Origin: Flavobacterium erciyesense
Lineage (GTDB): Bacteria > Bacteroidota > Bacteroidia > Flavobacteriales > Flavobacteriaceae
Reading direction: 5' to 3'
DNA: 64,000 nt
Assembly (NCBI RefSeq): GCF_018069925.1
Contig: NZ_JAGPXB010000012.1
Span: forward strand, 1 to 64,000
The notes below the pieces were generated by a model, which worked only from the letters and a program-made list of their open reading frames with translations, was not told the origin of the DNA and did not search any database. Position numbers and translations under genes: made by a program. Every line of letters starts with the position of its first letter. Positions within the stretch are counted from its first letter, which is position 1. Shown here in pieces: positions 1 through 64,000 of this stretch.

Positions 1-133
1 CGTATTAATAGCTATAATTCTGATATAAAAAGTAAAAAATGTCTCCCACAAAACCTGATACTTTTATAAAACAAAGGAAAAACAAAAAAACAAACCACCA
101 AAATTTGCATTTTATCAATTGAAACAGATACGG

Positions 134-141
134 TATCTTTG
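134..141 (+). promoter_or_regulatory. Putative -7 promoter element of purK
   Basis: TATCTTTG matches the Bacteroidota -7 consensus TAnnTTTG exactly and lies 20 bases before the purK start codon, so the leader would be very short. No TTG sits at the usual 17-23 base spacing upstream; the nearest are 12 and 26 bases away. The call rests on the -7 box and its position only. Confidence 0.5.
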
Positions 142-161
142 CGTAAACATACAACAACACA

Positions 162-1313
162 ATGAACTACTTTTCATCTGATTTTAAATTAGGAATTCTA
201 GGAGGTGGACAATTAGGCAAAATGCTTTTGACCGAAACTAGAAAATTTGACATTCAAACTTTTGTATTAGACCCAAGTGATGAAGCCCCTTGCCGAATGG
301 CTTGCAATAAGTTTTACAAAGGCAATTTAATGGATTACGACACCGTATACCAATTTGGTAAAATGGTTGATGTATTAACTTTTGAAATTGAACTAGTAAA
401 TCTTGAAGCCTTGTTGCAATTAGAAAGTGAAGGACTTACTATTTATCCATCGCCTAAAACTTTGCAGCAAATTCAAAACAAGGGCAAACAAAAAGATTTT
501 TATGTTGAAAATAATATTCCAACAGCGCCGCACCAACGTTTTGTAGATTTAAACGCTTTGAAGAAAGCTTTGGAAATAGACGAATTGGATTTTCCTTTTG
601 TATGGAAATGTGCTCAATTTGGCTATGATGGAAACGGTGTAAAAGTGTGCCGTTCAGCAATTGACTTAGTAAAATTACCAGATGTTGAATGCATCGCTGA
701 ACAAATGGTTCCGTTCAAAAATGAATTGGCAGTTATTGTTGTTCGCGCTGCTTCTGGCGAGGTAAAAACCTATCCGGTGGTTGAAATGGAATTCCATCCC
801 GAAGCCAATCAAGTTGAATATGTGATTTGTCCCGCCCGAATTGATTCGAGAGTTGCCCAAAAAGCAATCGAAATCGCATTAAAAGTTTCAGAAGCGTTTG
901 ATCACGTTGGATTATTAGCTGTAGAAATGTTTCAAACCGAAGACGATGAAATTTTAGTCAACGAAGTCGCTCCTAGACCACACAATTCCGGACATTATTC
1001 TATTGAAGCAAGTTACACCTCCCAATTTGAAAACCATTTACGCGCCATTTTAGACTTACCTTTAGGAAATACGGATAGCAAAGTTGCCGGAATTATGGTA
1101 AATTTGGTTGGTGAAGAAGGTTTTTCGGGTCAAGTAGTTTATGAAAACATTGAAAAAATAATGGCAATTGATGGCGTTACTCCTCACATTTACGGCAAAA
1201 GAGAAACAAGACCTTTCCGAAAAATGGGTCATGTTACAATTGTAAATGAGAATATGGTTGAAGCGAGAAGAATTGCGGAAGAAGTTAAGAATAGTATTAG
1301 AGTGATTTCATAA
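162..1313 (+). CDS. purK: 5-(carboxyamino)imidazole ribonucleotide synthase
   Basis: PurK is the ATP-dependent cytoplasmic enzyme that carboxylates 5-aminoimidazole ribonucleotide with bicarbonate to N5-CAIR in de novo purine synthesis. The 383-residue product has the usual family length. An N-terminal glycine-rich GGGQLG lies at residues 14-19, a central ATP-grasp region follows, and the family's C-terminal EVAPRPHNSGHY motif is at about residues 268-279. The ATG at 162 follows a -7 promoter box. purE lies 110 bases downstream on the same strand and its product uses the PurK product, so the two form the standard purK-purE pair. Identification is secure. Confidence 0.97.
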   Translation: MNYFSSDFKLGILGGGQLGKMLLTETRKFDIQTFVLDPSDEAPCRMACNKFYKGNLMDYDTVYQFGKMVDVLTFEIELVNLEALLQLESEGLTIYPSPKTLQQIQNKGKQKDFYVENNIPTAPHQRFVDLNALKKALEIDELDFPFVWKCAQFGYDGNGVKVCRSAIDLVKLPDVECIAEQMVPFKNELAVIVVRAASGEVKTYPVVEMEFHPEANQVEYVICPARIDSRVAQKAIEIALKVSEAFDHVGLLAVEMFQTEDDEILVNEVAPRPHNSGHYSIEASYTSQFENHLRAILDLPLGNTDSKVAGIMVNLVGEEGFSGQVVYENIEKIMAIDGVTPHIYGKRETRPFRKMGHVTIVNENMVEARRIAEEVKNSIRVIS

Positions 1314-1423
1314 ATTAAGAGATTGAAAAATTGAAAGATTAAAAAATTGGTTTGCAACAAAATTTAAAATTCCACTCTAAAATCTTTAAATTCTTAAATC
1401 TTTAAATCTTTAAATAAAAAATA
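1314..1423. repeat. Low-complexity imperfect inverted repeat between purK and purE
   Basis: The left half (about 1318-1350) is built from GATTGAAAAATT/GAAAGATTAAAA words. The right half (about 1379-1415) repeats AAATCTTTAAAT with small variations. The right half is roughly the reverse complement of the left, so the transcript could fold into a long AU-rich hairpin inside the purK-purE unit. It resembles other hairpin spacers in this window near 5.05-5.4 kb and 13.1-13.2 kb. Confidence 0.5.
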
Positions 1424-1906
1424 ATGAAAGTAGCCATCATCATGGGAAGCATTTCGGATATGCCGGTAATGCAAGAAGCCATCGACATATTAAAAGGATT
1501 TGACATCGAAACTGAAGTTGATATTGTTTCGGCACACAGAACACCTGAAAAATTATTTGATTTTAGTAAAAATGCTCACAACCGAGGTATCTCAGTAATC
1601 ATTGCTGGTGCTGGTGGTGCGGCGCATTTACCTGGAATGGTGGCTTCCATGTCGCCACTTCCTGTTATTGGCGTTCCTGTAAAATCGAGCAATTCAATTG
1701 ATGGTTGGGATTCGGTATTGTCAATACTTCAAATGCCTGGTGGTGTTCCCGTAGCAACAGTAGCTCTTAATGGAGCCAAAAATGCTGGAATTCTTGCCGC
1801 GCAAATCATAGGGAGTCATGACAACTGCGTTTTAGACAAAATCATTTTTTATAAAGAAGGATTAAAACAAGCTGTTGATAAAGCGGCATCTGAATTAAAA
1901 AAATAA
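1424..1906 (+). CDS. purE: 5-(carboxyamino)imidazole ribonucleotide mutase
   Basis: This is the class I PurE mutase, which moves the carboxylate of N5-CAIR to carbon 4 to give CAIR, the step after PurK. The 160-residue protein has the canonical length. The substrate-binding motifs are visible: MGSISDMP from residue 7, SAHRTPEK at about 41, and AGAGGAAHLPGM at about 65, followed by PVIGVPV. These residues form the phosphate and nucleotide pockets of the octameric enzyme. It lies 110 bases after purK on the same strand, with a hairpin-forming AU-rich repeat between them that may affect relative expression. Confidence 0.97.
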   Translation: MKVAIIMGSISDMPVMQEAIDILKGFDIETEVDIVSAHRTPEKLFDFSKNAHNRGISVIIAGAGGAAHLPGMVASMSPLPVIGVPVKSSNSIDGWDSVLSILQMPGGVPVATVALNGAKNAGILAAQIIGSHDNCVLDKIIFYKEGLKQAVDKAASELKK

Positions 1907-1929
1907 TTATCTTTAATAAAAAGAAAACT

Positions 1930-2157
1930 ATGAATATTCAAACTTCAAAAATTGAGTTAGCCAAAGTTATTTTGGATATTGAAAACCCAAAATTGATTGA
2001 AGAAATTATTCATTTGATCCAGTCTAAATCTACTTTAACCGAAAAACAAAAGACAGCCATCGATGAAGCGATTTTTTCTTTAGAAAATAAGGAAGGGATT
2101 GCTCATGATATGGTCATGGAGGAAACCAGAAATCGCTATTCAAAATATTTCAAATAG
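1930..2157 (+). CDS. Antitoxin of a RelE/ParE-type toxin-antitoxin pair
   Basis: This is a 75-residue, mostly helical, charged protein. Its N-terminus (NIQTSKIELAKVILDIENPKLIEEI) is of the kind found in small Bacteroidota antitoxins that precede a RelE/ParE toxin gene. The helical C-terminus (LTEKQKTAIDEAIFSLE, then a basic tail) is the likely toxin-binding part. Its TAG stop shares one base with the GTG start of the next gene, which is typical of translational coupling in type II modules. The function rests mainly on this arrangement and on the toxin. The DNA-binding fold cannot be assigned by eye. Confidence 0.75.
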   Translation: MNIQTSKIELAKVILDIENPKLIEEIIHLIQSKSTLTEKQKTAIDEAIFSLENKEGIAHDMVMEETRNRYSKYFK

Positions 2158-2444
2158 TGATTGTTATTTGGGCGCCACAAGCTAAAAAAGACTATTGGCA
2201 AAACATTGATTATCTTGAAGCTGAATGGTCATTTCAAGATGTTGTAAATTTTATAGCCAAAGTAGACAACACAATTGCTCTGTTAGTAAATAACAACATT
2301 GAATTTATTTCTACAAATTACAAAAGCGTAAACAAAGTTGTAATTACGAAACAAATAACGCTTTACTACAGAATAAATTCTGATACCATAGAATTACTCC
2401 GATTTTGGAATACGTACCAAGATTTAGAAAATTTAAAACTTTAA
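2157..2444 (+). CDS. RelE/ParE family toxin
   Basis: The 95-residue product fits the RelE/ParE fold, with a small beta sheet packed on an N-terminal helical hairpin. The N-terminus VIWAPQAKKDYWQNIDYLEAEWS is the family's signature, and the C-terminal strands TLYYRINSDTIELLRFWNTYQD match it too. Members either cleave ribosome-bound mRNA (RelE) or block DNA gyrase (ParE); sequence alone does not decide which. The start is GTG at 2157, overlapping the antitoxin stop by one base, so the toxin is probably translated by reinitiation. The pair sits between housekeeping genes purE and the M3 peptidase, with no other mobile sequence nearby. Confidence 0.87.
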   Translation: MIVIWAPQAKKDYWQNIDYLEAEWSFQDVVNFIAKVDNTIALLVNNNIEFISTNYKSVNKVVITKQITLYYRINSDTIELLRFWNTYQDLENLKL

Positions 2445-2448
2445 AACG

Positions 2449-2474
2449 TAAGGACAGTCCCGCCTTGTCCCTTC
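2449..2474. repeat. Small inverted repeat in intergenic spacer
   Basis: AAGGACA and TGTCCCTT flank a short C-rich loop between the toxin gene and the M3 peptidase gene. It could fold into a small imperfect hairpin. It has no clear U-run for a terminator and looks like a short interspersed palindrome. Confidence 0.35.
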
Positions 2475-2484
2475 AAATAAAATT

Positions 2485-4509
2485 ATGAAAACACTTACCT
2501 CAATATTCAATACCAAACACAATACAGCACCATTTTCGGCAATAAAACTGGAAGATTACAAACCTGCTTTTATCGAAAACATCGCTGCCGCAAAAGCTGA
2601 AATTGATGCCATCATTACTAATTCTAATGTTCCAACTTTTGAAAACACGATTGTGGCTTTAGATTTTGCTGGTGAACAATTGGATAGATTATCTTCAATT
2701 TTCTTCAATTTGAATTCAGCTGAAACTAACGACGAAATGCAAAAAATCGCTCAAGAAGTTTCTCCGTTGTTAACTGAATTTAGTAATGACATCGCTTTAA
2801 ACGAAGATTTGTTCAAAAGAGTTAAAGCCGTTTATGATCAAAAAGATTCGTTGATATTAACTACGGAACAAGCTACTTTATTAGACAAAAAATTCAAAGG
2901 ATTTTCTAGAAATGGAGCTTTATTGAATGAAGAAGACAAGTTAAAGTTACGCGAAATTGACACCGAATTAGCCAAAATTAAATTGACGTATGGCGAAAAT
3001 GTTTTGGCTGAAACCAATAATTATCAATTGCATATTACTAACGAAGATGATTTAAAAGGCTTACCGGCTGGCGCCAAAGAAATGGCCGCAAGTTTGGCAA
3101 AATCAAAAGAATTGAAAGGTTGGGTTTTCACTCTTGATTTCCCGAGTTACTTGCCTTTTGTAACCTATGTTGACAATCGTGAATTACGAAAAGAAATTGC
3201 CATTGCTGCCGGAAAAAAATCATTTCAAGACAACGAATTCGACAATAAAGAGAACGTAAAACGTATTGTAGCATTGCGTCATAAACGCGCTAATTTATTG
3301 GGATACAAATCACATTCTGATTTTGTTTTAGAAGAACGAATGGCACAAAATCCTGAAAAAGTACTTTCGTTTTTGAATGATTTATTAGAAAAAGCAAAAC
3401 CAGCAGCCCAAAAAGAATTTGCTCAATTAACCGCTTTCGCAAAAGAATTAGACGGCATTGATCAATTAGAAAAATGGGATGGCGCTTACTATTCGGAAAA
3501 ATTGAAACAAAAATTATTCAACTTTGATGATGAGATTTTAAAACCTTATTTCAAATTGGAAAATGTTTTAAATGGAGCTTTCACTATTGCTGAAAAACTA
3601 TTCGGAATTACTTTTAAAGAAGTTTTTGATATTGACAAATACCACGAAGATGTTCAAACTTTTGAAGTGTTGGATTTCGAAGGACAATTAGTGGCTGTTT
3701 TCTATGCTGATTTTTTCCCGAGAAAAGGCAAACGAAATGGTGCTTGGATGACATCTTACAAATCGCAAGCTATAAAAAATGAAATCAATGAAAGACCACA
3801 TGTTTCTATCGTTTGTAATTTCACACCTCCCACAGAGACTAAACCATCTTTATTAACTTTCAATGAAGTAACAACCTTATTTCATGAATTTGGTCATGCG
3901 TTACACGGAATGTTAGCGAATACAACTTACCCGAGTTTGTCTGGAACTTCAGTGTATTGGGATTTTGTAGAATTGCCAAGCCAAGTAATGGAAAACTGGT
4001 GCTACGAGCCAGAAGCATTGGCTTTGTTTGCAAAACATTACGAAACGGGTGAAGTTATCCCTCAAGAATACGTAGAAAAAATAAAAGAAAGTGCGAGTTT
4101 CTTAGAAGGAATGGCAACATTAAGACAGATCAGTTTTGGACTTTTAGATATGACCTATCACGGAAAATCCCAAACCATTGAAGATGTCAAAGCTTTTGAA
4201 AAACAAGCAATGGCAGGCACAAGTTTATATCCTGATGTTGCTGAGAATTGCATGAGCACGTCTTTTTCACATATTTTTCAAGGTGGATATTCGTCAGGAT
4301 ATTATAGTTACAAATGGGCTGAAGTTTTAGATGCGGATGCTTTTGCTTATTTTCAGGAAAAAGGAATTTTCAATAAAGAAGTGGCAACGAAATTCAAAGA
4401 CAACGTACTTTCAAAAGGTGGCACCGAATTACCAATGGAATTGTATAAAAAATTCAGAGGTCAAGAACCAAAAGCAGATGCGTTACTGAAACGTGCTGGT
4501 CTTTTGTAG
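2485..4509 (+). CDS. M3 family zinc oligopeptidase (peptidyl-dipeptidase / oligopeptidase A type)
   Basis: This M3 (thimet-type) zinc metallopeptidase degrades short peptides. The active-site helix LFHEFGHALHG, with the zinc motif HExxH, is at about residues 465-475, and a downstream glutamate in the DFVELPSQVMENW segment is in the position of the third zinc ligand. The length of 674 residues is normal for the Dcp/PrlC group. No signal peptide is visible, so it is probably cytoplasmic and recycles peptides. Dcp (dipeptide-releasing) and oligopeptidase A are hard to separate by motif, so no symbol is given. Confidence 0.93.
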   Translation: MKTLTSIFNTKHNTAPFSAIKLEDYKPAFIENIAAAKAEIDAIITNSNVPTFENTIVALDFAGEQLDRLSSIFFNLNSAETNDEMQKIAQEVSPLLTEFSNDIALNEDLFKRVKAVYDQKDSLILTTEQATLLDKKFKGFSRNGALLNEEDKLKLREIDTELAKIKLTYGENVLAETNNYQLHITNEDDLKGLPAGAKEMAASLAKSKELKGWVFTLDFPSYLPFVTYVDNRELRKEIAIAAGKKSFQDNEFDNKENVKRIVALRHKRANLLGYKSHSDFVLEERMAQNPEKVLSFLNDLLEKAKPAAQKEFAQLTAFAKELDGIDQLEKWDGAYYSEKLKQKLFNFDDEILKPYFKLENVLNGAFTIAEKLFGITFKEVFDIDKYHEDVQTFEVLDFEGQLVAVFYADFFPRKGKRNGAWMTSYKSQAIKNEINERPHVSIVCNFTPPTETKPSLLTFNEVTTLFHEFGHALHGMLANTTYPSLSGTSVYWDFVELPSQVMENWCYEPEALALFAKHYETGEVIPQEYVEKIKESASFLEGMATLRQISFGLLDMTYHGKSQTIEDVKAFEKQAMAGTSLYPDVAENCMSTSFSHIFQGGYSSGYYSYKWAEVLDADAFAYFQEKGIFNKEVATKFKDNVLSKGGTELPMELYKKFRGQEPKADALLKRAGLL

Positions 4510-4530
4510 AAATCAAAGAGTGCTTAAATT

Positions 4531-5037
4531 ATGAGAAAATTATTTTATTCTTCGATTATAGCATTGTTTCTATTGAGCTGTAAAAAAGAAAGAAATACTA
4601 ATAATTTCGATAACATTATTCATTTTGTCATTACTGATGAAATTGCTAGTAAAAATGATACTGTAAAAAGATTTAATGAAGTCTTTTCGAGCGTTAATGG
4701 ACATAAAATAAATTTTCAAACTTTTGAGAAAGAGCTTATCTCATATGGTTACTTAAAAAATCCTGTGCCTAAAGAAAAAATTAAAAAAATTGATGAATTC
4801 CTAACAAATGATATTAATTACGAAAGTCATTTAACAGCATGTGTTCCGTCATATAGAGATATATTAATTTTAAAGAAAAATAGTAAAACTGTCAGTGTTT
4901 TGAAACTCTGTTTTGAATGTGGTATGGTTGATAAATATGGGGTTATAGAATCAAATTATAGCAAGAACACTGATTTTGATACTTACATTATGAATCTTGA
5001 GGTTTTTAATAAAATTCTTTACGGAAAAACTCATTAA
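4531..5037 (+). CDS. Putative lipoprotein of unknown function
   Basis: The 168-residue product starts with a short hydrophobic signal (RKLFYSSIIALFLLSC) ending at Cys17, a lipobox that predicts acylation and membrane anchoring. The mature part is rich in Lys and Asn and contains three further cysteines in the second half (TACVP, LCFECG), unusual enough to suggest a disulphide. No family is recognised. It follows the M3 peptidase by 21 bases and could be transcribed with it, but no functional link is evident. Confidence 0.75.
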   Translation: MRKLFYSSIIALFLLSCKKERNTNNFDNIIHFVITDEIASKNDTVKRFNEVFSSVNGHKINFQTFEKELISYGYLKNPVPKEKIKKIDEFLTNDINYESHLTACVPSYRDILILKKNSKTVSVLKLCFECGMVDKYGVIESNYSKNTDFDTYIMNLEVFNKILYGKTH

Positions 5038-5048
5038 CAATTAATTTT

Positions 5049-5110
5049 ACCATTAAGTGATTTAAGAAAATGAAGTATAGCAGCTTAATTTCCTTAAATC
5101 ACTTAATGGT
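5049..5110. repeat. Perfect 18-bp inverted repeat
   Basis: The arms at 5049-5066 (ACCATTAAGTGATTTAAG) and 5093-5110 are exact reverse complements with a 26-base loop. A related, less perfect palindrome lies at 5306-5378. The spacer of about 500 bases between the lipoprotein and the GbsR-type regulator holds no other gene. These are probably interspersed palindromic elements that can also act as transcription barriers. Confidence 0.7.
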
Positions 5111-5305
5111 TTTAAGAAAACGCAACTTCAAAAAATCTCTAAAGTTATCTTTTTCCACAACCAAAAAACTCGGTTGATAGGCATCGATAAATGTTTTTAC
5201 AACCTTGGACTACTATTGATTTGACTGTAATAAGCTAATCAAGTTAAAATTTCATAATTGCACCAATATTTAATTGCACAGAAATAACTTAAATAATTTA
5301 AAATC

Positions 5306-5378
5306 AAACCATTAAGAGACTCAAGAAAGTTAAGTGTCCCTGTAAAAAACTTAATTTTCTTAAATTCCTTAATTGTTT
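5306..5378. repeat. Imperfect inverted repeat related to the one at 5049-5110
   Basis: The arms at about 5306-5334 and 5350-5378 share the words AACCATTAAG and CTTAATTNNCTTAA with the perfect repeat just upstream and pair with only a few mismatches around a 15-base loop. Two copies of one palindromic family in the same spacer point to a repeat element rather than a single terminator. Confidence 0.5.
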
Positions 5379-5439
5379 AAAAAAAATCTTAATCACCAAT
5401 ATTATATTTTTCAAAATAAATTAAATCAAAACAAAAACA

Positions 5440-5463
5440 AACTTTCATTTATTATTGAAAGTT
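5440..5463. promoter_or_regulatory. Candidate operator of the GbsR-type regulator (copy 1)
   Basis: AACTTTCA-N8-TGAAAGTT is a perfect palindrome with 8-base arms. It overlaps the -33 region of a promoter whose -7 box (TATCTTTA) is at 5477-5484, and lies upstream of the regulator gene. The identical arms with the same 8-base spacer recur at 6148-6171 before the next gene. The placement suggests repression of its own gene by a dimeric winged-helix regulator. Confidence 0.65.
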
Positions 5464-5484
5464 CGAAAACATTGTTTATCTTTA
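5455..5484 (+). promoter_or_regulatory. Promoter of the GbsR-type regulator gene
   Basis: TTG at 5455-5457, 19 bases, then TATCTTTA at 5477-5484 fits the Bacteroidota promoter (TTG-N17-23-TAnnTTTG) with one mismatch in the -7 box. The right arm of the operator palindrome covers the -33 TTG. Transcription would start near 5491, about 58 bases before the gene. Confidence 0.55.
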
Positions 5485-5548
5485 CACTATGACAATGAGC
5501 ATTTATGCGATTTGCATTTGACCGTTTGAAAAACAATAAAATCGACAA

Positions 5549-6052
5549 ATGAAATTCAAAGAAGCAAAAAATAAATTCGTTCAAACTTGGGGTGCATTAG
5601 GCAGTCAATGGGGAATTAACAAAACCATGGCTCAAATTCATGCGCTTTTGATGGTTTCACACGAAGCCGTTTCGATGGAAGACATTATGGAGGAATTGCA
5701 AATTTCTCGCGGCAACGCATCTATGAACTTACGTGCCCTGATGGATTGGGGAATTGTTTACAAAGAATACAAAGCGGGTGAACGACGCGAATTTTTTACA
5801 GCTGAAAAAGATTTAGACGAATTGGCTGTGAAAATTTCAAGAGAAAGAAGCAAACGCGAAATCAAACCTGCGTTAAAGGTTTTAAAAGAAGTTTCTTCCA
5901 TAACATCAGACAATACTGCGGAAGAAAAACACTTTGTAGATCAAACAACTAAATTGTACGATTTTGTTCTAAAAGCAGATAATGTTTTGGATAAAATGAC
6001 GGAATACAAAGACAATTGGCTAGCAAAATTGGTTGTTAAAATAATGAAATAG
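5549..6052 (+). CDS. GbsR/MarR family transcriptional regulator
   Basis: This 167-residue winged-helix DNA-binding protein belongs to the GbsR group of the MarR superfamily. The helix-turn-helix region runs from about residue 40 (VSMEDIMEELQISRGNASMNLRAL), followed by a wing with the basic segment YKAGERREFF. The C-terminal half is helical and suited to dimerisation and ligand binding. It stands before the DUF2071 and membrane-protein genes. The same palindrome occurs in its own promoter and in front of the DUF2071 gene, so it is inferred to control both itself and that pair. The ligand is unknown; nothing nearby suggests choline or osmoprotectant metabolism. Confidence 0.88.
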   Translation: MKFKEAKNKFVQTWGALGSQWGINKTMAQIHALLMVSHEAVSMEDIMEELQISRGNASMNLRALMDWGIVYKEYKAGERREFFTAEKDLDELAVKISRERSKREIKPALKVLKEVSSITSDNTAEEKHFVDQTTKLYDFVLKADNVLDKMTEYKDNWLAKLVVKIMK

Positions 6053-6147
6053 TTTTTTAATCATTTTAAAATATTACTCTAAAAAAATATTCAATGAGAC
6101 CAAAAAAAACAACAAATAACGAATTAAGTAACTCTTTACCTAACTAA

Positions 6148-6171
6148 AACTTTCATTTTTTTCTGAAAGTT
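6148..6171. promoter_or_regulatory. Candidate operator of the GbsR-type regulator (copy 2)
   Basis: AACTTTCA-N8-TGAAAGTT has the same arms and the same spacer length as the site at 5440-5463. It lies 20 bases before the start codon of the DUF2071 gene, between the two genes. No clear TAnnTTTG box was found here, so binding may block elongation or an unrecognised promoter. Confidence 0.62.
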
Positions 6172-6191
6172 TAAAAATAAAACTTAAAATT

Positions 6192-6902
6192 ATGAGCTTC
6201 TTAACCGCAGAATGGAATGATTTAGCAATGTTTAATTACGAAATCGATCCGAAAATTTTAGAAAATTATGTTCCAAAAGGAACTGAACTCGATTTATGGA
6301 ACGGCAAATGCTACATTAGTTTAATTGGTTTTATGTTTGAAAATGTGAAAGTATTAGGAATTAAAGTTCCATTTCATGTGAATTTTGAGGAAGTCAATTT
6401 ACGCTTTTATGTAAAAAGATTCGAAAATGGAATTTGGAAACGCGGTGTTGTTTTCGTTAAAGAAATTGTTCCAAAGCATGCCATCACCATTGTTGCCAAC
6501 ACCTTATACAACGAGCATTACCAAACCTTAAAAATGCGACATTCAAGAACTGAAAACGATACATCAAAATGTTTTCAATACGAATGGTTCAAGGATGCAA
6601 AGTGGAATTCCATTTCGATGACAACAAATAAAAATCCAATTCCGATTGAAGCAAATTCAGAAGCCGAATTTATTACGGAGCATTATTTTGGGTACACCAA
6701 TTACAACAAAGAAAAATCAATTGAATATGCTGTTTCGCACCCAAGATGGGAACAATTACAAGTGATTGAATCGAAAATTGATGTTGATTTTGAGAATATT
6801 TACGGCAAAGATTTTAAGTTTTTAGAAGATTTAAAACCAACCTCTGAATTTCTTGCTATTGGATCAAAAATAACGATTGAAGGTAAAAAAACGATAAGAT
6901 GA
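6192..6902 (+). CDS. DUF2071 family protein (YqjF-like)
   Basis: The 236-residue protein matches the DUF2071/YqjF group. It opens with FLTAEWNDLAMFNYEIDPKIL and LENYVPKGTELDLWNGKCYISL and continues with the FHVNFEEVNLRFYV strand region that marks the family. No biochemical role is established for it. There is no signal peptide or membrane segment, so it is predicted to be cytoplasmic. It shares an ATGA overlap with the following membrane-protein gene, which implies coupled translation, and carries a candidate GbsR-type operator 20 bases upstream. Confidence 0.85.
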   Translation: MSFLTAEWNDLAMFNYEIDPKILENYVPKGTELDLWNGKCYISLIGFMFENVKVLGIKVPFHVNFEEVNLRFYVKRFENGIWKRGVVFVKEIVPKHAITIVANTLYNEHYQTLKMRHSRTENDTSKCFQYEWFKDAKWNSISMTTNKNPIPIEANSEAEFITEHYFGYTNYNKEKSIEYAVSHPRWEQLQVIESKIDVDFENIYGKDFKFLEDLKPTSEFLAIGSKITIEGKKTIR

Positions 6903-7351
6903 AAATCATGAACTTAACAATCCCAAACTGGCTGATTATCCTAAGTGGAATTGGTCAAATATTTACAGCACTAATTTATCCTTACATCCGACATCAAGTT
7001 TTTGATTGGTATAATGATGTAAAGCAATTGAAACCTCTAAATCAAGAAATTGCTAAAACGTACGGAAGATATATTCAGGGTTTGAACTTTTCTTTCGGAT
7101 TGATTGCCATTTTATTTACTAATGAATTAAAAGAACAATCCGCATTAGCAGTTGCCTTGACCGGATTGATTGCTGCCTACTGGGTTGGAAAAGTAGCTAC
7201 TCAAATTGCCTATTATCCCATGTATGAAATTCCGAAAAGAACCTTATTTAAGGTTGGAAGTTATTTTATGAACTCACTTTTCGTCCTTTTTGCAGTAGTA
7301 AATACGATGCTATTTATTCATAATTTGATTGGACATTATAAAATTTTCTAA
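6899..7351 (+). CDS. Small integral membrane protein, unknown function
   Basis: This is a 150-residue hydrophobic protein with about four predicted membrane segments (near residues 10-28, 60-76, 80-98 and 120-142). Two conserved-looking loops contain aromatic and Pro residues (YPYIRHQVFDWYND, YYPMYEIPKRT). No named family is recognised. The ATG at 6899 overlaps the TGA of the DUF2071 gene as ATGA, so the two are one operon. A second ATG at codon 4 is possible. It is probably under the same GbsR-type control as its upstream partner. Confidence 0.78.
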   Translation: MKIMNLTIPNWLIILSGIGQIFTALIYPYIRHQVFDWYNDVKQLKPLNQEIAKTYGRYIQGLNFSFGLIAILFTNELKEQSALAVALTGLIAAYWVGKVATQIAYYPMYEIPKRTLFKVGSYFMNSLFVLFAVVNTMLFIHNLIGHYKIF

Positions 7352-7360
7352 TCATTAGAG

Positions 7361-7466
7361 CGTTCCCTACGCAAAAGCTTCGGGTCAGGCTTTACGTTCC
7401 CGCTTTTTTTCATTGGCAAAAAAGCCAATCAAAAAAGAGCTTCACTGCAATCCTTAACGCAAAACA
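7361..7466. repeat. Interspersed intergenic repeat element
   Basis: The spacer contains GCGTTCCCTACGCAAAAGC, then a GGTCAGGCTTTACGTTCCCGC segment, a poly-T stretch, the hairpin ATTGGC-AAAAAA-GCCAAT, and a tail ACTGCAATCCTTAACGCA. It is more GC-rich than the surrounding DNA and non-coding. This type of sequence is familiar as a dispersed intergenic repeat in Flavobacterium genomes, which is recollection rather than something this window shows. There is one copy here. Confidence 0.5.
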
Positions 7467-7475
7467 CCTTTAAAA

Positions 7476-7934
7476 ATGACAACTATACAATTAACCACGA
7501 GAATAAACGCACCTATTGAAATCATTTTCGATTTATCCAGAAACATTGATGTTCATCAACAATCCACTGCGAAATCAAATGAAACCGCTATTGCTGGAAT
7601 AACTTCAGGTTTGATAAATTTAAACGAAACCGTAACTTGGCGTGGGAAACATTTTGGTATTTATTTAAAACACAAAAGCTTAATATCAGCAATGGAAATT
7701 CCAACTTACTTTGTAGATGAAATGCTCGAAGGCAAGTTTAAATCCTTCAAACACCAGCATACTTTTATCCAAAAAAAAGGATTTGTGATCATGGAAGATA
7801 AAATCCAATACGAAACTCCGTATGGCATTTTCGGGAAAATCTTTGACCATTTTCTCCTCAAGAAACATTTAACCAAATTCATTTCTGAAAGGAATTATTT
7901 TATCAAATCATTAGCTGAAAATCATCAAAAATAA
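7476..7934 (+). CDS. SRPBCC family protein
   Basis: This 152-residue START/Bet v1-like (SRPBCC) fold protein binds small hydrophobic ligands in a deep cavity. The N-terminal LTTRINAPIEIIFDLSRNIDVHQQST is the classic first strand and helix of the family, and NLNETVTWRGKHFGI lies in the middle of the sheet. The family is often annotated as a cyclase/dehydrase or cell-division inhibitor homologue without proof. There is no signal peptide. Its 3' end overlaps the convergent UbiA-like gene by 24 bases. The ligand is not predictable here. Confidence 0.82.
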   Translation: MTTIQLTTRINAPIEIIFDLSRNIDVHQQSTAKSNETAIAGITSGLINLNETVTWRGKHFGIYLKHKSLISAMEIPTYFVDEMLEGKFKSFKHQHTFIQKKGFVIMEDKIQYETPYGIFGKIFDHFLLKKHLTKFISERNYFIKSLAENHQK

Positions 7935-8726
7935 CCACCAAAATATAGGAATACTTTCTACCCAAAAAGAAGCGTAATAGCGCGACCGGTTTTCATTTGC
8001 ATTTACTAAAAACAAAATTGTAGTTAGCGCCAACGCTAGTTTCAAAAGAAAAAACTTCAGTTGAAAATCGGGCGTCAAAAACTCCAATAAAACAAACAAA
8101 ACCATCAATACAACTCCTATTTGCTTGGTTCGTTGCACACCTATTTGTTGCGGAACGGTTTTTAAATGTGGATCATCCAATTTTAAATCAATGATCTCAA
8201 AAATTAAAATCAAAACAAAAATTAGTAAAAACCTTTGTATCGCCGTGACATATAATCCATCTGAAAAAATTCCTTCACTGTTGAGGATAGGTAAAAAAAG
8301 CGTCACTCCTACCCAACATAAAGCCACAACATAGATTTTGATACCAGCCCAATTTCGAGCATTCTTTTGATTAGGAAAAAAAGGCAAAGTGTATAACAAA
8401 GTCAACGCTAAAAACAATACCGAAACCATTTGTGTATTGTAGGCCAAAGCAAAAAACAAATAACCACAAATGAGTAAAGACAAAGCACTAAATCCCACAA
8501 TCATTTTGAGTTGAAAACCGATAGCTTGTCCTTGTTTTTGAACAAGTTGGCCGTACTTAACAAAATTATAAGCCACTACGGTTCCAAAAAACACAAAATA
8601 ACCAAGAGCCGCTTGATAAGAAATGTGGAAGAGTTGTTCAGTCATTCGCAGCAAGGCAAAACAAGACAAACCTACGTGAATGCTGCTATTGATATAAAAA
8701 TCAAATATTTGTTTGAAAAACTTCAT
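7911..8726 (-). CDS. UbiA-like prenyltransferase-fold membrane protein
   Basis: This 271-residue integral membrane protein has about eight hydrophobic segments. The segment FEIIDLKLDDPHLKTVPQQIG near residues 180-200 looks like the second aspartate-rich motif of UbiA prenyltransferases. The first motif (NxxxDxxxD) is not evident: only AYNFVKYG is seen where it would be expected, so catalysis is uncertain. It may be a divergent aromatic prenyltransferase or a non-catalytic relative. It converges on the SRPBCC gene, overlapping it by 24 bases at the 3' end. Confidence 0.65.
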   Translation of the reverse strand: MKFFKQIFDFYINSSIHVGLSCFALLRMTEQLFHISYQAALGYFVFFGTVVAYNFVKYGQLVQKQGQAIGFQLKMIVGFSALSLLICGYLFFALAYNTQMVSVLFLALTLLYTLPFFPNQKNARNWAGIKIYVVALCWVGVTLFLPILNSEGIFSDGLYVTAIQRFLLIFVLILIFEIIDLKLDDPHLKTVPQQIGVQRTKQIGVVLMVLFVLLEFLTPDFQLKFFLLKLALALTTILFLVNANENRSRYYASFWVESIPIFWWLFLMIFS

Positions 8727-8874
8727 TAGACAAAATTAATCAAAGTGTTAATAAGAAAGGGATTTAGTTGAAAAATTCACAGAAAATCACGTTTAAAAAG
8801 GCAATTAATAGCATTTTAATATTTAATTTTACCACCTTTAAATCGCAAGAAACACACAACCCATTTTATACACA

Positions 8875-11724
8875 ATGAAAACAGACGCTTTTGCATTAAG
8901 ACACATTGGTCCAAGAGAAAATGATGTAGCACACATGCTCAAAACAATTGGCGCTTCAAGCTTAGAACAATTGATTGACGAAACGATTCCGAGTGATATT
9001 CGCTTGCAAGCTGACTTAGATTTGCCAGCTGCAATGACCGAGTATGAGTTTGCCAATCATATTTATAATTTAGGTAATAAAAATAAAGTTTTTCAAAGCT
9101 ACATTGGTTTAGGATACCACGCTGCCATCATTCCAGCAGTTATTCAAAGAAACGTTTTCGAAAACCCAGGATGGTACACGGCATACACACCTTACCAAGC
9201 AGAAATTGCGCAAGGTCGTTTGGAGGCTATTTTGAATTTTCAAACTACGGTTATTGAATTGACCGGGATGGAAATTGCAAATGCTTCTTTACTCGACGAA
9301 GGAACCGCTGCTGCCGAAGCTATGGCGTTATTATTTGATGTGCGTTCTCGTGATCAAAAGAAGAACAATATTAGTAAATTCTTCGTTTCTGAAGAAATTC
9401 TGCCACAAACACTTTCGGTTTTACAAACGCGTTCAACACCAATTGGAGTTGAATTAGTAATTGGAAACCACGAGACATTCGATTTCTCATCAGAGTTTTT
9501 CGGAGCTATCCTTCAATACCCTGGTAAATTTGGACAAGTACATGATTACGCTTCCTTTATTGCCAAAGCAAATGAAAACGAAATTAAAGTAGCCGTTGCT
9601 GCTGATATTTTAAGTTTAGTTAAATTGACTCCTCCGGGTGAAATGGGCGCTGCAGTTGTTCTTGGTACAACGCAACGTTTCGGAATTCCGTTAGGTTATG
9701 GCGGTCCGCACGCTGCTTACTTTGCAACCAAAGAAGAGTACAAACGATCTATGCCAGGTCGTATTATTGGTGTAACAGTTGATACTGATGGCAACCGCGC
9801 TTTACGTATGGCTTTGCAAACGCGTGAACAACACATTAAACGTGATAAAGCGACTTCTAATATTTGTACTGCACAAGTTTTACTATCAGTTATGGCTGGT
9901 ATGTACGCTGTGTACCATGGTCCAAAAGGATTGCAATACATAGCTAACAAAGTTCATGCATCTGCTGCGACTCTTGCAAACGCATTGACTGCATCAGGTT
10001 ATACACAAAGCAATACTGCGTTTTTTGATACTATCTTAATAAAAGCTGATGCTGCAAAGGTGAAAGCTGTTGCCGAGAAACATGAAGTGAACTTTTACTA
10101 TCCAGATGCTGAAAGTATTTCGATTTCGTTAAACGAAACCACAAGCATTGCCGATTTAAATAAAATTTTAGCAATTTTTGATGAAGCAAACGGAACAACT
10201 ACCGCAGCCATTTCAGATTTATCAACAACGAATCATTTCCCTGAAAATTTAGATAGAAACAGCACGTTCTTACAACATGATGTTTTCAATAAATACCATT
10301 CAGAGACAGCTTTAATGCGTTACATCAAAATGTTAGAGCGCAAAGATTTAGCGTTAAATCATTCTATGATTTCTCTTGGATCTTGTACAATGAAATTAAA
10401 TGCTGCTTCTGAAATGTTACCGTTAAGTATGGCACAGTGGAACAACATTCACCCATTTGCACCACTTGATCAAGTACAAGGATACCAAGAAATGCTTACT
10501 ACTTTAGAGCAACAACTCAATGTAGTTACAGGGTTTGCTGGAACAACATTACAACCAAATTCAGGTGCTCAAGGAGAATACGCAGGTTTAATGGTTATTC
10601 GTGCTTACCACCAATCTCGCGGTGATCACCACCGTAACATTGCTTTGATTCCATCATCAGCTCACGGAACCAACCCGGCTTCTGCAGCTATGGCAGGAAT
10701 GAAAGTTGTGGTAACTAAAACTCTTGAGAACGGAAATATCGATATTGACGATTTACGTGAAAAAGCAATTCTTCACAAAGATAATTTGTCTTGTTTAATG
10801 GTAACTTACCCTTCTACTCACGGAGTTTTTGAAAGCGCTATTAAAGAAATTACACAACTGATTCACGATAATGGTGGTCAAGTTTATATGGATGGTGCTA
10901 ACATGAATGCACAAGTAGGATTGACAAATCCTGCAACAATTGGCGCTGATGTTTGCCACCTTAACTTACACAAAACATTTGCTATCCCTCACGGTGGTGG
11001 TGGTCCAGGTGTAGGTCCTATTTGCGTAGCACCACAATTGGTTCCGTTTTTACCAACCAATCCAATCATTCCTACAGGTGGCGAAAATGCCATTACAGCA
11101 ATTTCTGCTGCTCCTTGGGGTTCGGCTTTGGTTTGCTTGATTTCTTACGGATACATTTGTATGTTGGGAGCTGAAGGTTTGAAAAAATCTACCGAATATG
11201 CGATCTTGAACGCAAATTACATCAAAGAAAAACTTAACGGTCATTACGATACTTTGTATTCTGGTGAAATGGGTCGTGCTGCTCACGAAATGATTTTAGA
11301 GTGTCGTCCGTTTAAAGAAAAAGGTATCGAAGTTACTGATATCGCAAAACGTTTAATGGATTATGGTTTCCACGCTCCTACCGTTTCGTTCCCAGTTGCT
11401 GGAACTTTAATGATTGAACCAACTGAAAGTGAAAACTTAGAAGAATTAGATCGTTTTTGTGATGCCATGATTTCAATTCGTAAAGAAATTGAAGCGGCAA
11501 CAATCGAAAACCCAAACAATGTTTTAAAAAATGCGCCACACACTTTAACTATGGTTACTGCTGATACGTGGAATTTTCCATACACACGTGAAACTGCAGC
11601 TTTCCCATTAGATTATATTGCGGATAACAAATTCTGGCCAACAGTTCGCCGTGCGGATGAAGCATATGGTGACAGAAATTTAGTTTGCTCTTGTGCTCCA
11701 ATTGAAGCGTACATGGAAAGCTAG
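8875..11724 (+). CDS. gcvP: Glycine dehydrogenase (decarboxylating), P-protein
   Basis: This is the full-length PLP-dependent P-protein of the glycine cleavage system (949 residues). It decarboxylates glycine and passes the aminomethyl group to lipoylated GcvH. The N-terminal half starts with FALRHIGPRENDVAHML and carries the GYHAAIIPAVIQRNVFENPGWYTAYTPYQAEIAQGR block. The C-terminal half contains the PLP lysine in HLNLHKTFAIPHGGGGPG at about residue 700. Fused alpha and beta halves are the normal form in Bacteroidota. It stands alone here; gcvT and gcvH are not in the window. A strong terminator follows directly. Confidence 0.98.
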   Translation: MKTDAFALRHIGPRENDVAHMLKTIGASSLEQLIDETIPSDIRLQADLDLPAAMTEYEFANHIYNLGNKNKVFQSYIGLGYHAAIIPAVIQRNVFENPGWYTAYTPYQAEIAQGRLEAILNFQTTVIELTGMEIANASLLDEGTAAAEAMALLFDVRSRDQKKNNISKFFVSEEILPQTLSVLQTRSTPIGVELVIGNHETFDFSSEFFGAILQYPGKFGQVHDYASFIAKANENEIKVAVAADILSLVKLTPPGEMGAAVVLGTTQRFGIPLGYGGPHAAYFATKEEYKRSMPGRIIGVTVDTDGNRALRMALQTREQHIKRDKATSNICTAQVLLSVMAGMYAVYHGPKGLQYIANKVHASAATLANALTASGYTQSNTAFFDTILIKADAAKVKAVAEKHEVNFYYPDAESISISLNETTSIADLNKILAIFDEANGTTTAAISDLSTTNHFPENLDRNSTFLQHDVFNKYHSETALMRYIKMLERKDLALNHSMISLGSCTMKLNAASEMLPLSMAQWNNIHPFAPLDQVQGYQEMLTTLEQQLNVVTGFAGTTLQPNSGAQGEYAGLMVIRAYHQSRGDHHRNIALIPSSAHGTNPASAAMAGMKVVVTKTLENGNIDIDDLREKAILHKDNLSCLMVTYPSTHGVFESAIKEITQLIHDNGGQVYMDGANMNAQVGLTNPATIGADVCHLNLHKTFAIPHGGGGPGVGPICVAPQLVPFLPTNPIIPTGGENAITAISAAPWGSALVCLISYGYICMLGAEGLKKSTEYAILNANYIKEKLNGHYDTLYSGEMGRAAHEMILECRPFKEKGIEVTDIAKRLMDYGFHAPTVSFPVAGTLMIEPTESENLEELDRFCDAMISIRKEIEAATIENPNNVLKNAPHTLTMVTADTWNFPYTRETAAFPLDYIADNKFWPTVRRADEAYGDRNLVCSCAPIEAYMES

Positions 11725-11743
11725 TCGCACCAAAATATTTTTT

Positions 11744-11776
11744 AAAACGCCTCGAAAATTTCGGGGCGTTTTTTTT
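11744..11776 (+). terminator. Rho-independent terminator of gcvP
   Basis: AACGCCTCG and CGGGGCGTT pair around an AAAATTT loop and are followed by a run of nine T residues. It lies about 20 bases after the gcvP stop codon. Confidence 0.88.
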
Positions 11777-12019
11777 TGATCCAAACTTCAAACAAACTTA
11801 TTTATTTCACAAAAACCAATAAACTAAGAATCAAACAACAAACTCCAAGTTCAAGCACCATCAACAAATTTCGCAATGAAATTTAATTAACACAGAATTA
11901 TTATCAGTTTATTTGCCAATTATCTTATTTTTCATAATTATATGCACGCATAGTAAATTTTGTGATAGTTATATTTTTATATTGGTTAAATTAGCCTCGA
12001 AAATTGCAAAAAGAACACG

Positions 12020-13078
12020 ATGAAAATAAAAATAGCTGGTATAGGAAGCTATATTCCTGAAGTACAAATAGCCAATACAGACTTTAGTGAACATGTTTTT
12101 TTGAATGAAGACGGCAGTCCATTTGCCTATCCAAACGAAGTTGTTATTGGTAAATTTAAGGGCATCACCGGAATTCAAAACCGCCGCTATGCCGAGCCAC
12201 ATCTTAATTCATCTGACTTAGCTTATTTTGCAGCTCAAAAAGCAATTAGCAACGCTGCTATTGATCCTGAAACTATTGATTATATCATCTTTGCACATAA
12301 TTTTGGCGATGTTTCCCATGGCACTATCCAATCAGATATGCTTCCAAGTTTGGCAACCCGAGTTAAAAACAAATTGCAAATTAAAAATCCAAAATGCGTT
12401 TCCTACGATTTACTATTTGGTTGTCCTGGCTGGATCGAAGGTGTACTGCAGGCCAATGCTTTTATCAAATCAGGCATGGCAAAACGTTGCCTAGTAATTG
12501 GTTCTGAAACACTTTCTCGCGTAGTCGATGCTCATGATCGCGACAGCATGATTTATTCTGACGGAGCTGGAGCAGCCATAATTGAAGCCTCTACAGATGA
12601 GAGCGGCATGTTATCTTACGAAAGTGCAACTTACGCCAATGATGAGGCTAACTACCTCTTTTTCGGAAAATCCTACAACCAAGACCTCGACCCTGACACC
12701 CGTTACATCAAAATGTATGGTCGCAAAATATATGAGTTCGCTCTAACCAACGTTCCCTTGGCAATGAAAAACTGCCTTGAAGCAAGTGGTGTAGCGATAG
12801 GAGATCTTAAAAAAATCCTTATCCATCAAGCCAATGAAAAAATGGACGAAGCCATCATCAACCGCTTCTACAAATTATTCAACCAAACCGCTCCAAAAGA
12901 CATCATGCCTATGAGTATTCACGACTTAGGAAACAGTAGTGTAGCCACGGTACCGACACTTTTCGACCTACTTATTCGCGGCGAAATCGAAAACCAATCC
13001 ATTAAAAAAGGTGATGTATTATTATTTGCCTCTGTAGGCGCGGGCATGAACATCAACGCTTTCGTATACCGCTATTAG
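12020..13078 (+). CDS. 3-oxoacyl-ACP synthase III-like protein (KAS III / FabH family)
   Basis: This 352-residue thiolase-fold condensing enzyme resembles FabH and the KAS III-like proteins of secondary metabolism. The nucleophile Cys is in DLLFGCPGWIEG (about residue 137), the catalytic His in ILIHQANEKMD (about 274), and the Asn in DLGNSSVATVP (about 310), so the triad is intact. It begins with the typical IAGIGSYIPE. No fab operon surrounds it and the neighbours are a methyltransferase-like protein and a glycosyltransferase, so it may serve a specialised acyl chain rather than bulk fatty acid initiation. Confidence 0.87.
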   Translation: MKIKIAGIGSYIPEVQIANTDFSEHVFLNEDGSPFAYPNEVVIGKFKGITGIQNRRYAEPHLNSSDLAYFAAQKAISNAAIDPETIDYIIFAHNFGDVSHGTIQSDMLPSLATRVKNKLQIKNPKCVSYDLLFGCPGWIEGVLQANAFIKSGMAKRCLVIGSETLSRVVDAHDRDSMIYSDGAGAAIIEASTDESGMLSYESATYANDEANYLFFGKSYNQDLDPDTRYIKMYGRKIYEFALTNVPLAMKNCLEASGVAIGDLKKILIHQANEKMDEAIINRFYKLFNQTAPKDIMPMSIHDLGNSSVATVPTLFDLLIRGEIENQSIKKGDVLLFASVGAGMNINAFVYRY

Positions 13079-13086
13079 TATATAAT

Positions 13087-13203
13087 AGTCCAAAGTCCTC
13101 AGTATATAGTATATCTTTTGCCATCAAATACTATTTACAATAAAATAAAGATTAAAAAGCCAAGGACTAAGGACTAGAAACCAAAAACTAAGGACTTTGG
13201 ACT
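13087..13203. repeat. Inverted and direct repeats of AGTCCAAAGTCCT / AGGACTAAGGACT words
   Basis: AGTCCAAAGTCCT at 13087-13099 is the exact reverse complement of 13191-13203, 13 bases each. Between and around them the words GGACTAAGGACTA and CCAAGGACTAA recur several times. The 363-base spacer before the methyltransferase gene contains no coding frame, and this repeat occupies its first third. Confidence 0.6.
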
Positions 13204-13279
13204 AAGAACCAAGGACTAAAAAATAAGAAGCCAAATCCGGCTGTACATTGCAATTCCTCGTTATAAAATTTGTTTTTCT

Positions 13280-13319
13280 AAGGCAGGAACGCGCTTCCGC
13301 TGGTCGCCGTTCCTGCCTT
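13280..13319. repeat. Perfect 12-bp inverted repeat, GC-rich
   Basis: AAGGCAGGAACG at 13280-13291 and its exact reverse complement at 13308-13319 surround a 16-base GC-rich loop. The segment is much more GC-rich than the neighbouring DNA and lacks a T-run, so it looks more like a REP- or MITE-type palindrome than a terminator. It lies in the same spacer as the repeat at 13087-13203. Confidence 0.6.
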
Positions 13320-13441
13320 GTAAAACTACATTTTACCACTCCGGGATTTTCATTCCCATCCAGGCTAAAAAACCACGCCCAAAAACACTTTTATTACTAT
13401 ATTTGTAGCTTGGTGCCACGCTGGCAAAATCAATAAAAACC

Positions 13442-13966
13442 ATGTACGAAAAAACATTCCCAAATAAAAGATTTAAGCATACTTTAGAGTTTTTACAAAA
13501 GCACATTACAACTTCTGAAACAATTTTTGACCTAGGCGTACCCAATCCGTTCTCTAAAATTATGGAGCAAAATGGATATACTGTAAAAAACACCACAGGC
13601 GAAGATCTTGACAAAGACCAAACTGCGTTACAAACCGAATCCTACACCGTATTCACTGCGTTTGAAATATTTGAACATTTGCTAAATCCGTATACCGTTC
13701 TCGAAAACGTGAACTGCGATAAATTACTTATTTCTATCCCATTACGACTTTGGTTTTCACCCGCCTACCGCAGTAAAACTGATATGTGGGACAGGCATTA
13801 CCACGAGTTCGAAGATTGGCAATTGGATTGGCTACTCGAAAAAACAGGTTGGAAAATTACCGCTCGCGAAAAATTTACACATCCGGTAAAAAAAATCGGA
13901 TTCAGGCCTTTGTTGCGTTATTTCACACCGAGATACTACATCGTTTTTGCAGAGAGAATCAAATAA
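13442..13966 (+). CDS. Class I SAM-dependent methyltransferase-like protein
   Basis: This 174-residue protein has a Rossmann-type layout. The strand TIFDLGVPNPFSKIMEQNGY corresponds to motif I, with the usual glycine-rich loop altered to DLGVPNPFS, and the segment ESYTVFTAFEIFEHLLNP corresponds to the acidic motif of SAM methyltransferases. The sequence DRHYHEFEDWQLDWLLEKTGW near residue 115 is typical of small-molecule or sugar methyltransferases. It precedes a family 2 glycosyltransferase by 78 bases and may act on the same lipid or glycan. The weakened motif I leaves some doubt about catalytic activity. Confidence 0.72.
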   Translation: MYEKTFPNKRFKHTLEFLQKHITTSETIFDLGVPNPFSKIMEQNGYTVKNTTGEDLDKDQTALQTESYTVFTAFEIFEHLLNPYTVLENVNCDKLLISIPLRLWFSPAYRSKTDMWDRHYHEFEDWQLDWLLEKTGWKITAREKFTHPVKKIGFRPLLRYFTPRYYIVFAERIK

Positions 13967-14044
13967 TAAAAGCTCGAATCAAAGCTTTTTTATGTTGTAA
14001 AAAGCAAAATCAAACCACATTATTGTACAGCAAAAACGCGTATT

Positions 14045-14902
14045 ATGCAGTATTACATCATCATTCCTACTTACAACGAGGAGCAATTCATTTCATTAAC
14101 ACTTCAATCGTTAACTGATCAAACGGTTTTACCTACCAAAGTAATCATCGTCAACGACAGCTCAACAGATAGAACACCCGAAATTGTTGCAGCATTTGCA
14201 AGCAAACATCCTTGGCTTGAAATGGTGACTAAAGAATCAGCTGACATACATTTGCCTGGAAGCAAAGTAATCCAAGCCTTTCAAAAAGGTTTAGAAAACA
14301 TAGATGACAATTACGATATTTTAGTAAAAGCCGACTCTGATTTGATTTTTCCATCCAATTATTTTGAAAAAATCATTCAGCACTTTCAATCAGATGCTCG
14401 CATAGGAATGGCAGGAGGTTTTTGCTATATAGAAAAAAATGGCGAATGGATCCTGGAAAACTTAACCGACAAAGATCACATTCGTGGTGCCTTAAAAGCG
14501 TACAGAAAACAAACTTTCAAAGATATTGGCGGCCTTAAACCGGCTATGGGTTGGGATACCGTTGACGAATTACTTTGCAAATTTTACAATTGGAAAGTGG
14601 TTACTGATGAATCCCTACACGTAAAACACCTTAAACCAACCGGCGCACGCTACGATAAAACAGCACGCTACAAACAAGGCGAAGCTTTTTATACTTTAGG
14701 ATATGGTTTTTGGATTACAGCAATTGCATCAGCGAAACTGGCGCTGATGAAAAAAAAGCCGTTACTATTTTTGGATTACCTCAACGGTTTTTGGAAAGCT
14801 AAGGCTGCACAAAAGCCATTACTTGTGACAAGCGAACAAGCTCAATTTATTCAAAAATACCGCATGCAAAAGATGAAGGACAAATTGTTTGGCAACAATT
14901 AA
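14045..14902 (+). CDS. Glycosyltransferase family 2
   Basis: This 285-residue GT-A fold glycosyltransferase uses a nucleotide-sugar donor. It starts with YYIIIPTYNEEQFISLTLQSL, the standard GT2 N-terminus, then VIIVNDSSTDRTPEI. The donor and metal motif is KADSDLIFP at about residues 98-106. WDTVDELL near residue 178 fits the acceptor-side acidic residues. There are no clear membrane helices, so it is predicted to work at the inner face of the membrane. It follows the methyltransferase-like gene and precedes an MlaEF-type transporter. The acceptor is unknown, but envelope glycolipid or polysaccharide is plausible. Confidence 0.9.
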   Translation: MQYYIIIPTYNEEQFISLTLQSLTDQTVLPTKVIIVNDSSTDRTPEIVAAFASKHPWLEMVTKESADIHLPGSKVIQAFQKGLENIDDNYDILVKADSDLIFPSNYFEKIIQHFQSDARIGMAGGFCYIEKNGEWILENLTDKDHIRGALKAYRKQTFKDIGGLKPAMGWDTVDELLCKFYNWKVVTDESLHVKHLKPTGARYDKTARYKQGEAFYTLGYGFWITAIASAKLALMKKKPLLFLDYLNGFWKAKAAQKPLLVTSEQAQFIQKYRMQKMKDKLFGNN

Positions 14903-14968
14903 ACAGCAATCACATAAAAATGCAGTATTTTTACATATTATTTCAAACTGAATACAACACCTAAAAAC

Positions 14969-15718
14969 ATGATGCTAATTCGATATTTATCGCAAATAGG
15001 AAGATACTTCTTGATGCTACAAGAAATTTTTAGCAAACAAACCAAATGGTCTGTAATGAAAAAATTAATTTTCAAAGAAATTGATGATTTAGTTATAGAC
15101 TCTCTTGGGATTGTAGCTTTTATATCTTTTTTCGTCGGAGGTGTTGTAGCGATTCAAACAGCCTTGAATTTAACCAATCCTTTAATTCCAAAATACCTCA
15201 TCGGATTTGCTACTCGCCAATCAGTGATTTTGGAATTTGCTCCCACTTTCATTTCAGTTATTATGGCTGGGAAAATGGGTTCATTTATCACATCAAGTAT
15301 CGGAACAATGCGAGTAACCGAGCAAATTGACGCTCTCGAGGTAATGGGTGTAAATTCATTAAACTATCTTGTTTTTCCAAAAATTATAGCACTTTTATTG
15401 TATCCGTTTTTAATAGGAATTGCTATGTTCTTGGGTGTTTTAGGTGGATGGACTGCGGGAGTTTACGGAGGTTTTATATCAAGTAGTGAATTTATCACTG
15501 GAACACAAATGGAATTTATACCGTTTCACATTGCGTACGCGTTCATCAAAACTTTAATATTTGCAATGTTACTAGCTACCATTCCTTCATTTCACGGCTA
15601 TTACATGAAAGGCGGGGCACTAGAAGTAGGAAAAGCGAGTACCGTTTCCTTTGTTTGGACATCTGTAAGCATCATCTTACTTAATTACATACTAACTCAA
15701 TTGCTACTTGGATCATGA
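14969..15718 (+). CDS. MlaE/YrbE-type lipid ABC transporter permease
   Basis: This 249-residue MlaE (YrbE) family permease has about five membrane helices. A conserved GKMGSFITSSIGTMRVTEQIDALEVMG loop, the coupling region of the family, is at about residues 108-135. In Gram-negative bacteria MlaE works with the ATPase MlaF and a periplasmic MCE protein to move phospholipids between the membranes. It overlaps the downstream ATPase gene as ATGA, so the two are co-translated. A second ATG at codon 2 is equally possible. An MCE-domain gene is not adjacent. Confidence 0.92.
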   Translation: MMLIRYLSQIGRYFLMLQEIFSKQTKWSVMKKLIFKEIDDLVIDSLGIVAFISFFVGGVVAIQTALNLTNPLIPKYLIGFATRQSVILEFAPTFISVIMAGKMGSFITSSIGTMRVTEQIDALEVMGVNSLNYLVFPKIIALLLYPFLIGIAMFLGVLGGWTAGVYGGFISSSEFITGTQMEFIPFHIAYAFIKTLIFAMLLATIPSFHGYYMKGGALEVGKASTVSFVWTSVSIILLNYILTQLLLGS

Positions 15719-16476
15719 TTGAAGTAAAAAATATCGAAAAATCATTTGGCGGCGTTAAAATTCTAAAAGGAATTTCAACCACATTTGAACCCGGAAAAAC
15801 CAACCTTATCATTGGTCAAAGTGGATCTGGAAAAACAGTTTTACTAAAAAGTTTATTGGGTATTCACCAACCAGAAAGTGGACAAATTTGTTTTGACGGC
15901 CGTGTCTACGCTGAACTTGAAGATGATGAAAAAAGAGAATTACGAACTGAAATCGGAATGGTTTTCCAAGGAAGTGCCTTATTTGACTCCATGACAGTTG
16001 CAGAAAATGTCGCTTTTCCGTTACGCATGTTTACAAAAGACAATCCATCAAAAATTAAAGAACGAGTAGATTTTGTACTTAATCGTGTAGCGTTAGTCCA
16101 TGCTCACAACAAATTACCTTCAGAAATTTCAGGAGGAATGCAAAAGCGTGTTGCCATTGCGCGCGCCATTGTAAATAATCCTAAATATTTGTTTTGCGAC
16201 GAACCCAACTCTGGATTAGACCCTAACACAGCAATTTTGATTGATAATTTAATTAAAGAAATCACCGAAGAATACAACATTACCACCGTAATCAATACGC
16301 ATGATATGAACTCGGTAATGGAAATTGGGGAGAAAATTTTATTTTTAAAAGACGGCTTAAAAGCTTGGGAAGGCAATAAAGAAGAGATTTTCAGAACCGA
16401 TAACGAGGCAGTTGTAGCCTTTGTCTACTCATCGAATTTGTTTAAAAAAGTAAGAGAAGCTTATCTAAAAAGCTAG
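15715..16476 (+). CDS. MlaF-type ABC transporter ATP-binding protein
   Basis: This 253-residue ABC ATPase is of the MlaF type. The Walker A is GQSGSGKT at about residues 38-45, the signature is SGGMQKR at about 139, the Walker B is YLFCDEPNSGLDP, and the switch His follows in INTHDM. Its partner is the MlaE-type permease with which it overlaps by four bases. Together they would power lipid trafficking needed for outer-membrane asymmetry. Its 3' end overlaps the convergent SprT-like gene by four bases. Confidence 0.93.
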   Translation: MIEVKNIEKSFGGVKILKGISTTFEPGKTNLIIGQSGSGKTVLLKSLLGIHQPESGQICFDGRVYAELEDDEKRELRTEIGMVFQGSALFDSMTVAENVAFPLRMFTKDNPSKIKERVDFVLNRVALVHAHNKLPSEISGGMQKRVAIARAIVNNPKYLFCDEPNSGLDPNTAILIDNLIKEITEEYNITTVINTHDMNSVMEIGEKILFLKDGLKAWEGNKEEIFRTDNEAVVAFVYSSNLFKKVREAYLKS

Positions 16477-17075
16477 TTCGAACGAATTAGCTCCACCTCA
16501 GCATTTGGATTAAAAAGATACAAACGACCCGAACTAATTTCTAAACATTCAAATCGTTTGGTTCTAACGGCTATCTTTTTAAAAATTTTACCGTTTTTAA
16601 TTCTAAATACACTCCCGTAAGGAATTTCGAAAACGTAGTTTTTATCCGTTTGCTGATCGTATTGTTTTAAAGCCAAAGACAATGTTGTATCAGTGTCGCT
16701 ACTAGCGCTTGGATTTCTGAAATGTCTAGCTAATAAGGGCAATAGTTGATTTGGGAAAATTTCTGGCCTAATATACGGCACCATCAACTGTTGAAAAGTG
16801 TACTTCCATTCTTGCCCGTGCGGTTTGATGTTTCGACCAAACTTTTCAAAAGCTACCAAATGGGCAATTTCATGAATTAAAGTGATTAGGAATCTAAATT
16901 TATTTAAGCTACCGTTCACAGTAATTTCATGTTTCCCGCTTAGCCCTTTCCTATAATCACCATGACGCGTGCCTCGTTCGTTCACAATTTTAAGATGAAC
17001 ACCATGCGCAACAATCAAGTCAAATGCAGGTTTGACAGCGTGATCAGGTAAAAACTTGGCTAGTGTTTCAATCAC
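16473..17075 (-). CDS. SprT-like domain zinc protein
   Basis: This 200-residue protein has the SprT/Spartan-like metallopeptidase motif HEIAH within LITLIHEIAHLVAFEKFG at about residues 65-81, followed by HGQEWKYTFQQL, which supplies a further metal-ligand candidate. The C-terminal region contains a strand-rich GSVFRIKNGKIFKKI segment. No zinc ribbon of four cysteines is evident. The SprT family includes DNA-protein crosslink proteases in eukaryotes; the bacterial role is not established. The SDR gene lies 12 bases upstream on the same strand, so they are probably co-transcribed. Confidence 0.85.
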   Translation of the reverse strand: MIETLAKFLPDHAVKPAFDLIVAHGVHLKIVNERGTRHGDYRKGLSGKHEITVNGSLNKFRFLITLIHEIAHLVAFEKFGRNIKPHGQEWKYTFQQLMVPYIRPEIFPNQLLPLLARHFRNPSASSDTDTTLSLALKQYDQQTDKNYVFEIPYGSVFRIKNGKIFKKIAVRTKRFECLEISSGRLYLFNPNAEVELIRSN

Positions 17076-17087
17076 AACAAACTTATT

Positions 17088-17765
17088 TTATGGATTGGTA
17101 GATGAAACTTGCAACACTTTACCATTAAAATATTTATTGCCATTTAAAGTAAAATCATAAATATAATTAGCCATTTCATCAGCTTGAATTGGTGCTTGAT
17201 AACCAGGAAAAGCTTCTTCTAACATTTCTGTTTGCACAGAACCCAAAGCCAAAACATTAAACGAAATGCCTTTTCCTTTGTATTCCTCGGCCAATAATTC
17301 TGACAAGGTAATTACAGCGCCTTTGCTTGAACTGTAAGCCGCTAAACCAGCAAACTTCAAACTTCCTTGAATGCCACCCATCGAACTAATAGTTACCACG
17401 TGACTACCCTTAACCAAGTAAGGAACGCATATACGAGTCAAATTAGCCACACCAAAAACATTTACTTTATAGATGTTCTCAAAATCAACTTGCGTCGTTT
17501 CTGCGAAAGGTTTAAGCAATAAACTACCTGCATTATGAATTACTGCATCAATATGTTGCCAAGAAGTACTCAAAAACTCTTGAACTTGAACCAGCGATCC
17601 TTCATTAGCTAAATCAACAGACAAACAAGTGATGTTTTCATGTTGCATTAAAACAGCAGGGATATTTCGTGACAAGGCCAAAACTTCATGTCCTGCTTGA
17701 GCAAATTGTAATGCTAATTCTAATCCAATTCCTCTACTTGTACCAGTAATAATTATATTTTTCAT
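17088..17765 (-). CDS. Short-chain dehydrogenase/reductase (SDR)
   Basis: This 225-residue classical SDR has the cofactor motif TGTSRGIG at residues 7-14, NAG in VIHNAGSLL near residue 85, the catalytic Ser in ISSMGG near 127, and YxxxK in AYSSSKGAV near 144. The Rossmann fold binds NAD(P)H, but the substrate cannot be inferred. The length is at the short end of the family. It is the first gene of a two-gene minus-strand unit with the SprT-like protein, and it is divergent from the GNAT gene. Confidence 0.92.
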   Translation of the reverse strand: MKNIIITGTSRGIGLELALQFAQAGHEVLALSRNIPAVLMQHENITCLSVDLANEGSLVQVQEFLSTSWQHIDAVIHNAGSLLLKPFAETTQVDFENIYKVNVFGVANLTRICVPYLVKGSHVVTISSMGGIQGSLKFAGLAAYSSSKGAVITLSELLAEEYKGKGISFNVLALGSVQTEMLEEAFPGYQAPIQADEMANYIYDFTLNGNKYFNGKVLQVSSTNP

Positions 17766-17891
17766 ACCACAAAAATAAGCAAAAACAAGAAAATCATAGT
17801 CGGTTTACAAAACAAAATTCGGTAGCAATGTCGCGCTTATGATTGTTAATTTTGTATTTTTAACTCTTGTCATTAAATACAATTTATAATT

Positions 17892-18461
17892 ATGAACACA
17901 TCACTTACTTTTGCACAAGCACAACTATCAGACATCGATAGCGTACTTGAATTACAAGAATTATACTTAGTGACTAACTTATCCGAAACAGAACGTGCAG
18001 AAGGTTTCGTTACAACACCATTCACGGTAGAACAACTGAAAACAGTAATCGATAAAAAGGAGTTATTTTTAGCAAAAGAAGGCAAACGTGTAGTAGGATA
18101 TATTTTTGCAGGCAGTTGGCAATTTTACCAGCAATGGCCCATATTTTCCTTCATGAGTAGCTTGATTACGCAGTTGACTTTTGCAAATAAAAATGTAGAT
18201 CTTCAAAATAGTTTTCAGTATGGCCCCATTTGTATTCATAAAGAGTACCGCGGCACCGGAATTATTAAACCTTTATTTGAACTAATGCGCAACGAAATGG
18301 TTCATAAATATCCTCTGGCCTTGACTTTTATAAACAAAGCCAATCAGCCATCAACAAAAGCACATACTGAAAAACTAAATTGGAGTATTATAAGCGAATT
18401 TGAATACAATACCAATTCGTATTATATTCTAGCTTACGACATGCAAAATGAATTAAAATGA
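17892..18461 (+). CDS. GNAT family N-acetyltransferase
   Basis: This 189-residue GCN5-related acetyltransferase uses acetyl-CoA to acylate an amine. It starts with the FAQAQLSDIDSVLELQELY helix. The acetyl-CoA pyrophosphate-binding motif A appears as IHKEYRGTGIIKPLFELM at about residues 116-133, a RxxGxG/A variant reading RGTGI. NKANQPSTKAHTEKLNW near the C-terminus is typical of motif B. The substrate is unknown. The gene is isolated between the divergent SDR and the convergent M28 peptidase, whose stop follows immediately. Confidence 0.87.
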   Translation: MNTSLTFAQAQLSDIDSVLELQELYLVTNLSETERAEGFVTTPFTVEQLKTVIDKKELFLAKEGKRVVGYIFAGSWQFYQQWPIFSFMSSLITQLTFANKNVDLQNSFQYGPICIHKEYRGTGIIKPLFELMRNEMVHKYPLALTFINKANQPSTKAHTEKLNWSIISEFEYNTNSYYILAYDMQNELK

Positions 18462-19436
18462 TTATTTCAACATCTTCATTTCTTGCGTAGGCGTGTTCGT
18501 CATTTGCGTAATGGCCGGCAACATTTCTTGAATGAATGAAGTCATGTGAGGAATATCCATCGCTTTAAAATCATCGGCAACGTGATGGTAATATTCAAAG
18601 TTCTCGAAGTCAAATGTACTTACCGAATGACAAGGCACTTTAAATAAATCATAAAAAGAGTAGTTATCAGAGCGAAAAAACAATTGGTATTCTGCCTCTT
18701 TTGGCAAGAAACCGATGGTATTTTTACCCGTGTACTCATTGATTTTAGCCGCCATATTCGACTTGTCGAAACCAGTGATATAAGCCAAATAATCTCTCTT
18801 CATAGGTACACCAATCATTTCAATATTAAAATGCGCGTACAAATTGAATCCTTGTGTTTTAAGTTTTTTGGCTAAATGTTTCGAGCCCAACAAACCTTTT
18901 TCTTCACCAGCAAAAAACACAAACAAAACACTTCGCTTGTTGTTTTTAGCTTGACTGAAATATTTAGCCATCTCAGCTACTGCAGTGGTACCAGAGGCAT
19001 CGTCATTGGCACCATTATTAATAAAATCGCCGTTAACTCCTTTTTTGGTAATACCAATGTGATCATAATGCGCACTCAAAATGATAAACTCATTTTTTAA
19101 TTTGGCATCAGTTCCTTCGATATATCCAACGACGTTAAAAGCCGTTCCTTTAAAAGTGCTCAATGTATCTTTGTACGAAGTAAAATAAGGTTTTACATTG
19201 TTATCTTTTAAAATTTTCTCCAAATAATCAGCTGCTTTTATCAAGCCAATCTGTCCAGTTTCGCGACCTTCCAATTCATCCGAAGCTAAAAATTGTAAAG
19301 TAGCAGCAACTTCATCTGCTTTTACTTTATAATTTACAGTTGACTTTGATTCGACTGCTTTTTGTTGTGCCAAAACAGCTGGAGCAACTAATAGAGTAAA
19401 AGCTGCCGCTGTAAATGTGACGATGTTTTTTTTCAT
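18462..19436 (-). CDS. Secreted M28 family zinc aminopeptidase
   Basis: The 324-residue protein has a signal peptide (residues 1-23, ending VLAQ). The M28 metal ligands are visible in order: LSAHYDHIG at about residue 123, NGANDDASGT at about 141 (bridging Asp), FFAGEEKGLLGS at about 174 (catalytic and ligand Glu), and a late HSVST near 266. The family cuts N-terminal residues from peptides using two zinc ions. It is exported to the periplasm or beyond; no T9SS C-terminal domain is seen. It is the last gene of a minus-strand series after the LysE-type transporter. Confidence 0.92.
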   Translation of the reverse strand: MKKNIVTFTAAAFTLLVAPAVLAQQKAVESKSTVNYKVKADEVAATLQFLASDELEGRETGQIGLIKAADYLEKILKDNNVKPYFTSYKDTLSTFKGTAFNVVGYIEGTDAKLKNEFIILSAHYDHIGITKKGVNGDFINNGANDDASGTTAVAEMAKYFSQAKNNKRSVLFVFFAGEEKGLLGSKHLAKKLKTQGFNLYAHFNIEMIGVPMKRDYLAYITGFDKSNMAAKINEYTGKNTIGFLPKEAEYQLFFRSDNYSFYDLFKVPCHSVSTFDFENFEYYHHVADDFKAMDIPHMTSFIQEMLPAITQMTNTPTQEMKMLK

Positions 19437-19464
19437 AGTTTTTAAAATTAGTTTTTTTGTTGTT

Positions 19465-20121
19465 TTATGACTTGGTACTTTCCTTTTTATGGTACTTCTT
19501 ATACACTTTGACTACCTGAAAAAGTGCTAAAACCACAAAAAACAGAGGAATTATCACTGGAAAAATATAACTAGAATAATCACTAGTATGTGTTGATAAT
19601 TGGTTTAATACCAAAATTAAAGCCAACATTCCTGAAAAGGTACCGAGCAATGTACCTGCAATGTAAAACAGTTTAAGCTTATTTCCTACTGAAATATATT
19701 TACCATTCATTAGGTATAAATTCCAACCCGTCCAAAATGGTATTTGTAAAAAATTAATTGCGCTTAAAAATACGCCAATTAGAAACGGAGAATAGTACAA
19801 ATAAGTTCCTAAAACACTTTGATTATCACTCGAAGCCTGAGACCCAGCATAAAATGAATATCCGATAAGCAACAAAAAAACAATAGCGAAATAGTCAATG
19901 TACCGCATCAACTTTAGATTTTCAACTAAGCGCTGCGCAAATTTTAGGGTATAAAAAATCACAAAACCTTCGACCAAAACAACACCTAACAGGAACCAAA
20001 TCAAAGATAATAATCCTTGGTTTCGGTGAATTTCAAAACCTACTACATTTAAATATCCCAACGGAATCGAGCCTACAAAACTCACCAAAAACCCAACTAG
20101 AATATTTTTTACGATTTTCAT
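19465..20121 (-). CDS. LysE-type exporter family membrane protein
   Basis: This 218-residue polytopic protein has about six hydrophobic segments. The N-terminus VGFLVSFVGSIPLGYLNVVGFEIHRNQGL resembles the LysE/RhtB exporter start, where the SxPGP-type motif is replaced by SIPLGYLN. Members export amino acids or their derivatives. It follows the ATP-grasp ligase gene by three bases, so a function linked to the ligase product is possible but unproven. Confidence 0.75.
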   Translation of the reverse strand: MKIVKNILVGFLVSFVGSIPLGYLNVVGFEIHRNQGLLSLIWFLLGVVLVEGFVIFYTLKFAQRLVENLKLMRYIDYFAIVFLLLIGYSFYAGSQASSDNQSVLGTYLYYSPFLIGVFLSAINFLQIPFWTGWNLYLMNGKYISVGNKLKLFYIAGTLLGTFSGMLALILVLNQLSTHTSDYSSYIFPVIIPLFFVVLALFQVVKVYKKYHKKESTKS

Positions 20122-20124
20122 GAT

Positions 20125-21159
20125 TTAAAAATTAGCAATCTTTTTACTTTGCTCCAAGTGTAAGCGGTATTCTTTCATCCCTTCTTTATGAGACAAGTAA
20201 GGCGCACCTTTTTTATGATTGGCTACACTAATTTCATACATGTAGGTAATGTGTCGTGCGAGTTCTTTCCAAGCAAAAAAGATGGAATGCTTTGGATCGT
20301 AAATATGCGTAGGCTCACTTGCGGCACCGTTCAATTCTACCACGGCAAAATTTTTCCCTTCTTGTAACTCAGCCATCTTGTTGTACATAATATCTAGCCT
20401 ACCAAAATAAAAACCAGGAATTTGCAAGCACATTTCGTTAATAGCCTGCGTTAATTGAGGCGTTATCCAATGGCTGCCATCAACAAATTTAGCACCTCTA
20501 GCATGGTTACCGTAAGGAACTAGATTTACTTTTTCGTTTAGCGGAATTACTTCTTGCAATTGTGCTCCATACTCCTGCTTTAAAACTTTTAATTGTAACT
20601 CGTAGCGCGGATTTTGTTTGATCAATTCCTCCATAGTCGATTTACCATCGCCCTTTATGATTAGAAATTCTTTCGAAACAATACCTGTTATTCTACCCAA
20701 CTTTTCATGCGGATAGCGCACATAAAAAATTCCTACTTCCTCACCATATGGAATAAAATTTTGAACCAAATAATCAAAGTTAGCCTTGGTAGCATACTCA
20801 TTCAAATCAGAAACCGATTCGATTTTTTTTACGCCACCACCACGCAAGCCAATATCTGGTTTTGCAATTAGCGGAAATTGAATTTGATTCTTTTCTATTA
20901 AAGTTTGAACTTCGGTTGTAGGTGTACCCTCAGTTATCAAAATTGTAGTTGGGTAATATTGTTGCGGAATAATATCGTAAATTTCTTTTTTAGACTCCAT
21001 CATAAAGCCGCCATTTTTGATAGTCGGATTAGAAGCATTAAAGAAAAAAATGGATTTCGCTTTAATGGCATAGTACGACCACAAAAAATAAATTGGGATG
21101 TAAACAATTAGAAAAGGCCAGTACTCCCAATGAGTAAGTTTATGAAAAAATAGTTTCAA
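20125..21159 (-). CDS. ATP-grasp domain protein with N-terminal hydrophobic segment
   Basis: This 344-residue protein has an ATP-grasp fold resembling D-Ala-D-Ala ligase and related carboxylate-amine ligases. FPLIAKPDIGLRGGGVKKI (about residues 94-112) is the ATP-binding loop, YLVQNFIPYGEEVGIFYVRYP is the central strand set, and FAVVELNGAASEPTHIYDP is the metal-binding C-terminal motif. A hydrophobic stretch near residues 13-33 suggests membrane association. It is not a ddl orthologue by context. It is transcribed with the NRDE gene upstream and the LysE-type gene downstream. The substrate is unknown. Confidence 0.78.
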   Translation of the reverse strand: MKLFFHKLTHWEYWPFLIVYIPIYFLWSYYAIKAKSIFFFNASNPTIKNGGFMMESKKEIYDIIPQQYYPTTILITEGTPTTEVQTLIEKNQIQFPLIAKPDIGLRGGGVKKIESVSDLNEYATKANFDYLVQNFIPYGEEVGIFYVRYPHEKLGRITGIVSKEFLIIKGDGKSTMEELIKQNPRYELQLKVLKQEYGAQLQEVIPLNEKVNLVPYGNHARGAKFVDGSHWITPQLTQAINEMCLQIPGFYFGRLDIMYNKMAELQEGKNFAVVELNGAASEPTHIYDPKHSIFFAWKELARHITYMYEISVANHKKGAPYLSHKEGMKEYRLHLEQSKKIANF

Positions 21160-21169
21160 AATTTAAAAT

Positions 21170-21880
21170 TTAGACGGTGATAAATGAGGTTGTAAAATCC
21201 TCTTGCGTGATCAAATCATAGTGCAATACACCCACCTTATTTTGTTGTAAAATCGCTTGCGTAATACTTAAGGTTTGCATTTCATCATTACGATTAATAA
21301 CTAAACCATTTTCTTTATTATCGTTGTGCGTGTATCTATGAAATTGATACATATTGTTTGCTGAAACCTGCTGCTTTTCATTCATATATTGATGAAACCA
21401 AGTCGCGCGTTCCTCACGCACAGCTACAGGATACAGGGTTGAGGAAGACCAAACATGGGGCTGATTAACATCCAAAGCTTTTGTTTCTTTTTCTGAACCA
21501 TTCCAGCGCAATTGCCATAATTGTTCTTCTTGAAACAATACTAATGTAAACGGTTCAATTTGATCTAAATCTATAACATCCCAAGACGCTCGTGGTGAAG
21601 AAGCGCTAATCACATCCAAAACAATTAAACCGCGACTTTTACGGTATGGCAATTGTACCTCGTGCTTTTCCTGAGCACCGTTAAGCAAAACGAGAACAGC
21701 ACCTGCTTCATTAGTTGCAAACCATGTTCCGCCTGCTTTTGGATCTTTAGGAAAAATTATATTTTGATTATTAACACGATAACTTTGTGGCGGTATAGCA
21801 CTTGGTCTGATTATTTTTTCGTCTCGATTAGATGTAATAATGATACCATCTGCGGTTTTTACAAAACTTACTGTGCACAT
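21170..21880 (-). CDS. NRDE family protein (TANGO2-like)
   Basis: This 236-residue member of the NRDE/TANGO2 family is named for its N-terminal motif, visible here as ITSNRDE at residues 15-21 after MCTVSFVK. The initiator Met followed by Cys, with an SNRDE loop, recalls the Ntn-hydrolase start of the family. The function in bacteria is unknown; TANGO2 has been linked to haem handling in eukaryotes. Its first 13 bases overlap the end of the upstream DinB-family gene, so the two are co-translated. Confidence 0.88.
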   Translation of the reverse strand: MCTVSFVKTADGIIITSNRDEKIIRPSAIPPQSYRVNNQNIIFPKDPKAGGTWFATNEAGAVLVLLNGAQEKHEVQLPYRKSRGLIVLDVISASSPRASWDVIDLDQIEPFTLVLFQEEQLWQLRWNGSEKETKALDVNQPHVWSSSTLYPVAVREERATWFHQYMNEKQQVSANNMYQFHRYTHNDNKENGLVINRNDEMQTLSITQAILQQNKVGVLHYDLITQEDFTTSFITV

Positions 21881-22356
21881 TGATTTCTATATTCGATAGT
21901 GGATCTGGCAACGCCAAAATTAGGATCGATACTCACGCTTTCACACTGCAAAATTGCTACTTTAATAAGTGCTTGATGATGAATACAATGCTCTAAATTA
22001 TAAAGCAATTCTCTGTGATAATTGGTGCTAATACGTATTTCTTCACCATCGATTATTTGCAACAATTCCATGTCTTTATTTTCGCGATCCAAATTTTCCT
22101 GAATGGCAATGATATTCTGTATTGCAAACTCTGTGTCGGTTTGAATACGTGTGTTGCGAGCTCTTTTATCATAATTAACACAACCTGACTCGTATTGATT
22201 TTCCAAACACTGAAACATTTCAATTATGTGACGCGTATGCTCACCTATTGTGGCATTACTTAACTCTGCGCAGGCTTGAGAATACTCCGTTTGGGACAAT
22301 TGTTGGAGTAAGTCAGTCAACTCATTCAAGCTATTTTGTACAGAAGATAATAACAT
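21868..22356 (-). CDS. DinB-like four-helix protein
   Basis: This 162-residue all-helical protein resembles the DinB/YfiT-like fold. Histidines that could bind metal occur in IGEHTRHIIEMF (about residues 32-43), in STNYHRELLYNLEHCIHHQALIK (about 110-132), and as the HH of the latter. Proteins of this fold include bacillithiol or mycothiol S-transferases and many of unknown role. It is the first gene of the minus-strand run that continues with NRDE, ATP-grasp, LysE-type and M28 genes. The assignment rests on the His pattern and predicted helices. Confidence 0.75.
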   Translation of the reverse strand: MLLSSVQNSLNELTDLLQQLSQTEYSQACAELSNATIGEHTRHIIEMFQCLENQYESGCVNYDKRARNTRIQTDTEFAIQNIIAIQENLDRENKDMELLQIIDGEEIRISTNYHRELLYNLEHCIHHQALIKVAILQCESVSIDPNFGVARSTIEYRNQCAQ

Positions 22357-22739
22357 ATATTTACTAATTGAACCTATTTATTAATTTATTTGTTTTTTTA
22401 TGCTAACCAGCTAACACAACAAAGAAAGGCAATTAACACCAAAATAAAAAGTGCTGTTTCATCATTTTTCAGCTGAATTGAAATTCAAACGGTACGCGAT
22501 AAAAAATCGCAGTGTTAATCAAATTAAAACCTGTTACAAATAGCTTTTGGTCTTTACAAAAATTTAAACGGAGCTTTTACAATTATATTAAACCAAAGAA
22601 TGAAAAACATCTTATTATTTTGCAATTGCTGGTATACCGCCTGCTGGAACCCATTTCTTTGCTTATGTGTAAATGTATTAAAAAAACAAAACCCTTTCTA
22701 ACCGAAATTAGAAAGGGTTTATTTTGTAATATTAAATAC
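22357..22739. other. Intergenic region with no convincing gene
   Basis: This 383-base stretch separates the DinB-family gene from pdhC. It is AT-rich and contains a terminator hairpin at its pdhC end. The open frame at 22512-22781 runs through that hairpin into the 3' end of pdhC on the opposite strand and is not credible. Confidence 0.6.
22689..22720 (-). terminator. Rho-independent terminator after pdhC
   Basis: The perfect 12-bp stem AAACCCTTTCTA/TAGAAAGGGTTT has an 8-base loop and is followed on the minus strand by a T-rich tract. It lies 20 bases after the pdhC stop. Confidence 0.88.
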
Positions 22740-24377
22740 TTACGCCAGCATGGTAACTGGGCTTTCGATAAATTGTTTTAATGTTTGTAAGAACTGAGCT
22801 CCTGTAGCACCATCAATAGTACGGTGATCACATGCAAGAGACAACATCATGGTGTTACCCACTACAATTTGACCATTTTTTACCACTGGCTTTTCTACAA
22901 TTGCTCCTACTGATAGAATAGCGGAGTTAGGCTGATTGATAATTGAATTGAATTCTGTTATACCAAACATTCCAAGGTTAGAAACTGTAAAGGTACTACC
23001 TTCCATTTCTTGTGGACCTAATTTTTTGTTTTTAGCTCTTCCGGCAAGATCTCTTACACTCGCTCCAATTTGAGATAAGCTCATTGCATCTGTAAATTTC
23101 AATACAGGAACAACCAAACCGTCTTCAACCGCAACTGCTACTCCAATATTTACGTGGTGGTTGATAGTAATTGCATCTTCTTTCCACTGAGAGTTAATTT
23201 TTGGATGTTTTTTCAATGCCAAAGCACATGCTTTAATCACCATATCATTAAATGAAACTTTAGTATCAGGAACAGTATTGATCACTGCTCTTGAAGCCAT
23301 TGCATCATCCATAGAAACCTCAATAACTAAATTGTAGTGTGGTGCTGTAAATAAAGATTCCGCTAAACGTTTTGCGATAATTTTACGCATTTGCGAATTC
23401 TTAATTTCCTCTGTCATCACTTCACCTGCTGGAACAACTATTTTTGGTGTAGTTACTGTTTCAACAGTAGTTGCAGCTTGAGCAACTGGCGCCGCTGCTG
23501 CTGGACTGAAGTTTTCAACATCACTTTTAACGATTCGACCATTTTCACCTGAACCTTTTACTTGGTTCAATTGAATACCTTTATCGCTAGCTATTTTTTT
23601 TGCCAATGGCGAAGCCAAAATACGCTGACCTGCAACTGCTTCTTGAGCAACTGGAGCTGCTGCGGGAGCTTCAACTGCTGGAGTTTTTTCTGCTGCTGGA
23701 GTTTCAGCGGTTACTGCTGCTGCGCCTGGAGTATAATTTCCTGCCAATGCGCTAACATCTGTTCCTGCTGGACCAATAATAGCTAACAAACTATCCACTG
23801 GAGCAGTACTTCCTTCTTCGATTCCGATATGTAAAAGCGTACCTGCGTTGAAAGACTCAAATTCCATTGTAGCTTTATCGGTTTCGATTTCGGCTAAAAT
23901 ATCACCTTCAGCTACCACATCACCTACTTTTTTCAACCAAGTAGCCACTGTACCTTCGGTCATAGTATCGCTTAAACGAGGCATAGTAACCACTACTACT
24001 CCTTTTGGTAATGAAGTCGTTGCAGGTGTTGCTACTTCTGTTTTAACTTCTTCCGAAACTGGAGTTGCTTCAGTAACTGGTGCTGCTTCAACAGCTGGAG
24101 CCGCTGTACCACCAGCTAATAAAGCTGAAATATCTTCGCCTTCTTTACCAATAATAGCAAGCAAAGAGTCAACTGGAGCAGTTTCCCCAGCTGGTATGCC
24201 TATGTGTAAAAGAATCCCTTCATTAAAAGATTCAAATTCCATTGTTGCTTTATCTGTTTCAATTTCAGCAAGAATATCTCCTTCGCTTACTTTATCACCT
24301 ACATTTTTAAGCCAAGTTGCAACGGTTCCTTCCGTCATAGTATCGCTTAAACGAGGCATTGTGATTATTGTTGCCAT
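22740..24377 (-). CDS. pdhC: Pyruvate dehydrogenase E2, dihydrolipoamide acetyltransferase
   Basis: This E2 core of the pyruvate dehydrogenase complex has 545 residues and transfers acetyl from lipoamide to CoA. Two N-terminal lipoyl domains (about residues 1-80 and 125-210) each contain the lipoylation motif ETDKATMEFES. Ala/Pro/Glu-rich flexible linkers join them to the subunit-binding domain (ASPLAKKIASDKGI, about 255-290) and the catalytic domain, which ends in DHRTIDGATGAQFLQ with the catalytic HxxxDG. pdhA lies six bases upstream in the same operon. The E1 beta gene is not adjacent, as is common in Flavobacteriia. Confidence 0.96.
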   Translation of the reverse strand: MATIITMPRLSDTMTEGTVATWLKNVGDKVSEGDILAEIETDKATMEFESFNEGILLHIGIPAGETAPVDSLLAIIGKEGEDISALLAGGTAAPAVEAAPVTEATPVSEEVKTEVATPATTSLPKGVVVVTMPRLSDTMTEGTVATWLKKVGDVVAEGDILAEIETDKATMEFESFNAGTLLHIGIEEGSTAPVDSLLAIIGPAGTDVSALAGNYTPGAAAVTAETPAAEKTPAVEAPAAAPVAQEAVAGQRILASPLAKKIASDKGIQLNQVKGSGENGRIVKSDVENFSPAAAAPVAQAATTVETVTTPKIVVPAGEVMTEEIKNSQMRKIIAKRLAESLFTAPHYNLVIEVSMDDAMASRAVINTVPDTKVSFNDMVIKACALALKKHPKINSQWKEDAITINHHVNIGVAVAVEDGLVVPVLKFTDAMSLSQIGASVRDLAGRAKNKKLGPQEMEGSTFTVSNLGMFGITEFNSIINQPNSAILSVGAIVEKPVVKNGQIVVGNTMMLSLACDHRTIDGATGAQFLQTLKQFIESPVTMLA

Positions 24378-24383
24378 AATTGA

Positions 24384-25382
24384 TTATAGTTTATGAGGTA
24401 TAAAAGGATAGTTTTCTTGTTCGTATACTACGTCATACAATTGTTGAATTGGCGGATAATCCGACTCTTCAGCAAATGTTGCACATTCCTCTACTAAATC
24501 TTTTACGCGTTGATCAATTACTTCAATTTCTTCGGTAGTAGCATAATTTTCATCTTTAATTATATCTAAAACTTGTGTAATTGGATCTATTTTTTTGTAC
24601 TCTTCTACCTCATCTTTTGAACGGTACAATTGCGCATCTGACATTGAGTGTCCTCTGTAACGGTAAGTTTTCATTTCTAAAAACGTTGGTCCGTCACCGC
24701 GACGTGCTCTTTCAATTGCTTCTGTCATTGCCTCTGCTACTTTTACAGGATTCATTCCATCAACAGGACCACATGGCATTTCGTATCCTAAACCTAATTT
24801 CCAAATATCAGTATGGTTAGCTGTTCTCTCTACAGATGTTCCCATTGCATATCCGTTATTTTCTACGATAAAAACCACAGGAAGTTTCCACAACATAGCC
24901 ATATTAAATGCCTCGTGCAATGAACCTTGACGCGCAGCACCATCTCCAAAATAAGTTAATGTTACTCCACCAGTATTGAAATATTTATCTGCAAAGGCAA
25001 TTCCAGCGCCTACTGGAATTTGAGCACCTACAATTCCGTGACCACCATAAAAACCGTGCTCTTTAGAAAAAATATGCATTGAACCACCCATACCTTTTGA
25101 AGTACCAGTTACTTTTCCTAAAAGTTCTGCCATTACTCTTTTTGGATCAACACCCATACCAATTGGTTGCACGTGATTACGGTAAGCTGTAATCATTTTA
25201 TCTTTTGTCAAATCCATAGCATGTAAAGCTCCTGCTAATACTGCTTCTTGACCATTGTATAAATGTAGAAATCCTCTAACTTTTTGTTGAATGTATAAGG
25301 CGGCAAGCTTATCCTCAAACTTTCTCCAAAGCAGCATATCTTCATACCACTTTAAATATACTTCTTTTGTAACTTCTTTCAT
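24384..25382 (-). CDS. pdhA: Pyruvate dehydrogenase E1 component, alpha subunit
   Basis: This 332-residue E1 alpha subunit binds thiamine diphosphate and pairs with E1 beta to decarboxylate pyruvate. The ThDP motif begins at FGDGAARQG, near residue 146, and ends at VENNGYAMGT. The phosphorylation-loop region YRYRGHSMSDAQLYR is conserved. GGSMHIFSKEHGFYGGHGIVGAQ is typical of the subunit. It precedes pdhC with a six-base gap, so they are one operon. The beta subunit must be encoded elsewhere. Confidence 0.96.
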   Translation of the reverse strand: MKEVTKEVYLKWYEDMLLWRKFEDKLAALYIQQKVRGFLHLYNGQEAVLAGALHAMDLTKDKMITAYRNHVQPIGMGVDPKRVMAELLGKVTGTSKGMGGSMHIFSKEHGFYGGHGIVGAQIPVGAGIAFADKYFNTGGVTLTYFGDGAARQGSLHEAFNMAMLWKLPVVFIVENNGYAMGTSVERTANHTDIWKLGLGYEMPCGPVDGMNPVKVAEAMTEAIERARRGDGPTFLEMKTYRYRGHSMSDAQLYRSKDEVEEYKKIDPITQVLDIIKDENYATTEEIEVIDQRVKDLVEECATFAEESDYPPIQQLYDVVYEQENYPFIPHKL

Positions 25383-25525
25383 CTGACTTTTTCTTTTGCT
25401 AAAGTGTTATTGTGTTATCAATTTGTACCTATAACGCAAAATAGTTTCCTCCCACAAATTTGCGAAATGCAAAAATAAGACATTCCAACCTAGAACTAAA
25501 ATATAAACACCAATTTTTGGCGCTT

Positions 25526-26008
25526 TTACAAGAATTTTTTATCGAACATAAAGGGCAGTAGATTTTTAAGAGAATCTGATTGATACACTGCTCCTATTTC
25601 GCCCATGAAATATATTTCTATTGGAACCTCTTGTTTGATTTCGTACTCTGCAATAGACTGTCTGCAAGATCCACATGGTGGAATTGGCGCCGTAGTTTGA
25701 TTGGTATCAGAAGCTGCAGTGATGGCCATTTGCATTATTTTGGCCTGCGGATATTTTGCACCAGCATAAAAAATAGCGACTCTCTCTGCACAAAGCCCTG
25801 ATGGATAAGCAGCATTTTCTTGGTTCGATCCTGTAATTACCTCGCCGTTGTCTAACAGCAGCGCAACACCCACTCTAAATTGTGAATAAGGGGCATAGGC
25901 ATTTTTTCGTGCTTCGACAGCTTTCTCCATCAATTCCTGAACTGGAGCAGGTAAATCAGTTGGCGCATCGAACACATTAAATTCTGTTGTAATTGCAATT
26001 GTTTTCAT
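25526..26008 (-). CDS. cdd: Cytidine deaminase
   Basis: This zinc cytidine deaminase converts cytidine and deoxycytidine to the uridine forms in pyrimidine salvage. The metal and catalytic motifs are CAERVAIF and PPCGSCRQ. NAYAPYSQFRVGVALLL is the usual substrate-binding N-terminal motif. The start at the ATG of 26008 gives 160 residues, the common length. A longer frame beginning with TTG at 26032 would start inside the terminator hairpin of porV and is rejected. In Flavobacterium cdd is commonly found beside porV and the pdh genes (from memory). Confidence 0.95.
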   Translation of the reverse strand: MKTIAITTEFNVFDAPTDLPAPVQELMEKAVEARKNAYAPYSQFRVGVALLLDNGEVITGSNQENAAYPSGLCAERVAIFYAGAKYPQAKIMQMAITAASDTNQTTAPIPPCGSCRQSIAEYEIKQEVPIEIYFMGEIGAVYQSDSLKNLLPFMFDKKFL

Positions 26009-26026
26009 TTTTTGTAAGGAAAAAAA

Positions 26027-26065
26027 ATCCAAATTTCATTCGACTACTCGGAATGAAATTTGGAT
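26027..26065 (-). terminator. Terminator between porV and cdd
   Basis: The perfect 15-bp stem ATCCAAATTTCATTC/GAATGAAATTTGGAT has a 9-base loop and is followed on the minus strand by a run of T residues. It lies 25 bases after the porV stop and separates porU-porV from cdd. Confidence 0.88.
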
Positions 26066-26089
26066 CGTTATTTATTATTGAATTAAATT

Positions 26090-27253
26090 TTAGTATACTT
26101 CGTATTTATCACCAAAATTAAACGTTAGTGAAAATCGTAAGGTGTTTTCTAATGGGTTTCGAACATTTGACGCAGAAAACAAATAAGAAACATCTACTTT
26201 GATTGCCGTATATTTAAAACCTGCACCTAGACTTAAAAATTGTCGAGCTCCTTTTTCTGGGCTTTCGTGAAAGTAACCCATTCGCAAAGCGAAAGAATCT
26301 TGATACATATATTCAGCACCAACAGCATAAGTTACCTCTTGCAATTCTTCGCTAAAACCACCTGGCGCATCTCCAAAAGACTTAAAAACACCTGAAGTCC
26401 AGCCTATAGAACGGTAATTGTTTCTATTTTGATTGACTTCATCATTAGTAGTGGTTCCGTCACCATTTAAATCTGAATCTTGAAAACTTGGAATCAACAG
26501 CTTATTAAATTCAACATTAAGCGCTACTTTATTAAAATCATCTAGGATAAAATCGAAACCAGATCCTATTTTTAAATTAGCTGGAATAAAGTTGCTGTTA
26601 AAATCATCATTGTCGTAACTAATTTTTGGACCTAAATTTTGGATATTAAAACCTGCTCTCCAGCGACCATTAAAATCACTGTACGCTATTTCTTCAGACT
26701 GATAAAATCCAGCAACATCAACCGCAAAGGTACTTGCTGAACTTGCATCTGTGTTATCTGACGCCACCTTTAGATTAGAATTTATGAATCGACCACCAAC
26801 AGCCATTGAGAACTTTTCGCTTAACTTTAAGGAATATGACCCATCAATTGCAAGCTCATTTGGAGACACAATTCTTGCCGGATCAATTGCATTGTCTCGT
26901 AATTCAATATCGCCTAATCCAAAATAACGCAAACTACCAGCAAAGGCACTTTTCTCGTTGATTTTTTGGTAGTAGGTTAACTGAGCCAACGAAATATCGT
27001 TAACTAAGTCTGTTAAATACGGAGTGTAACTTACTGAAAATCCGTTTGCATCTTCTGCAAAAGCATATTTTGCGGGATTCCATTGTTGTGAGGTCGCATC
27101 GGCAGATGTAGCAACTCCAATATCACCCATACCTGCAGCTCTTGCGTCAGCAGCGACTAATAGGAACGGAACACCTGGATTAAGAGTTCTATCTTGCGCT
27201 ACAGCGCTCTTACAAGCAAAAATAAATATAAATAGTGGTATTATTTTTTTCAT
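26090..27253 (-). CDS. porV: Type IX secretion outer membrane protein PorV (LptO)
   Basis: PorV is a FadL-like 14-stranded outer-membrane barrel that shuttles T9SS cargo from the translocon to the attachment complex with PorU. The 387-residue product has a signal peptide (1-19), then TLNPGVPFLLVAADARAAGMGDIGVATSADATSQQWNPAK, the diagnostic PorV start. It ends with strand-like TLRFSLTFNFGDKYEVY. It directly follows porU (38-base gap), the usual order, and a strong terminator lies downstream. Confidence 0.96.
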   Translation of the reverse strand: MKKIIPLFIFIFACKSAVAQDRTLNPGVPFLLVAADARAAGMGDIGVATSADATSQQWNPAKYAFAEDANGFSVSYTPYLTDLVNDISLAQLTYYQKINEKSAFAGSLRYFGLGDIELRDNAIDPARIVSPNELAIDGSYSLKLSEKFSMAVGGRFINSNLKVASDNTDASSASTFAVDVAGFYQSEEIAYSDFNGRWRAGFNIQNLGPKISYDNDDFNSNFIPANLKIGSGFDFILDDFNKVALNVEFNKLLIPSFQDSDLNGDGTTTNDEVNQNRNNYRSIGWTSGVFKSFGDAPGGFSEELQEVTYAVGAEYMYQDSFALRMGYFHESPEKGARQFLSLGAGFKYTAIKVDVSYLFSASNVRNPLENTLRFSLTFNFGDKYEVY

Positions 27254-27291
27254 TATGATGCTAAAATTTAAGGAACAAATATACTATATTA

Positions 27292-30200
27292 TTAAAGGAT
27301 TACAAGTTTTTCAAATTTTTCGGATTTTTTGTTGGTTAAAGTTGATTTTACTGTCAACTTATACACATAAACCCCTTTACCCAATCTATCGCCAAAATCA
27401 TCCTTACCGTCCCAAGTGATGTCCTTTGACAAGAATCCTGCAGTAGTAACGATTTGGTTTTTAGTCCACACCACTTTTCCTGTTACCGTCATGACTTGTA
27501 CTTGCACTTCTAAAGGTTCAAACGGCCTATTGTGTGTAAACCAAAACTCCGTGTAACTCACAAAAGGGTTAGGATAATTTAGCACCCTAGTCAAACTCAC
27601 TACATCATCGCCCACCACAACAAATTGAATTTCTGCCGTAACCGGATTATTATAAACATCCCAAGCCGTAAAGGTTATGGTGTGCAAACCAGGCTCCAAA
27701 TTACGAAGCGGAAAACGCAACGTACCTTTTGTAAAATCATCAACATTGGCTTGATAGTAATCATTGAGAATAAGAGGATTGTTGACATCTCCATCTAAAA
27801 CTGCAATGATATCATGACCAATTCCGCTAGCTGTGTTAATACCGTTCTCATCTTCAAGGTAAGCTACAAAAAAGGGCGAAGCATTTGTAACTCCTCCTGA
27901 TACAAATGTCTCGTCGTTCATATATAACTGCACTCTCGGACTAATATTGTCTGCCACTGCATTTTCGTTAATACCACCTACCTTTATGGTAGTATCAAAT
28001 CCCGCTTCATTTTGTAAAACTTGTGCTCTTTTAGCATAAAAACTAATACGTCCTTCGCCAATAGGAACTCTAATATCACGCGGTACGACAAAACTAAACT
28101 CGAACTTCCCCGCAGTAATACTTGCGTTTCCTCTAAAAATAGTCTCACCTAAAACATTAAAATTGATTGGCGGACTATTCCCATCATTATTAAAGGTGCT
28201 GCGAGCAATCATTTTATCAAAAACAGAAGTACTAAGTTCTCCGTTGTAGAACGTAAGCGGATTGTTGTTCTCATCTGTAATTTCTCCGGCTAATTTTATT
28301 TTAGAAAGCGATTTAAAATCAGGAAGCATTTCTGTAACGGGAGTATCATTTACTCTAGTGAGTCTAATTTTTGGTTTGGCAATAGCAAGCATCAACGCAG
28401 GATCACCAATATAAAAAACCACGTTTGTTGCCGATGTGGGATTACTATTTTTCGAAATGCGCAATGCCTCAGCAATCGTTGTGTATTGATTAGAACCAAA
28501 GGAAAGTAAATTTTTGGTAAACGTATCATTGAAAGTTTCGGCACTAAATTGACCAATAGATCTAATTGTGGTGATCATTGCAATAGCACCACCCTTGGGA
28601 TTCCAATAAGTAAATTCACCAGCAGTTGGACGAAACGGGTTATCAAAGCGCGAAAAATCACAAGTGATGGTTATAAACAAAGGATATTTGTAACGATTAC
28701 TCAAATTTTGTCCATCTGATTTTTCCCAAATACGCTCTGCTGACAATCCATCTTCGCCACCATGACCGAGATAATTAAACACAAGAGCTCCTTTTTCGAA
28801 AGCATTAAAGAAATCAGTTCTCGCTTTTGGATAACGCGAACCTCCTGCGGAAGCTTCTTGTGTATAAGAATCCAACAAAATTTTACTGACGTTAAAAAAA
28901 GGCTTTTCGGTTGCGATGGTATTTGCTAAATTATTTTGCTTGTTTTGCAAATTTGCATCTGACGGCACGTCAGAATCATCGGAAACCAAAACAAAATTGT
29001 TCCGCCAACTTCCGTAAGAGGCCAAATCATGGTATTCAAAAACCTTGGTAACCATTTCTTCAGCTTGCTTGCTATCATTTACTAACATTCGTCCTACCGC
29101 AATATCTATTCCACCAAAACGAGACACAATATTCCCTTCATTAGCATCCATTAATCCGTAGAAATCATCAGAGGCATATGACGATTCTCCAGATGTATTA
29201 CTATTTAAGGAGTGATAAATAGGAACAATATTTGAATTATTAGGGATTCTGTTTTTATAATCGTAAGAAGCATCTCCAAAAAGATTTATGTACTTGATAC
29301 GCTTGTCCGGAGAAGAAGCATTTTGATACATATATTTAACACAATTTCTAATAGCTGCAATATCTTGTTTTCCTGATGAGAATTCCTGATAAATTTGCTC
29401 TAACGGAATTACCCTTACCTTTAAATTGGAATTAGTACGATGAAACGCTGCCAATCGCTCTGCTTGCGAAAGCAGAAATGAAGGTGCAAAAATCGCGTAA
29501 TCAATATCCTGAAAATTACCTTGCTCATTTTTTAATAAGGTCCCTTTCAAATTCTGATTTGCAACTTTTGCGTTGGCTTCCCGCATTGGCTCTAAATAAT
29601 CAGCACTATCTACTGCAACATATTTGCGAACCTCACCGAGCACTGCTTTAAAATTAATAGTATTTTGATTGGAATTAGCTAGCGATGCAACGTTGTGTAA
29701 ATCTGTCACATCCCAAATTTGACTTATCTGTGCTGCATTAGCTACAACATAATTAGCAACACCACTGCCAGAAGCGGCTTGCTCGTATTGGAAAAGAAAC
29801 TGTTTGCCATAACCTTGTAATTTTCTTTTAGCCTGTAATCTGATATGATCTAAAAAACCTCGAGAACCCGGAACGCCATTGTTGTTGTATTTCAATTTTA
29901 TTTTAACTGTTTCTGCCGCCGTAAATTGAGTGTTAGCAGGAAGCGATGCCGCAAAATAAGCCACGTCTGAAGCCGCATTTAAAGCAGGAAAAGATAATGA
30001 TCCAGTAACTGCGCCATTGGCACTTATTTCGAAATTAGTTGTGGCAAAAGAGGCAGATGCTGCCGTAACCATTAATTTAATAGGGCTTGAGGTATCAATA
30101 TTAGGAAAGGAAAAATCAAACTCTTGCTCTGCTTTCACATCAAAAGTTTCTCCAAACCACTGCCTGCCCAATCGAGCTACATTTACTAAATCTTGTTCGT

Positions 30201-31125
30201 AAAATTGGTAATCGTCAAATGAACTAATATTTAATGTAGCCAATGCCGTTGGCTGTGGAAGAGGCGTCATTCGCTTTCCATCGGCACCTTGCACATTGAT
30301 ATAATAATAAGATTTGCTATCGTATAAATTTTGATGTGTTCTACTTTCGTCATTCCAGTTGGCAACGCCTTCGCCATAAAAAAGAATAAAATCTTCATTA
30401 TTAAAAATACCGTCGGTTTCACCTACAACTTGAATGGCATTCTCAACAAGATCATTTGGATAAAAAATTGAATTAGCAAGCGGTAACATTCTACCGCCGT
30501 TACCATAAATTTTAATTTTACGTGGATCTACTCTGCCAACATCAATGCCTAACTGTTGCAAAAAAGAGCGACTAATCCTGTAAGCTCCAGATTTTTCAAT
30601 ATAAAATCGATACCAATTACCGGTTGCTAACACCGAGTTAGTAATTGCATTAGTTCGCGCATTTTCTGCACGCAATCTTGAAGCAGTAGAATTAATTTGA
30701 TAGGTAAAGGAAACAATTTTTTTTACACCCAACCCATCTTTTACAATTGGCGAAATATGAATAAAGGCATCCACTTGGTCACGAGATTTTTTAATATCAA
30801 GTTCAGCGACAACTTTGTCTGGAATTGATTTTAAATCCAAATCTCCTAATTCATCGATGCCTATCATCTGGTAATTGACTGATGTAACCCGCAAAACACC
30901 TTCGTCAGAAACAATAGGCTGAACAACACGGTGGGTATATGAAATGCTTTTGTTAGTATCATTATACCCAAAACCAAGATTTGAAAAGGACGGAATTACT
31001 CGCTTGAAATCGCCATAAAACATCTCTTTTTTTGCAACCCAATCTAAAACAACTTCACCTTTAGTTTGTGCGATAGACCCGCACGAGACAAGGAACAGCA
31101 GAAGTAAAAGCGTATTTTTCATCAT
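27292..31125 (-). CDS. porU: Type IX secretion sortase PorU (C25 gingipain-like)
   Basis: PorU is the surface protease-sortase of the type IX secretion system. It removes the C-terminal signal of cargo proteins and helps link them to the surface. The chosen start at 31125 gives a clean signal peptide (MKNTLLLLLFLVSCGSIAQ); the open frame extends 21 codons further upstream without one. C25 active-site residues appear as His in NYLGHGGEDG (about residue 783) and Cys in ITCDFSRFDNP (about 822). A C-terminal T9SS-type domain follows (YPNPF, then KGVYVYKLTV near the end). It forms an operon with porV and is divergent from gldJ. Confidence 0.95.
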   Translation of the reverse strand: MMKNTLLLLLFLVSCGSIAQTKGEVVLDWVAKKEMFYGDFKRVIPSFSNLGFGYNDTNKSISYTHRVVQPIVSDEGVLRVTSVNYQMIGIDELGDLDLKSIPDKVVAELDIKKSRDQVDAFIHISPIVKDGLGVKKIVSFTYQINSTASRLRAENARTNAITNSVLATGNWYRFYIEKSGAYRISRSFLQQLGIDVGRVDPRKIKIYGNGGRMLPLANSIFYPNDLVENAIQVVGETDGIFNNEDFILFYGEGVANWNDESRTHQNLYDSKSYYYINVQGADGKRMTPLPQPTALATLNISSFDDYQFYEQDLVNVARLGRQWFGETFDVKAEQEFDFSFPNIDTSSPIKLMVTAASASFATTNFEISANGAVTGSLSFPALNAASDVAYFAASLPANTQFTAAETVKIKLKYNNNGVPGSRGFLDHIRLQAKRKLQGYGKQFLFQYEQAASGSGVANYVVANAAQISQIWDVTDLHNVASLANSNQNTINFKAVLGEVRKYVAVDSADYLEPMREANAKVANQNLKGTLLKNEQGNFQDIDYAIFAPSFLLSQAERLAAFHRTNSNLKVRVIPLEQIYQEFSSGKQDIAAIRNCVKYMYQNASSPDKRIKYINLFGDASYDYKNRIPNNSNIVPIYHSLNSNTSGESSYASDDFYGLMDANEGNIVSRFGGIDIAVGRMLVNDSKQAEEMVTKVFEYHDLASYGSWRNNFVLVSDDSDVPSDANLQNKQNNLANTIATEKPFFNVSKILLDSYTQEASAGGSRYPKARTDFFNAFEKGALVFNYLGHGGEDGLSAERIWEKSDGQNLSNRYKYPLFITITCDFSRFDNPFRPTAGEFTYWNPKGGAIAMITTIRSIGQFSAETFNDTFTKNLLSFGSNQYTTIAEALRISKNSNPTSATNVVFYIGDPALMLAIAKPKIRLTRVNDTPVTEMLPDFKSLSKIKLAGEITDENNNPLTFYNGELSTSVFDKMIARSTFNNDGNSPPINFNVLGETIFRGNASITAGKFEFSFVVPRDIRVPIGEGRISFYAKRAQVLQNEAGFDTTIKVGGINENAVADNISPRVQLYMNDETFVSGGVTNASPFFVAYLEDENGINTASGIGHDIIAVLDGDVNNPLILNDYYQANVDDFTKGTLRFPLRNLEPGLHTITFTAWDVYNNPVTAEIQFVVVGDDVVSLTRVLNYPNPFVSYTEFWFTHNRPFEPLEVQVQVMTVTGKVVWTKNQIVTTAGFLSKDITWDGKDDFGDRLGKGVYVYKLTVKSTLTNKKSEKFEKLVIL

Positions 31126-31206
31126 GATTTTTAACGGGATTGTACAGACCTTATTATTAATGCGTAAAAATAAATCATTTCGTGCCATACTGAATAATAA
31201 ATAGTA

Positions 31207-31214
31207 TAAATTTG
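31207..31214 (+). promoter_or_regulatory. Putative -7 element of gldJ
   Basis: TAAATTTG matches TAnnTTTG exactly in the divergent porU-gldJ spacer, about 118 bases before the gldJ start. No TTG at the expected -33 distance was found. On the opposite strand a near-match (TATTTTTA, 31165-31172) could serve porU. Confidence 0.4.
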
Positions 31215-31332
31215 CGTTCTATTAAACAATTTAATGTTAAAATTAGATTGATAAATTTTTTAAAAAAAGTTAGATGCCAATTAATTGTTAATTATTATAT
31301 TGCGGCATTAAAATTATTACCCCAAAAAGAGT

Positions 31333-33009
31333 ATGAAAGCAAACAGAATTATGGGCTTACAGGCTTTACTTGCAATTATGTTGTTAGTAGGTTTTTCCAG
31401 TTGTAGTAAAAAATCCAGCTCAAAGAATACATCTAGAGCAACGGGTTGGAACATGGATAGTAGAAAAGGCTCTAGTAAAAAGAAGCAAGATGCAGGACCA
31501 GGATTGGTTTTTGTTGAAGGAGGAACCTTTACAATGGGTAAGGTACAAGATGACGTAATGCACGATTGGAACAATTCACCAACGCAGCAACATGTACAAT
31601 CATTTTATATGGATGAAACAGAAGTTACCAATTCGATGTACTTAGATTACTTAGATTGGTTAAAAAGTGTTTATCCACCAACCGAAGAAAATTATAAAAA
31701 CATCTACGAGGGAGCATCTCCAGATACTTTGGTATGGCGTAATAGATTAGGATACAATGAAACAATGACTAATAACTATTTGAGACATCCGTCTTATGCG
31801 GAATACCCAGTAGTTGGTGTTAATTGGATTCAGGCTGTTGAATTTAGCAACTGGAGAACGCAACGTGTAAACGAAGCTTTGTTAGAAAAAAACGGTTACC
31901 TAAAGAAAAATGCAAAGACCAAAGACGTAACTGCTGAAAGTAATTTTGATACCGAAACGTATTTAGCTACACCAACTTCTGCTTACGGAGGTGATGAAAC
32001 TATTGTATTAAAAAAAGGAGCAAGAAGAGCACCTGCTGGTAGAAATGGAACTGCCGCAGAACCTAAAAATGTTTATGCACAAAGGTCTTCTGGAATCTTA
32101 TTACCAGAATACCGTTTACCAACTGAAGCAGAATGGGAATATGCTGCTGCTGCTGATGTAGGACAAAGAGAATACAATATTTATAAAGGACAAAAGAAAT
32201 ATCCTTGGTCTGGAGGATACACTCGTTCAGGAAAAAGAATGAGCAAGGGAGATCAACTTGCAAACTTCAAACAAGGAAATGGTGATTACGGCGGAATTGC
32301 AGGATGGTCTGATGATGGCGCAGATATCACGAACGAAGTAAAAAAATATCCTGCTAACGACTTTGGATTGTATGATATGGCCGGAAACGTTGCAGAATGG
32401 GTACAAGATGTTTACAGACCGATTGTTGACAATGAAGCTAATGATTTTAACTACTTCAGAGGAAACCAGTACACAAAAAACAAAATTGGTGCTGACGGAA
32501 AAGTTGAAATTGTTACCAAAGCGAACATGAAATTCGATACGCTAAGTAATGGTAGAATTATCGCAAGAAACTTTCCTGGTCAAATTGCACAAGTACCTGT
32601 TGATGAACAAGAAACTTACTTGAGACAAAACTTTGACAAAAGCAACAACATCAATTACAGAGACGGTGACAAACAGTCTACTCGTTATTACAATTTTGGA
32701 GATTCAGAATCAGATGACGACAAAGCAAAATCAGACAAAAAAATGTATAATTCTCCTAAACACAATGTTACGACAGACAGTTTAGGCAAAATGGTTAGAA
32801 AATACGATCGCTCTAGTAAAAGAACAACGTTGATTAACGATGATTCAAGAGTATACAAAGGAGGTTCTTGGAGAGATAGAGCGTATTGGTTAGATCCAGC
32901 TCAAAGAAGATATTTCCCTCAAGATATGGCAACAGACTACATTGGATTTAGATGTGCTATGTCACGTGTAGGTCCAAAAGCAGACAAGAAAAGATCTGCT
33001 AGAAACTAA
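31333..33009 (+). CDS. gldJ: Gliding motility lipoprotein GldJ
   Basis: GldJ is an outer-membrane lipoprotein needed for gliding and type IX secretion; it stabilises GldK and other gliding proteins. The 558-residue product has a lipobox (LVGFSSCSKK, Cys at about residue 24) and an FGE-sulfatase-like fold: GLVFVEGGTFTMGK at about 56, MDETEVTNSMYLDYL, YRLPTEAEWEYAAAA at about 260, DFGLYDMAGNVAEWVQDVY at about 345, and a late YKGGSWRDRAYWL. The domain is thought to be structural rather than enzymatic. It is divergent from porU and ends at a terminator before murF, the typical Flavobacterium arrangement. Confidence 0.96.
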   Translation: MKANRIMGLQALLAIMLLVGFSSCSKKSSSKNTSRATGWNMDSRKGSSKKKQDAGPGLVFVEGGTFTMGKVQDDVMHDWNNSPTQQHVQSFYMDETEVTNSMYLDYLDWLKSVYPPTEENYKNIYEGASPDTLVWRNRLGYNETMTNNYLRHPSYAEYPVVGVNWIQAVEFSNWRTQRVNEALLEKNGYLKKNAKTKDVTAESNFDTETYLATPTSAYGGDETIVLKKGARRAPAGRNGTAAEPKNVYAQRSSGILLPEYRLPTEAEWEYAAAADVGQREYNIYKGQKKYPWSGGYTRSGKRMSKGDQLANFKQGNGDYGGIAGWSDDGADITNEVKKYPANDFGLYDMAGNVAEWVQDVYRPIVDNEANDFNYFRGNQYTKNKIGADGKVEIVTKANMKFDTLSNGRIIARNFPGQIAQVPVDEQETYLRQNFDKSNNINYRDGDKQSTRYYNFGDSESDDDKAKSDKKMYNSPKHNVTTDSLGKMVRKYDRSSKRTTLINDDSRVYKGGSWRDRAYWLDPAQRRYFPQDMATDYIGFRCAMSRVGPKADKKRSARN

Positions 33010-33030
33010 AATCAAAACATAATTTACCCA

Positions 33031-33056
33031 CAAAAGCCCTTTGATTAGGGCTTTTG
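33031..33056 (+). terminator. Terminator after gldJ
   Basis: CAAAAGCCCT and AGGGCTTTTG form a perfect 10-bp stem with a 6-base loop and are followed by TTTT, 22 bases after the gldJ stop. Its right arm overlaps the first codon of the over-extended murF frame. Confidence 0.82.
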
Positions 33057-33074
33057 TTTTTATACGCTATTGCT

Positions 33075-34361
33075 ATGGACATCAATCATTTGCACCAACT
33101 TTTTCTTAAATGCAGCTCAATATCAATTGACACTCGAAAAATTGAACCTAAATCTTTATTTGTAGCTATCAAAGGAGAACGGTTTGACGCGAACACTTTT
33201 GCTGAAGAAGCATTAATCAAAGGCGCATCATATGTTATTATTGACAATGCTAACTATTTCATTGATCACCGAACCATACTTGTGCCAGATAGCTTAACTA
33301 CATTACAAGAGCTAGCTAAGTTTCATAGACTGTACTTGAAAATTCCAATTGTGGCCCTTACTGGCAGTAACGGAAAGACAACTACGAAAGAACTCATTAA
33401 TGTGGTTTTGTCAAAAAAATTCAATACTAAGGCAACGGTGGGCAACCTTAACAATCACATTGGCGTGCCTTTAACACTTCTTTCCTTTGACAAAACAACT
33501 GAAATAGGAATCGTTGAAATGGGTGCTAACCACCAAAAAGAAATTGAATTTTTGTGCGAAATTGCACAACCAGATTTTGGATATATTACTAATTTCGGAA
33601 AGGCACATTTAGAGGGATTTGGGGGAGTTGAAGGCGTAATTAAAGGTAAAAGTGAAATGTATAACTACCTTCAAAAAGCAACCAAACTAGCATTTGTAAA
33701 CTTAGAAGATAACATTCAGATAGAAAAAACAAATTCAATAGAGCGTTACACTTTTGGAGTTAATAAAAAAGAAGCAGATATAAACATCTCCGCTATTGAG
33801 GCAAAACCTCTTGTGAAAATAAACTATCATAACGTTGAAATACAATCACAATTAATTGGGTTGTACAATGCCAACAATATTAATGCTGCCATTGCAATAG
33901 GAACCTATTTTAAGGTAGCACTAACCGATATTAAAGATGCACTGGAAAACTATATTCCTGAAAACAACCGATCGCAATTGATGCAAATAGGAAGCAACAA
34001 GATTATCTTAGATGCCTACAACGCCAATCCAAGCAGTATGAAGGTTGCTATTGCTAATTTCATTCAGCTACAAGACTTAAATAAGATATTAGTCTTAGGA
34101 GATATGTTTGAGCTTGGAGAAGAAAGTGCACAAGAGCACAAAATCATAGTAGAATCGTTACAAAATGAACCAAACATCATTTGTTATTTTGTTGGAGCTG
34201 ATTTTAAAGCCCAGCAAATAGCACAATCAAATTTATTGTTTTATGAAAGCTTTGATGACTTTACCAAAGATTTAGCCAACATTACATTCGATAATAATTC
34301 AATCTTGATAAAAGGATCTCGCGGTATGGCACTCGAACGCACTACAGCCTACATCAAATAA
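33075..34361 (+). CDS. murF: UDP-MurNAc-tripeptide--D-Ala-D-Ala ligase
   Basis: MurF adds D-Ala-D-Ala to UDP-MurNAc-tripeptide, the last cytoplasmic step of the peptidoglycan precursor. The start at 33075 (MDINHLHQLF) gives 428 residues; the earlier ATG at 33054 lies in the gldJ terminator. The ATP loop is ALTGSNGKTTTKE at about residue 94, then LNNHIGVPLTLL, VEMGANHQKEIEFL and a C-terminal LDAYNANPSSMK. The length fits Mur ligases. It follows gldJ, then a terminator shared with the convergent regulator gene. Confidence 0.96.
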   Translation: MDINHLHQLFLKCSSISIDTRKIEPKSLFVAIKGERFDANTFAEEALIKGASYVIIDNANYFIDHRTILVPDSLTTLQELAKFHRLYLKIPIVALTGSNGKTTTKELINVVLSKKFNTKATVGNLNNHIGVPLTLLSFDKTTEIGIVEMGANHQKEIEFLCEIAQPDFGYITNFGKAHLEGFGGVEGVIKGKSEMYNYLQKATKLAFVNLEDNIQIEKTNSIERYTFGVNKKEADINISAIEAKPLVKINYHNVEIQSQLIGLYNANNINAAIAIGTYFKVALTDIKDALENYIPENNRSQLMQIGSNKIILDAYNANPSSMKVAIANFIQLQDLNKILVLGDMFELGEESAQEHKIIVESLQNEPNIICYFVGADFKAQQIAQSNLLFYESFDDFTKDLANITFDNNSILIKGSRGMALERTTAYIK

Positions 34362-34362
34362 A

Positions 34363-34402
34363 AACAAAGCCCTACTTATAATAATGTAATTAGGGCTTTG
34401 TT
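34363..34402. terminator. Bidirectional terminator between murF and the PUL regulator
   Basis: AACAAAGCCCTA and TAGGGCTTTGTT are a perfect 12-bp inverted repeat with a 16-base loop, lying between the convergent 3' ends of murF and the propeller regulator gene. T-rich flanks occur on both sides in the appropriate senses. Confidence 0.78.
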
Positions 34403-34405
34403 AAT

Positions 34406-37279
34406 TTAAATACTCATAAGAAAACCAGTGAGATTTTCTTTTTTATTTAGCCCTAGCTTTTTACGAAGTCGATAACGGGCCAACTCTACTCCACCAGTAG
34501 AAATGTTCATGATTTCTGCAATTTCCTTTGTAGACATATTCATCAAAAGGTAGGTTGACAAATCCAACTCTCTCGGGCTAATTGTAGGATATTGTTCTTT
34601 CAATCGTTTCAAGAAATCAAAATGAACATTTTTAATATGTTTTTCAAGATCCTTCCAACTTTTATCTGCATTTACTTCCTTTACAATACTTTTGTTTAAT
34701 TTGGAAAACTGAAACTTTGTGGACTCATCAAAAGCATCTGCATTAATATCTTTTAATTTATGGATAATTCCATTCAAAATCTTATTCTTCTTTACAACCT
34801 GCAGTGAATTGTTAACCAACTCTTTATCCTTGGCTAAAATTTTGATCTTTAATTTATCGTTTTTTAATTTCTCAATCTCTTTTTCTAAATCGTATTGCTC
34901 TTGTCTAATTTTGGCTTCGCGTTCTAGATATAGCCTTCGTTGCTCTATAGTTTCATAGTATTTGTTCTTTCTTATTTTAACCTGAATTCGGTTCCTAACA
35001 AAGAAAACACAACCCACAAAAAGCAACACATAAAGGAGGTAAGCCAAAGCATGTCGATACCAAGGCGGAGCAACTCTAAAATCGACTTTTACTACTTGAG
35101 ATTCGACTCCGTTACTATTTCTAACTTTTAAATTCATAGTATAACTACCCTCTCTTAAGTTGGTATATTCCTTAATAGAAGAATTCGACCAGTTACTCCA
35201 GCGCTCATCAAACCCTTCTAATTGGTATGAAAACTCTACATTTTCTAAATTTTCATAGATTGGAGATGAGAATGTAAACCTCACTCGATTAGCACGAAAC
35301 GGAATCGTTATTGATTCTGTGGTCGCGCCTCCATTACCAAACAAAATAGTATCCTCTGGATATGAAAAACTACGAATAAAAGCTTGAGGTTTTTGCAATG
35401 CGTTATTAGTAATCGTAGCATTATAATGAGCAAGACCATCTGTAAGACCAATTAAAATATCTGAGGGATTTATCACATTTATTGACATATAATTAGACAC
35501 TAAATTACCAGATAAATTACTAAATGCAGCCATTTCATTCTTATAACCACCACCATTTTGCTTGCGCAAAACACCTAAGGACTCTTTATAGAAATACCAT
35601 ACGTTTCCATATTTATCTTGGCTTAGTGCCGAAATTTGAGGCAAATATTGAAATATTTTAGAAATTTTGCTATCCTCATAAAATAAGGATTGTTCTTCAG
35701 AAAAGCGATAAAAGCGATTTTTATTTTGAAAATAAACTATTCCATTAAGCAATTGTACACTCCCAATACCTTTATTTATAGCATTGAAATTAGAATAGGA
35801 TTTAACTTTATGAAATTGAGTAAGATCAGAGTTAAAAGCCAATTGATACATCAAATTATCTTTTTTTAACCACAAATTATTCTGATCAATTTCAAAAGTA
35901 TTAACAGATAAATCAAATCCTGAAATTGCATTTTTAAAACGGTATCCTGTTTCAGAATTTTCAAAAAGCGTGAACCCACTGTAGGTTGAACCAACTAGAT
36001 AATTGGGTTGATTGGGCACCGATTTAAAACCAAAATGCCCCTTTTCGTTCAAAACCTTTACAACTTTTGCTCCAGAAATTAATAGCGCACCTCTATTGTG
36101 CGCACAAATGAGTTGTCCATTTACCACTTGAATATTCCACGCTTGACCAGTGGTACCAGCAACAATTTTAAAATTTCCATCTCTAAAACTAGAATTCCAA
36201 GAGTGATAAAATAATCCCTGATTGGTAGCAACATATAAATTACCTTGGTGAATTACCGATGCATAAACTGTACTTAAATTATAACTAAAACCAAAAAATG
36301 AAAAAGGCGAATTCTCATTTACAAATGCAATACCATTATCTAATCCTAACCACAAATTTTTCTTGTTATCGATAAATGAGGAAAGAACTGTGTTATTTTG
36401 CAATCCTTGTTGGTAATTGATGTGTTGGATAATTTTGCCATCCAAATCACAAATTATAATTCCATCAAGAACAGAGTTGAGTGCAATATTGTTCTTACCC
36501 ACCATAACACCACCAAGACAACTATTGCGAAGCATAAATTGATTGGCCTCCGTTTTCCAAGGACTTAGGGTTCCTTCACTGTACAAAAACATTCCTTTAT
36601 CCAAGGTACCAATAAGTAGTTGTTGGTTTGACAGAGGAAAAATACCCCATACTTCAGTAGAATTTAAAATTGTTGTCCCTTTTAACGGACGCAATCCTCC
36701 ATTGACATATTCAAGTAAACCAGCTTCTTTATCCTGAAATATCAACTGATTATTTACCACATAAGAAAATTGAAATCTGCTGACAGGATTTAAGATTTTT
36801 AGTTTTCCACTTTTATAAATGTAGGCTCTTGAAAAAGATTGAAAAATAACTTCGTCTTGATACAAGTGAATTTTCCATATAAAATCGATTGACTTAATAC
36901 GACTAGATTCTAGTAATTTTGAAATCGAAAAATATTCCAATTTACCCTTTCTATTGGCTTTGTAATAACCAAACTCATCATAGCCTCCTACATAAATCCG
37001 CCCTAAAGAATCAATTCTGAGCGATCTAACCGCAACCGTATTTAGAAGAGCATACCTGCGCCAAGAAGCCCCATCATACTGTAATAATCCATTGTTGTTT
37101 GCAAAATACATATTTCCATTTGCATCCTGATCCATGCACCAATTTTGAGTTCCGGCTCGATAATCTAACTTTTTATAATTTCTTACCTCTGGTAATCCTA
37201 TATTTTTCACTTGACCAAAACAAGACAGAGATGCAGAAAATAAGCAAAGAAGTAGAATAATATAATTAGGGAATTTCAT
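34406..37279 (-). CDS. Transmembrane propeller / Y_Y_Y / LuxR-HTH transcription regulator (PUL regulator)
   Basis: This 957-residue sensor-regulator has a signal peptide (1-22), a large periplasmic region of two-component-regulator-type propeller repeats (short IDSLGRIYVGGYDEFGYY and LWLGLDNGIAFV units, about residues 30-640), a Y_Y_Y immunoglobulin-like domain (VEFSYQLEGFDERWSNW, about 670-735), one membrane helix (about 739-757) and a coiled coil. A LuxR-type helix-turn-helix is at the end (ISPRELDLSTYLLMNMSTKEIAEIMNIS). It has no kinase or receiver, so it is a one-component relative of hybrid two-component PUL sensors. It is divergent from susC and probably senses a released glycan. Confidence 0.9.
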   Translation of the reverse strand: MKFPNYIILLLCLFSASLSCFGQVKNIGLPEVRNYKKLDYRAGTQNWCMDQDANGNMYFANNNGLLQYDGASWRRYALLNTVAVRSLRIDSLGRIYVGGYDEFGYYKANRKGKLEYFSISKLLESSRIKSIDFIWKIHLYQDEVIFQSFSRAYIYKSGKLKILNPVSRFQFSYVVNNQLIFQDKEAGLLEYVNGGLRPLKGTTILNSTEVWGIFPLSNQQLLIGTLDKGMFLYSEGTLSPWKTEANQFMLRNSCLGGVMVGKNNIALNSVLDGIIICDLDGKIIQHINYQQGLQNNTVLSSFIDNKKNLWLGLDNGIAFVNENSPFSFFGFSYNLSTVYASVIHQGNLYVATNQGLFYHSWNSSFRDGNFKIVAGTTGQAWNIQVVNGQLICAHNRGALLISGAKVVKVLNEKGHFGFKSVPNQPNYLVGSTYSGFTLFENSETGYRFKNAISGFDLSVNTFEIDQNNLWLKKDNLMYQLAFNSDLTQFHKVKSYSNFNAINKGIGSVQLLNGIVYFQNKNRFYRFSEEQSLFYEDSKISKIFQYLPQISALSQDKYGNVWYFYKESLGVLRKQNGGGYKNEMAAFSNLSGNLVSNYMSINVINPSDILIGLTDGLAHYNATITNNALQKPQAFIRSFSYPEDTILFGNGGATTESITIPFRANRVRFTFSSPIYENLENVEFSYQLEGFDERWSNWSNSSIKEYTNLREGSYTMNLKVRNSNGVESQVVKVDFRVAPPWYRHALAYLLYVLLFVGCVFFVRNRIQVKIRKNKYYETIEQRRLYLEREAKIRQEQYDLEKEIEKLKNDKLKIKILAKDKELVNNSLQVVKKNKILNGIIHKLKDINADAFDESTKFQFSKLNKSIVKEVNADKSWKDLEKHIKNVHFDFLKRLKEQYPTISPRELDLSTYLLMNMSTKEIAEIMNISTGGVELARYRLRKKLGLNKKENLTGFLMSI

Positions 37280-37448
37280 TTTTTAAACTAAAATTTATTA
37301 AAAAAACCTCACAAGAATTTTAAACACACAAAAAAAAGACATTTTTCCATATAAAAGATAAATGTAGTGGTTTTTAAATCAACTGCAATTCTGAAAATAA
37401 AACAAAAAATAATTTTAAAACTTGATCATCAATATTTTAAAAATATTT

Positions 37449-37497
37449 TGATGTGTTTTTGTAAAGTAAATAAATACAATCTGATGTGTTTTTGTAA
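37449..37497. promoter_or_regulatory. Twin 16-bp direct repeats upstream of susC, candidate activator sites
   Basis: TGATGTGTTTTTGTAA occurs identically at 37449-37464 and 37482-37497, a period of 33 bases (three DNA helical turns), 80-130 bases before susC. The helical phasing would place two regulator protomers on the same face. A near-palindrome (CATCAATATTTT and its imperfect complement) lies at about 37427-37452. A candidate -7 box, TAGTATTG, is at 37532-37539. Confidence 0.6.
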
Positions 37498-37578
37498 GGA
37501 ATTATAAAAATGAATTATAAAAATATAATGTTAGTATTGCATCAAATTGCTAATTAATTAACCAAAATTTTTAGAAAT

Positions 37579-40500
37579 ATGAAATTTACAAAAGTGTTTA
37601 TTTTTTGTCTATTATCTATTCTTTTCACAGCGTTTGCACAAGCGCAGGAAACAAGCGTGAAAGGAAAAGTCACTGACGAAACTGGTATGCCTATCCCAGG
37701 AGTAAGTATCCTTATTAAAGGAACTACAAAAGGTACTACAACCGATTTTGATGGACTTTATCAAATAACAGCTAACGCAAAAGCAATACTTGAGTTTAGC
37801 TATGTTGGCTATACTACCACAAGCCAAGTTATCAATGGAAGGCAAAATATTTCGATTAAATTACAACCAGCAACCGAAAACCTGCAGGAAGTTGTAGTAG
37901 TAGGATACGGCACTCAAAAGAAAAGTGTTGTTACGGGAGCGATATCAAGTGTAAAAGCAAAAGACTTAGAAAAAGTACCTAACGGAAGAATTGAGCAAGC
38001 TCTTCAGGGTCGCGTTTCTGGTGTCACTATTGCAGCAAGTTCAGGTCAACCAGGATCTGGAAGCACAATCCGAGTTAGAGGTGTCACCACTTTTGGAGAT
38101 GGAGGAAACAATCCGCTTTGGGTAGTTGATGGTGTTGTGGTAGATGGAAATGGAATTGGGTTTTTGAACCAATCTGACATTGAATCTGTCGAAGTTTTAA
38201 AAGATGCCGCATCGGCAGCAATTTATGGAACTCGCGCCGCTACAGGAGTTATTTTGATTACGACTAAAAAAGGTAAAAATGGTAAAATCGCAGTAAGTTA
38301 TACCGGATTTTCTGGATTTTCATCACCTGAAAAAACACTAAATCTGCTAAACGCAACACAATACGCGACTATATTAAACGAAAAGTCAACTGCAGCAGGT
38401 GGTTCGCCTGTGTTTGCCAATCCATCATCCTTAGGTGTGGGAACCGATTGGCAAAAAGCAATTTTCAATAAGTCAGCATTCCGTTACTCACATGAAGTAA
38501 GCCTTAGTGGGGGTAGCGAAAAATCAAACTTTTATGCTTCGTTTGGTATTCAGGACCAAGAAGGAATCGTTATGACCGAAATTTCGAATTTTTCAAAGAA
38601 AAACTTCCGACTTAATTCTACCCACAAAATATCAGACGTGTTTACGTTTGGTCAAACACTTGGTTTTTCTAGACAAAAATCAACAGGGATAGGAAATACA
38701 AATAGTGAATTTGGAGGTCCTTTAAGTTCTGCTATCAACTTAGACCCAACTACACCATTAGTTGAAACAGATCCTACAAAAGCTAACCAAGCACCATACG
38801 CTGGAAATCCAGTAATTAGAGATGCTAATGGCAATCCTTACGGAATATCAAGTTTAGTTGGACAAGAAATGACCAACCCACTAGCCTACGCCAAAACAAG
38901 ATTAGGTAGTTTTTCCACTTCTGATGATATTGTTGGAAATGCTTATTTAGAAGCAGGTATTTCAAAACATATAAAAATTAGGTCTACGCTTGGAGCAAAA
39001 TTATCAACTTGGGGCGGGCAAGGTTTTACTCCCGTATTTTATTTAAGTGCCACTTCAAATGTGTTAAAAAACAATTACGCTAAAAGCGAAAACAAAAGCT
39101 TTGCTTGGAACGTAGAAAACATTGTTACTTACACCAACAAATTTGCAAAACACAACCTGACCGTATTATTAGGACAAGGCTCGTACGTTGATAATATTGG
39201 CGGTGGTTTAGGAGCTACTTTATTTGGTTTGCCAATATCGAATTACAAAGATGCTTCCTTCAATTTTGACATTCCACAATCAGACCGCACTAGCTACACC
39301 TACGATGCAACTGTGCACAAATTAACTTCGTTGTTTTCACGTGTGAATTATGATTATGATGAAAAATACCTTTTTACGGGTATTATTCGTAGAGACGGAT
39401 CAAGTCGTTTTGGAGGCAATAACAAATTTGGTGTTTTCCCATCATTCAACTTAGGTTGGGTTGTAACCAAGGAAGAATTCTGGAAAGAAAACAAATTTGT
39501 AAATACTTTTAAAATCCGTGGAGGTTACGGAATTGTTGGTAATGATGCTATTCCGGATTTTAGATACCTATCATTGGTTGAAGGAGGTTACAATTACTCT
39601 TTTGGAAACACAGGCGCAATCACTACGGGTTACGCAAATCTTACTTTAGATAACCCTGATTTGAGATGGGAAGAAACTTCGCAAGCAAACATCGGATTTG
39701 AGTCGAAATTATTAAACGATTTTACCTTAACTGTAGACATGTACAAAAAATCTACAAAAGGAATTTTAAGACCAATTAATATTCCAGGTTATGTTGGAGT
39801 TACTGCCAGTCCAGTGGGCAACGTTGCCGATATGGATAACAAAGGAATCGAGATTGAACTTGGATACAAAAAAAGCTTCGGAGATCTTAATTTTTCTGCA
39901 AATGGAAACATTGCTTATTTAGAAAATAGGGTGACTTATGTAGCTTCTGACTCAAATTTTATAGGAGGAGATGCTTCATTCCAATCAATGGGACAAGTAA
40001 CTAGAACTCAAGTAGGACAATCATACAATTCCTTCTTTGGGTTTAAAACTGCCGGTATTTTTCAAAACCAAGCCGAAATTGATGCTTACACCAATACCTC
40101 TGGCGGATTAATTCAACCTAACGCACGCCCAGGAGATTTCCGTTGGGTTGATACCAACGGTAATGGCTCTATTGGCGATGACGATAGACAATTTTTAGGA
40201 ACTAATATTCCAAAATACACCTACGGTTTGACTTTAAACTTTGATTATAAAAACTTCGACTTAATGATCTTTTCGCAAGGAGCAGCTGGAAATAAAATTT
40301 TCCAAGGTTTACGTCGTCTAGATATAGGAAATGCGAACTACCAAACAAGCGCTTTGGGCAGATGGACAGGCGAAGGTACATCCAATACTTACCCACGTTT
40401 AACGAACAACGACAGCAACAACAACTTTGGAAGAATGTCTGACTTTTATCTTGAAAAAGGAGATTATTTGAGATTAAAATTGATCCAATTAGGATACTCA

Positions 40501-40689
40501 TTACCAACCAAAGCCATTAGCAAAATTGGAGCAAGTAAACTACGATTTTATGTAAATGCTGAAAACTTATTTACCATAACAAAATACACAGGTTACGATC
40601 CAGAAATTGGAGGTGGTGTATTTGGCATCGACAAAGGAATTTATCCGCAAGCAAGAACCTTCATGCTTGGAGCTAATGTACAATTCTAA
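37579..40689 (+). CDS. SusC-like TonB-dependent outer membrane glycan importer
   Basis: This 1036-residue SusC/RagA-type TonB-dependent transporter imports oligosaccharides across the outer membrane under TonB energy. It has a signal peptide (1-22, ending AQAQ), a CarboxypepD-regulatory-like domain (VKGKVTDETGMPIPGVSI, GTTKGTTTDFDG, about 27-100), then the SusC plug signature VVVVGYGTQKKSVVTGA and the barrel, ending in LGANVQF with a terminal Phe. The SusD-like partner follows 14 bases later. It is divergent from the propeller regulator and has a twin-repeat upstream region. Confidence 0.96.
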   Translation: MKFTKVFIFCLLSILFTAFAQAQETSVKGKVTDETGMPIPGVSILIKGTTKGTTTDFDGLYQITANAKAILEFSYVGYTTTSQVINGRQNISIKLQPATENLQEVVVVGYGTQKKSVVTGAISSVKAKDLEKVPNGRIEQALQGRVSGVTIAASSGQPGSGSTIRVRGVTTFGDGGNNPLWVVDGVVVDGNGIGFLNQSDIESVEVLKDAASAAIYGTRAATGVILITTKKGKNGKIAVSYTGFSGFSSPEKTLNLLNATQYATILNEKSTAAGGSPVFANPSSLGVGTDWQKAIFNKSAFRYSHEVSLSGGSEKSNFYASFGIQDQEGIVMTEISNFSKKNFRLNSTHKISDVFTFGQTLGFSRQKSTGIGNTNSEFGGPLSSAINLDPTTPLVETDPTKANQAPYAGNPVIRDANGNPYGISSLVGQEMTNPLAYAKTRLGSFSTSDDIVGNAYLEAGISKHIKIRSTLGAKLSTWGGQGFTPVFYLSATSNVLKNNYAKSENKSFAWNVENIVTYTNKFAKHNLTVLLGQGSYVDNIGGGLGATLFGLPISNYKDASFNFDIPQSDRTSYTYDATVHKLTSLFSRVNYDYDEKYLFTGIIRRDGSSRFGGNNKFGVFPSFNLGWVVTKEEFWKENKFVNTFKIRGGYGIVGNDAIPDFRYLSLVEGGYNYSFGNTGAITTGYANLTLDNPDLRWEETSQANIGFESKLLNDFTLTVDMYKKSTKGILRPINIPGYVGVTASPVGNVADMDNKGIEIELGYKKSFGDLNFSANGNIAYLENRVTYVASDSNFIGGDASFQSMGQVTRTQVGQSYNSFFGFKTAGIFQNQAEIDAYTNTSGGLIQPNARPGDFRWVDTNGNGSIGDDDRQFLGTNIPKYTYGLTLNFDYKNFDLMIFSQGAAGNKIFQGLRRLDIGNANYQTSALGRWTGEGTSNTYPRLTNNDSNNNFGRMSDFYLEKGDYLRLKLIQLGYSLPTKAISKIGASKLRFYVNAENLFTITKYTGYDPEIGGGVFGIDKGIYPQARTFMLGANVQF

Positions 40690-40703
40690 AACATAAAAAA
40701 ATT

Positions 40704-42212
40704 ATGAAAACGATCTTACTAAAAAATCTATTCGTAGCAACTGCAGTACTTTCACTGGTATCATGCTCAGAAGAATTTGTAGAAGTTACACCAAAAGGTT
40801 CCTTTTTATCTGAAAATTATTATGCCAATCAAGATCAAGCTACTGCTGCTCTTGTTGGTGTTTATGACCCGATTAGAAAAAATTCTAGCGGTTTCGAAAA
40901 TATGATTGCGATGATGAATGCCGGATCTGATGATCATTTTGCAGGTGGCGGAGGACCAACTGATGGTGCTGGAATTCAAGGTTTCTCATCGCACTCCTTA
41001 ACTCCAACTACCGTTCCGGGAAGTTACTGGAACGACCACTACCAAGGAATTTTTAGAGCCAACACTTTACTTTTAAAAATTCCGGGCGTAGCAATGCCCG
41101 AAGAAGTTAAGGCTCGTTTTACGGGTGAGTCAAAAGCTTTACGAGCAATTTACTACTTCAATTTAGTACGCTTGTTTAAAAATGTTCCTTTGCTACTCGA
41201 TCCATTAACAGCTACAAATATGTACACGGTAGAGCAAGCAACACCACAAGCTGTTTACGAACAAATTGAAAAGGATTTGTTAGATGCCATAAACCTTCTC
41301 CCAAATCGAGTTAATGTTGAAACTGAGTCTGGCCGATTAAACAAAGGCGCTGCACAAGCCATGTTAGGCAAAGTTTATTTATTTCAAGGTAAAAAAACAG
41401 AAGCAGCGGCAATACTAGCACAAGTAAACGGAACTCCTGGATCAACTAATCAATACGGAAACAAATTGCTAACTAAATTTAGTGATCTATGGGTTGTAGG
41501 GAACAAATTTAACACAGAATCATTAATTGAAGTATCGCATACAAGCGCCGGTAATTCAGATTGGGGTTTCTGGGGTTCCGGAAGAGATGAAGGAAATTCA
41601 CTAAACGTAATGGTTGGTCCAAGAAGTTATTCTAAAACAGTAGGGTCGACGGCAGCAGATTTACCTTCTGGCTGGGCATTCAACCTAATCACACAAGATT
41701 TGTATGATGCAATAAAGAATGACCCGCGTTTTGAATCAACGATTTATGATTTAAAAACTTTAAAAGCAGCTGGACAAGCAAATTATATTGGCGCATACCA
41801 AGACACAGGCTACTTTTTGAATAAATTTTTACCCCGAAAAGAAGATGTACGAACTGGAGGTGGTGCTGCCGAACTAAATTACAAACAAAACAGCTACATC
41901 TTGCGTTTGGCCGACACCTATTTAATGGAAGCAGAAGCATTAGGATCAGGACCAAGAGCACAAGCATTACTTGACGCAGTTCGAAGTAGAGTTGGTCTAC
42001 CATCAATTCCTGTTACTATTGACGCGATCAAAAACGAAAGAAGAATGGAATTGGCAGGAGAAGGACACCGCTTTTTTGACTTGGTTCGCTGGGGCGATGC
42101 TACTGCAAAATTAGGCAGCAGAGGTTTTAATGCCGGAGTAGACGAAATTTTTCCAATTCCTGAAAGAGAATTACAAGGAACAAAATTGAAACAAAATCCT
42201 GGCTACAATTAA
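40704..42212 (+). CDS. SusD-like glycan-binding lipoprotein (RagB/SusD family)
   Basis: This 502-residue surface lipoprotein forms the lid of the SusC pore and captures glycan. The lipobox is LSLVSC with Cys21. The family's N-terminal EVTPKGSFLSENYYANQDQATAALVGVYDP and the C-terminal ELAGEGHRFFDLVRWGDA with IFPIPERELQGTKLKQNPGY are plain. TPR-like helices make up the middle. No separate surface glycan-binding protein gene follows. A long hairpin-containing spacer (about 210 bases) separates it from the enzymes. Confidence 0.96.
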   Translation: MKTILLKNLFVATAVLSLVSCSEEFVEVTPKGSFLSENYYANQDQATAALVGVYDPIRKNSSGFENMIAMMNAGSDDHFAGGGGPTDGAGIQGFSSHSLTPTTVPGSYWNDHYQGIFRANTLLLKIPGVAMPEEVKARFTGESKALRAIYYFNLVRLFKNVPLLLDPLTATNMYTVEQATPQAVYEQIEKDLLDAINLLPNRVNVETESGRLNKGAAQAMLGKVYLFQGKKTEAAAILAQVNGTPGSTNQYGNKLLTKFSDLWVVGNKFNTESLIEVSHTSAGNSDWGFWGSGRDEGNSLNVMVGPRSYSKTVGSTAADLPSGWAFNLITQDLYDAIKNDPRFESTIYDLKTLKAAGQANYIGAYQDTGYFLNKFLPRKEDVRTGGGAAELNYKQNSYILRLADTYLMEAEALGSGPRAQALLDAVRSRVGLPSIPVTIDAIKNERRMELAGEGHRFFDLVRWGDATAKLGSRGFNAGVDEIFPIPERELQGTKLKQNPGYN

Positions 42213-42239
42213 GCACTGTTTTTGCTTCAAGCTAAAATT

Positions 42240-42272
42240 AAGTCTAGAACAATTATAACTCGTTCTAGACTT
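42240..42272. terminator. Hairpin after susD, possible attenuator
   Basis: AAGTCTAGAAC and GTTCTAGACTT form a perfect 11-bp stem with an 11-base loop, 28 bases after the susD stop. The downstream tract is only weakly T-rich, so it may be a partial terminator or an mRNA-stabilising structure that separates susCD from the enzyme genes. Confidence 0.55.
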
Positions 42273-42323
42273 GGTTCTAAAATAAAAGACTAAAACGCTT
42301 TATAATACTGGTAATTAATAATT

Positions 42324-42331
42324 TATATTTG
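42324..42331 (+). promoter_or_regulatory. Putative internal -7 promoter element before the PUL enzyme genes
   Basis: TATATTTG matches TAnnTTTG exactly, about 90 bases before the exonuclease/phosphatase-fold gene. A -33 TTG at the correct spacing is absent. A second stem-loop (42350-42400, outer CCCTTC/GAAGGG, inner GAGCTTTTA/TAAAAGCTC) follows it. Confidence 0.35.
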
Positions 42332-42349
42332 ATTTTTTTGTTTAGTAAG

Positions 42350-42400
42350 CCCTTCATTACGAGCTTTTAACTACTTTTAGCTAAAAGCTCATTAGAAGGG
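42350..42400. repeat. Long stem-loop in the 5' leader of the enzyme genes
   Basis: GAGCTTTTA (42361-42369) pairs with TAAAAGCTC (42382-42390), and an outer CCCTTC (42350-42355) pairs with GAAGGG (42395-42400), giving a nearly continuous 20-bp stem. It ends 21 bases before the next start codon and has no T-run, so it could shape translation or mRNA stability. Confidence 0.5.
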
Positions 42401-42421
42401 AATTAATCATAAAACAAACAT

Positions 42422-43267
42422 ATGAAGCAACTCAAAAACACAATCGTTTGTATCATTTTAGGATGTCTGACATCAATTTGTGAGGCGCAAAGTCTAAAGG
42501 TCTTAACGTATAACATCCGTTTGGATATTGCTAGTGATGGCATAAACAATTGGTCAAATAGAAAGGATTACTTCAACGCTCAATTACAATTTTACAATCC
42601 TGATATTTTTGGTATTCAAGAGGCACTACCAAATCAAGTTCGTGATATTGCAGTAGCGCATGAAACCTACAAAAATATCAGCATGGGCAGAGATGGAATT
42701 GAGCAAGGAGAAGCATCGTCTCTATTTTTTAAAAAAGATCGTTTTACACTGTTACAAGGTGCTACTTTTTGGCTTTCAGAAACACCAAATGTTATTTCAA
42801 AAGGTTGGGATGCTGCACTAAACCGCATTTGTACCTACGCCCTTTTAAAAGACAAAGAGACTAAAAAACACCTCTGGGTTTTCAACACCCATCTTGATCA
42901 CATGGGCGAGCAAGCAAGAACAGAAAGTTTGGCTTTGATTGTAACTAAAATAAAGCAACTAAACACGCAAAACTATCCTGTTATTTTAATGGGTGATTTC
43001 AACTCTGAGCCTCAAGAAGAGCGCATCAAGCAACTCAAAAAATCAATGGATGACTCGAGAGATATCAGCATTCAAAAACCTTTTGGCCCCAACGGCACAT
43101 TCAATGGTTTTAAACACAACGAACCTGTAACTAAAATAATTGATTACATTTTTTTATCAAAAAACAATCCTTTTCTCGTAACAAAATATGCTATTCTAAG
43201 CGACTCGAAAGACCTAAGATATCCTTCGGATCACTTGCCAGTGTATGTCGAGTTAAAACTGAAATAA
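42422..43267 (+). CDS. Secreted endonuclease/exonuclease/phosphatase-fold protein of a PUL
   Basis: This 281-residue protein has a signal peptide (1-22, ending CEAQS) and the EEP fold: LKVLTYNIRLD at the start, FGIQEA (catalytic Glu), GEASSLFF, FNTHLDHMG, ILMGDFNSEP and the closing YPSDHLPVYVEL. The family covers nucleases, phosphodiesterases, sphingomyelinases and phosphatases, so the substrate is open. Its place between susCD and two GH30 enzymes suggests it removes a phosphate or phosphodiester from the glycan or glycolipid. It is separated from the GH30 gene by only two bases. Confidence 0.88.
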   Translation: MKQLKNTIVCIILGCLTSICEAQSLKVLTYNIRLDIASDGINNWSNRKDYFNAQLQFYNPDIFGIQEALPNQVRDIAVAHETYKNISMGRDGIEQGEASSLFFKKDRFTLLQGATFWLSETPNVISKGWDAALNRICTYALLKDKETKKHLWVFNTHLDHMGEQARTESLALIVTKIKQLNTQNYPVILMGDFNSEPQEERIKQLKKSMDDSRDISIQKPFGPNGTFNGFKHNEPVTKIIDYIFLSKNNPFLVTKYAILSDSKDLRYPSDHLPVYVELKLK

Positions 43268-43269
43268 TT

Positions 43270-44736
43270 ATGACTTTACTACAAAATTCTATAAAACTAG
43301 CACTGCTTTTGAGCTTTAGTATGGCCACAAGTAACTGCTCGTCGTCAAGCGATACTACTGAGGTTGTAGTTACGCCCGCTCCTACTACACCGCCTACAAC
43401 TGGAACCAATCAAATGGATTTTTGGTTAACCAAAGGCAATCAAACTATACTATTACAAAAACAGCCGGGTAATTTGACTTTTGGCAACAGTACAAATACT
43501 TATGCTAACATTGAAGTGGATGAAAGCAAAACATTTCAGACTATTGACGGTTTTGGTTATACACTAACAGGTGGTAGTGCTCAAGTTATCAATCAACTTT
43601 CAGCACAAAAAAGACAAGAACTTTTAAAGGAGTTATTCGGTAATGATGCTAACGGAATTGCAATTAGTTATTTACGTCTAAGTATTGGCGCATCAGACTT
43701 AAATGCGACACCATTCACATACGATGATCTTCCAAATGGGCAAACAGATGTTACACTATCTAAATTTAGTTTGACTCCTGATCAAGCAGATGTAATCCCG
43801 ATGTTAAAAGAGATTATAGCCATAAATCCGACAATCAAAATTATGGCAACACCATGGTCTCCGCCAGTTTGGATGAAAGACAATAACAGTTTTGTTGGAG
43901 GAAGTTTAAAACCCGAATTTTACAATGTATATGCGAAATATTTTGTGAAATACATTCAAGCCATGAAGGCCGAAGGAATAACAATTGATGCCATTACACC
44001 TCAAAACGAACCCTTACATCCTGGCAACAATCCAAGTATGTTAATGCTGGCGCAACAACAAGCTGATTTTATTAAAAATCATTTAGGTCCAGAATTTAAA
44101 GCTGCAAACCTCAACACAAAAATTGTAGCGTACGACCATAATTGCAATAAACCCGAATATCCTATAGCTGTTTTGGGAGACACAGGAGCAAATCCCTTTG
44201 TAGACGGGTCGGCATTTCACCTTTACGAAGGCGATATCAGCGCACTTGAAACCGTTCACAATGCTTTCCCTACCAAAAACATTTATTTTACAGAGCAGTA
44301 CACCTCGTCAACAGGTAGTTTTTCTGGAGATTTAAAATGGCATGTGAAAAATGTAATCATCGGCTCTATGCGCAATTGGAGTAAAACAGCTTTAGAATGG
44401 AATTTAGCCAATAATGCCTCTTTCGATCCAAATACTCCCGGTGGTTGTACAACTTGTAAAGGAGCATTGACCATTAATAGCAGCGATAGCTTTACTAGAA
44501 ATGTTGGCTACTATATTATTGCTCATGCTTCAAAATTTGTTCCAACCGGCTCTGTACGCATTTCAAGCAACAATTCAGGAAATTTAAATACCGTTGCTTT
44601 TAAAACCCCTGCAGGAAAAAAAGTTTTATTAATTGAAAACGACGGAGAAACAACTACTTTATTCAACATCAAATACAACGGAACATGGATTACTACTTCA
44701 TTAGAAGGAAATTCAGTAGGAACTTATATTTGGTAA
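43270..44736 (+). CDS. GH30 family glycoside hydrolase lipoprotein
   Basis: This 488-residue retaining beta-glycosidase belongs to GH30. The lipobox (SMATSNC, Cys23) anchors it to a membrane, and a Thr/Pro-rich linker follows. The acid/base Glu is E247 in TPQNEP and the nucleophile is E342 in IYFTEQYT. The DGFGYTLTGGSA and ATPWSPPVWMK motifs are typical of the (beta/alpha)8 barrel. GH30 includes endo-beta-1,6-glucanases and glucosylceramidases; a cell-surface lipoprotein in a susCD locus points to glucan cutting, perhaps beta-1,6. It is in one operon with the EEP protein and a second GH30. Confidence 0.9.
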   Translation: MTLLQNSIKLALLLSFSMATSNCSSSSDTTEVVVTPAPTTPPTTGTNQMDFWLTKGNQTILLQKQPGNLTFGNSTNTYANIEVDESKTFQTIDGFGYTLTGGSAQVINQLSAQKRQELLKELFGNDANGIAISYLRLSIGASDLNATPFTYDDLPNGQTDVTLSKFSLTPDQADVIPMLKEIIAINPTIKIMATPWSPPVWMKDNNSFVGGSLKPEFYNVYAKYFVKYIQAMKAEGITIDAITPQNEPLHPGNNPSMLMLAQQQADFIKNHLGPEFKAANLNTKIVAYDHNCNKPEYPIAVLGDTGANPFVDGSAFHLYEGDISALETVHNAFPTKNIYFTEQYTSSTGSFSGDLKWHVKNVIIGSMRNWSKTALEWNLANNASFDPNTPGGCTTCKGALTINSSDSFTRNVGYYIIAHASKFVPTGSVRISSNNSGNLNTVAFKTPAGKKVLLIENDGETTTLFNIKYNGTWITTSLEGNSVGTYIW

Positions 44737-44758
44737 AAGCACATTTTATTCAATACAA

Positions 44759-46216
44759 ATGAAAAAAACAACAACTTTAGCACTTGCAGCAACAACTTTT
44801 TTTGCCTTTTCTCAACCCAAAAAAGCAAATCAAACTGCAGCATTTACAACATCCGGCAAAACCATTACGGTGTATACCACAGCAGAAAATACAAAATTGC
44901 GACTGTCTCCAACAGACAAATTGAGTTTCGGTATAGCCAAACAACCCCTTGAAACTGAGATTTCAGTTTTTGTAGAACCAAACAAGACTTTTCAAACATT
45001 CATGGGCATAGGTGGAGCAATAACTGACGCAAGCGCGGAAGTTTTTGCAAAATTAAGTAAAAGCAAACAGCAAGAATTACTGCAAGCCTATTACAATACT
45101 GAAAACGGAATTGGTTATTCGCTACTAAGAACAACAATTCATAGTTCTGATTTTTCAAGTGGAAGTTATACTTACGTGAAAGAAGGCGATAGTGAACTAA
45201 AATCGTTTAACATTGACCACGATCAAAAATACCGCATCCCGATGATCAAGGAAGCAATCAAAACGGCTGGTGGAAAATTAACACTGTATGTTTCACCTTG
45301 GAGCCCACCTGCATTTATGAAAAGCACTGGCAATATGTTGAAAGGCGGAACTTTGAAACCTGAATTCAATCAAGCATGGGCCAATTATTACGCTAAATTT
45401 ATAAAAGCCTATGAAAAAGAGGGAATGCCTATTTGGGGACTTACGGTACAAAACGAACCTATGGCTACCCAAACTTGGGAATCATGTATTTATACTGCCG
45501 AGGCTGAACGCGATTTCTTAAAAAACTTTCTCGGACCAACCTTAAAGAAAGAAGGCTTAGGCGATAAAAAAATTGTTGTTTGGGATCATAACCGAGATTT
45601 AATAAATCAAAGAGCAAATGTCATTTTTTCTGATCCAGAAGCATCAAAATATGCCTGGGGAATCGGATTTCATTGGTACGAAACTTGGGCAGGCGGTGCG
45701 CCTATGTTTGAAAATATTCAAAAAGTCAATGAGGCATACCCCACAAAAAACCTCTTGTTTACTGAAGGTTGCGTGGAGAAATTTGATGCCAATAAATACC
45801 AATTGTGGGCTAATGGCGAACGTTACGGCACTAACATGATTCACGATTTTAATAACGGCACCGTTGGATGGACGGACTGGAATATTCTTTTAGACCAAAA
45901 TGGGGGTCCGAATCATGTGGGGAACTTCTGTTTTGCACCAATCCACGCTGACACTAATTCGGGAGAACTTATTTATACACCAAGCTATTACTACATTGGC
46001 CATTTTTCTAAATTCATTCGACCAGATGCCAAAAGAGTGAGTACGGCGGTAAGCCGAAGCTCTTTAATCAGTACATCATTTTTAAATAAAAACGGTAAAA
46101 TGGTAACGGTAGTAATGAATCAAGGAGATAAAAATGTAACTTACAATTTGATCATCTCTAATGAAAAAACAGTAATCGAAATCCCCGCGCACGGCATTCA
46201 AACCTTGGTATACTAG
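44759..46216 (+). CDS. GH30 family glycoside hydrolase, secreted
   Basis: This second GH30 has 485 residues and a short cleavable signal (1-19) rather than a lipobox. The acid/base Glu is E233 in LTVQNEPM and the nucleophile is E336 in LLFTEGCV. The stretch WNILLDQNGGPNHVGNFCFAPI and IGHFSKFIRP are close to GH30 subfamily 1 (glucocerebrosidase-like) sequences. It and the lipoprotein GH30 probably act in sequence, one at the surface and one in the periplasm. A hairpin terminator closes the operon. Exact specificity cannot be fixed from sequence. Confidence 0.9.
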   Translation: MKKTTTLALAATTFFAFSQPKKANQTAAFTTSGKTITVYTTAENTKLRLSPTDKLSFGIAKQPLETEISVFVEPNKTFQTFMGIGGAITDASAEVFAKLSKSKQQELLQAYYNTENGIGYSLLRTTIHSSDFSSGSYTYVKEGDSELKSFNIDHDQKYRIPMIKEAIKTAGGKLTLYVSPWSPPAFMKSTGNMLKGGTLKPEFNQAWANYYAKFIKAYEKEGMPIWGLTVQNEPMATQTWESCIYTAEAERDFLKNFLGPTLKKEGLGDKKIVVWDHNRDLINQRANVIFSDPEASKYAWGIGFHWYETWAGGAPMFENIQKVNEAYPTKNLLFTEGCVEKFDANKYQLWANGERYGTNMIHDFNNGTVGWTDWNILLDQNGGPNHVGNFCFAPIHADTNSGELIYTPSYYYIGHFSKFIRPDAKRVSTAVSRSSLISTSFLNKNGKMVTVVMNQGDKNVTYNLIISNEKTVIEIPAHGIQTLVY

Positions 46217-46523
46217 AACATCTGTTTTTAAAACTAATCTAATGAAAAATTTATTTTAAAAAAGGGAACTTCAACTTGAATTTTTTAGAATTCGGAACGG
46301 TAACTAAATAAATTCTTAACAGTAGCTAAAAGGTTCCTATCAAATTTAAAAATTAGTTCAAAATTAAAAAACGCAGCAAACAGTATTTCAACATACTGCT
46401 TACTGCGTTTTTGTTTGCAATTTAACCAACAATTAAATTTCAGTGCGACTCAAATAAGAAGAAATCATTCCTTTTTAAAGCGTTGTAATGAGACACTTTT
46501 TATGCTTTGCTTTCAAAATCTTT
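46217..46523. other. Intergenic region after the PUL
   Basis: This 307-base AT-rich spacer holds the PUL terminator at 46367-46412 and no coding frame of note. Confidence 0.55.
46367..46412 (+). terminator. Terminator of the PUL operon
   Basis: AAAAACGCAG pairs with CTGCGTTTTT and an inner CAGTA pairs with TACTG. The stem is followed by further T residues. It lies about 150 bases after the second GH30 stop. Confidence 0.75.
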
Positions 46524-46838
46524 TTATTTTTTATTGGCCGCTATTAAAATTCCATCAATATTTTCTTCAGTAAATTTACTTCCAGATAACAAAACCAATT
46601 TGTTTTTTAGCATATCAGATAACATTGTTTCAAAAAATAAAACTGCTTTTTTCTCATCTTCGGTTTCTGGTTTTTTTGAAGCTCCCAAAAAGATTTGCAC
46701 TAAACTTTCATAAAATGCTATAGTTTTTGGAGACCTTTTGAATTCTTTAAATAAAGATTCACCAGTAAAAACGAGATGTGCAGGTTTTGATGATTCAATA
46801 AAAGCCGCTTGTTTTACAGGCAAATCTTTAGAACTCAA
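46524..46838 (-). CDS. Small protein of unknown function, 5' end probably frameshifted
   Basis: The open frame of 104 residues begins at TTG (46838); no family is recognised. It is helical and Lys/Glu-rich (SSKPAHLVFTGESLFKEFKRSPKT). Just upstream, an ATG at 46860 (minus strand) opens MRKSYFQIEF and stops. Removing one base from the A5 run at about codon 2-3 would join that ATG to this frame and read MRKVTFKLSSKDLPVK, a natural protein start. So either it starts at TTG, or the gene carries a one-base insertion, or the base is a sequencing error. It lies alone between the PUL and the NUDIX regulator. Confidence 0.5.
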   Translation of the reverse strand: MSSKDLPVKQAAFIESSKPAHLVFTGESLFKEFKRSPKTIAFYESLVQIFLGASKKPETEDEKKAVLFFETMLSDMLKNKLVLLSGSKFTEENIDGILIAANKK

Positions 46839-46860
46839 TTTGAAAGTAACTTTTTCTCAT

Positions 46861-47178
46861 AGCGATGATTTTTTTAATCCGCAGTTAATCTCGTTTGTTT
46901 CGTAATAATGAAGCAATGCAAAAAACACATTTGAAAAACATTGCGTTACAATATTTTTGCTAATGATTTTTACATAATTTAAATAACCAAATCGACAATG
47001 AAACAGAAAAATATATTTCTACATTCTTTCTTTAAAATTAGGAAATTCGCTTGCGGAATTTAATTTCTCCCAAAAGGAACTTTCTCACATTCAAAAAAAT
47101 TTACTGTTTTAATTTCCGAGTAAAAATATACTAAATTGCGCCTCATAAAAGTGTACTAATTTCAAGAGTGAAAGTCCC
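46861..47178. other. Intergenic region upstream of the NUDIX regulator
   Basis: This AT-rich stretch of about 320 bases contains the imperfect direct repeats listed at 47122-47162 and a short frame near 47020-47108 (LGNSLAEFNFSQKELSHIQK) with no start codon, possibly a gene remnant. Nothing else is supported. Confidence 0.5.
47122..47162. promoter_or_regulatory. Imperfect direct repeats before the NUDIX regulator, candidate operator
   Basis: AAAAATATACTAAATT (47122-47137) and AAAAGTGTACTAATTT (47147-47162) agree at 13 of 16 positions with a 25-base period and a shared TACTAA core. They end 16 bases before the regulator's ATG, a usual place for autoregulation. Confidence 0.4.
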
Positions 47179-47934
47179 ATGTTAAAGAGCGTTTTAGAAA
47201 ATAAAGAATTATACCAACCCGGTTTATCAATAGATTGCGTGATTTTTGGATTTCATGACAACCAATTAAAAGTGTTATTAATCAAAACAAAGTACAGTAA
47301 TAAATGGGCTTTGCCGGGAGGTTTTGTGTCTTTAAATGAAGGAATTGATGAAGCTGCCGTAACGGTTTTGCACCGTAGAACAGGTTTAAATGGAATTTTT
47401 TTAAGACAATTTTCAACTTTTGGTGCCGCAAACCGCTGCGATGTAGAGGTGAGCAACAACATTCTACGCTTTTATAACATACCAATCGAAGATGGAAAAT
47501 GGTTTGCTAGTCGTTTTGTTACAGTTGGTTACTATGCATTAGTTGATTTTTTACAAACCATTCCGCAGCCATTGGCAGCTGATGAAATTGTGGAATGGAT
47601 TGACCATGATGCCGTTCCTGAATTGGTTTTGGACCATAAAGAAATTCTAGATAAAGCATTAGCTACATTACGAAACGAATTAAATCTTACACCTGTTGGT
47701 TACAATTTGCTACCTGAAAAATTTACAATTCCAGAATTACAAAAATTATACGAAACCATTTTAGGAAAAAAATTAGACCGTCGTAATTTTTTAAGAAAGA
47801 TTACAGCTATTGGGATACTGATAAAACTTGACGAGAAGAAGAGCAATGTTGCTCACAAAGCACCTAACTTATACCGCTTTGATAAAGAAAAATACGAGGC
47901 AGTAGTTAAAAACGGAATCAACCAAGGTTGGTAG
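47179..47934 (+). CDS. NUDIX-fold transcriptional regulator (NrtR/AraR-like)
   Basis: This 251-residue protein has an N-terminal NUDIX domain (residues 15-150) and a C-terminal winged-helix domain (about 170-245), the layout of NrtR and the Bacteroides AraR-type regulators. The NUDIX box G-x5-E-x7-REUxEE-x-GU survives only at its start (GGFVSLNEG). The catalytic REUxEE is replaced by TVLHRR, so pyrophosphohydrolase activity is unlikely and the domain should act as a ligand sensor. Sugar control is plausible from the upstream GH30 locus but not shown. A direct-repeat operator candidate lies just before it and a terminator just after. Confidence 0.88.
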   Translation: MLKSVLENKELYQPGLSIDCVIFGFHDNQLKVLLIKTKYSNKWALPGGFVSLNEGIDEAAVTVLHRRTGLNGIFLRQFSTFGAANRCDVEVSNNILRFYNIPIEDGKWFASRFVTVGYYALVDFLQTIPQPLAADEIVEWIDHDAVPELVLDHKEILDKALATLRNELNLTPVGYNLLPEKFTIPELQKLYETILGKKLDRRNFLRKITAIGILIKLDEKKSNVAHKAPNLYRFDKEKYEAVVKNGINQGW

Positions 47935-47947
47935 AATTAGAAATAAA

Positions 47948-47975
47948 AAAACTCCTTAATTTCTTAAGGAGTTTT
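47948..47975 (+). terminator. Terminator after the NUDIX regulator
   Basis: AAAACTCCTTAA and TTAAGGAGTTTT form a perfect 12-bp stem with a 4-base loop, 13 bases after the stop codon. The flanking A-run and T-run make it usable in both directions. Confidence 0.85.
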
Positions 47976-47977
47976 CT

Positions 47978-48010
47978 GTGGGCTGTCAGGGATTGAAATC
48001 GAACACTTGA
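47978..48010 (-). other. Degenerate tRNA 3'-end-like sequence, possible attachment-site relic
   Basis: Read on the minus strand the segment is GTGTTCGATTTCAATCCC followed by TGACAGCCCAC. It resembles a T-loop (GTTCGA..AATCC) and acceptor 3' strand with a small insertion. It lies at the border between core genes and the metal-resistance region. No complete tRNA can be folded, so this is a weak hint only. Confidence 0.25.
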
Positions 48011-48118
48011 TACCAATTTTGGCATTTTTTGATAGCTTAAACTAATAAGCATTTAGAAAACGCAAGTGATTAATGGACTGTTCAATTTCTAGAATTAAAA
48101 GTTTTACCGGCTACAATT

Positions 48119-48847
48119 CTACTTCATTAATTTCTCAGCGTCATTCAATCTTTGCGCTACATTGTCCCAATTTATAATGTTAAACAAAGCATCTACAAAA
48201 TCAGTTCGCTTATTTTTGTACTTCAAATAATAGGCGTGTTCCCAAACATCAATAACTAATATTGGAATTGCACCCCATTGCGTTAGTTTTTCGTGGTTTT
48301 CACATTGTAGAACTACAAGCCCATCACTATAAGGTTGATAGGCTACTATACCCCAACCATTACCATCAACATTTTTTGCGGTAGCTGCAATTAAGACTTT
48401 CAATCTGTCGAAACTACCAAAGCTTTTCTCAATTCGTTTCAGCAAATTTCCTTGTGGCATGTTGCTTTTATTCGTAAGATTTGTCCAAAATATTGAATGT
48501 AAGATATGAGATGAAAAATGATACGATAGTTTTTTTGTCCAAAAATCAACTGTTTCCAAATTGTTTTCATCCAATGCTTTTTTAATCATTTGCATATCCT
48601 TGTTTGCGCCTTTTACCGCCCCGCCGTGATGAAAAGTATAATGTAGATGTAAGGTTTCCGCATCCATGTAAGGTTCTAAAAAACTTTCGTTATACGGTAA
48701 TGTTTGTTGAATATAATTGCCATTTGCATCAACCAATTTATCAATAGAATTATCGGATAAATTTTCAGCAAACGCATTCGTAGTAGGAAGCACTAATGCT
48801 GCTGCTCCAAATAAAGTACTCGATTTTAAAAAATCTTTTCTGTTCAT
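48119..48847 (-). CDS. Exported Fe/Mn superoxide dismutase of the chromate operon
   Basis: This 242-residue SOD of the Fe/Mn family is preceded by an export signal (MNRKDFLKSSTLFGAAALVLPTTNAFA). That signal is Tat-like in layout but has Arg-Lys rather than Arg-Arg. Metal ligands are seen in LHLHYTFHH (first His), SSHILHSIFW, and VIDVWEHAYYLKY (Asp and His). It disproportionates superoxide, which arises when chromate is reduced. Its start overlaps the chrA stop by four bases. This parallels the chrC (SOD-like) gene of the Ochrobactrum chrBACF operon, so a protective role in chromate stress is inferred. Confidence 0.92.
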   Translation of the reverse strand: MNRKDFLKSSTLFGAAALVLPTTNAFAENLSDNSIDKLVDANGNYIQQTLPYNESFLEPYMDAETLHLHYTFHHGGAVKGANKDMQMIKKALDENNLETVDFWTKKLSYHFSSHILHSIFWTNLTNKSNMPQGNLLKRIEKSFGSFDRLKVLIAATAKNVDGNGWGIVAYQPYSDGLVVLQCENHEKLTQWGAIPILVIDVWEHAYYLKYKNKRTDFVDALFNIINWDNVAQRLNDAEKLMK

Positions 48848-50010
48848 AATATTAATTTTATAAGAACCCCAACAACTGCTGATGCCGCAATAATATAAGG
48901 TTCTTGAATTTTCTTGATATAAAGTAAAGCAAAAATTGTTGCAATAGCTATTAGCGTTGTTGGAATATCCAAAATACTTCTAGATGCAATTACACCAACA
49001 GCTCCCACCAATGCCCCAACAACTGCCGCAGTAATTCCATCTACAAAAGCTTTGATAGATTGGTTTTGCGCTATTTTCTTAAAGGATGGAGCCAAAGCGA
49101 TTGTAAATAAATAACACGGTAAAAATGTAGCGAAAGCAGCAACCAAAGCACCCGGAAAACCAGCAACTAAATAACCAATAAAGCCAACAGTAATAACAAC
49201 TGGACCAGGTGTAATCATTGCTACGGCAACCGCATCAACAAATTGATGTTCCGTTAACCATTGGTTTTCTACTACGACACCTGAATGTAAAAAGGGTACA
49301 ATTGCCAATCCACTACCAAATACAAAAGCTCCCGCTTTGGCAAAAAAGACAGCAATTTTCATAAGAGTAGAATTGTCATAGTTCCAAAAACCAACTTGTA
49401 ATAAAACAATAGAATTGGTTGTTTTACCATTAAACCATTTTGGTGGTGCTTTGACAAACATATATATAATCCCCGCCAATACAAATAACAAAACTTGTTC
49501 CTGTTGTGTAACCAATGTTACAACTATTGCTACTACAAAAAACAGCCACAATAACCAATTCGTTTTAAAAGAGATTACATTAAATTTGCCGATAGATTTT
49601 ATCGTTAGTTTATAGGAACTCATTACAATAATACCAATAACAGCCGCACCTACACCATAAAAAACGGCTTGTATCCAAGATAATCCTCCGTATAACTTGT
49701 AAACGATGCCCAATAGCACCACCATTATAAAAGAAGGCAAAATAAAGGCAAAACCAATCAACGTTGCCCCTAAAAAACTATAATGTACAAATCCAAGGTA
49801 AATGGCTAATTGTGCCGCTAACGGACCTGGTGCTAATTGCGCCAAGGCTAAGCCTTCTTTATATTCATCTTCAGAAATCCATTTTTGATCTTCGACTAAA
49901 TCTCGGTGCATATAACCAACCAATGCTACTGGACCGCCAAAACCAGTTGTCCCTAATTTCAGGAAATAAAGAAGCAACTCTTTTAAATTATATATTGGAT
50001 TTTCTTTCAT
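48844..50010 (-). CDS. chrA: Chromate efflux transporter ChrA
   Basis: This long-chain CHR family transporter (388 residues, two CHR halves) exports chromate. The N-half carries LGTTGFGGPVALVGYMHRDLV and LAQLAPGPLAAQLAIYLG; the C-half repeats the pattern in FVFGSGLAIVPFLHSGVV and MITPGPVVITVGFIGYLVAG. About ten hydrophobic segments are present. It shares an ATGA-type four-base overlap with the downstream SOD gene and lies 12 bases after the barrel gene, within the operon headed by the ChrB-AraC fusion. Confidence 0.95.
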   Translation of the reverse strand: MKENPIYNLKELLLYFLKLGTTGFGGPVALVGYMHRDLVEDQKWISEDEYKEGLALAQLAPGPLAAQLAIYLGFVHYSFLGATLIGFAFILPSFIMVVLLGIVYKLYGGLSWIQAVFYGVGAAVIGIIVMSSYKLTIKSIGKFNVISFKTNWLLWLFFVVAIVVTLVTQQEQVLLFVLAGIIYMFVKAPPKWFNGKTTNSIVLLQVGFWNYDNSTLMKIAVFFAKAGAFVFGSGLAIVPFLHSGVVVENQWLTEHQFVDAVAVAMITPGPVVITVGFIGYLVAGFPGALVAAFATFLPCYLFTIALAPSFKKIAQNQSIKAFVDGITAAVVGALVGAVGVIASRSILDIPTTLIAIATIFALLYIKKIQEPYIIAASAVVGVLIKLIL

Positions 50011-50022
50011 AAATAAGATATT

Positions 50023-50523
50023 CTAAAAGGCTATACCAAATTGGAAACCTACAGTAAAATTGGCTGGATGGTCATTTCCAAACCTAACCGGTAATGGAAT
50101 GGCAACATAATAACTGCTGTTGGCATTTTTTATTACTGTTTTGTTGAATACTGGAGTTACGCCATATCTACCATTAGTTTCAAAAGCGGCTCTGCCTGCA
50201 AATGTGTAGCCGTTTCCTAGTGCTACCAGCACGCCAGGATGAAATAATAAACTATTGACTTTACTGATTCCATCTTCTGCTCTTATATTAGGAACTATTT
50301 CAAAGGAAAAACCAATTTTAGAGCTTTTCCATATGTTAATTCCTGTTGGAAAACCAACAGCGTAATAATCTTTAAAGTTTAAAGTAGTTTCATCTTCACT
50401 GAAAGTTACTATAGGATGAACTACACCAAAATAGCCCGTAATTTTTGGATAGGTTGTTTGTCCAATAGCAGAAAAAGAAAATACTAATAAAGCAGGAAGC
50501 AGAAAATGTTTGAAGGGAATCAT
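50023..50523 (-). CDS. Predicted outer-membrane beta-barrel protein of the chromate operon
   Basis: The 166-residue product has a signal peptide (1-21, ending IGQ) and alternating strands with aromatic ends. It finishes in FTVGFQFGIAF, a terminal Phe typical of outer-membrane barrels. No named family is recognised. It lies between the regulator and chrA in the same orientation, 12 bases from chrA, so it may form a channel or stress-related barrel for the chromate system. The promoter candidate directly upstream of its ATG suggests a regulated start here. Confidence 0.8.
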   Translation of the reverse strand: MIPFKHFLLPALLVFSFSAIGQTTYPKITGYFGVVHPIVTFSEDETTLNFKDYYAVGFPTGINIWKSSKIGFSFEIVPNIRAEDGISKVNSLLFHPGVLVALGNGYTFAGRAAFETNGRYGVTPVFNKTVIKNANSSYYVAIPLPVRFGNDHPANFTVGFQFGIAF

Positions 50524-50543
50524 ATAGTTTGTGTTTTTTTTTA

Positions 50544-50578
50544 CAAAACTATATAGGTTAAATAAGTATAAATAGTAT
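50544..50578 (-). promoter_or_regulatory. Putative promoter and activator box of the chromate operon
   Basis: On the minus strand TAGTTTTG (50544-50551) matches TAnnTTTG exactly, 21 bases before the barrel gene start. Just upstream lie two near-repeats, AAATAAGTAT (50560-50569) and AAATAGTAT (50570-50578) as read on the plus strand, about 10 bases apart and at the -20 to -35 position suited to an AraC-type regulator. An inverted repeat with a T9 loop (about 50522-50555) spans the start region. Confidence 0.45.
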
Positions 50579-50579
50579 G

Positions 50580-51449
50580 TTATTTACCTTTTGTATCTGG
50601 ATTACTTTTTTGTATATTTTTTCGATAGGAGGAAGGATTTTTTCCTGTACTCTGCTTGAATATTCTCGTAAAATGACTTTGATCTGAAAACCCCGTCATA
50701 TAGGCTATTTCAGTAAGTGTATAGCTTGAATTCTGAATAAGAGTAATTGCTTTCTCTATTCGTAATTTTCTAACATAATCACCAAAATTAAGATCTTCAA
50801 AATACTTTGAAAACTCCCTTGATAAGTAGGAAGGATTAAGCTCTAAATCATTAGAAATCTTCTTTAAGTCAAAAGTGAATTGGGTATCAATCTGATCCTG
50901 AATAATTGCTTTTAAGTCTTTAACCCAATCTGGTGCTTTCTTATTATTTATTTTTTTCTCCTTTAAAAATTTATGATACACTTCGTGCAACATATTTTCA
51001 AAAGGACTATTCTGTAAATGATTTTGTTCATATAAATTTGTAGCCCAACTGTACAGGGCATCATAAATAACCATTCCGCTTTCCAATAATTTATAATCAT
51101 CAGTAATATTATAGGAAAGACCAGCTGAAATAGCCCAAAGTCCCGCGGATTCTTTTGCAATATCATGTCTGTCCGTATCTGCACCACGAACAATATCTGC
51201 TATAATTAGAATAGCAGGGTCTTTAATTTCATATTTTTTTACGATGTAGTCAAAGGTACTTTGCTCGTTGTAATGTGTAAATTCCACATTAGGAATGTCA
51301 AATGGAATGGCCTCAAACTCTTTTGCTTTATCTAAAACTTCGTTGAATGGAACATAAATAAATTCAGCCTCTAGGTCCACAAAAGTTTTTATTAACCAAG
51401 GGGAAGCTATTCTATCAATTTTAGGTCGTTCTCTAGTGATCCATTTCAT
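50580..51449 (-). CDS. ChrB-domain / AraC-HTH fusion regulator
   Basis: The 289-residue protein joins two families. Residues 1-145 match the ChrB C-terminal (chromate resistance) domain: RERPKIDRIASPWLIKTFVDLEAEFIYVPFNEV and ADIVRGADTDRHD are its signatures. Residues 180-280 form an AraC-type double helix-turn-helix: LNPSYLSREFSKYFEDLNFGDYVRKLRIEKAI and TEIAYMTGFSDQSHFTRIFKQSTG. A canonical ChrB has a different N-terminal DNA-binding part, so this is a domain-swapped regulator. It lies upstream of the barrel, chrA and SOD genes on the same strand and probably activates them when chromate is present. Confidence 0.88.
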   Translation of the reverse strand: MKWITRERPKIDRIASPWLIKTFVDLEAEFIYVPFNEVLDKAKEFEAIPFDIPNVEFTHYNEQSTFDYIVKKYEIKDPAILIIADIVRGADTDRHDIAKESAGLWAISAGLSYNITDDYKLLESGMVIYDALYSWATNLYEQNHLQNSPFENMLHEVYHKFLKEKKINNKKAPDWVKDLKAIIQDQIDTQFTFDLKKISNDLELNPSYLSREFSKYFEDLNFGDYVRKLRIEKAITLIQNSSYTLTEIAYMTGFSDQSHFTRIFKQSTGKNPSSYRKNIQKSNPDTKGK

Positions 51450-51577
51450 CTATAGTTGTTTATAAGTTTTTTTGTTTAATATATTTTTTATTAAACTTAG
51501 AGAGGAGAGAAAAATTCCAGTTGTCTAAAGTAACATTATCAAAAGGGTTGTTGCTTTTTTTTAATGTTTAATTGTAA

Positions 51578-51617
51578 AAAAACACCCTTTGAATCCGTAA
51601 GAAATAAGGGTGTTTTT
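51578..51617. terminator. Hairpin terminator between the RND operon and the chromate regulator
   Basis: AAAAACACCCTT and AAGGGTGTTTTT form a perfect 12-bp stem with a 16-base loop, flanked by an A-run on the left and a T-run on the right, so it can end transcripts from either side. It would close the minus-strand metal-efflux operon. Confidence 0.78.
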
Positions 51618-51641
51618 AACTGAATTAATAATTTATAGTTT

Positions 51642-51649
51642 TACATTTG
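51642..51649 (+). promoter_or_regulatory. Putative -7 element for a short ORF
   Basis: TACATTTG matches TAnnTTTG exactly, with CTG at 51620-51622 exactly 19 bases upstream as a weak -33. A start near 51656 would leave a leader of about eight bases before the ATG at 51664. Confidence 0.4.
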
Positions 51650-51663
51650 TAAAAAAATCTTCA

Positions 51664-51738
51664 ATGGAAATTGTTTTCATAATTCTAGTTATCTTTTTAT
51701 TATTCTATGTCCCTAAATATTTTAAAAAACGTAAATAA
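51664..51738 (+). CDS. Candidate 24-residue membrane microprotein
   Basis: An ATG-started frame encodes 24 residues: a single hydrophobic helix (about residues 3-17, EIVFIILVIFLLFYV) with a basic C-terminus (PKYFKKRK), the usual shape of small inner-membrane proteins. It is antisense to nothing, lies between a bidirectional terminator and the end of the RND operon, and has its own -7 box. No homologue is recognised, and such short frames can arise by chance in AT-rich DNA, so confidence is modest. Confidence 0.4.
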   Translation: MEIVFIILVIFLLFYVPKYFKKRK

Positions 51739-51794
51739 ATAATTGTACTTGATTTTAGAAACTCTTTTCTGTCCATATTGCAAATTTACGTTTT

Positions 51795-52919
51795 TTATTC
51801 TTCCACATTTTTCATTTTCATCAAAAGTGCATAAGCCCCTTTGATCACAATAGTAGCCTCATTCAAATCATCTGAAATAATTTCAGTAAATTCATTTTCT
51901 GTATTTCCTGTTGTAACTTCTTTCATTACAAATTGTTTGTTTTCTTTGGCAACAAAAACATAATTCTTGTTTTCATAATTTACAATAGCTTCTGATGGCA
52001 ACGCATTTGATTGTTGACTTTTTAATTCTATTTCAGCATTCATATACATCCCTGGCAAAAGTGATTTGTCATAGCTTGTAAAGTGACAATGCATTTCTGT
52101 ACTTCTGTTTTCGGAAAAGTCTTTACCAATTAAAATGATTTTACAAGGATATTTTTTTTCTGGATCAGTATTATTATAAGCTATAACTGACTGGCCAATT
52201 GCCATTTTGTTAATGTCTTTTTCGAATACGGTTAGTGCCAAATGAATATCAGAAGGATTTACAATCTCGAATAAAATATCGCTTGGATTTACATATTTTC
52301 CAGTATTTACATTTACTTTAGACACATATCCGCTTATTGGCGAATAAATATTGATGCTTTTTGAAATATTTTTTGCCGATACATTACTTGGATTTATTCC
52401 TGCGAATTTTAATTTCTCCCCATACGATTGTACCATTACCGATAGTGAGTTGTATTCTGATTGTGCTTGTTGGTACACTTTATCGCTGCTGGCTTTGCTT
52501 CGATTAAGTTCTTTTTGTCTTTCGAATTCGGCTTTTGCATACCCTATTTTTGCTTTTGCCAAAAGGTAATCTTCCTGTAATTGAATGTATTGTTGGTCTT
52601 CTACTACGCATAAAACTTGTCCTTTGGTCACATACATTCCCTCTAAAAGTTTGGTGTATTTTAAATATCCTCCCATTGGAACACTTATGGATACTAAATT
52701 TTGAGGTGGCACATCTATTTTTCCATTTAACTTTAATAATGATGAAATCTCTTTTTGCTCGATTTTTCCGGTTTCAATACCTGCATTTTTTATTTGTGCA
52801 TCGGTAAGTGTTGTTGTGTTTTCAATAGCTGGAGTAGCTTCTGTTTCGTTTTCTGTTTTTTTATTACCACACGAGTACAGAAAAAATAACCCTATTAAAG
52901 TAATGACTGTATTTTTCAT
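51795..52919 (-). CDS. RND efflux periplasmic adaptor (CusB/CzcB-type) lipoprotein
   Basis: This 374-residue membrane-fusion protein links the RND pump to the outer-membrane factor. The lipobox is FFLYSC with Cys17. Domains in order are a barrel/lipoyl half (QNLVSISVPMGGYLKYTKLLEGMYVTKGQVL, about 75-105), a long alpha-hairpin (about 108-165), the second lipoyl half (NIYSPISGYVSKVNVNTGKYVNPSD, about 190-215), and beta-barrel and membrane-proximal domains. It begins one base after the RND-TolC fusion stop, so it is translated with it. No His- or Met-rich N-terminus is present to indicate the metal. Confidence 0.92.
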   Translation of the reverse strand: MKNTVITLIGLFFLYSCGNKKTENETEATPAIENTTTLTDAQIKNAGIETGKIEQKEISSLLKLNGKIDVPPQNLVSISVPMGGYLKYTKLLEGMYVTKGQVLCVVEDQQYIQLQEDYLLAKAKIGYAKAEFERQKELNRSKASSDKVYQQAQSEYNSLSVMVQSYGEKLKFAGINPSNVSAKNISKSINIYSPISGYVSKVNVNTGKYVNPSDILFEIVNPSDIHLALTVFEKDINKMAIGQSVIAYNNTDPEKKYPCKIILIGKDFSENRSTEMHCHFTSYDKSLLPGMYMNAEIELKSQQSNALPSEAIVNYENKNYVFVAKENKQFVMKEVTTGNTENEFTEIISDDLNEATIVIKGAYALLMKMKNVEE

Positions 52920-55900
52920 TTATTTTGATATTAAATTTCCTAATTTAAGAATTGTTTCATTGAATTTTCTAACCGTTTCAATGTAGTTACTTTGAATTTC
53001 TGTATTTTGATTGATCAACATTACCCACTCCAGATAATTGATGTCACCATTGATGAATTTATCATTAGCGGCTTTAGTTACCAAATCCACATTCTTTAAA
53101 GCCTGATTTTCGAAATAAGTAATAGTTTCTTGGTGTTTTTTCGATTCTTGAATTAATTCCTGATACTGACTTTGCAGTTTTAATTTTTCGTTAGTCAAAT
53201 TATTTTCTGCAATTTGACTGTTGATTTCTAATGCTTTTTGTCTGTTTTTTATGTTTGAATTGAAAAGCGGCAGTGCCACTCCAAATTGTCCATAAACGCC
53301 ATTATAGCCATCTTGAAACGCAGTATTTGTTTTGAATGTCTGCCAATAAACACCGCCAATTAATTCGGGTAATTTTTTAGATTTTTCAAGTGAAATTTGC
53401 GCTTTGTTGCTATTTACTTCTTGCTCAAATAATTTTATAGTGGGTTGATTGCTTATAACATTTTTATCTAAATTTTCAGCAAAATCCAATTTGTATTTAT
53501 CTGAAACCGGGATAAAGTCTTTATCTGTATTAAGAATGTACTTGAATTGCAATTGTGTCATTTTATAATCACTTTGTAATTCCAGAAGTTGAATTTTTAT
53601 TTGTCCTGATTGATTTTCGGCAGTTGCTTTTTCTAATATATTGCTTTCTCCTTTGTCAAAACGAAGTGTTGATTTTCTTAAAAATTCAGAATAGATACTA
53701 TCACTTTTTAGCAATAATTTTTCCTTTTCTTTGAGATAAACCATTTCATAAAATACTGTTGTCACTTGTCTTGTCAATTCCTTTCTTTGTAAGACTTCGT
53801 TCCATTCGCCAGTTTTGGCTTCTTCAATTAGCAGTTGTTTCTGCCTTTTGTAAACTGTCGGAAATTTAATAGTTTGTGAAACGCCAATTTTTATATCATT
53901 AGCATTGCTGTTAAACTGACCATATTCCCCAATAATTCCCGTGTTGGAAATATCGTAGCCCGTCTTGGTCATTTTTTGTAAATATTCAGAATTTAGTTTT
54001 CCGTTTTTTATTTTTATATTGTTATCCAATGCAGTTTCAATGGCTTTTTCAAGTGAAATTTTTTCTTGGGCACTTGCATTTTGAAAAGAAAAAAACAACC
54101 CCAATACCATGATTGTTGTAATTGATTGCATTTTTTTTGATTTTAATTTAGCTCCTTTTTCGAACATAATGTATAAAATTGGTAAAACAAATAAGGTCAA
54201 TAAAGTAGCAATCAATAGCCCGCCAATTACAACTGTTGCCAATGGTTTTTGTACCTCGGCACCTGAACCATTGCTTAATGCCATGGGCAAAAAACCTAAT
54301 GAGGCTACAAATGCAGTCATTAAAACAGGACGTAAGCGTATTTTAGTTCCTTGCAAAACAATCGCTTTCAAATCGGTTTCACCTGATTTCCGAATACTGT
54401 TAAATTCTGCAATTAATACCAATCCATTCAGAACCGCTACACCAAATAAGGCTATAAAACCAACTCCGGCACTGATACTAAAAGGCATTCCTCGCAACGC
54501 TAAAAAGAAAATACCTCCAATTGCAGAAAGTGGAATCGCGGAATAAATCAATAGTCCTTGTTTCACTGAATTGAATGCAAAATAAAGCAAAATAAATATT
54601 AATAATAATGAAACCGGAACAGCTATCATTAAACGATTTTTGGCTTCATTTAGGTTTTCAAATGCACCGCCATAAGTAGGATAGTAACCCGCGGGAAATT
54701 TTATTTGGGCTTCGACTTTTCCTTGCAACTCTTTTACTATACTTTGCACATCGCGGCCTCGAATATTAAAACCAACCACAATTCTACGTTTAGCGTCTTC
54801 TCTTTGTATCTGATTTGGTCCTTCGGTAATTTCAACTTTTGCTAATTGGGATAACGGAATTTGCATACCATTTGGTGTTGGAATTAATAAATTTTGAACA
54901 TCTGCCAAATCCTGACGTTTTTCGCCTTCCAGACGAACTACTAAATCAAATCTTTTTTCACCTTCGTAAATAACTCCGGTGCTTTGTCCTGCAAATGCGG
55001 TATTTACTATTCGATTAATATCTTCAATGTTCAATCCATATTGCGCTATTGTTGACCGATTGTAGTCAATTACCACTTGTGGCATTCCGGTAACGGTTTC
55101 TATATAAAGATCAGAAGTACCCTCGACCGTATTCACAATTTTACCCAGTTTATTAGCGTATAAAGCCAGGGTATCTAAGTTTTCTCCAAATATTTTACAA
55201 ACCACGTCTTGTCTTGCGCCCGTCATTAATTCATTAAAACGCATTTGTACCGGATATTGAAAACCGTAAGAAACACCTGGAACAGCTTCTAATTCTTTTG
55301 CCATTTTTTCTGATAATTCGTCAAAAGTTTCGGCAGAAGTCCATTCGCTTTTGTCCTTTAAAATAATCATCATGTCGCTGGCATCAATAGGCATTGGATC
55401 GGTTGGTACTTCGCTGCTTCCAGTTTTACCAACAATTTTCTCTACTTCAGGGAACTTTTCTATTAGTATTTTTGCGCCCTGCGAAATAGCTGTCATCGAA
55501 GTTTGCAAATTACTTCCCGGTAAAACCCTTGTTTCTACAGCGAAATCCCCTTCTTCTAATGAGGGCATAAATTCACCACCCATAAACGAAAGTGTAATTA
55601 ATGCCAAAACAAATAATCCCAAAGTTGCAGCAATAATTGTTCGAGGAATTCCTAATGCTTTGTTCAGAAGAGGTTGATAGAAATTTTCTAATTTTTCCAT
55701 CATTCTATCTGAGAAGTTTTTTTTGTGAGATATGTTTTTATTCAAAAACAAAGCAGTCATCATGGGAACATAAGTCAGCGACAATATAAAAGCACCAAAA
55801 AGAGCAAACGCAATTGTTTGTGCCATTGGTAAAAACATTTTTCCTTCAATACCTCGCAAAGTAAAAATTGGAATGTATACTATCAATATAATCAGTTCTC

Positions 55901-57263
55901 CAAAAACGGATACATTACGCATTTTTATAGACGTTTTCAATACGGTGTTATCCATTTCTTGCTGTGAGATTTGAGAAGTTTTCCTGCTGTGTAAGCTAAA
56001 CAAACATGCTTCAACAATAATAACGGCACCATCTACAATCAATCCAAAATCTAATGCTCCTAAACTCATTAAATTACCGCTCACACCAAAAATATTCATC
56101 AGTATGACTGCAATTAACATAGCTAAAGGAATAACTGAGGCAACGATTAATCCTGCTCTTATATTTCCTAAAAAGAAAATTAAAACAAATAGGACTATCA
56201 ATGCTCCTTCTAATAAATTCGTTTCTACCGTTGAAATGGAATTATTCACCATTTTTGTTCGGTCTAAAAAGGGCTCTACAATAACGCCTTCGGGTAAGGT
56301 TTTTTGTATTTGCTCGATACGTTCTTTAATTTTTTTAATAACCACATTACTGTTAGCACCCTTTAACATCATCACTACTGCACCTGAAACTTCGCCAGAT
56401 GGCACTCCTTTTTTATTAAAAGTCATAGCACCATATCGGATAGCACTACCAATGCGAACATCGGCTACATCACGGATAAATAAGGGACTACCGCTACTGG
56501 TGTTTTTAATTGAAATGTCTTTTATATTTTCGATGGTATTAATCAATCCTTCACTTCGGATGTATAAAACTTTCGGACCTTTTTCGATATAAGCACCACC
56601 AGTATTTTGATTGTTTTTTTCTAAAGCAGAAAAAACATCAGCAATCGTAATATTATACGATTGTAATTTATTGGGGTCAATGGCAATTTCAAATTGTTTT
56701 AATTTTCCACCGAAACTACTCACTTCTGCAACACCTTCCACGCTTAATAATTGACGGCGAACAATCCAATCCTGAATGGTTCTCAACTCGGTTACATCGT
56801 ATTTTTTTTCATAACCGGGTTTTGTTCGAACCGCATATTGGTAAATTTCACCCAGCCCAGTAGTTACTGGTGCTAGAAATGGATTGCCTATTCCTTTGGG
56901 GATTTGGTCTTTTACCGCACTTAATCGTTCTGTTACTTGTTGTCTAGCCCAATAGACATCAGTTGCATCATCAAAAACAATGGTTACCACTGATAAACCG
57001 AAACGAGAAAAACTGCGAATTTCTTTCAGTCCAGGAATATTACTATTGGCTTGTTCAATTGGAAATGTAATCAGTCGTTCAATATCAGTTGCGCCCAACG
57101 ATGGTGCTGATGTGATTACCTGAACTTGATTATCTGTAATATCAGGAACGGCATCGATTGGTAATTTGGTAAATTGATAACTCCCATATCCTATGAGAGC
57201 CACAATGAAAAGGCCAACGATCAGCTTATTTTTGATTGAAAATTCTATGATTTTATTCAGCAT
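52920..57263 (-). CDS. CzcA/CusA-type heavy-metal RND pump fused to a TolC-like outer-membrane factor
   Basis: The 1447-residue fusion has a complete metal RND pump at residues 1 to about 1044 and a TolC-type outer-membrane efflux protein from about 1045. The pump's TM4 motif is DFGLIVDGAVIIVEA (about 400), which is of the divalent-cation (CzcA, Zn/Co/Ni) type rather than the Cu/Ag type. The TolC part starts at an internal Met1045 followed by a signal peptide-like stretch ending ASA-QE at 1065-1066, then KISLEKAIETALDNN and helical coils. Cleavage by signal peptidase could release a separate outer-membrane protein. The adaptor gene follows immediately. Confidence 0.93.
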   Translation of the reverse strand: MLNKIIEFSIKNKLIVGLFIVALIGYGSYQFTKLPIDAVPDITDNQVQVITSAPSLGATDIERLITFPIEQANSNIPGLKEIRSFSRFGLSVVTIVFDDATDVYWARQQVTERLSAVKDQIPKGIGNPFLAPVTTGLGEIYQYAVRTKPGYEKKYDVTELRTIQDWIVRRQLLSVEGVAEVSSFGGKLKQFEIAIDPNKLQSYNITIADVFSALEKNNQNTGGAYIEKGPKVLYIRSEGLINTIENIKDISIKNTSSGSPLFIRDVADVRIGSAIRYGAMTFNKKGVPSGEVSGAVVMMLKGANSNVVIKKIKERIEQIQKTLPEGVIVEPFLDRTKMVNNSISTVETNLLEGALIVLFVLIFFLGNIRAGLIVASVIPLAMLIAVILMNIFGVSGNLMSLGALDFGLIVDGAVIIVEACLFSLHSRKTSQISQQEMDNTVLKTSIKMRNVSVFGELIILIVYIPIFTLRGIEGKMFLPMAQTIAFALFGAFILSLTYVPMMTALFLNKNISHKKNFSDRMMEKLENFYQPLLNKALGIPRTIIAATLGLFVLALITLSFMGGEFMPSLEEGDFAVETRVLPGSNLQTSMTAISQGAKILIEKFPEVEKIVGKTGSSEVPTDPMPIDASDMMIILKDKSEWTSAETFDELSEKMAKELEAVPGVSYGFQYPVQMRFNELMTGARQDVVCKIFGENLDTLALYANKLGKIVNTVEGTSDLYIETVTGMPQVVIDYNRSTIAQYGLNIEDINRIVNTAFAGQSTGVIYEGEKRFDLVVRLEGEKRQDLADVQNLLIPTPNGMQIPLSQLAKVEITEGPNQIQREDAKRRIVVGFNIRGRDVQSIVKELQGKVEAQIKFPAGYYPTYGGAFENLNEAKNRLMIAVPVSLLLIFILLYFAFNSVKQGLLIYSAIPLSAIGGIFFLALRGMPFSISAGVGFIALFGVAVLNGLVLIAEFNSIRKSGETDLKAIVLQGTKIRLRPVLMTAFVASLGFLPMALSNGSGAEVQKPLATVVIGGLLIATLLTLFVLPILYIMFEKGAKLKSKKMQSITTIMVLGLFFSFQNASAQEKISLEKAIETALDNNIKIKNGKLNSEYLQKMTKTGYDISNTGIIGEYGQFNSNANDIKIGVSQTIKFPTVYKRQKQLLIEEAKTGEWNEVLQRKELTRQVTTVFYEMVYLKEKEKLLLKSDSIYSEFLRKSTLRFDKGESNILEKATAENQSGQIKIQLLELQSDYKMTQLQFKYILNTDKDFIPVSDKYKLDFAENLDKNVISNQPTIKLFEQEVNSNKAQISLEKSKKLPELIGGVYWQTFKTNTAFQDGYNGVYGQFGVALPLFNSNIKNRQKALEINSQIAENNLTNEKLKLQSQYQELIQESKKHQETITYFENQALKNVDLVTKAANDKFINGDINYLEWVMLINQNTEIQSNYIETVRKFNETILKLGNLISK

Positions 57264-57291
57264 AATTTTAGAATTAATGAATGTTCACTAC

Positions 57292-57918
57292 TTATATTGA
57301 ATACTGGCCTTTTAATTTTATAGTAACTATAATGTCTTTTTTTTCATTGTTTCTGAAAAACCAACCATGTTTTCCCTCATAAGGTGCGTAGAAAGTCCCT
57401 ACCATATTATTGGAATAGGCAAGCGTATAACTTTCAAAATAGACATCATTAACTTCTTTTGCTTGTTTCACTTCGCCGTGAAAGTCAAAATAAACGATTC
57501 CTTTATTAGTCGTCCATTCGTATTTCATTTTACCGTATTTCAGCATATAAATTTTATATTCAATGCTTTTTCCTGCTGGAACGATAACTTCAATAGTATC
57601 TTCTCTTTCTGCAAATTGTTTTTCAGGTGCAGGGTTATCTGCCTCGACTGGTCTTTTTACTTCTGGTCCTGAACCTGCTTTTTCCATTTTTATTAAAGGA
57701 AATACTTTTTGAGTCGTTGTTTCCTGCTGATTTTCTTCCGCATTTTCTGGAACATGAAGTTTGCTGAACCCAAACAATTTGCCTGTTCCTATTGGATCTA
57801 TTCCATATTCAGCAGGTAAAACTGCGCTTACTAAAATTATTACAGAAAGTACTAAAGCGAAGATAACAGCTTTGATAATTTGTTTTTTTTCTACTGTTTG
57901 ATGATTTATTTCTGACAT
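57292..57918 (-). CDS. Membrane-anchored periplasmic protein of the metal-efflux operon
   Basis: This 208-residue protein has a short cytoplasmic N-terminus, one membrane helix (IIKAVIFALVLSVIILVSAVLPAEYG, about residues 13-38) and a periplasmic domain. ILVSAVLPAEYGIDPIGTGKLFG fits the small transmembrane-anchor proteins found next to HupE/UreJ-like and CzcA genes in other bacteria. The C-terminal beta-rich part ends FRNNEKKDIIVTIKLKGQY, with Trp-rich HGWFFRN. The function is not established; it may dock to the RND complex. Confidence 0.8.
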   Translation of the reverse strand: MSEINHQTVEKKQIIKAVIFALVLSVIILVSAVLPAEYGIDPIGTGKLFGFSKLHVPENAEENQQETTTQKVFPLIKMEKAGSGPEVKRPVEADNPAPEKQFAEREDTIEVIVPAGKSIEYKIYMLKYGKMKYEWTTNKGIVYFDFHGEVKQAKEVNDVYFESYTLAYSNNMVGTFYAPYEGKHGWFFRNNEKKDIIVTIKLKGQYSI

Positions 57919-57929
57919 TTTTTAATTTT

Positions 57930-58613
57930 TTAAGATGTAAAATAACCTGTTAACTGATATCCGATTAATGTAAATCCAGCCGCCATAAGCAGCGTATTTG
58001 TTATTGTTGAAAATTTCATAAAGCTGGAATGTCTGCGCCATAAAGTAATCAGAATTAGCACAAAAGTTAATGCTATGAACTGACCAATTTCTACACCAAT
58101 ATTGAACCCAAGCAGATTGGTAAACAATCCTTCTTTTTCAAATTTGAAGTCTTGCAATTTGCTAGCAAGCCCGAAGCCATGAAACAATCCGAAAATCAAA
58201 ACAGCTGCTTTTGTATTGGGTTGCGTTCCGAAAAATCTCTTGAAACCACCTAAATTATCAAAACCTTTATACACTATTGAAAGTGCAATGATGGCATCAA
58301 TTAAATACGCATTGATTGATATATTACTCATAACGCCAAACAACAATGTTGCACTATGACCAATCGTGAAGAAACTTACATAAAGCAGTACTTCTTTAGG
58401 GCGATAGAGGAAAAAGATAACGCCAACTAAAAAAAGCAAATGATCGTAACCCGTAAGCATGTGTTTTGCACCAATGTAAAGAAACGGACCAAAAGCAACA
58501 CCATCATTTCCTGACAAAAAAGTTTGTGTATTTTCATCGACACCATGAGCAAAAACGACTGTGATGCCAACAAAAAAAAGTAAAACAAGAAATATTATTT
58601 TTTTTGAATTCAT
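57930..58613 (-). CDS. HupE/UreJ-like membrane protein
   Basis: This 227-residue protein is of the HupE/UreJ type, a family of Ni/Co-related membrane transporters. A signal-like helix (1-22) is followed by GPFLYIGAKHMLTGYDHLLFLVGVIFFL and FTIGHSATLLFG, with HGFGLASKL further on. The His/Asp motifs GAKHMLTGYDHLLFL and FTIGHSATL are the family's conserved metal-interacting positions. Six to seven membrane segments are seen. It precedes the membrane-anchored protein by 11 bases and is in the same operon as the CzcA-type pump, which strengthens the divalent-metal assignment. Confidence 0.92.
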   Translation of the reverse strand: MNSKKIIFLVLLFFVGITVVFAHGVDENTQTFLSGNDGVAFGPFLYIGAKHMLTGYDHLLFLVGVIFFLYRPKEVLLYVSFFTIGHSATLLFGVMSNISINAYLIDAIIALSIVYKGFDNLGGFKRFFGTQPNTKAAVLIFGLFHGFGLASKLQDFKFEKEGLFTNLLGFNIGVEIGQFIALTFVLILITLWRRHSSFMKFSTITNTLLMAAGFTLIGYQLTGYFTS

Positions 58614-58681
58614 TTTTATTTTCTTTTAAAAACTACTCCTCTCCTGAAATTTTCGGAAGAGAAGCAGCCTGTTAAATTATA

Positions 58682-58897
58682 TTAATGCGTGTGTCCGTGA
58701 GCCGCATCAACTTTGTCTTGCTCCACTTGATTAATACTATCCATACTTTTTTGGTTAGTAGTATCTGTCATTACTTGCACCTGTTCTGTGGTTTCCGTAG
58801 TTTGAACTTCAGTGTTTTTAGTTTCGTTATCTGCTTTTTTGTTGCAAGAAATAAACATTCCGATTGCGATCGTTGCTACGATTAAATTTTTTTTCAT
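58682..58897 (-). CDS. Small lipoprotein with His-rich C-terminus
   Basis: This 71-residue lipoprotein has a lipobox ending in Cys18 (IGMFISC), a Lys/Asn/Thr-rich body and a C-terminal AAHGHTH. The His cluster suggests metal capture in the periplasm or at the outer membrane. It lies in the metal-efflux operon between the 142-residue secreted protein and the HupE/UreJ-like gene. No family is recognised. The short length and clean signal support it being real. Confidence 0.75.
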   Translation of the reverse strand: MKKNLIVATIAIGMFISCNKKADNETKNTEVQTTETTEQVQVMTDTTNQKSMDSINQVEQDKVDAAHGHTH

Positions 58898-58941
58898 AAT
58901 TGTAAATTTAAATTGGGTTTATAAAGAATAATAAAATTGAA

Positions 58942-59370
58942 TTAATGTTGATGTCCATGATTAATATCTTGTTCAGAAACTTCGCTGTTTCTAAATTTAG
59001 AAGAGATTGTTTTTCCATTTACTAGTAATGTAATTGTACAATAAGCATATATATTTGCTTTAGGAACATAGACAAATAAAGAATTGTTGGTGTCCAAAGA
59101 AACTGGATTAGTTGCTTTTGTTTTATTGAAAAATTCAAAAACAGCCGATCCAGTAATTTTTTTATTTGAAACTGTTTTTCCTTTTGCATTGAGTACGTAA
59201 AAACTAATATTGTTTTCTCTTTCGACCATTTCTATTTTGTAGTCGCCTGAATTTTGTATTATTCCACCGTGTGGCGTTTTGACAGTATTAGTGCTTACTT
59301 GTGCCTGTGAAATTGTTGTGCCTGCAATAGTTAACAGTATCGCAGCTGCAATGGATCTAATTATTTTCAT
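58942..59370 (-). CDS. Secreted protein with His-rich tail, metal-efflux operon
   Basis: The 142-residue product has a signal peptide (1-23, ending ISQAQ) and a beta-rich body. It ends in EQDINHGHQH, a histidine-rich tail resembling that of the small lipoprotein next to it. A role in delivering or sensing metal in the periplasm is inferred from these tails and the operon. It is the first gene before the RND system after the palindromes at 59437-59552. No named family is recognised. Confidence 0.78.
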   Translation of the reverse strand: MKIIRSIAAAILLTIAGTTISQAQVSTNTVKTPHGGIIQNSGDYKIEMVERENNISFYVLNAKGKTVSNKKITGSAVFEFFNKTKATNPVSLDTNNSLFVYVPKANIYAYCTITLLVNGKTISSKFRNSEVSEQDINHGHQH

Positions 59371-59436
59371 CTTTGATGTTGAAGTGTTAAAAGTAATTGA
59401 GTATGTCTTAGACAGTACTAAAAAGTCAATTCATAG

Positions 59437-59552
59437 CGTATACGGCTAAAAAATGATTTTAGTTATTCGGATGCATTAACACACTAAAAACTTGTTTTTT
59501 TAATACAGAATGTTAGTGAAATTGATTCACAGAAAAATCCGCTATACGTATA
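59437..59552. promoter_or_regulatory. Two short palindromes upstream of the metal-efflux operon
   Basis: CGTATACG (59437-59444) and TATACGTATA (59543-59552) are perfect palindromes, both within TAGC..GCTA-like contexts, in the 251-base spacer before the secreted protein gene. They share the core CGTATA and are candidate sites for a metal-responsive regulator, but such short palindromes are common in AT-rich DNA. Confidence 0.3.
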
Positions 59553-59621
59553 TAGCAAAGTACTTTTAATACTTAATTAGAAATATTCACAATATCATTA
59601 ATTAAGCATTGAAAAATTAAT

Positions 59622-60014
59622 TTAGCTCAATTTGGGTGGAAGCCAGATGCATGCAAAAACATCGGAATTGTAAAATTCAGGAGTAAATGGAACTGAACTC
59701 TTTACAGAAATAATATTTGGCTGACGAAATGAAAACTCGGTTATGTTTTCAAAGGCAAGGACATTATTAACAGATTGGTTAATAGTCTTAAAAGGTAAAT
59801 TTTGATGATTGTCTTTTTCCTGATTAGAATGATGTTGGCTATCATTATAATGAATAGCTATAAAATCTAAAAAAGAAATCCCGTGCTTATCATCATCTTG
59901 ATCGTGATGTTCTGTAAAGTGTTCTGCTAAGTTGGATAGTTTCAATAATTGCCCTACCTCTGTGTTGGCACACAAAAATATGGAAAGGAATAATATGGCA
60001 ATTATTTTTTTCAG
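59622..60014 (-). CDS. His/Asp-rich secreted protein, non-ATG start likely
   Basis: The clear open frame starts at a TTG (59975), but the same frame continues upstream and encodes a good signal peptide (KKIIAILLFLSIFLCANTE) with a CTG at 60014 as the best start and no ATG, so about 130 residues are likely. The mature part is rich in His and Asp (HFTEHHDQDDDKHG, HYNDSQHHSNQEKDNHQN), typical of metal-binding proteins that accompany CzcA/Cus systems. It is the outermost gene of the metal-efflux cluster. The true start needs confirmation; the alternative is TTG at 59975. Confidence 0.6.
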   Translation of the reverse strand: MKKIIAILFLSIFLCANTEVGQLLKLSNLAEHFTEHHDQDDDKHGISFLDFIAIHYNDSQHHSNQEKDNHQNLPFKTINQSVNNVLAFENITEFSFRQPNIISVKSSVPFTPEFYNSDVFACIWLPPKLS

Positions 60015-60044
60015 AGAATTAATTTTTACAAAAATAGAAAAAGT

Positions 60045-60535
60045 TTAGTAAGTTACGACCATATCTAAATATTAATATTTTTTGTTTTAGGAAAAAGTAT
60101 TATAATTTTCATCTTGGGAATTACAAAACCGTATTCATTTTTTGCACCAATGGTGCGAATTTTACAATATATACACGGAGTTGATTTATTCTTTGCTATT
60201 TGGATTTAATAACTGGTTGTATATGAACCGAAATCAAATATATAAATTATCCCTTTGGGCCAAGATAGTATTTGTTATAGAATTTAATTTGATAACTCAT
60301 CTGGTTCAGAACCTTTACATGTCTTATTATAAGTGTATTATCTATTTTGTAAAAAATTAAAAAAAATAGTCGAACCATAAAAAAGTCAGTAAAACTAAAG
60401 GTTTACAAGTTTTTTAAATTTAATGGTGGTCCATACGGTACCGTTTACGAACCATTTTATGTAGGATTTGAAGAAATTGAGTAAGTTGTAAATCAAATTA
60501 ATTTGGTTCAAATCCAATCATGGTCACACTTTTAA
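60045..60535. other. Decayed intergenic region between the metal cluster and the defence genes
   Basis: This AT-rich stretch of about 490 bases holds no convincing complete gene. A frame with no start codon (60353-60484) encodes VYKFFKFNGGPYGTVYEPFY and then EEIE, apparently a C-terminal remnant. A tRNA T-arm-like sequence (GGTTCAAATCC, 60504-60514) follows. Confidence 0.5.
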
Positions 60536-60814
60536 ATGCTAATAAACGAGAACCTTGATATACAAAAATTTGAACCTTTTACTAGAAGATCTCCAGCTTC
60601 TAAGCGTTTAACCAATGTAATTTATTTTATTGCGCGAAATATTCAATTCATCAGAATTGTTGATACAGCAAATTCAAATAATGTTATTTCTAATACATTG
60701 ACATTTGAAGAAAAGAGCAGTATTAGTGGTTTTTGCTTTAAAATGTTAGATGAAATGAGAGCTAACAAAAAAAATATTATAGATTGTTTCTTTAGTTTAA
60801 AGTCGACTATATAG
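60536..60814 (+). CDS. Hypothetical protein of 92 residues
   Basis: This ATG-started frame encodes 92 residues. A stop codon directly precedes the ATG, so the start is forced. The sequence is protein-like (RRSPASKRLTNVIYFIARNI, SSISGFCFKMLDEMRANKK) but no family is recognised. It is convergent with the nuclease-like gene, whose stop lies 22 bases away. It may be a truncated remnant of a larger gene given the decayed surroundings. Confidence 0.4.
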   Translation: MLINENLDIQKFEPFTRRSPASKRLTNVIYFIARNIQFIRIVDTANSNNVISNTLTFEEKSSISGFCFKMLDEMRANKKNIIDCFFSLKSTI

Positions 60815-60835
60815 TTTTAAAGACAACTTCAAATC

Positions 60836-62029
60836 CTATTTATCAATAATATTTAGCTTCATGTGAATATTCTCATTTTTCACAAAGGCTTCAACCCTTT
60901 CAATAAGCATTAGATTGAGGCGGTCATTACTTCCTCGCGCGTGACCTATATACTGCATAAATTCGCGTAAATCGATGACGTTAAGATATATTCTGTTTTC
61001 GGTCATTGCATTAAATATCTTATATTCTATTTCCTTCCAATCACCAAAAGGGAATAATTCAGAAACCAAAACAATGCAATGAAGAAAAGGAGCTTTGTCA
61101 AAAATAATTTCCTCCAAATGCTTATCATATATTGTTGTGTTGGCTGTGATTTTTTTCGAAGCCCCGACAAGCTGGTCAATTCCTGTGGAGATTTGCTTTT
61201 GCAGACCCTTAACCTTCTTCTCCATAGCTTTATTAGAGGGACTGTCTATGACCCCGAGTGCCTTACTTTCTATTAAAAAAATACCATTATCAGAAATTGC
61301 AAGAACATCAGTTAATTCACGATAACCTTTAGTGCGTGCAATTTGTGGATTCAAGAATAGCTTTTGTTTAAAAAGATCATCAAGAATGATTGTTACTTCT
61401 TTTTCGAGAATGCTCCCTTCATCTTTATCATCAACCGTTACATGGTTTGTTTCGTTAAATCCGATGACTGTATTTTTCATAATAATCCAGTCCTGTAGTT
61501 TTCCCTCGATTGCAATGGTTTCTATTTTGTAGACATTCTTGTGTTGACTTTCCATTTTAATACTGTGGTCAAAACAATCCAGCGAACGAGAAATTCTTTC
61601 ATCAAATTTACCGCAGTACAGACTTTCGGGATTGATTTGTAGATTTAGTACTCGGAACTGGTCGGCAATGCTGAATGAGAGCTTTGCAGTTGCAACGCAA
61701 ATGCTAAGTTCATTATGAAAATGAATGTGCGTAAAGCTACGGTTCATGATTGCAGCAAGAGAGTTATGCTCGTCGGGGAAACGTGCTGTCCCTATAACTG
61801 CAGCATAATTTATGAGATCGTCATAAATTCGTAGTCCCGAATGAAATATTGCTGGTTGATGTAAGCAGTCCTTGCCGAATAGAAATTCAATGACACAACC
61901 TTTCATTATTGATTTTATAAGAGGCGAAGTTATCTTTACCATGACCTTCGCTCCAAAATCATCATTGATAAACCAAATTGATGCAGGTTCGTGTAATAGT
62001 TCTTTGTATATCCTTTCCTCAATTGTCAT
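60836..62029 (-). CDS. Protein with PD-(D/E)XK nuclease-like motif, type I R-M neighbour
   Basis: The 397-residue protein is of no recognised named family. Near residues 205-255 it shows LEKEVTIILDDLFKQ, GYRELTDVLAIS and IFLIESKALG, reading as E..D..ExK, the restriction-endonuclease-like core found in NERD and related DNA-cleaving proteins. The N-terminal 200 residues are unassigned. It follows hsdR by 104 bases on the same strand, so it is likely an accessory of the restriction system or a separate defence gene in the same cluster. The nuclease assignment is by motif only. Confidence 0.65.
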   Translation of the reverse strand: MTIEERIYKELLHEPASIWFINDDFGAKVMVKITSPLIKSIMKGCVIEFLFGKDCLHQPAIFHSGLRIYDDLINYAAVIGTARFPDEHNSLAAIMNRSFTHIHFHNELSICVATAKLSFSIADQFRVLNLQINPESLYCGKFDERISRSLDCFDHSIKMESQHKNVYKIETIAIEGKLQDWIIMKNTVIGFNETNHVTVDDKDEGSILEKEVTIILDDLFKQKLFLNPQIARTKGYRELTDVLAISDNGIFLIESKALGVIDSPSNKAMEKKVKGLQKQISTGIDQLVGASKKITANTTIYDKHLEEIIFDKAPFLHCIVLVSELFPFGDWKEIEYKIFNAMTENRIYLNVIDLREFMQYIGHARGSNDRLNLMLIERVEAFVKNENIHMKLNIIDK

Positions 62030-62133
62030 AGTTATTGCCCCATTTTTTTATAAGATCATGATTTATGTTGAAATATACTTCGATTTATACAGCAAAAAAT
62101 TAATGCGATATGGCATTGTAATTTTGTTCGGTA

Positions 62134-64000
62134 TTACAGTCCAGATATACCATTAACAAAAGTATCTACGAAATCTAAAATTTTATTCAATATTCGGTCA
62201 CCCACTTCTTTAGATTTTAGAACGCTAGGCCTTCCGTCTATGCGAAGGTCTAAAATTTCTTTTCTTAAAGGTTCACGTTCCGTAAAAAGATAATTTTCTA
62301 TAAGTTTTTCTGTTTTTTCTTCAGAAAGGTTTTCTGTTTTTACCAAATCTTGGAGTGCTTTTTCTTGTTCTTCATTCCAGAATTTTTCAAATTCTTCGGG
62401 GATAATATCAGTATCCTCAATGTGAGGTAGACTTTCTTGAATAAATTTCTCAATCAGTTCTCTTTTACTTCTTAATGACACTTCGGTATTCAATAAGTTT
62501 GTGATCTCCTTTTCAATACTTTCTTTATCTTTTGAACTGTGTTTTAATTTAAACTTAATTAATAGTTGAATAATGTAAGTAACATTGATTGTATCGCGTC
62601 TAATCAACTCCAATTCGAAGTCAATGTCGTTTAAAATAGATGTTTTTTCTATGAAAGTACTGTTGCTAAGTTTATCTTTCAAATCCAGATACTTACTGGT
62701 GTAATCTGCAAATAGCTGTTCCTCTATTCGTAAATCATTCCAAGTAAATTCGGAATAATGACTCATTTTTTTGTGTAAGCGGATAAGTGCCCTGAATGTC
62801 AAAATAAACTGTAGCTTATCTTCTTCAGTATATAAATCATCTACTGCACTAATCTGAGGAACAATTTCTAATAATTTTTGAGTTACTTCATTGAATTTTT
62901 CTGTATAAACTTCATAAGGTTCAACAATAATTTCGTCAATTGCCTCCTTATTACTAAATAAGGCAATTGCTTCATCTGTTTTATCTTTTAGATTTCGAAA
63001 GCATACAATATTTCCCTGTGTCTTGTTTTTGTCTAATGTGCGATTGGTACGGCTAAAAGCTTGAATTAGTCCATGGTATTGTAGGTTCTTGTCAACATAC
63101 AATGTATTTAGATTTTTACTATCATAACCCGTTAAAAACATATTAGCAACTAATAAAATATCCGTTTCATGTTTAGGATGTTTTGATTTTCTGGCAACAG
63201 CATTATAATAATTATAAAAGCCTTCACTATCCTTGATATTTTCTGCCATTCCAAATAGTTCGTTGAAATCTTGCACATAGGTTTCCAATAATTCTCTGCG
63301 ATGTGGTTTGAAACCATACTGTTCTTGGGGCTCAGCAGCCATATTCAGTCGACTGGATAATTGATCCTCTATCTCTTCCTCGTTTTGGGCATAACTAAAA
63401 ATAGTTGCTATTTTTAAATTATGTTCACCATTCAGTTTCTTATGCTTAAAAATTTCGTAGTACTCAATAACGGCATCAATATCTTGAACACACATCATCG
63501 CACAGAATTTTTTTGATTGTGTTTTCTGATCGTGGTGTTGAATGATATAATCAACTATCGCTTCTTTACGTTCAGGAGCTTCAAAAACTTCAGCTTCATT
63601 AATTTTTTCAACTTTCAAATCAATTATATTATCTTTTTTCTTGAAAGTTTGAATATATTCAATTGAGAATCTTAAAACATTTTCATCTCTAATAGCATCT
63701 GTAATTACATATTTGTGAAGGCATTTGCCAAATAAGCTAGCTGTGGTTTTTTCTCCATTGGCATTCTCAGCTAAAATTGGTGTACCTGTAAAGCCAAATA
63801 ATTGAATATTTTCAAAATAGCTAACAATATTTTGGTGCGTATCACCAAATTGTGAACGATGACATTCATCAAATATAAATACCATTCTTTCGTTCTTAAG
63901 GCCTTTCATTTTAGCTAAATTCCGCCCTGAAATAGCATTATTAAGCTTTTGAATCGTTGTAACAATAATTTTTGCATTCGGATCATTGAATTTCCTGATA
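62134..64000 (-). CDS. hsdR: Type I restriction endonuclease subunit R (HsdR), N-terminus beyond the window
   Basis: This is the C-terminal part of the large translocase/nuclease subunit of a type I restriction-modification enzyme. The frame is open to the window's last base, so the N-terminal nuclease domain lies outside. Visible helicase motifs are VTTIQKL (Ic-like), VFIFDECHRSQFG (motif II, DEAD/H), LFGFTGTP (motif III) and IQAFSRTNRTLDKNK (motif VI). The 622 residues seen include the RecA-like core and the helical C-terminal domain. The hsdM and hsdS genes should lie upstream of the window's right edge. The nuclease-like gene follows it. Confidence 0.94.
   Translation of the reverse strand, partial: IRKFNDPNAKIIVTTIQKLNNAISGRNLAKMKGLKNERMVFIFDECHRSQFGDTHQNIVSYFENIQLFGFTGTPILAENANGEKTTASLFGKCLHKYVITDAIRDENVLRFSIEYIQTFKKKDNIIDLKVEKINEAEVFEAPERKEAIVDYIIQHHDQKTQSKKFCAMMCVQDIDAVIEYYEIFKHKKLNGEHNLKIATIFSYAQNEEEIEDQLSSRLNMAAEPQEQYGFKPHRRELLETYVQDFNELFGMAENIKDSEGFYNYYNAVARKSKHPKHETDILLVANMFLTGYDSKNLNTLYVDKNLQYHGLIQAFSRTNRTLDKNKTQGNIVCFRNLKDKTDEAIALFSNKEAIDEIIVEPYEVYTEKFNEVTQKLLEIVPQISAVDDLYTEEDKLQFILTFRALIRLHKKMSHYSEFTWNDLRIEEQLFADYTSKYLDLKDKLSNSTFIEKTSILNDIDFELELIRRDTINVTYIIQLLIKFKLKHSSKDKESIEKEITNLLNTEVSLRSKRELIEKFIQESLPHIEDTDIIPEEFEKFWNEEQEKALQDLVKTENLSEEKTEKLIENYLFTEREPLRKEILDLRIDGRPSVLKSKEVGDRILNKILDFVDTFVNGISGL

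Follow-up and report, generated by a model that had tools for sequence, protein, structure and literature searches.

Which genes would be governed by a protein that joins a chromate-resistance domain to an AraC-type DNA-binding domain, through which DNA site, and in response to which signal? The question is raised by a gene of Flavobacterium erciyesense located in the window analyzed here (a stretch of 64,000 nucleotides, positions 1 to 64,000 of contig NZ_JAGPXB010000012.1), which lies at 50580..51449 on the reverse strand, starts with ATG and encodes a protein of 289 aa according to the list of open reading frames.

The fusion regulator and its two domains

The initial annotation had read this protein as an N-terminal ChrB chromate-resistance domain followed by a C-terminal AraC helix-turn-helix pair, and both halves are borne out by Pfam. 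ChrB_C (PF09828) covers residues 3–135 (51045..51443, reverse strand; E 9.1e-48) and HTH_18 (PF12833) residues 199–277 (50619..50855, reverse strand; E 6.5e-20), both well over the curated cut-offs. Finding the two domains in one open reading frame supports the claim that sensor and DNA-binding regulator are combined in a single protein, and the domain order is indeed unlike that of classical ChrB, where ChrB_N precedes ChrB_C. ChrB_N (PF20229) gave no Pfam match in the fusion protein, while the same library detects it in C. metallidurans ChrB and in one ChrB from Bacteroidota. Since the E-values lie far beyond chance and the best 80 of 241 relatives align over at least 273 of the 289 residues (i.e., nearly full length), the two-domain architecture is not fortuitous.

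Other resources add little to this assignment. The 25 NCBIfam matches listed for the fusion protein, out of 26, are all far below the models' own cut-offs, PADLOC returned no defence-system match, and the sensor half has no solved structure matching it by sequence. AlphaFold2 modelled the fusion poorly (mean pLDDT 60.7, pTM 0.39), and the best matches of the model by Foldseek and VIA-align fall on the AraC half; a fold match for residues 1–102 (NrN, Z 6.0 and below) was set aside as weak and within the range that the tool rates as common. An open reading frame of 76 aa (50963-51193) lies inside the fusion gene, on the same strand in another frame, and nothing supports it as a gene.

Distribution of the fusion

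A scan of one genome per species yielded 337 candidate stretches, 241 of them encoding a relative, and the best 80 of these 241, which were examined, come from Flavobacterium, Pedobacter, Ferruginibacter, Pinibacter, and other Bacteroidota (the homologue in F. sandaracinum is 99% identical). Single genomes can appear under several identifiers (e.g., L081/L082/G025/G431 or L051/G548/G419). The genome of F. erciyesense itself has a single ChrB_C match. In an even sample of the phylum Bacteroidota, ChrB_C is present in 18 of 395 genomes; a BLAST comparison with the window protein identified the fusion in 16 of them (the copy of G300 being cut short), the remaining two having a classical ChrB (G200) and a broken ChrF-like gene (G387). 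Both ChrB_C and HTH_18 were detected by Pfam in 90 out of 90 fusions (the window protein, the 80 relatives, seven from the phylum sample, and two from plasmids), a figure that demonstrates whole fusions and not the frequency of ChrB_C fusion, as the set was picked for matching the fusion.

In a plasmid collection 1031 records match the protein, and only two of them, from Pedobacter and Spirosoma, cover at least 80% of it, so that in this collection the whole fusion is seen in Bacteroidota only. Both plasmid copies are annotated as "chromate resistance protein ChrB domain-containing protein." The Pedobacter copy has a Tn3-family transposase at its side, and the genes after it encode a hypothetical protein corresponding to the barrel described below, a chromate transporter, another ChrB-domain protein (ChrF-like), and a DUF1259 protein. 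In another genome (G441; L198:2704-3640) the fusion gene is cut after about residue 255–260 and the regulatory element treated below is gone; by eye, the DNA that follows resembles a mobile element.

Measured against the refuting outcome named at the outset (a two-domain protein already described as a common family), the protein is common in databases (241 stretches, the best 80 of them all nearly full-length), although literature searches made at the level of record listings found no published description matching it. The fusion is a conserved wiring of what is probably chromate sensing, made from two known parts and undescribed as far as our searches went.

The sensor half belongs to the ChrF type

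A sensor half of the ChrB type had been implied, and this point has to be corrected. In a tree of 39 domains (20 fusions, 11 ChrF, and 8 ChrB) the fusions group with stand-alone ChrF and not with the C-terminus of classical ChrB, the two sides being separated by a branch with 100/100 support; the long ChrB branches of this tree were flagged and one sequence with a broken frame (CHRF_G387) was excluded. The tree neither establishes nor rejects the fusions as a single clade (AU p 0.313). Outside Bacteroidota, the best listed matches (all from plasmids) have 53–58% identity over the first half of the protein, and those of them that were retrieved are short proteins with this one domain, for example the ChrF encoded in chrBACEF operons. 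A stand-alone ChrF was also seen within Flavobacterium, in G571 (L200:1980-3151), followed by a SOD gene with an interrupted frame; its best match to the fusion spans residues 1–157 only.

Replacement of R180, R187 or H229 by alanine has been reported to abolish chromate induction in O. tritici ChrB, the effect of C213A being not significant (PMC3817168). From the alignment and the spacing, established via C. metallidurans ChrB, these three residues correspond to R6, R13, and H59 of the fusion, which are kept in 98, 99, and 99 of 100 aligned rows, respectively. H258 of O. tritici ChrB is not retained, and residue 88, which aligns with its region, is an arginine in all 100 rows. One relative (L096) deviates at the N-terminus (MDYQRTPKINR), which may be the source of a row without arginine at position 6. 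In O. tritici ChrB, DNA binding was assigned to the N-terminal half (PMC3817168).

As for stand-alone ChrF, the O. tritici protein is reported to form a dimer that contains 1.0 Mn per monomer, shows SOD activity, and is subject to inhibition by Cr(III), Fe(II), and Cd(II), and the primer printed in that report encodes the start MKWITRE, the same as in the window protein (PMC4779226). As recounted in an Arthrobacter paper, deletion of chrF2 in C. metallidurans left resistance unchanged and O. tritici gained no growth from chrC and chrF (PMC2751784); vanadate resistance of O. tritici was tied to ChrA and ChrC rather than to ChrF (PMC7039435). ChrF-type domains, reported in the stand-alone protein as a superoxide dismutase and not as a sensor, have no established regulatory role, and this counts against the main reading that we propose below.

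Genes adjoining the regulator

Downstream of the regulator, on the same reverse strand, comes a gene for a predicted small outer-membrane beta-barrel protein of 166 aa (50023..50523), which the comparison of loci reveals as the most constant neighbor of the fusion. It belongs to no Pfam family. Its AlphaFold2 model (mean pLDDT 87.8, pTM 0.75) consists mostly of strands, and the best PDB matches of the model are designed transmembrane barrels and OmpA, with TM-scores of about 0.4–0.5. Then follow a ChrA chromate efflux transporter of 388 aa (48844..50010, reverse strand; PF02417 in two stretches, TIGR00937 with E 2.1e-113) and an Fe/Mn superoxide dismutase identified by Pfam (48119..48847, reverse strand), with a signal-like N-terminus and a presumed ChrC-like role, the start of which overlaps the end of chrA. 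That the barrel and the SOD are exported is predicted from their N-termini as judged by eye. On the other side, a terminator-like hairpin (51578..51617) lies between upstream metal RND genes and the regulator gene. Positions 52920-57263 encode a single chain of 1447 aa that unites an RND pump (ACR_tran, residues 5–1034) with an outer-membrane efflux factor (OEP, best stretch 1267–1443).

The initial annotation had the fusion heading an operon with the barrel, ChrA, and the SOD. The downstream gene order is right; the operon is only partly so, as a conserved promoter separates the fusion gene from the barrel gene (see below).

Across the 80 loci, the barrel is found downstream of the fusion in 69, chrA in 43, and the SOD in 17, and chrA and the SOD may be undercounted, fewer than 3,500 bases being available downstream in four loci. 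The barrel alone, without chrA or SOD downstream, was found in 34 loci, and only two (L038 and L081) have neither barrel nor chrA downstream. Among the 37 genomes without chrA downstream of the fusion, 16 have chrA elsewhere and 21 are without any ChrA. Given these barrel-only loci and genomes devoid of ChrA, the signal or the main output may not be chromate efflux. The genome of F. erciyesense has a second chrA on another contig. F. johnsoniae CI04 (L016) is among the strains in which the fusion, the barrel, and chrA form one locus. In the phylum sample, relatives of the barrel are present in 16 of 395 genomes, 12 of which are among the 18 with ChrB_C. Elsewhere (L136:3644-4709), a barrel homologue with 43% identity lies directly 3' of a small HTH_1 gene that, we assume, resembles the DNA-binding part of ModE, an arrangement that hints at a wider link of these barrels with oxyanions.

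A promoter and a putative operator at the end of the regulator gene

The barrel-chrA-SOD genes are preceded by a conserved promoter, CTATTT-N18-TAnnTTTG (50544..50575, reverse strand), in which TAnnTTTG (50551-50544) is the Flavobacterium −7 box, as described for Flavobacterium psychrophilum (PMC9723704). Upstream of it, within the last codons of the regulator, there is a putative operator (50584..50610, reverse strand) made of a direct repeat, AAAAAGTAA (50610-50602) and AAAAGGTAA (50592-50584), the half-sites being 18 bp apart (AAAAAGTAA-N9-AAAAGGTAA) with the consensus AAAAxGTAA. Taking the −7 box as −12 to −5 puts the direct repeat between about −71 and −45, and position −33 is occupied by CTATTT, which is nearly invariant. 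The promoter has a good −7 box and a non-consensus −33 element. The footprint site proposed in the initial annotation, 50544-50578, contains the conserved promoter, and the full conserved element is wider (50544-50610).

With spacers of 13–21 permitted in the search, C[T/A]ATTT-N18-TAnnTTTG was found in 72 of 81 gaps between fusion and barrel, always with a spacer of 18; in a single genome (G480) the spacer is 19 long. A scan of the region where the fusion gene ends detected the promoter core in 77 of 80 loci and missed it in L038, L059, and L081, of which L059 has a full element (score 40 of 46). Two further loci, L083 and L098, are without the element, and neither has an adjoining barrel or chrA. 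The direct repeat belongs to a conserved block of 41 bases, and the 18 spacer bases are variable.

The overlap with the coding sequence gives a clear view of this conservation. In 60 genes with a long tail, the codons overlapping the operator are AGT for serine in 53 of 53 cases, ACA for threonine in 55 of 55, and GGT for glycine in 44 of 44, when usage in the rest of the same genes is 0.19, 0.32, and 0.18, respectively, and the most uniform conserved serine, threonine, and glycine positions elsewhere in the gene reach only 0.83, 0.66, and 0.75. The block is also retained in 24 of 86 rows in which the stop codon comes some 22 bases sooner. Among 10 fusions of 51–67% identity, all except L083 and L098 keep it, scoring above all 200 shuffles. 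These frozen codons, early-stop genes, and distant fusions indicate that the block is kept as DNA, beyond what the protein asks for. Here a regulatory element clearly extends into the final codons of its regulator's own gene, where it shows as frozen synonymous codons, and we infer that the fusion protein binds it. In three AraC paralogues (L197:2278-4055, L202:2308-4077, and L203:4342-6078) a comparable promoter is located at the 3' end, ahead of another gene; the first of these paralogues has an ordinary AraC ligand-binding domain, and the gene after its promoter encodes a CAAX-protease (Rce1-like). Placement of elements at the 3' end of a regulator's own gene may be more widespread.

The regulator's own promoter is less evident. 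A candidate −7 box, TACTTTAG, is found at 51525..51532 (reverse strand), a weak and single match. With regard to autoregulation, exact ACAAAAnGTAA is absent from the coding strand in the 220 bp upstream of 100 fusion genes. A different motif, ATGTAnnTTAG, precedes 26 of these 100 genes and is absent in the window.

Unlinked copies of the element

Shared ancestry would by itself account for part of the element copies beside the fusion gene. The short form CTATTT-N18-TAnnTTTG is non-specific (eight matches in the F. erciyesense genome versus five for the reversed control). The longer element, with up to three mismatches, gave 40 matches in 150 Flavobacterium genomes versus nine for the reversed control. 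Of these, the 11 with two or three mismatches, among them likely chance matches, sites at AraC paralogues, and one at the broken fusion gene of G472, were not counted. The other 29 copies, with 0–1 mismatch, comprise 23 at intact fusion genes, two at remnants (G438 and G548), and four unlinked ones, and none of them was found in those of the 150 genomes that have no fusion gene or remnant. A second set of 37 fusion genomes gave 42 matches with up to two mismatches and none in the control; nine of the 42 lie at remnants or away from any fusion gene, which leaves 33, exactly as many as there are fusion loci in which an element is expected.

Over both sets there are nine unlinked copies, all in fusion-bearing genomes, after leaving out same-genome duplicates and clear fusion remnants (G438, G548/G419, and G421). 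Five precede chrA (G025, G486, G424, G430, and G423), two, identical in sequence, precede barrel-chrA (G437 and G025), one precedes a barrel (G411), and the last (G398) stands before an operon of an unknown gene, a putative chrA remnant, and chrF. The chrA that follows the element in G025 is broken into two frames. The nine copies do not amount to nine independent events: several are found at corresponding loci of related species, and several of the chrA copies resemble one another closely and have similar neighbors. No fusion remnant was detected upstream by tblastn in eight of the nine (the comparison covering some 230 bases in G424), and upstream of the G411 copy there is a weak fusion trace (23 residues, 56%, E 0.008). 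At the chrA sites the DNA just upstream differs among genomes, which argues that the block itself is kept. No element was found beside the unlinked chrA in 10 of the 16 genomes with chrA elsewhere, nor beside the second chrA of F. erciyesense.

Proposed mechanism and alternative readings

We consider it likely that the fusion activates transcription in response to chromate, with a ChrF-type sensor in place of the usual AraC ligand-binding domain. Chromate, or a species derived from it, would act on the N-terminal domain via basic residues including R6, R13, and H59; the AraC half would then bind the two direct half-sites just upstream of the promoter, and binding would turn on the barrel-chrA-SOD genes, in some genomes along with unlinked operons of chrA, barrel-chrA, and chrF. 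Activation appears favored over repression by the location of the repeat upstream of the promoter, with CTATTT at the −33 position; the layout is similar at araBAD, where AraC touches the polymerase at a weak promoter. Chromate is suggested as the signal by the homology of the sensor and the identity of the marked genes.

The same parts could work with the opposite sign, in a fusion that represses until chromate releases it, as is supposed for classical ChrB, and that differs from it only in being rebuilt with an AraC DNA-binding domain. For this speak the retained induction-critical residues and the precedent set for the sensor domain by classical ChrB, which controls a promoter that is active in its absence: the chr promoter of O. 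tritici has been reported to be on without ChrB and chromate-dependent with it (PMC3817168). The direct repeat, however, lies upstream of the promoter rather than across it, which suits an activator. AraC-family proteins are, besides, mostly activators, and repression seems improbable to us. Activation would equally hold if the sensor half read superoxide or reduced chromium instead of chromate itself, within an oxidative-stress switch that includes the chromate defences; this reading concerns the signal and is compatible with activation, so that the weights given here to the different readings do not sum to one. The SOD gene downstream in 17 of 80 loci and the properties reported for O. tritici ChrF, which shares the MKWITRE start (Mn SOD activity inhibited by Cr(III); PMC4779226), point this way, but the SOD claim for ChrF was encountered from one group only and the unlinked operators mark chrA, barrel or chrF and not general oxidative-stress genes, so we hold it to be rather unlikely.

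Chromate might also be the wrong oxyanion, or the main task of the fusion might be the control of the outer-membrane barrel, with chrA recruited later. The prevalence of the barrel over chrA (69 versus 43 of 80 loci), the 21 of 37 genomes without any ChrA, the 10 of 16 genomes whose unlinked chrA has no element beside it, and the barrel homologue 3' of a small HTH_1 gene would all agree with it; yet seven of the nine unlinked operators are directly before chrA or barrel-chrA and an eighth is before the putative chrA remnant followed by chrF, and we give this possibility little credence. The chromate-responsive activator can, on the other hand, be extended into a bolder version, in which the regulator carries a whole ChrF-type Mn-binding redox domain, gauges chromate via the reactive species or the Cr(III) produced, and runs a three-layer defence (outer-membrane barrel, inner-membrane ChrA, and exported SOD) from an operator in its own last codons. 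We regard this version as doubtful. If true, the barrel would be an unrecognised outer-membrane component of chromate defence in Bacteroidota. The activator reading provides a small regulon predicted from sequence alone, including an outer-membrane barrel, and a possible chromate biosensor part for Bacteroidota. A ChrB_C/ChrF domain placed on an unrelated DNA-binding domain is what would be expected if that domain is the real chromate sensor.

Comparison with known systems

The closest relative of the sensor half is the stand-alone ChrF of chrBACEF operons and TnOtChr, with which the fusion has in common the domain and the start MKW[IV]TRERP.IDR; ChrF has about 150 aa and no DNA-binding domain, whereas the fusion reaches 289 aa with the added AraC domain. 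With classical ChrB (O. tritici and C. metallidurans) the fusion shares ChrB_C with its three induction-critical residues and, in the window, the vicinity of chrA and a SOD gene. Classical ChrB differs in having ChrB_N, which the fusion is without, in its operator, in the separate group formed by its ChrB_C, and in DNA binding, assigned there to the N-terminal half and in the fusion to the C-terminal AraC domain. The AraC/XylS activators (AraC, RhaS, and SoxS) possess the same C-terminal helix-turn-helix pair, and their operators are direct repeats located immediately 5' of the promoter, for which the fusion locus has a putative equivalent; the fusion departs from them by its ChrB_C sensor. 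A C. metallidurans ChrE (rhodanese) query, which matches operons of Pseudomonadota, found no match in L002 (with a fusion 99% identical to that of the window). The chrBAC(E)F operons of Pseudomonadota bring together a regulator, chrA, and an Fe/Mn SOD gene, as does the window, but the fusion locus adds a barrel gene, puts the ChrF-type domain in the regulator, and uses another DNA-binding half.
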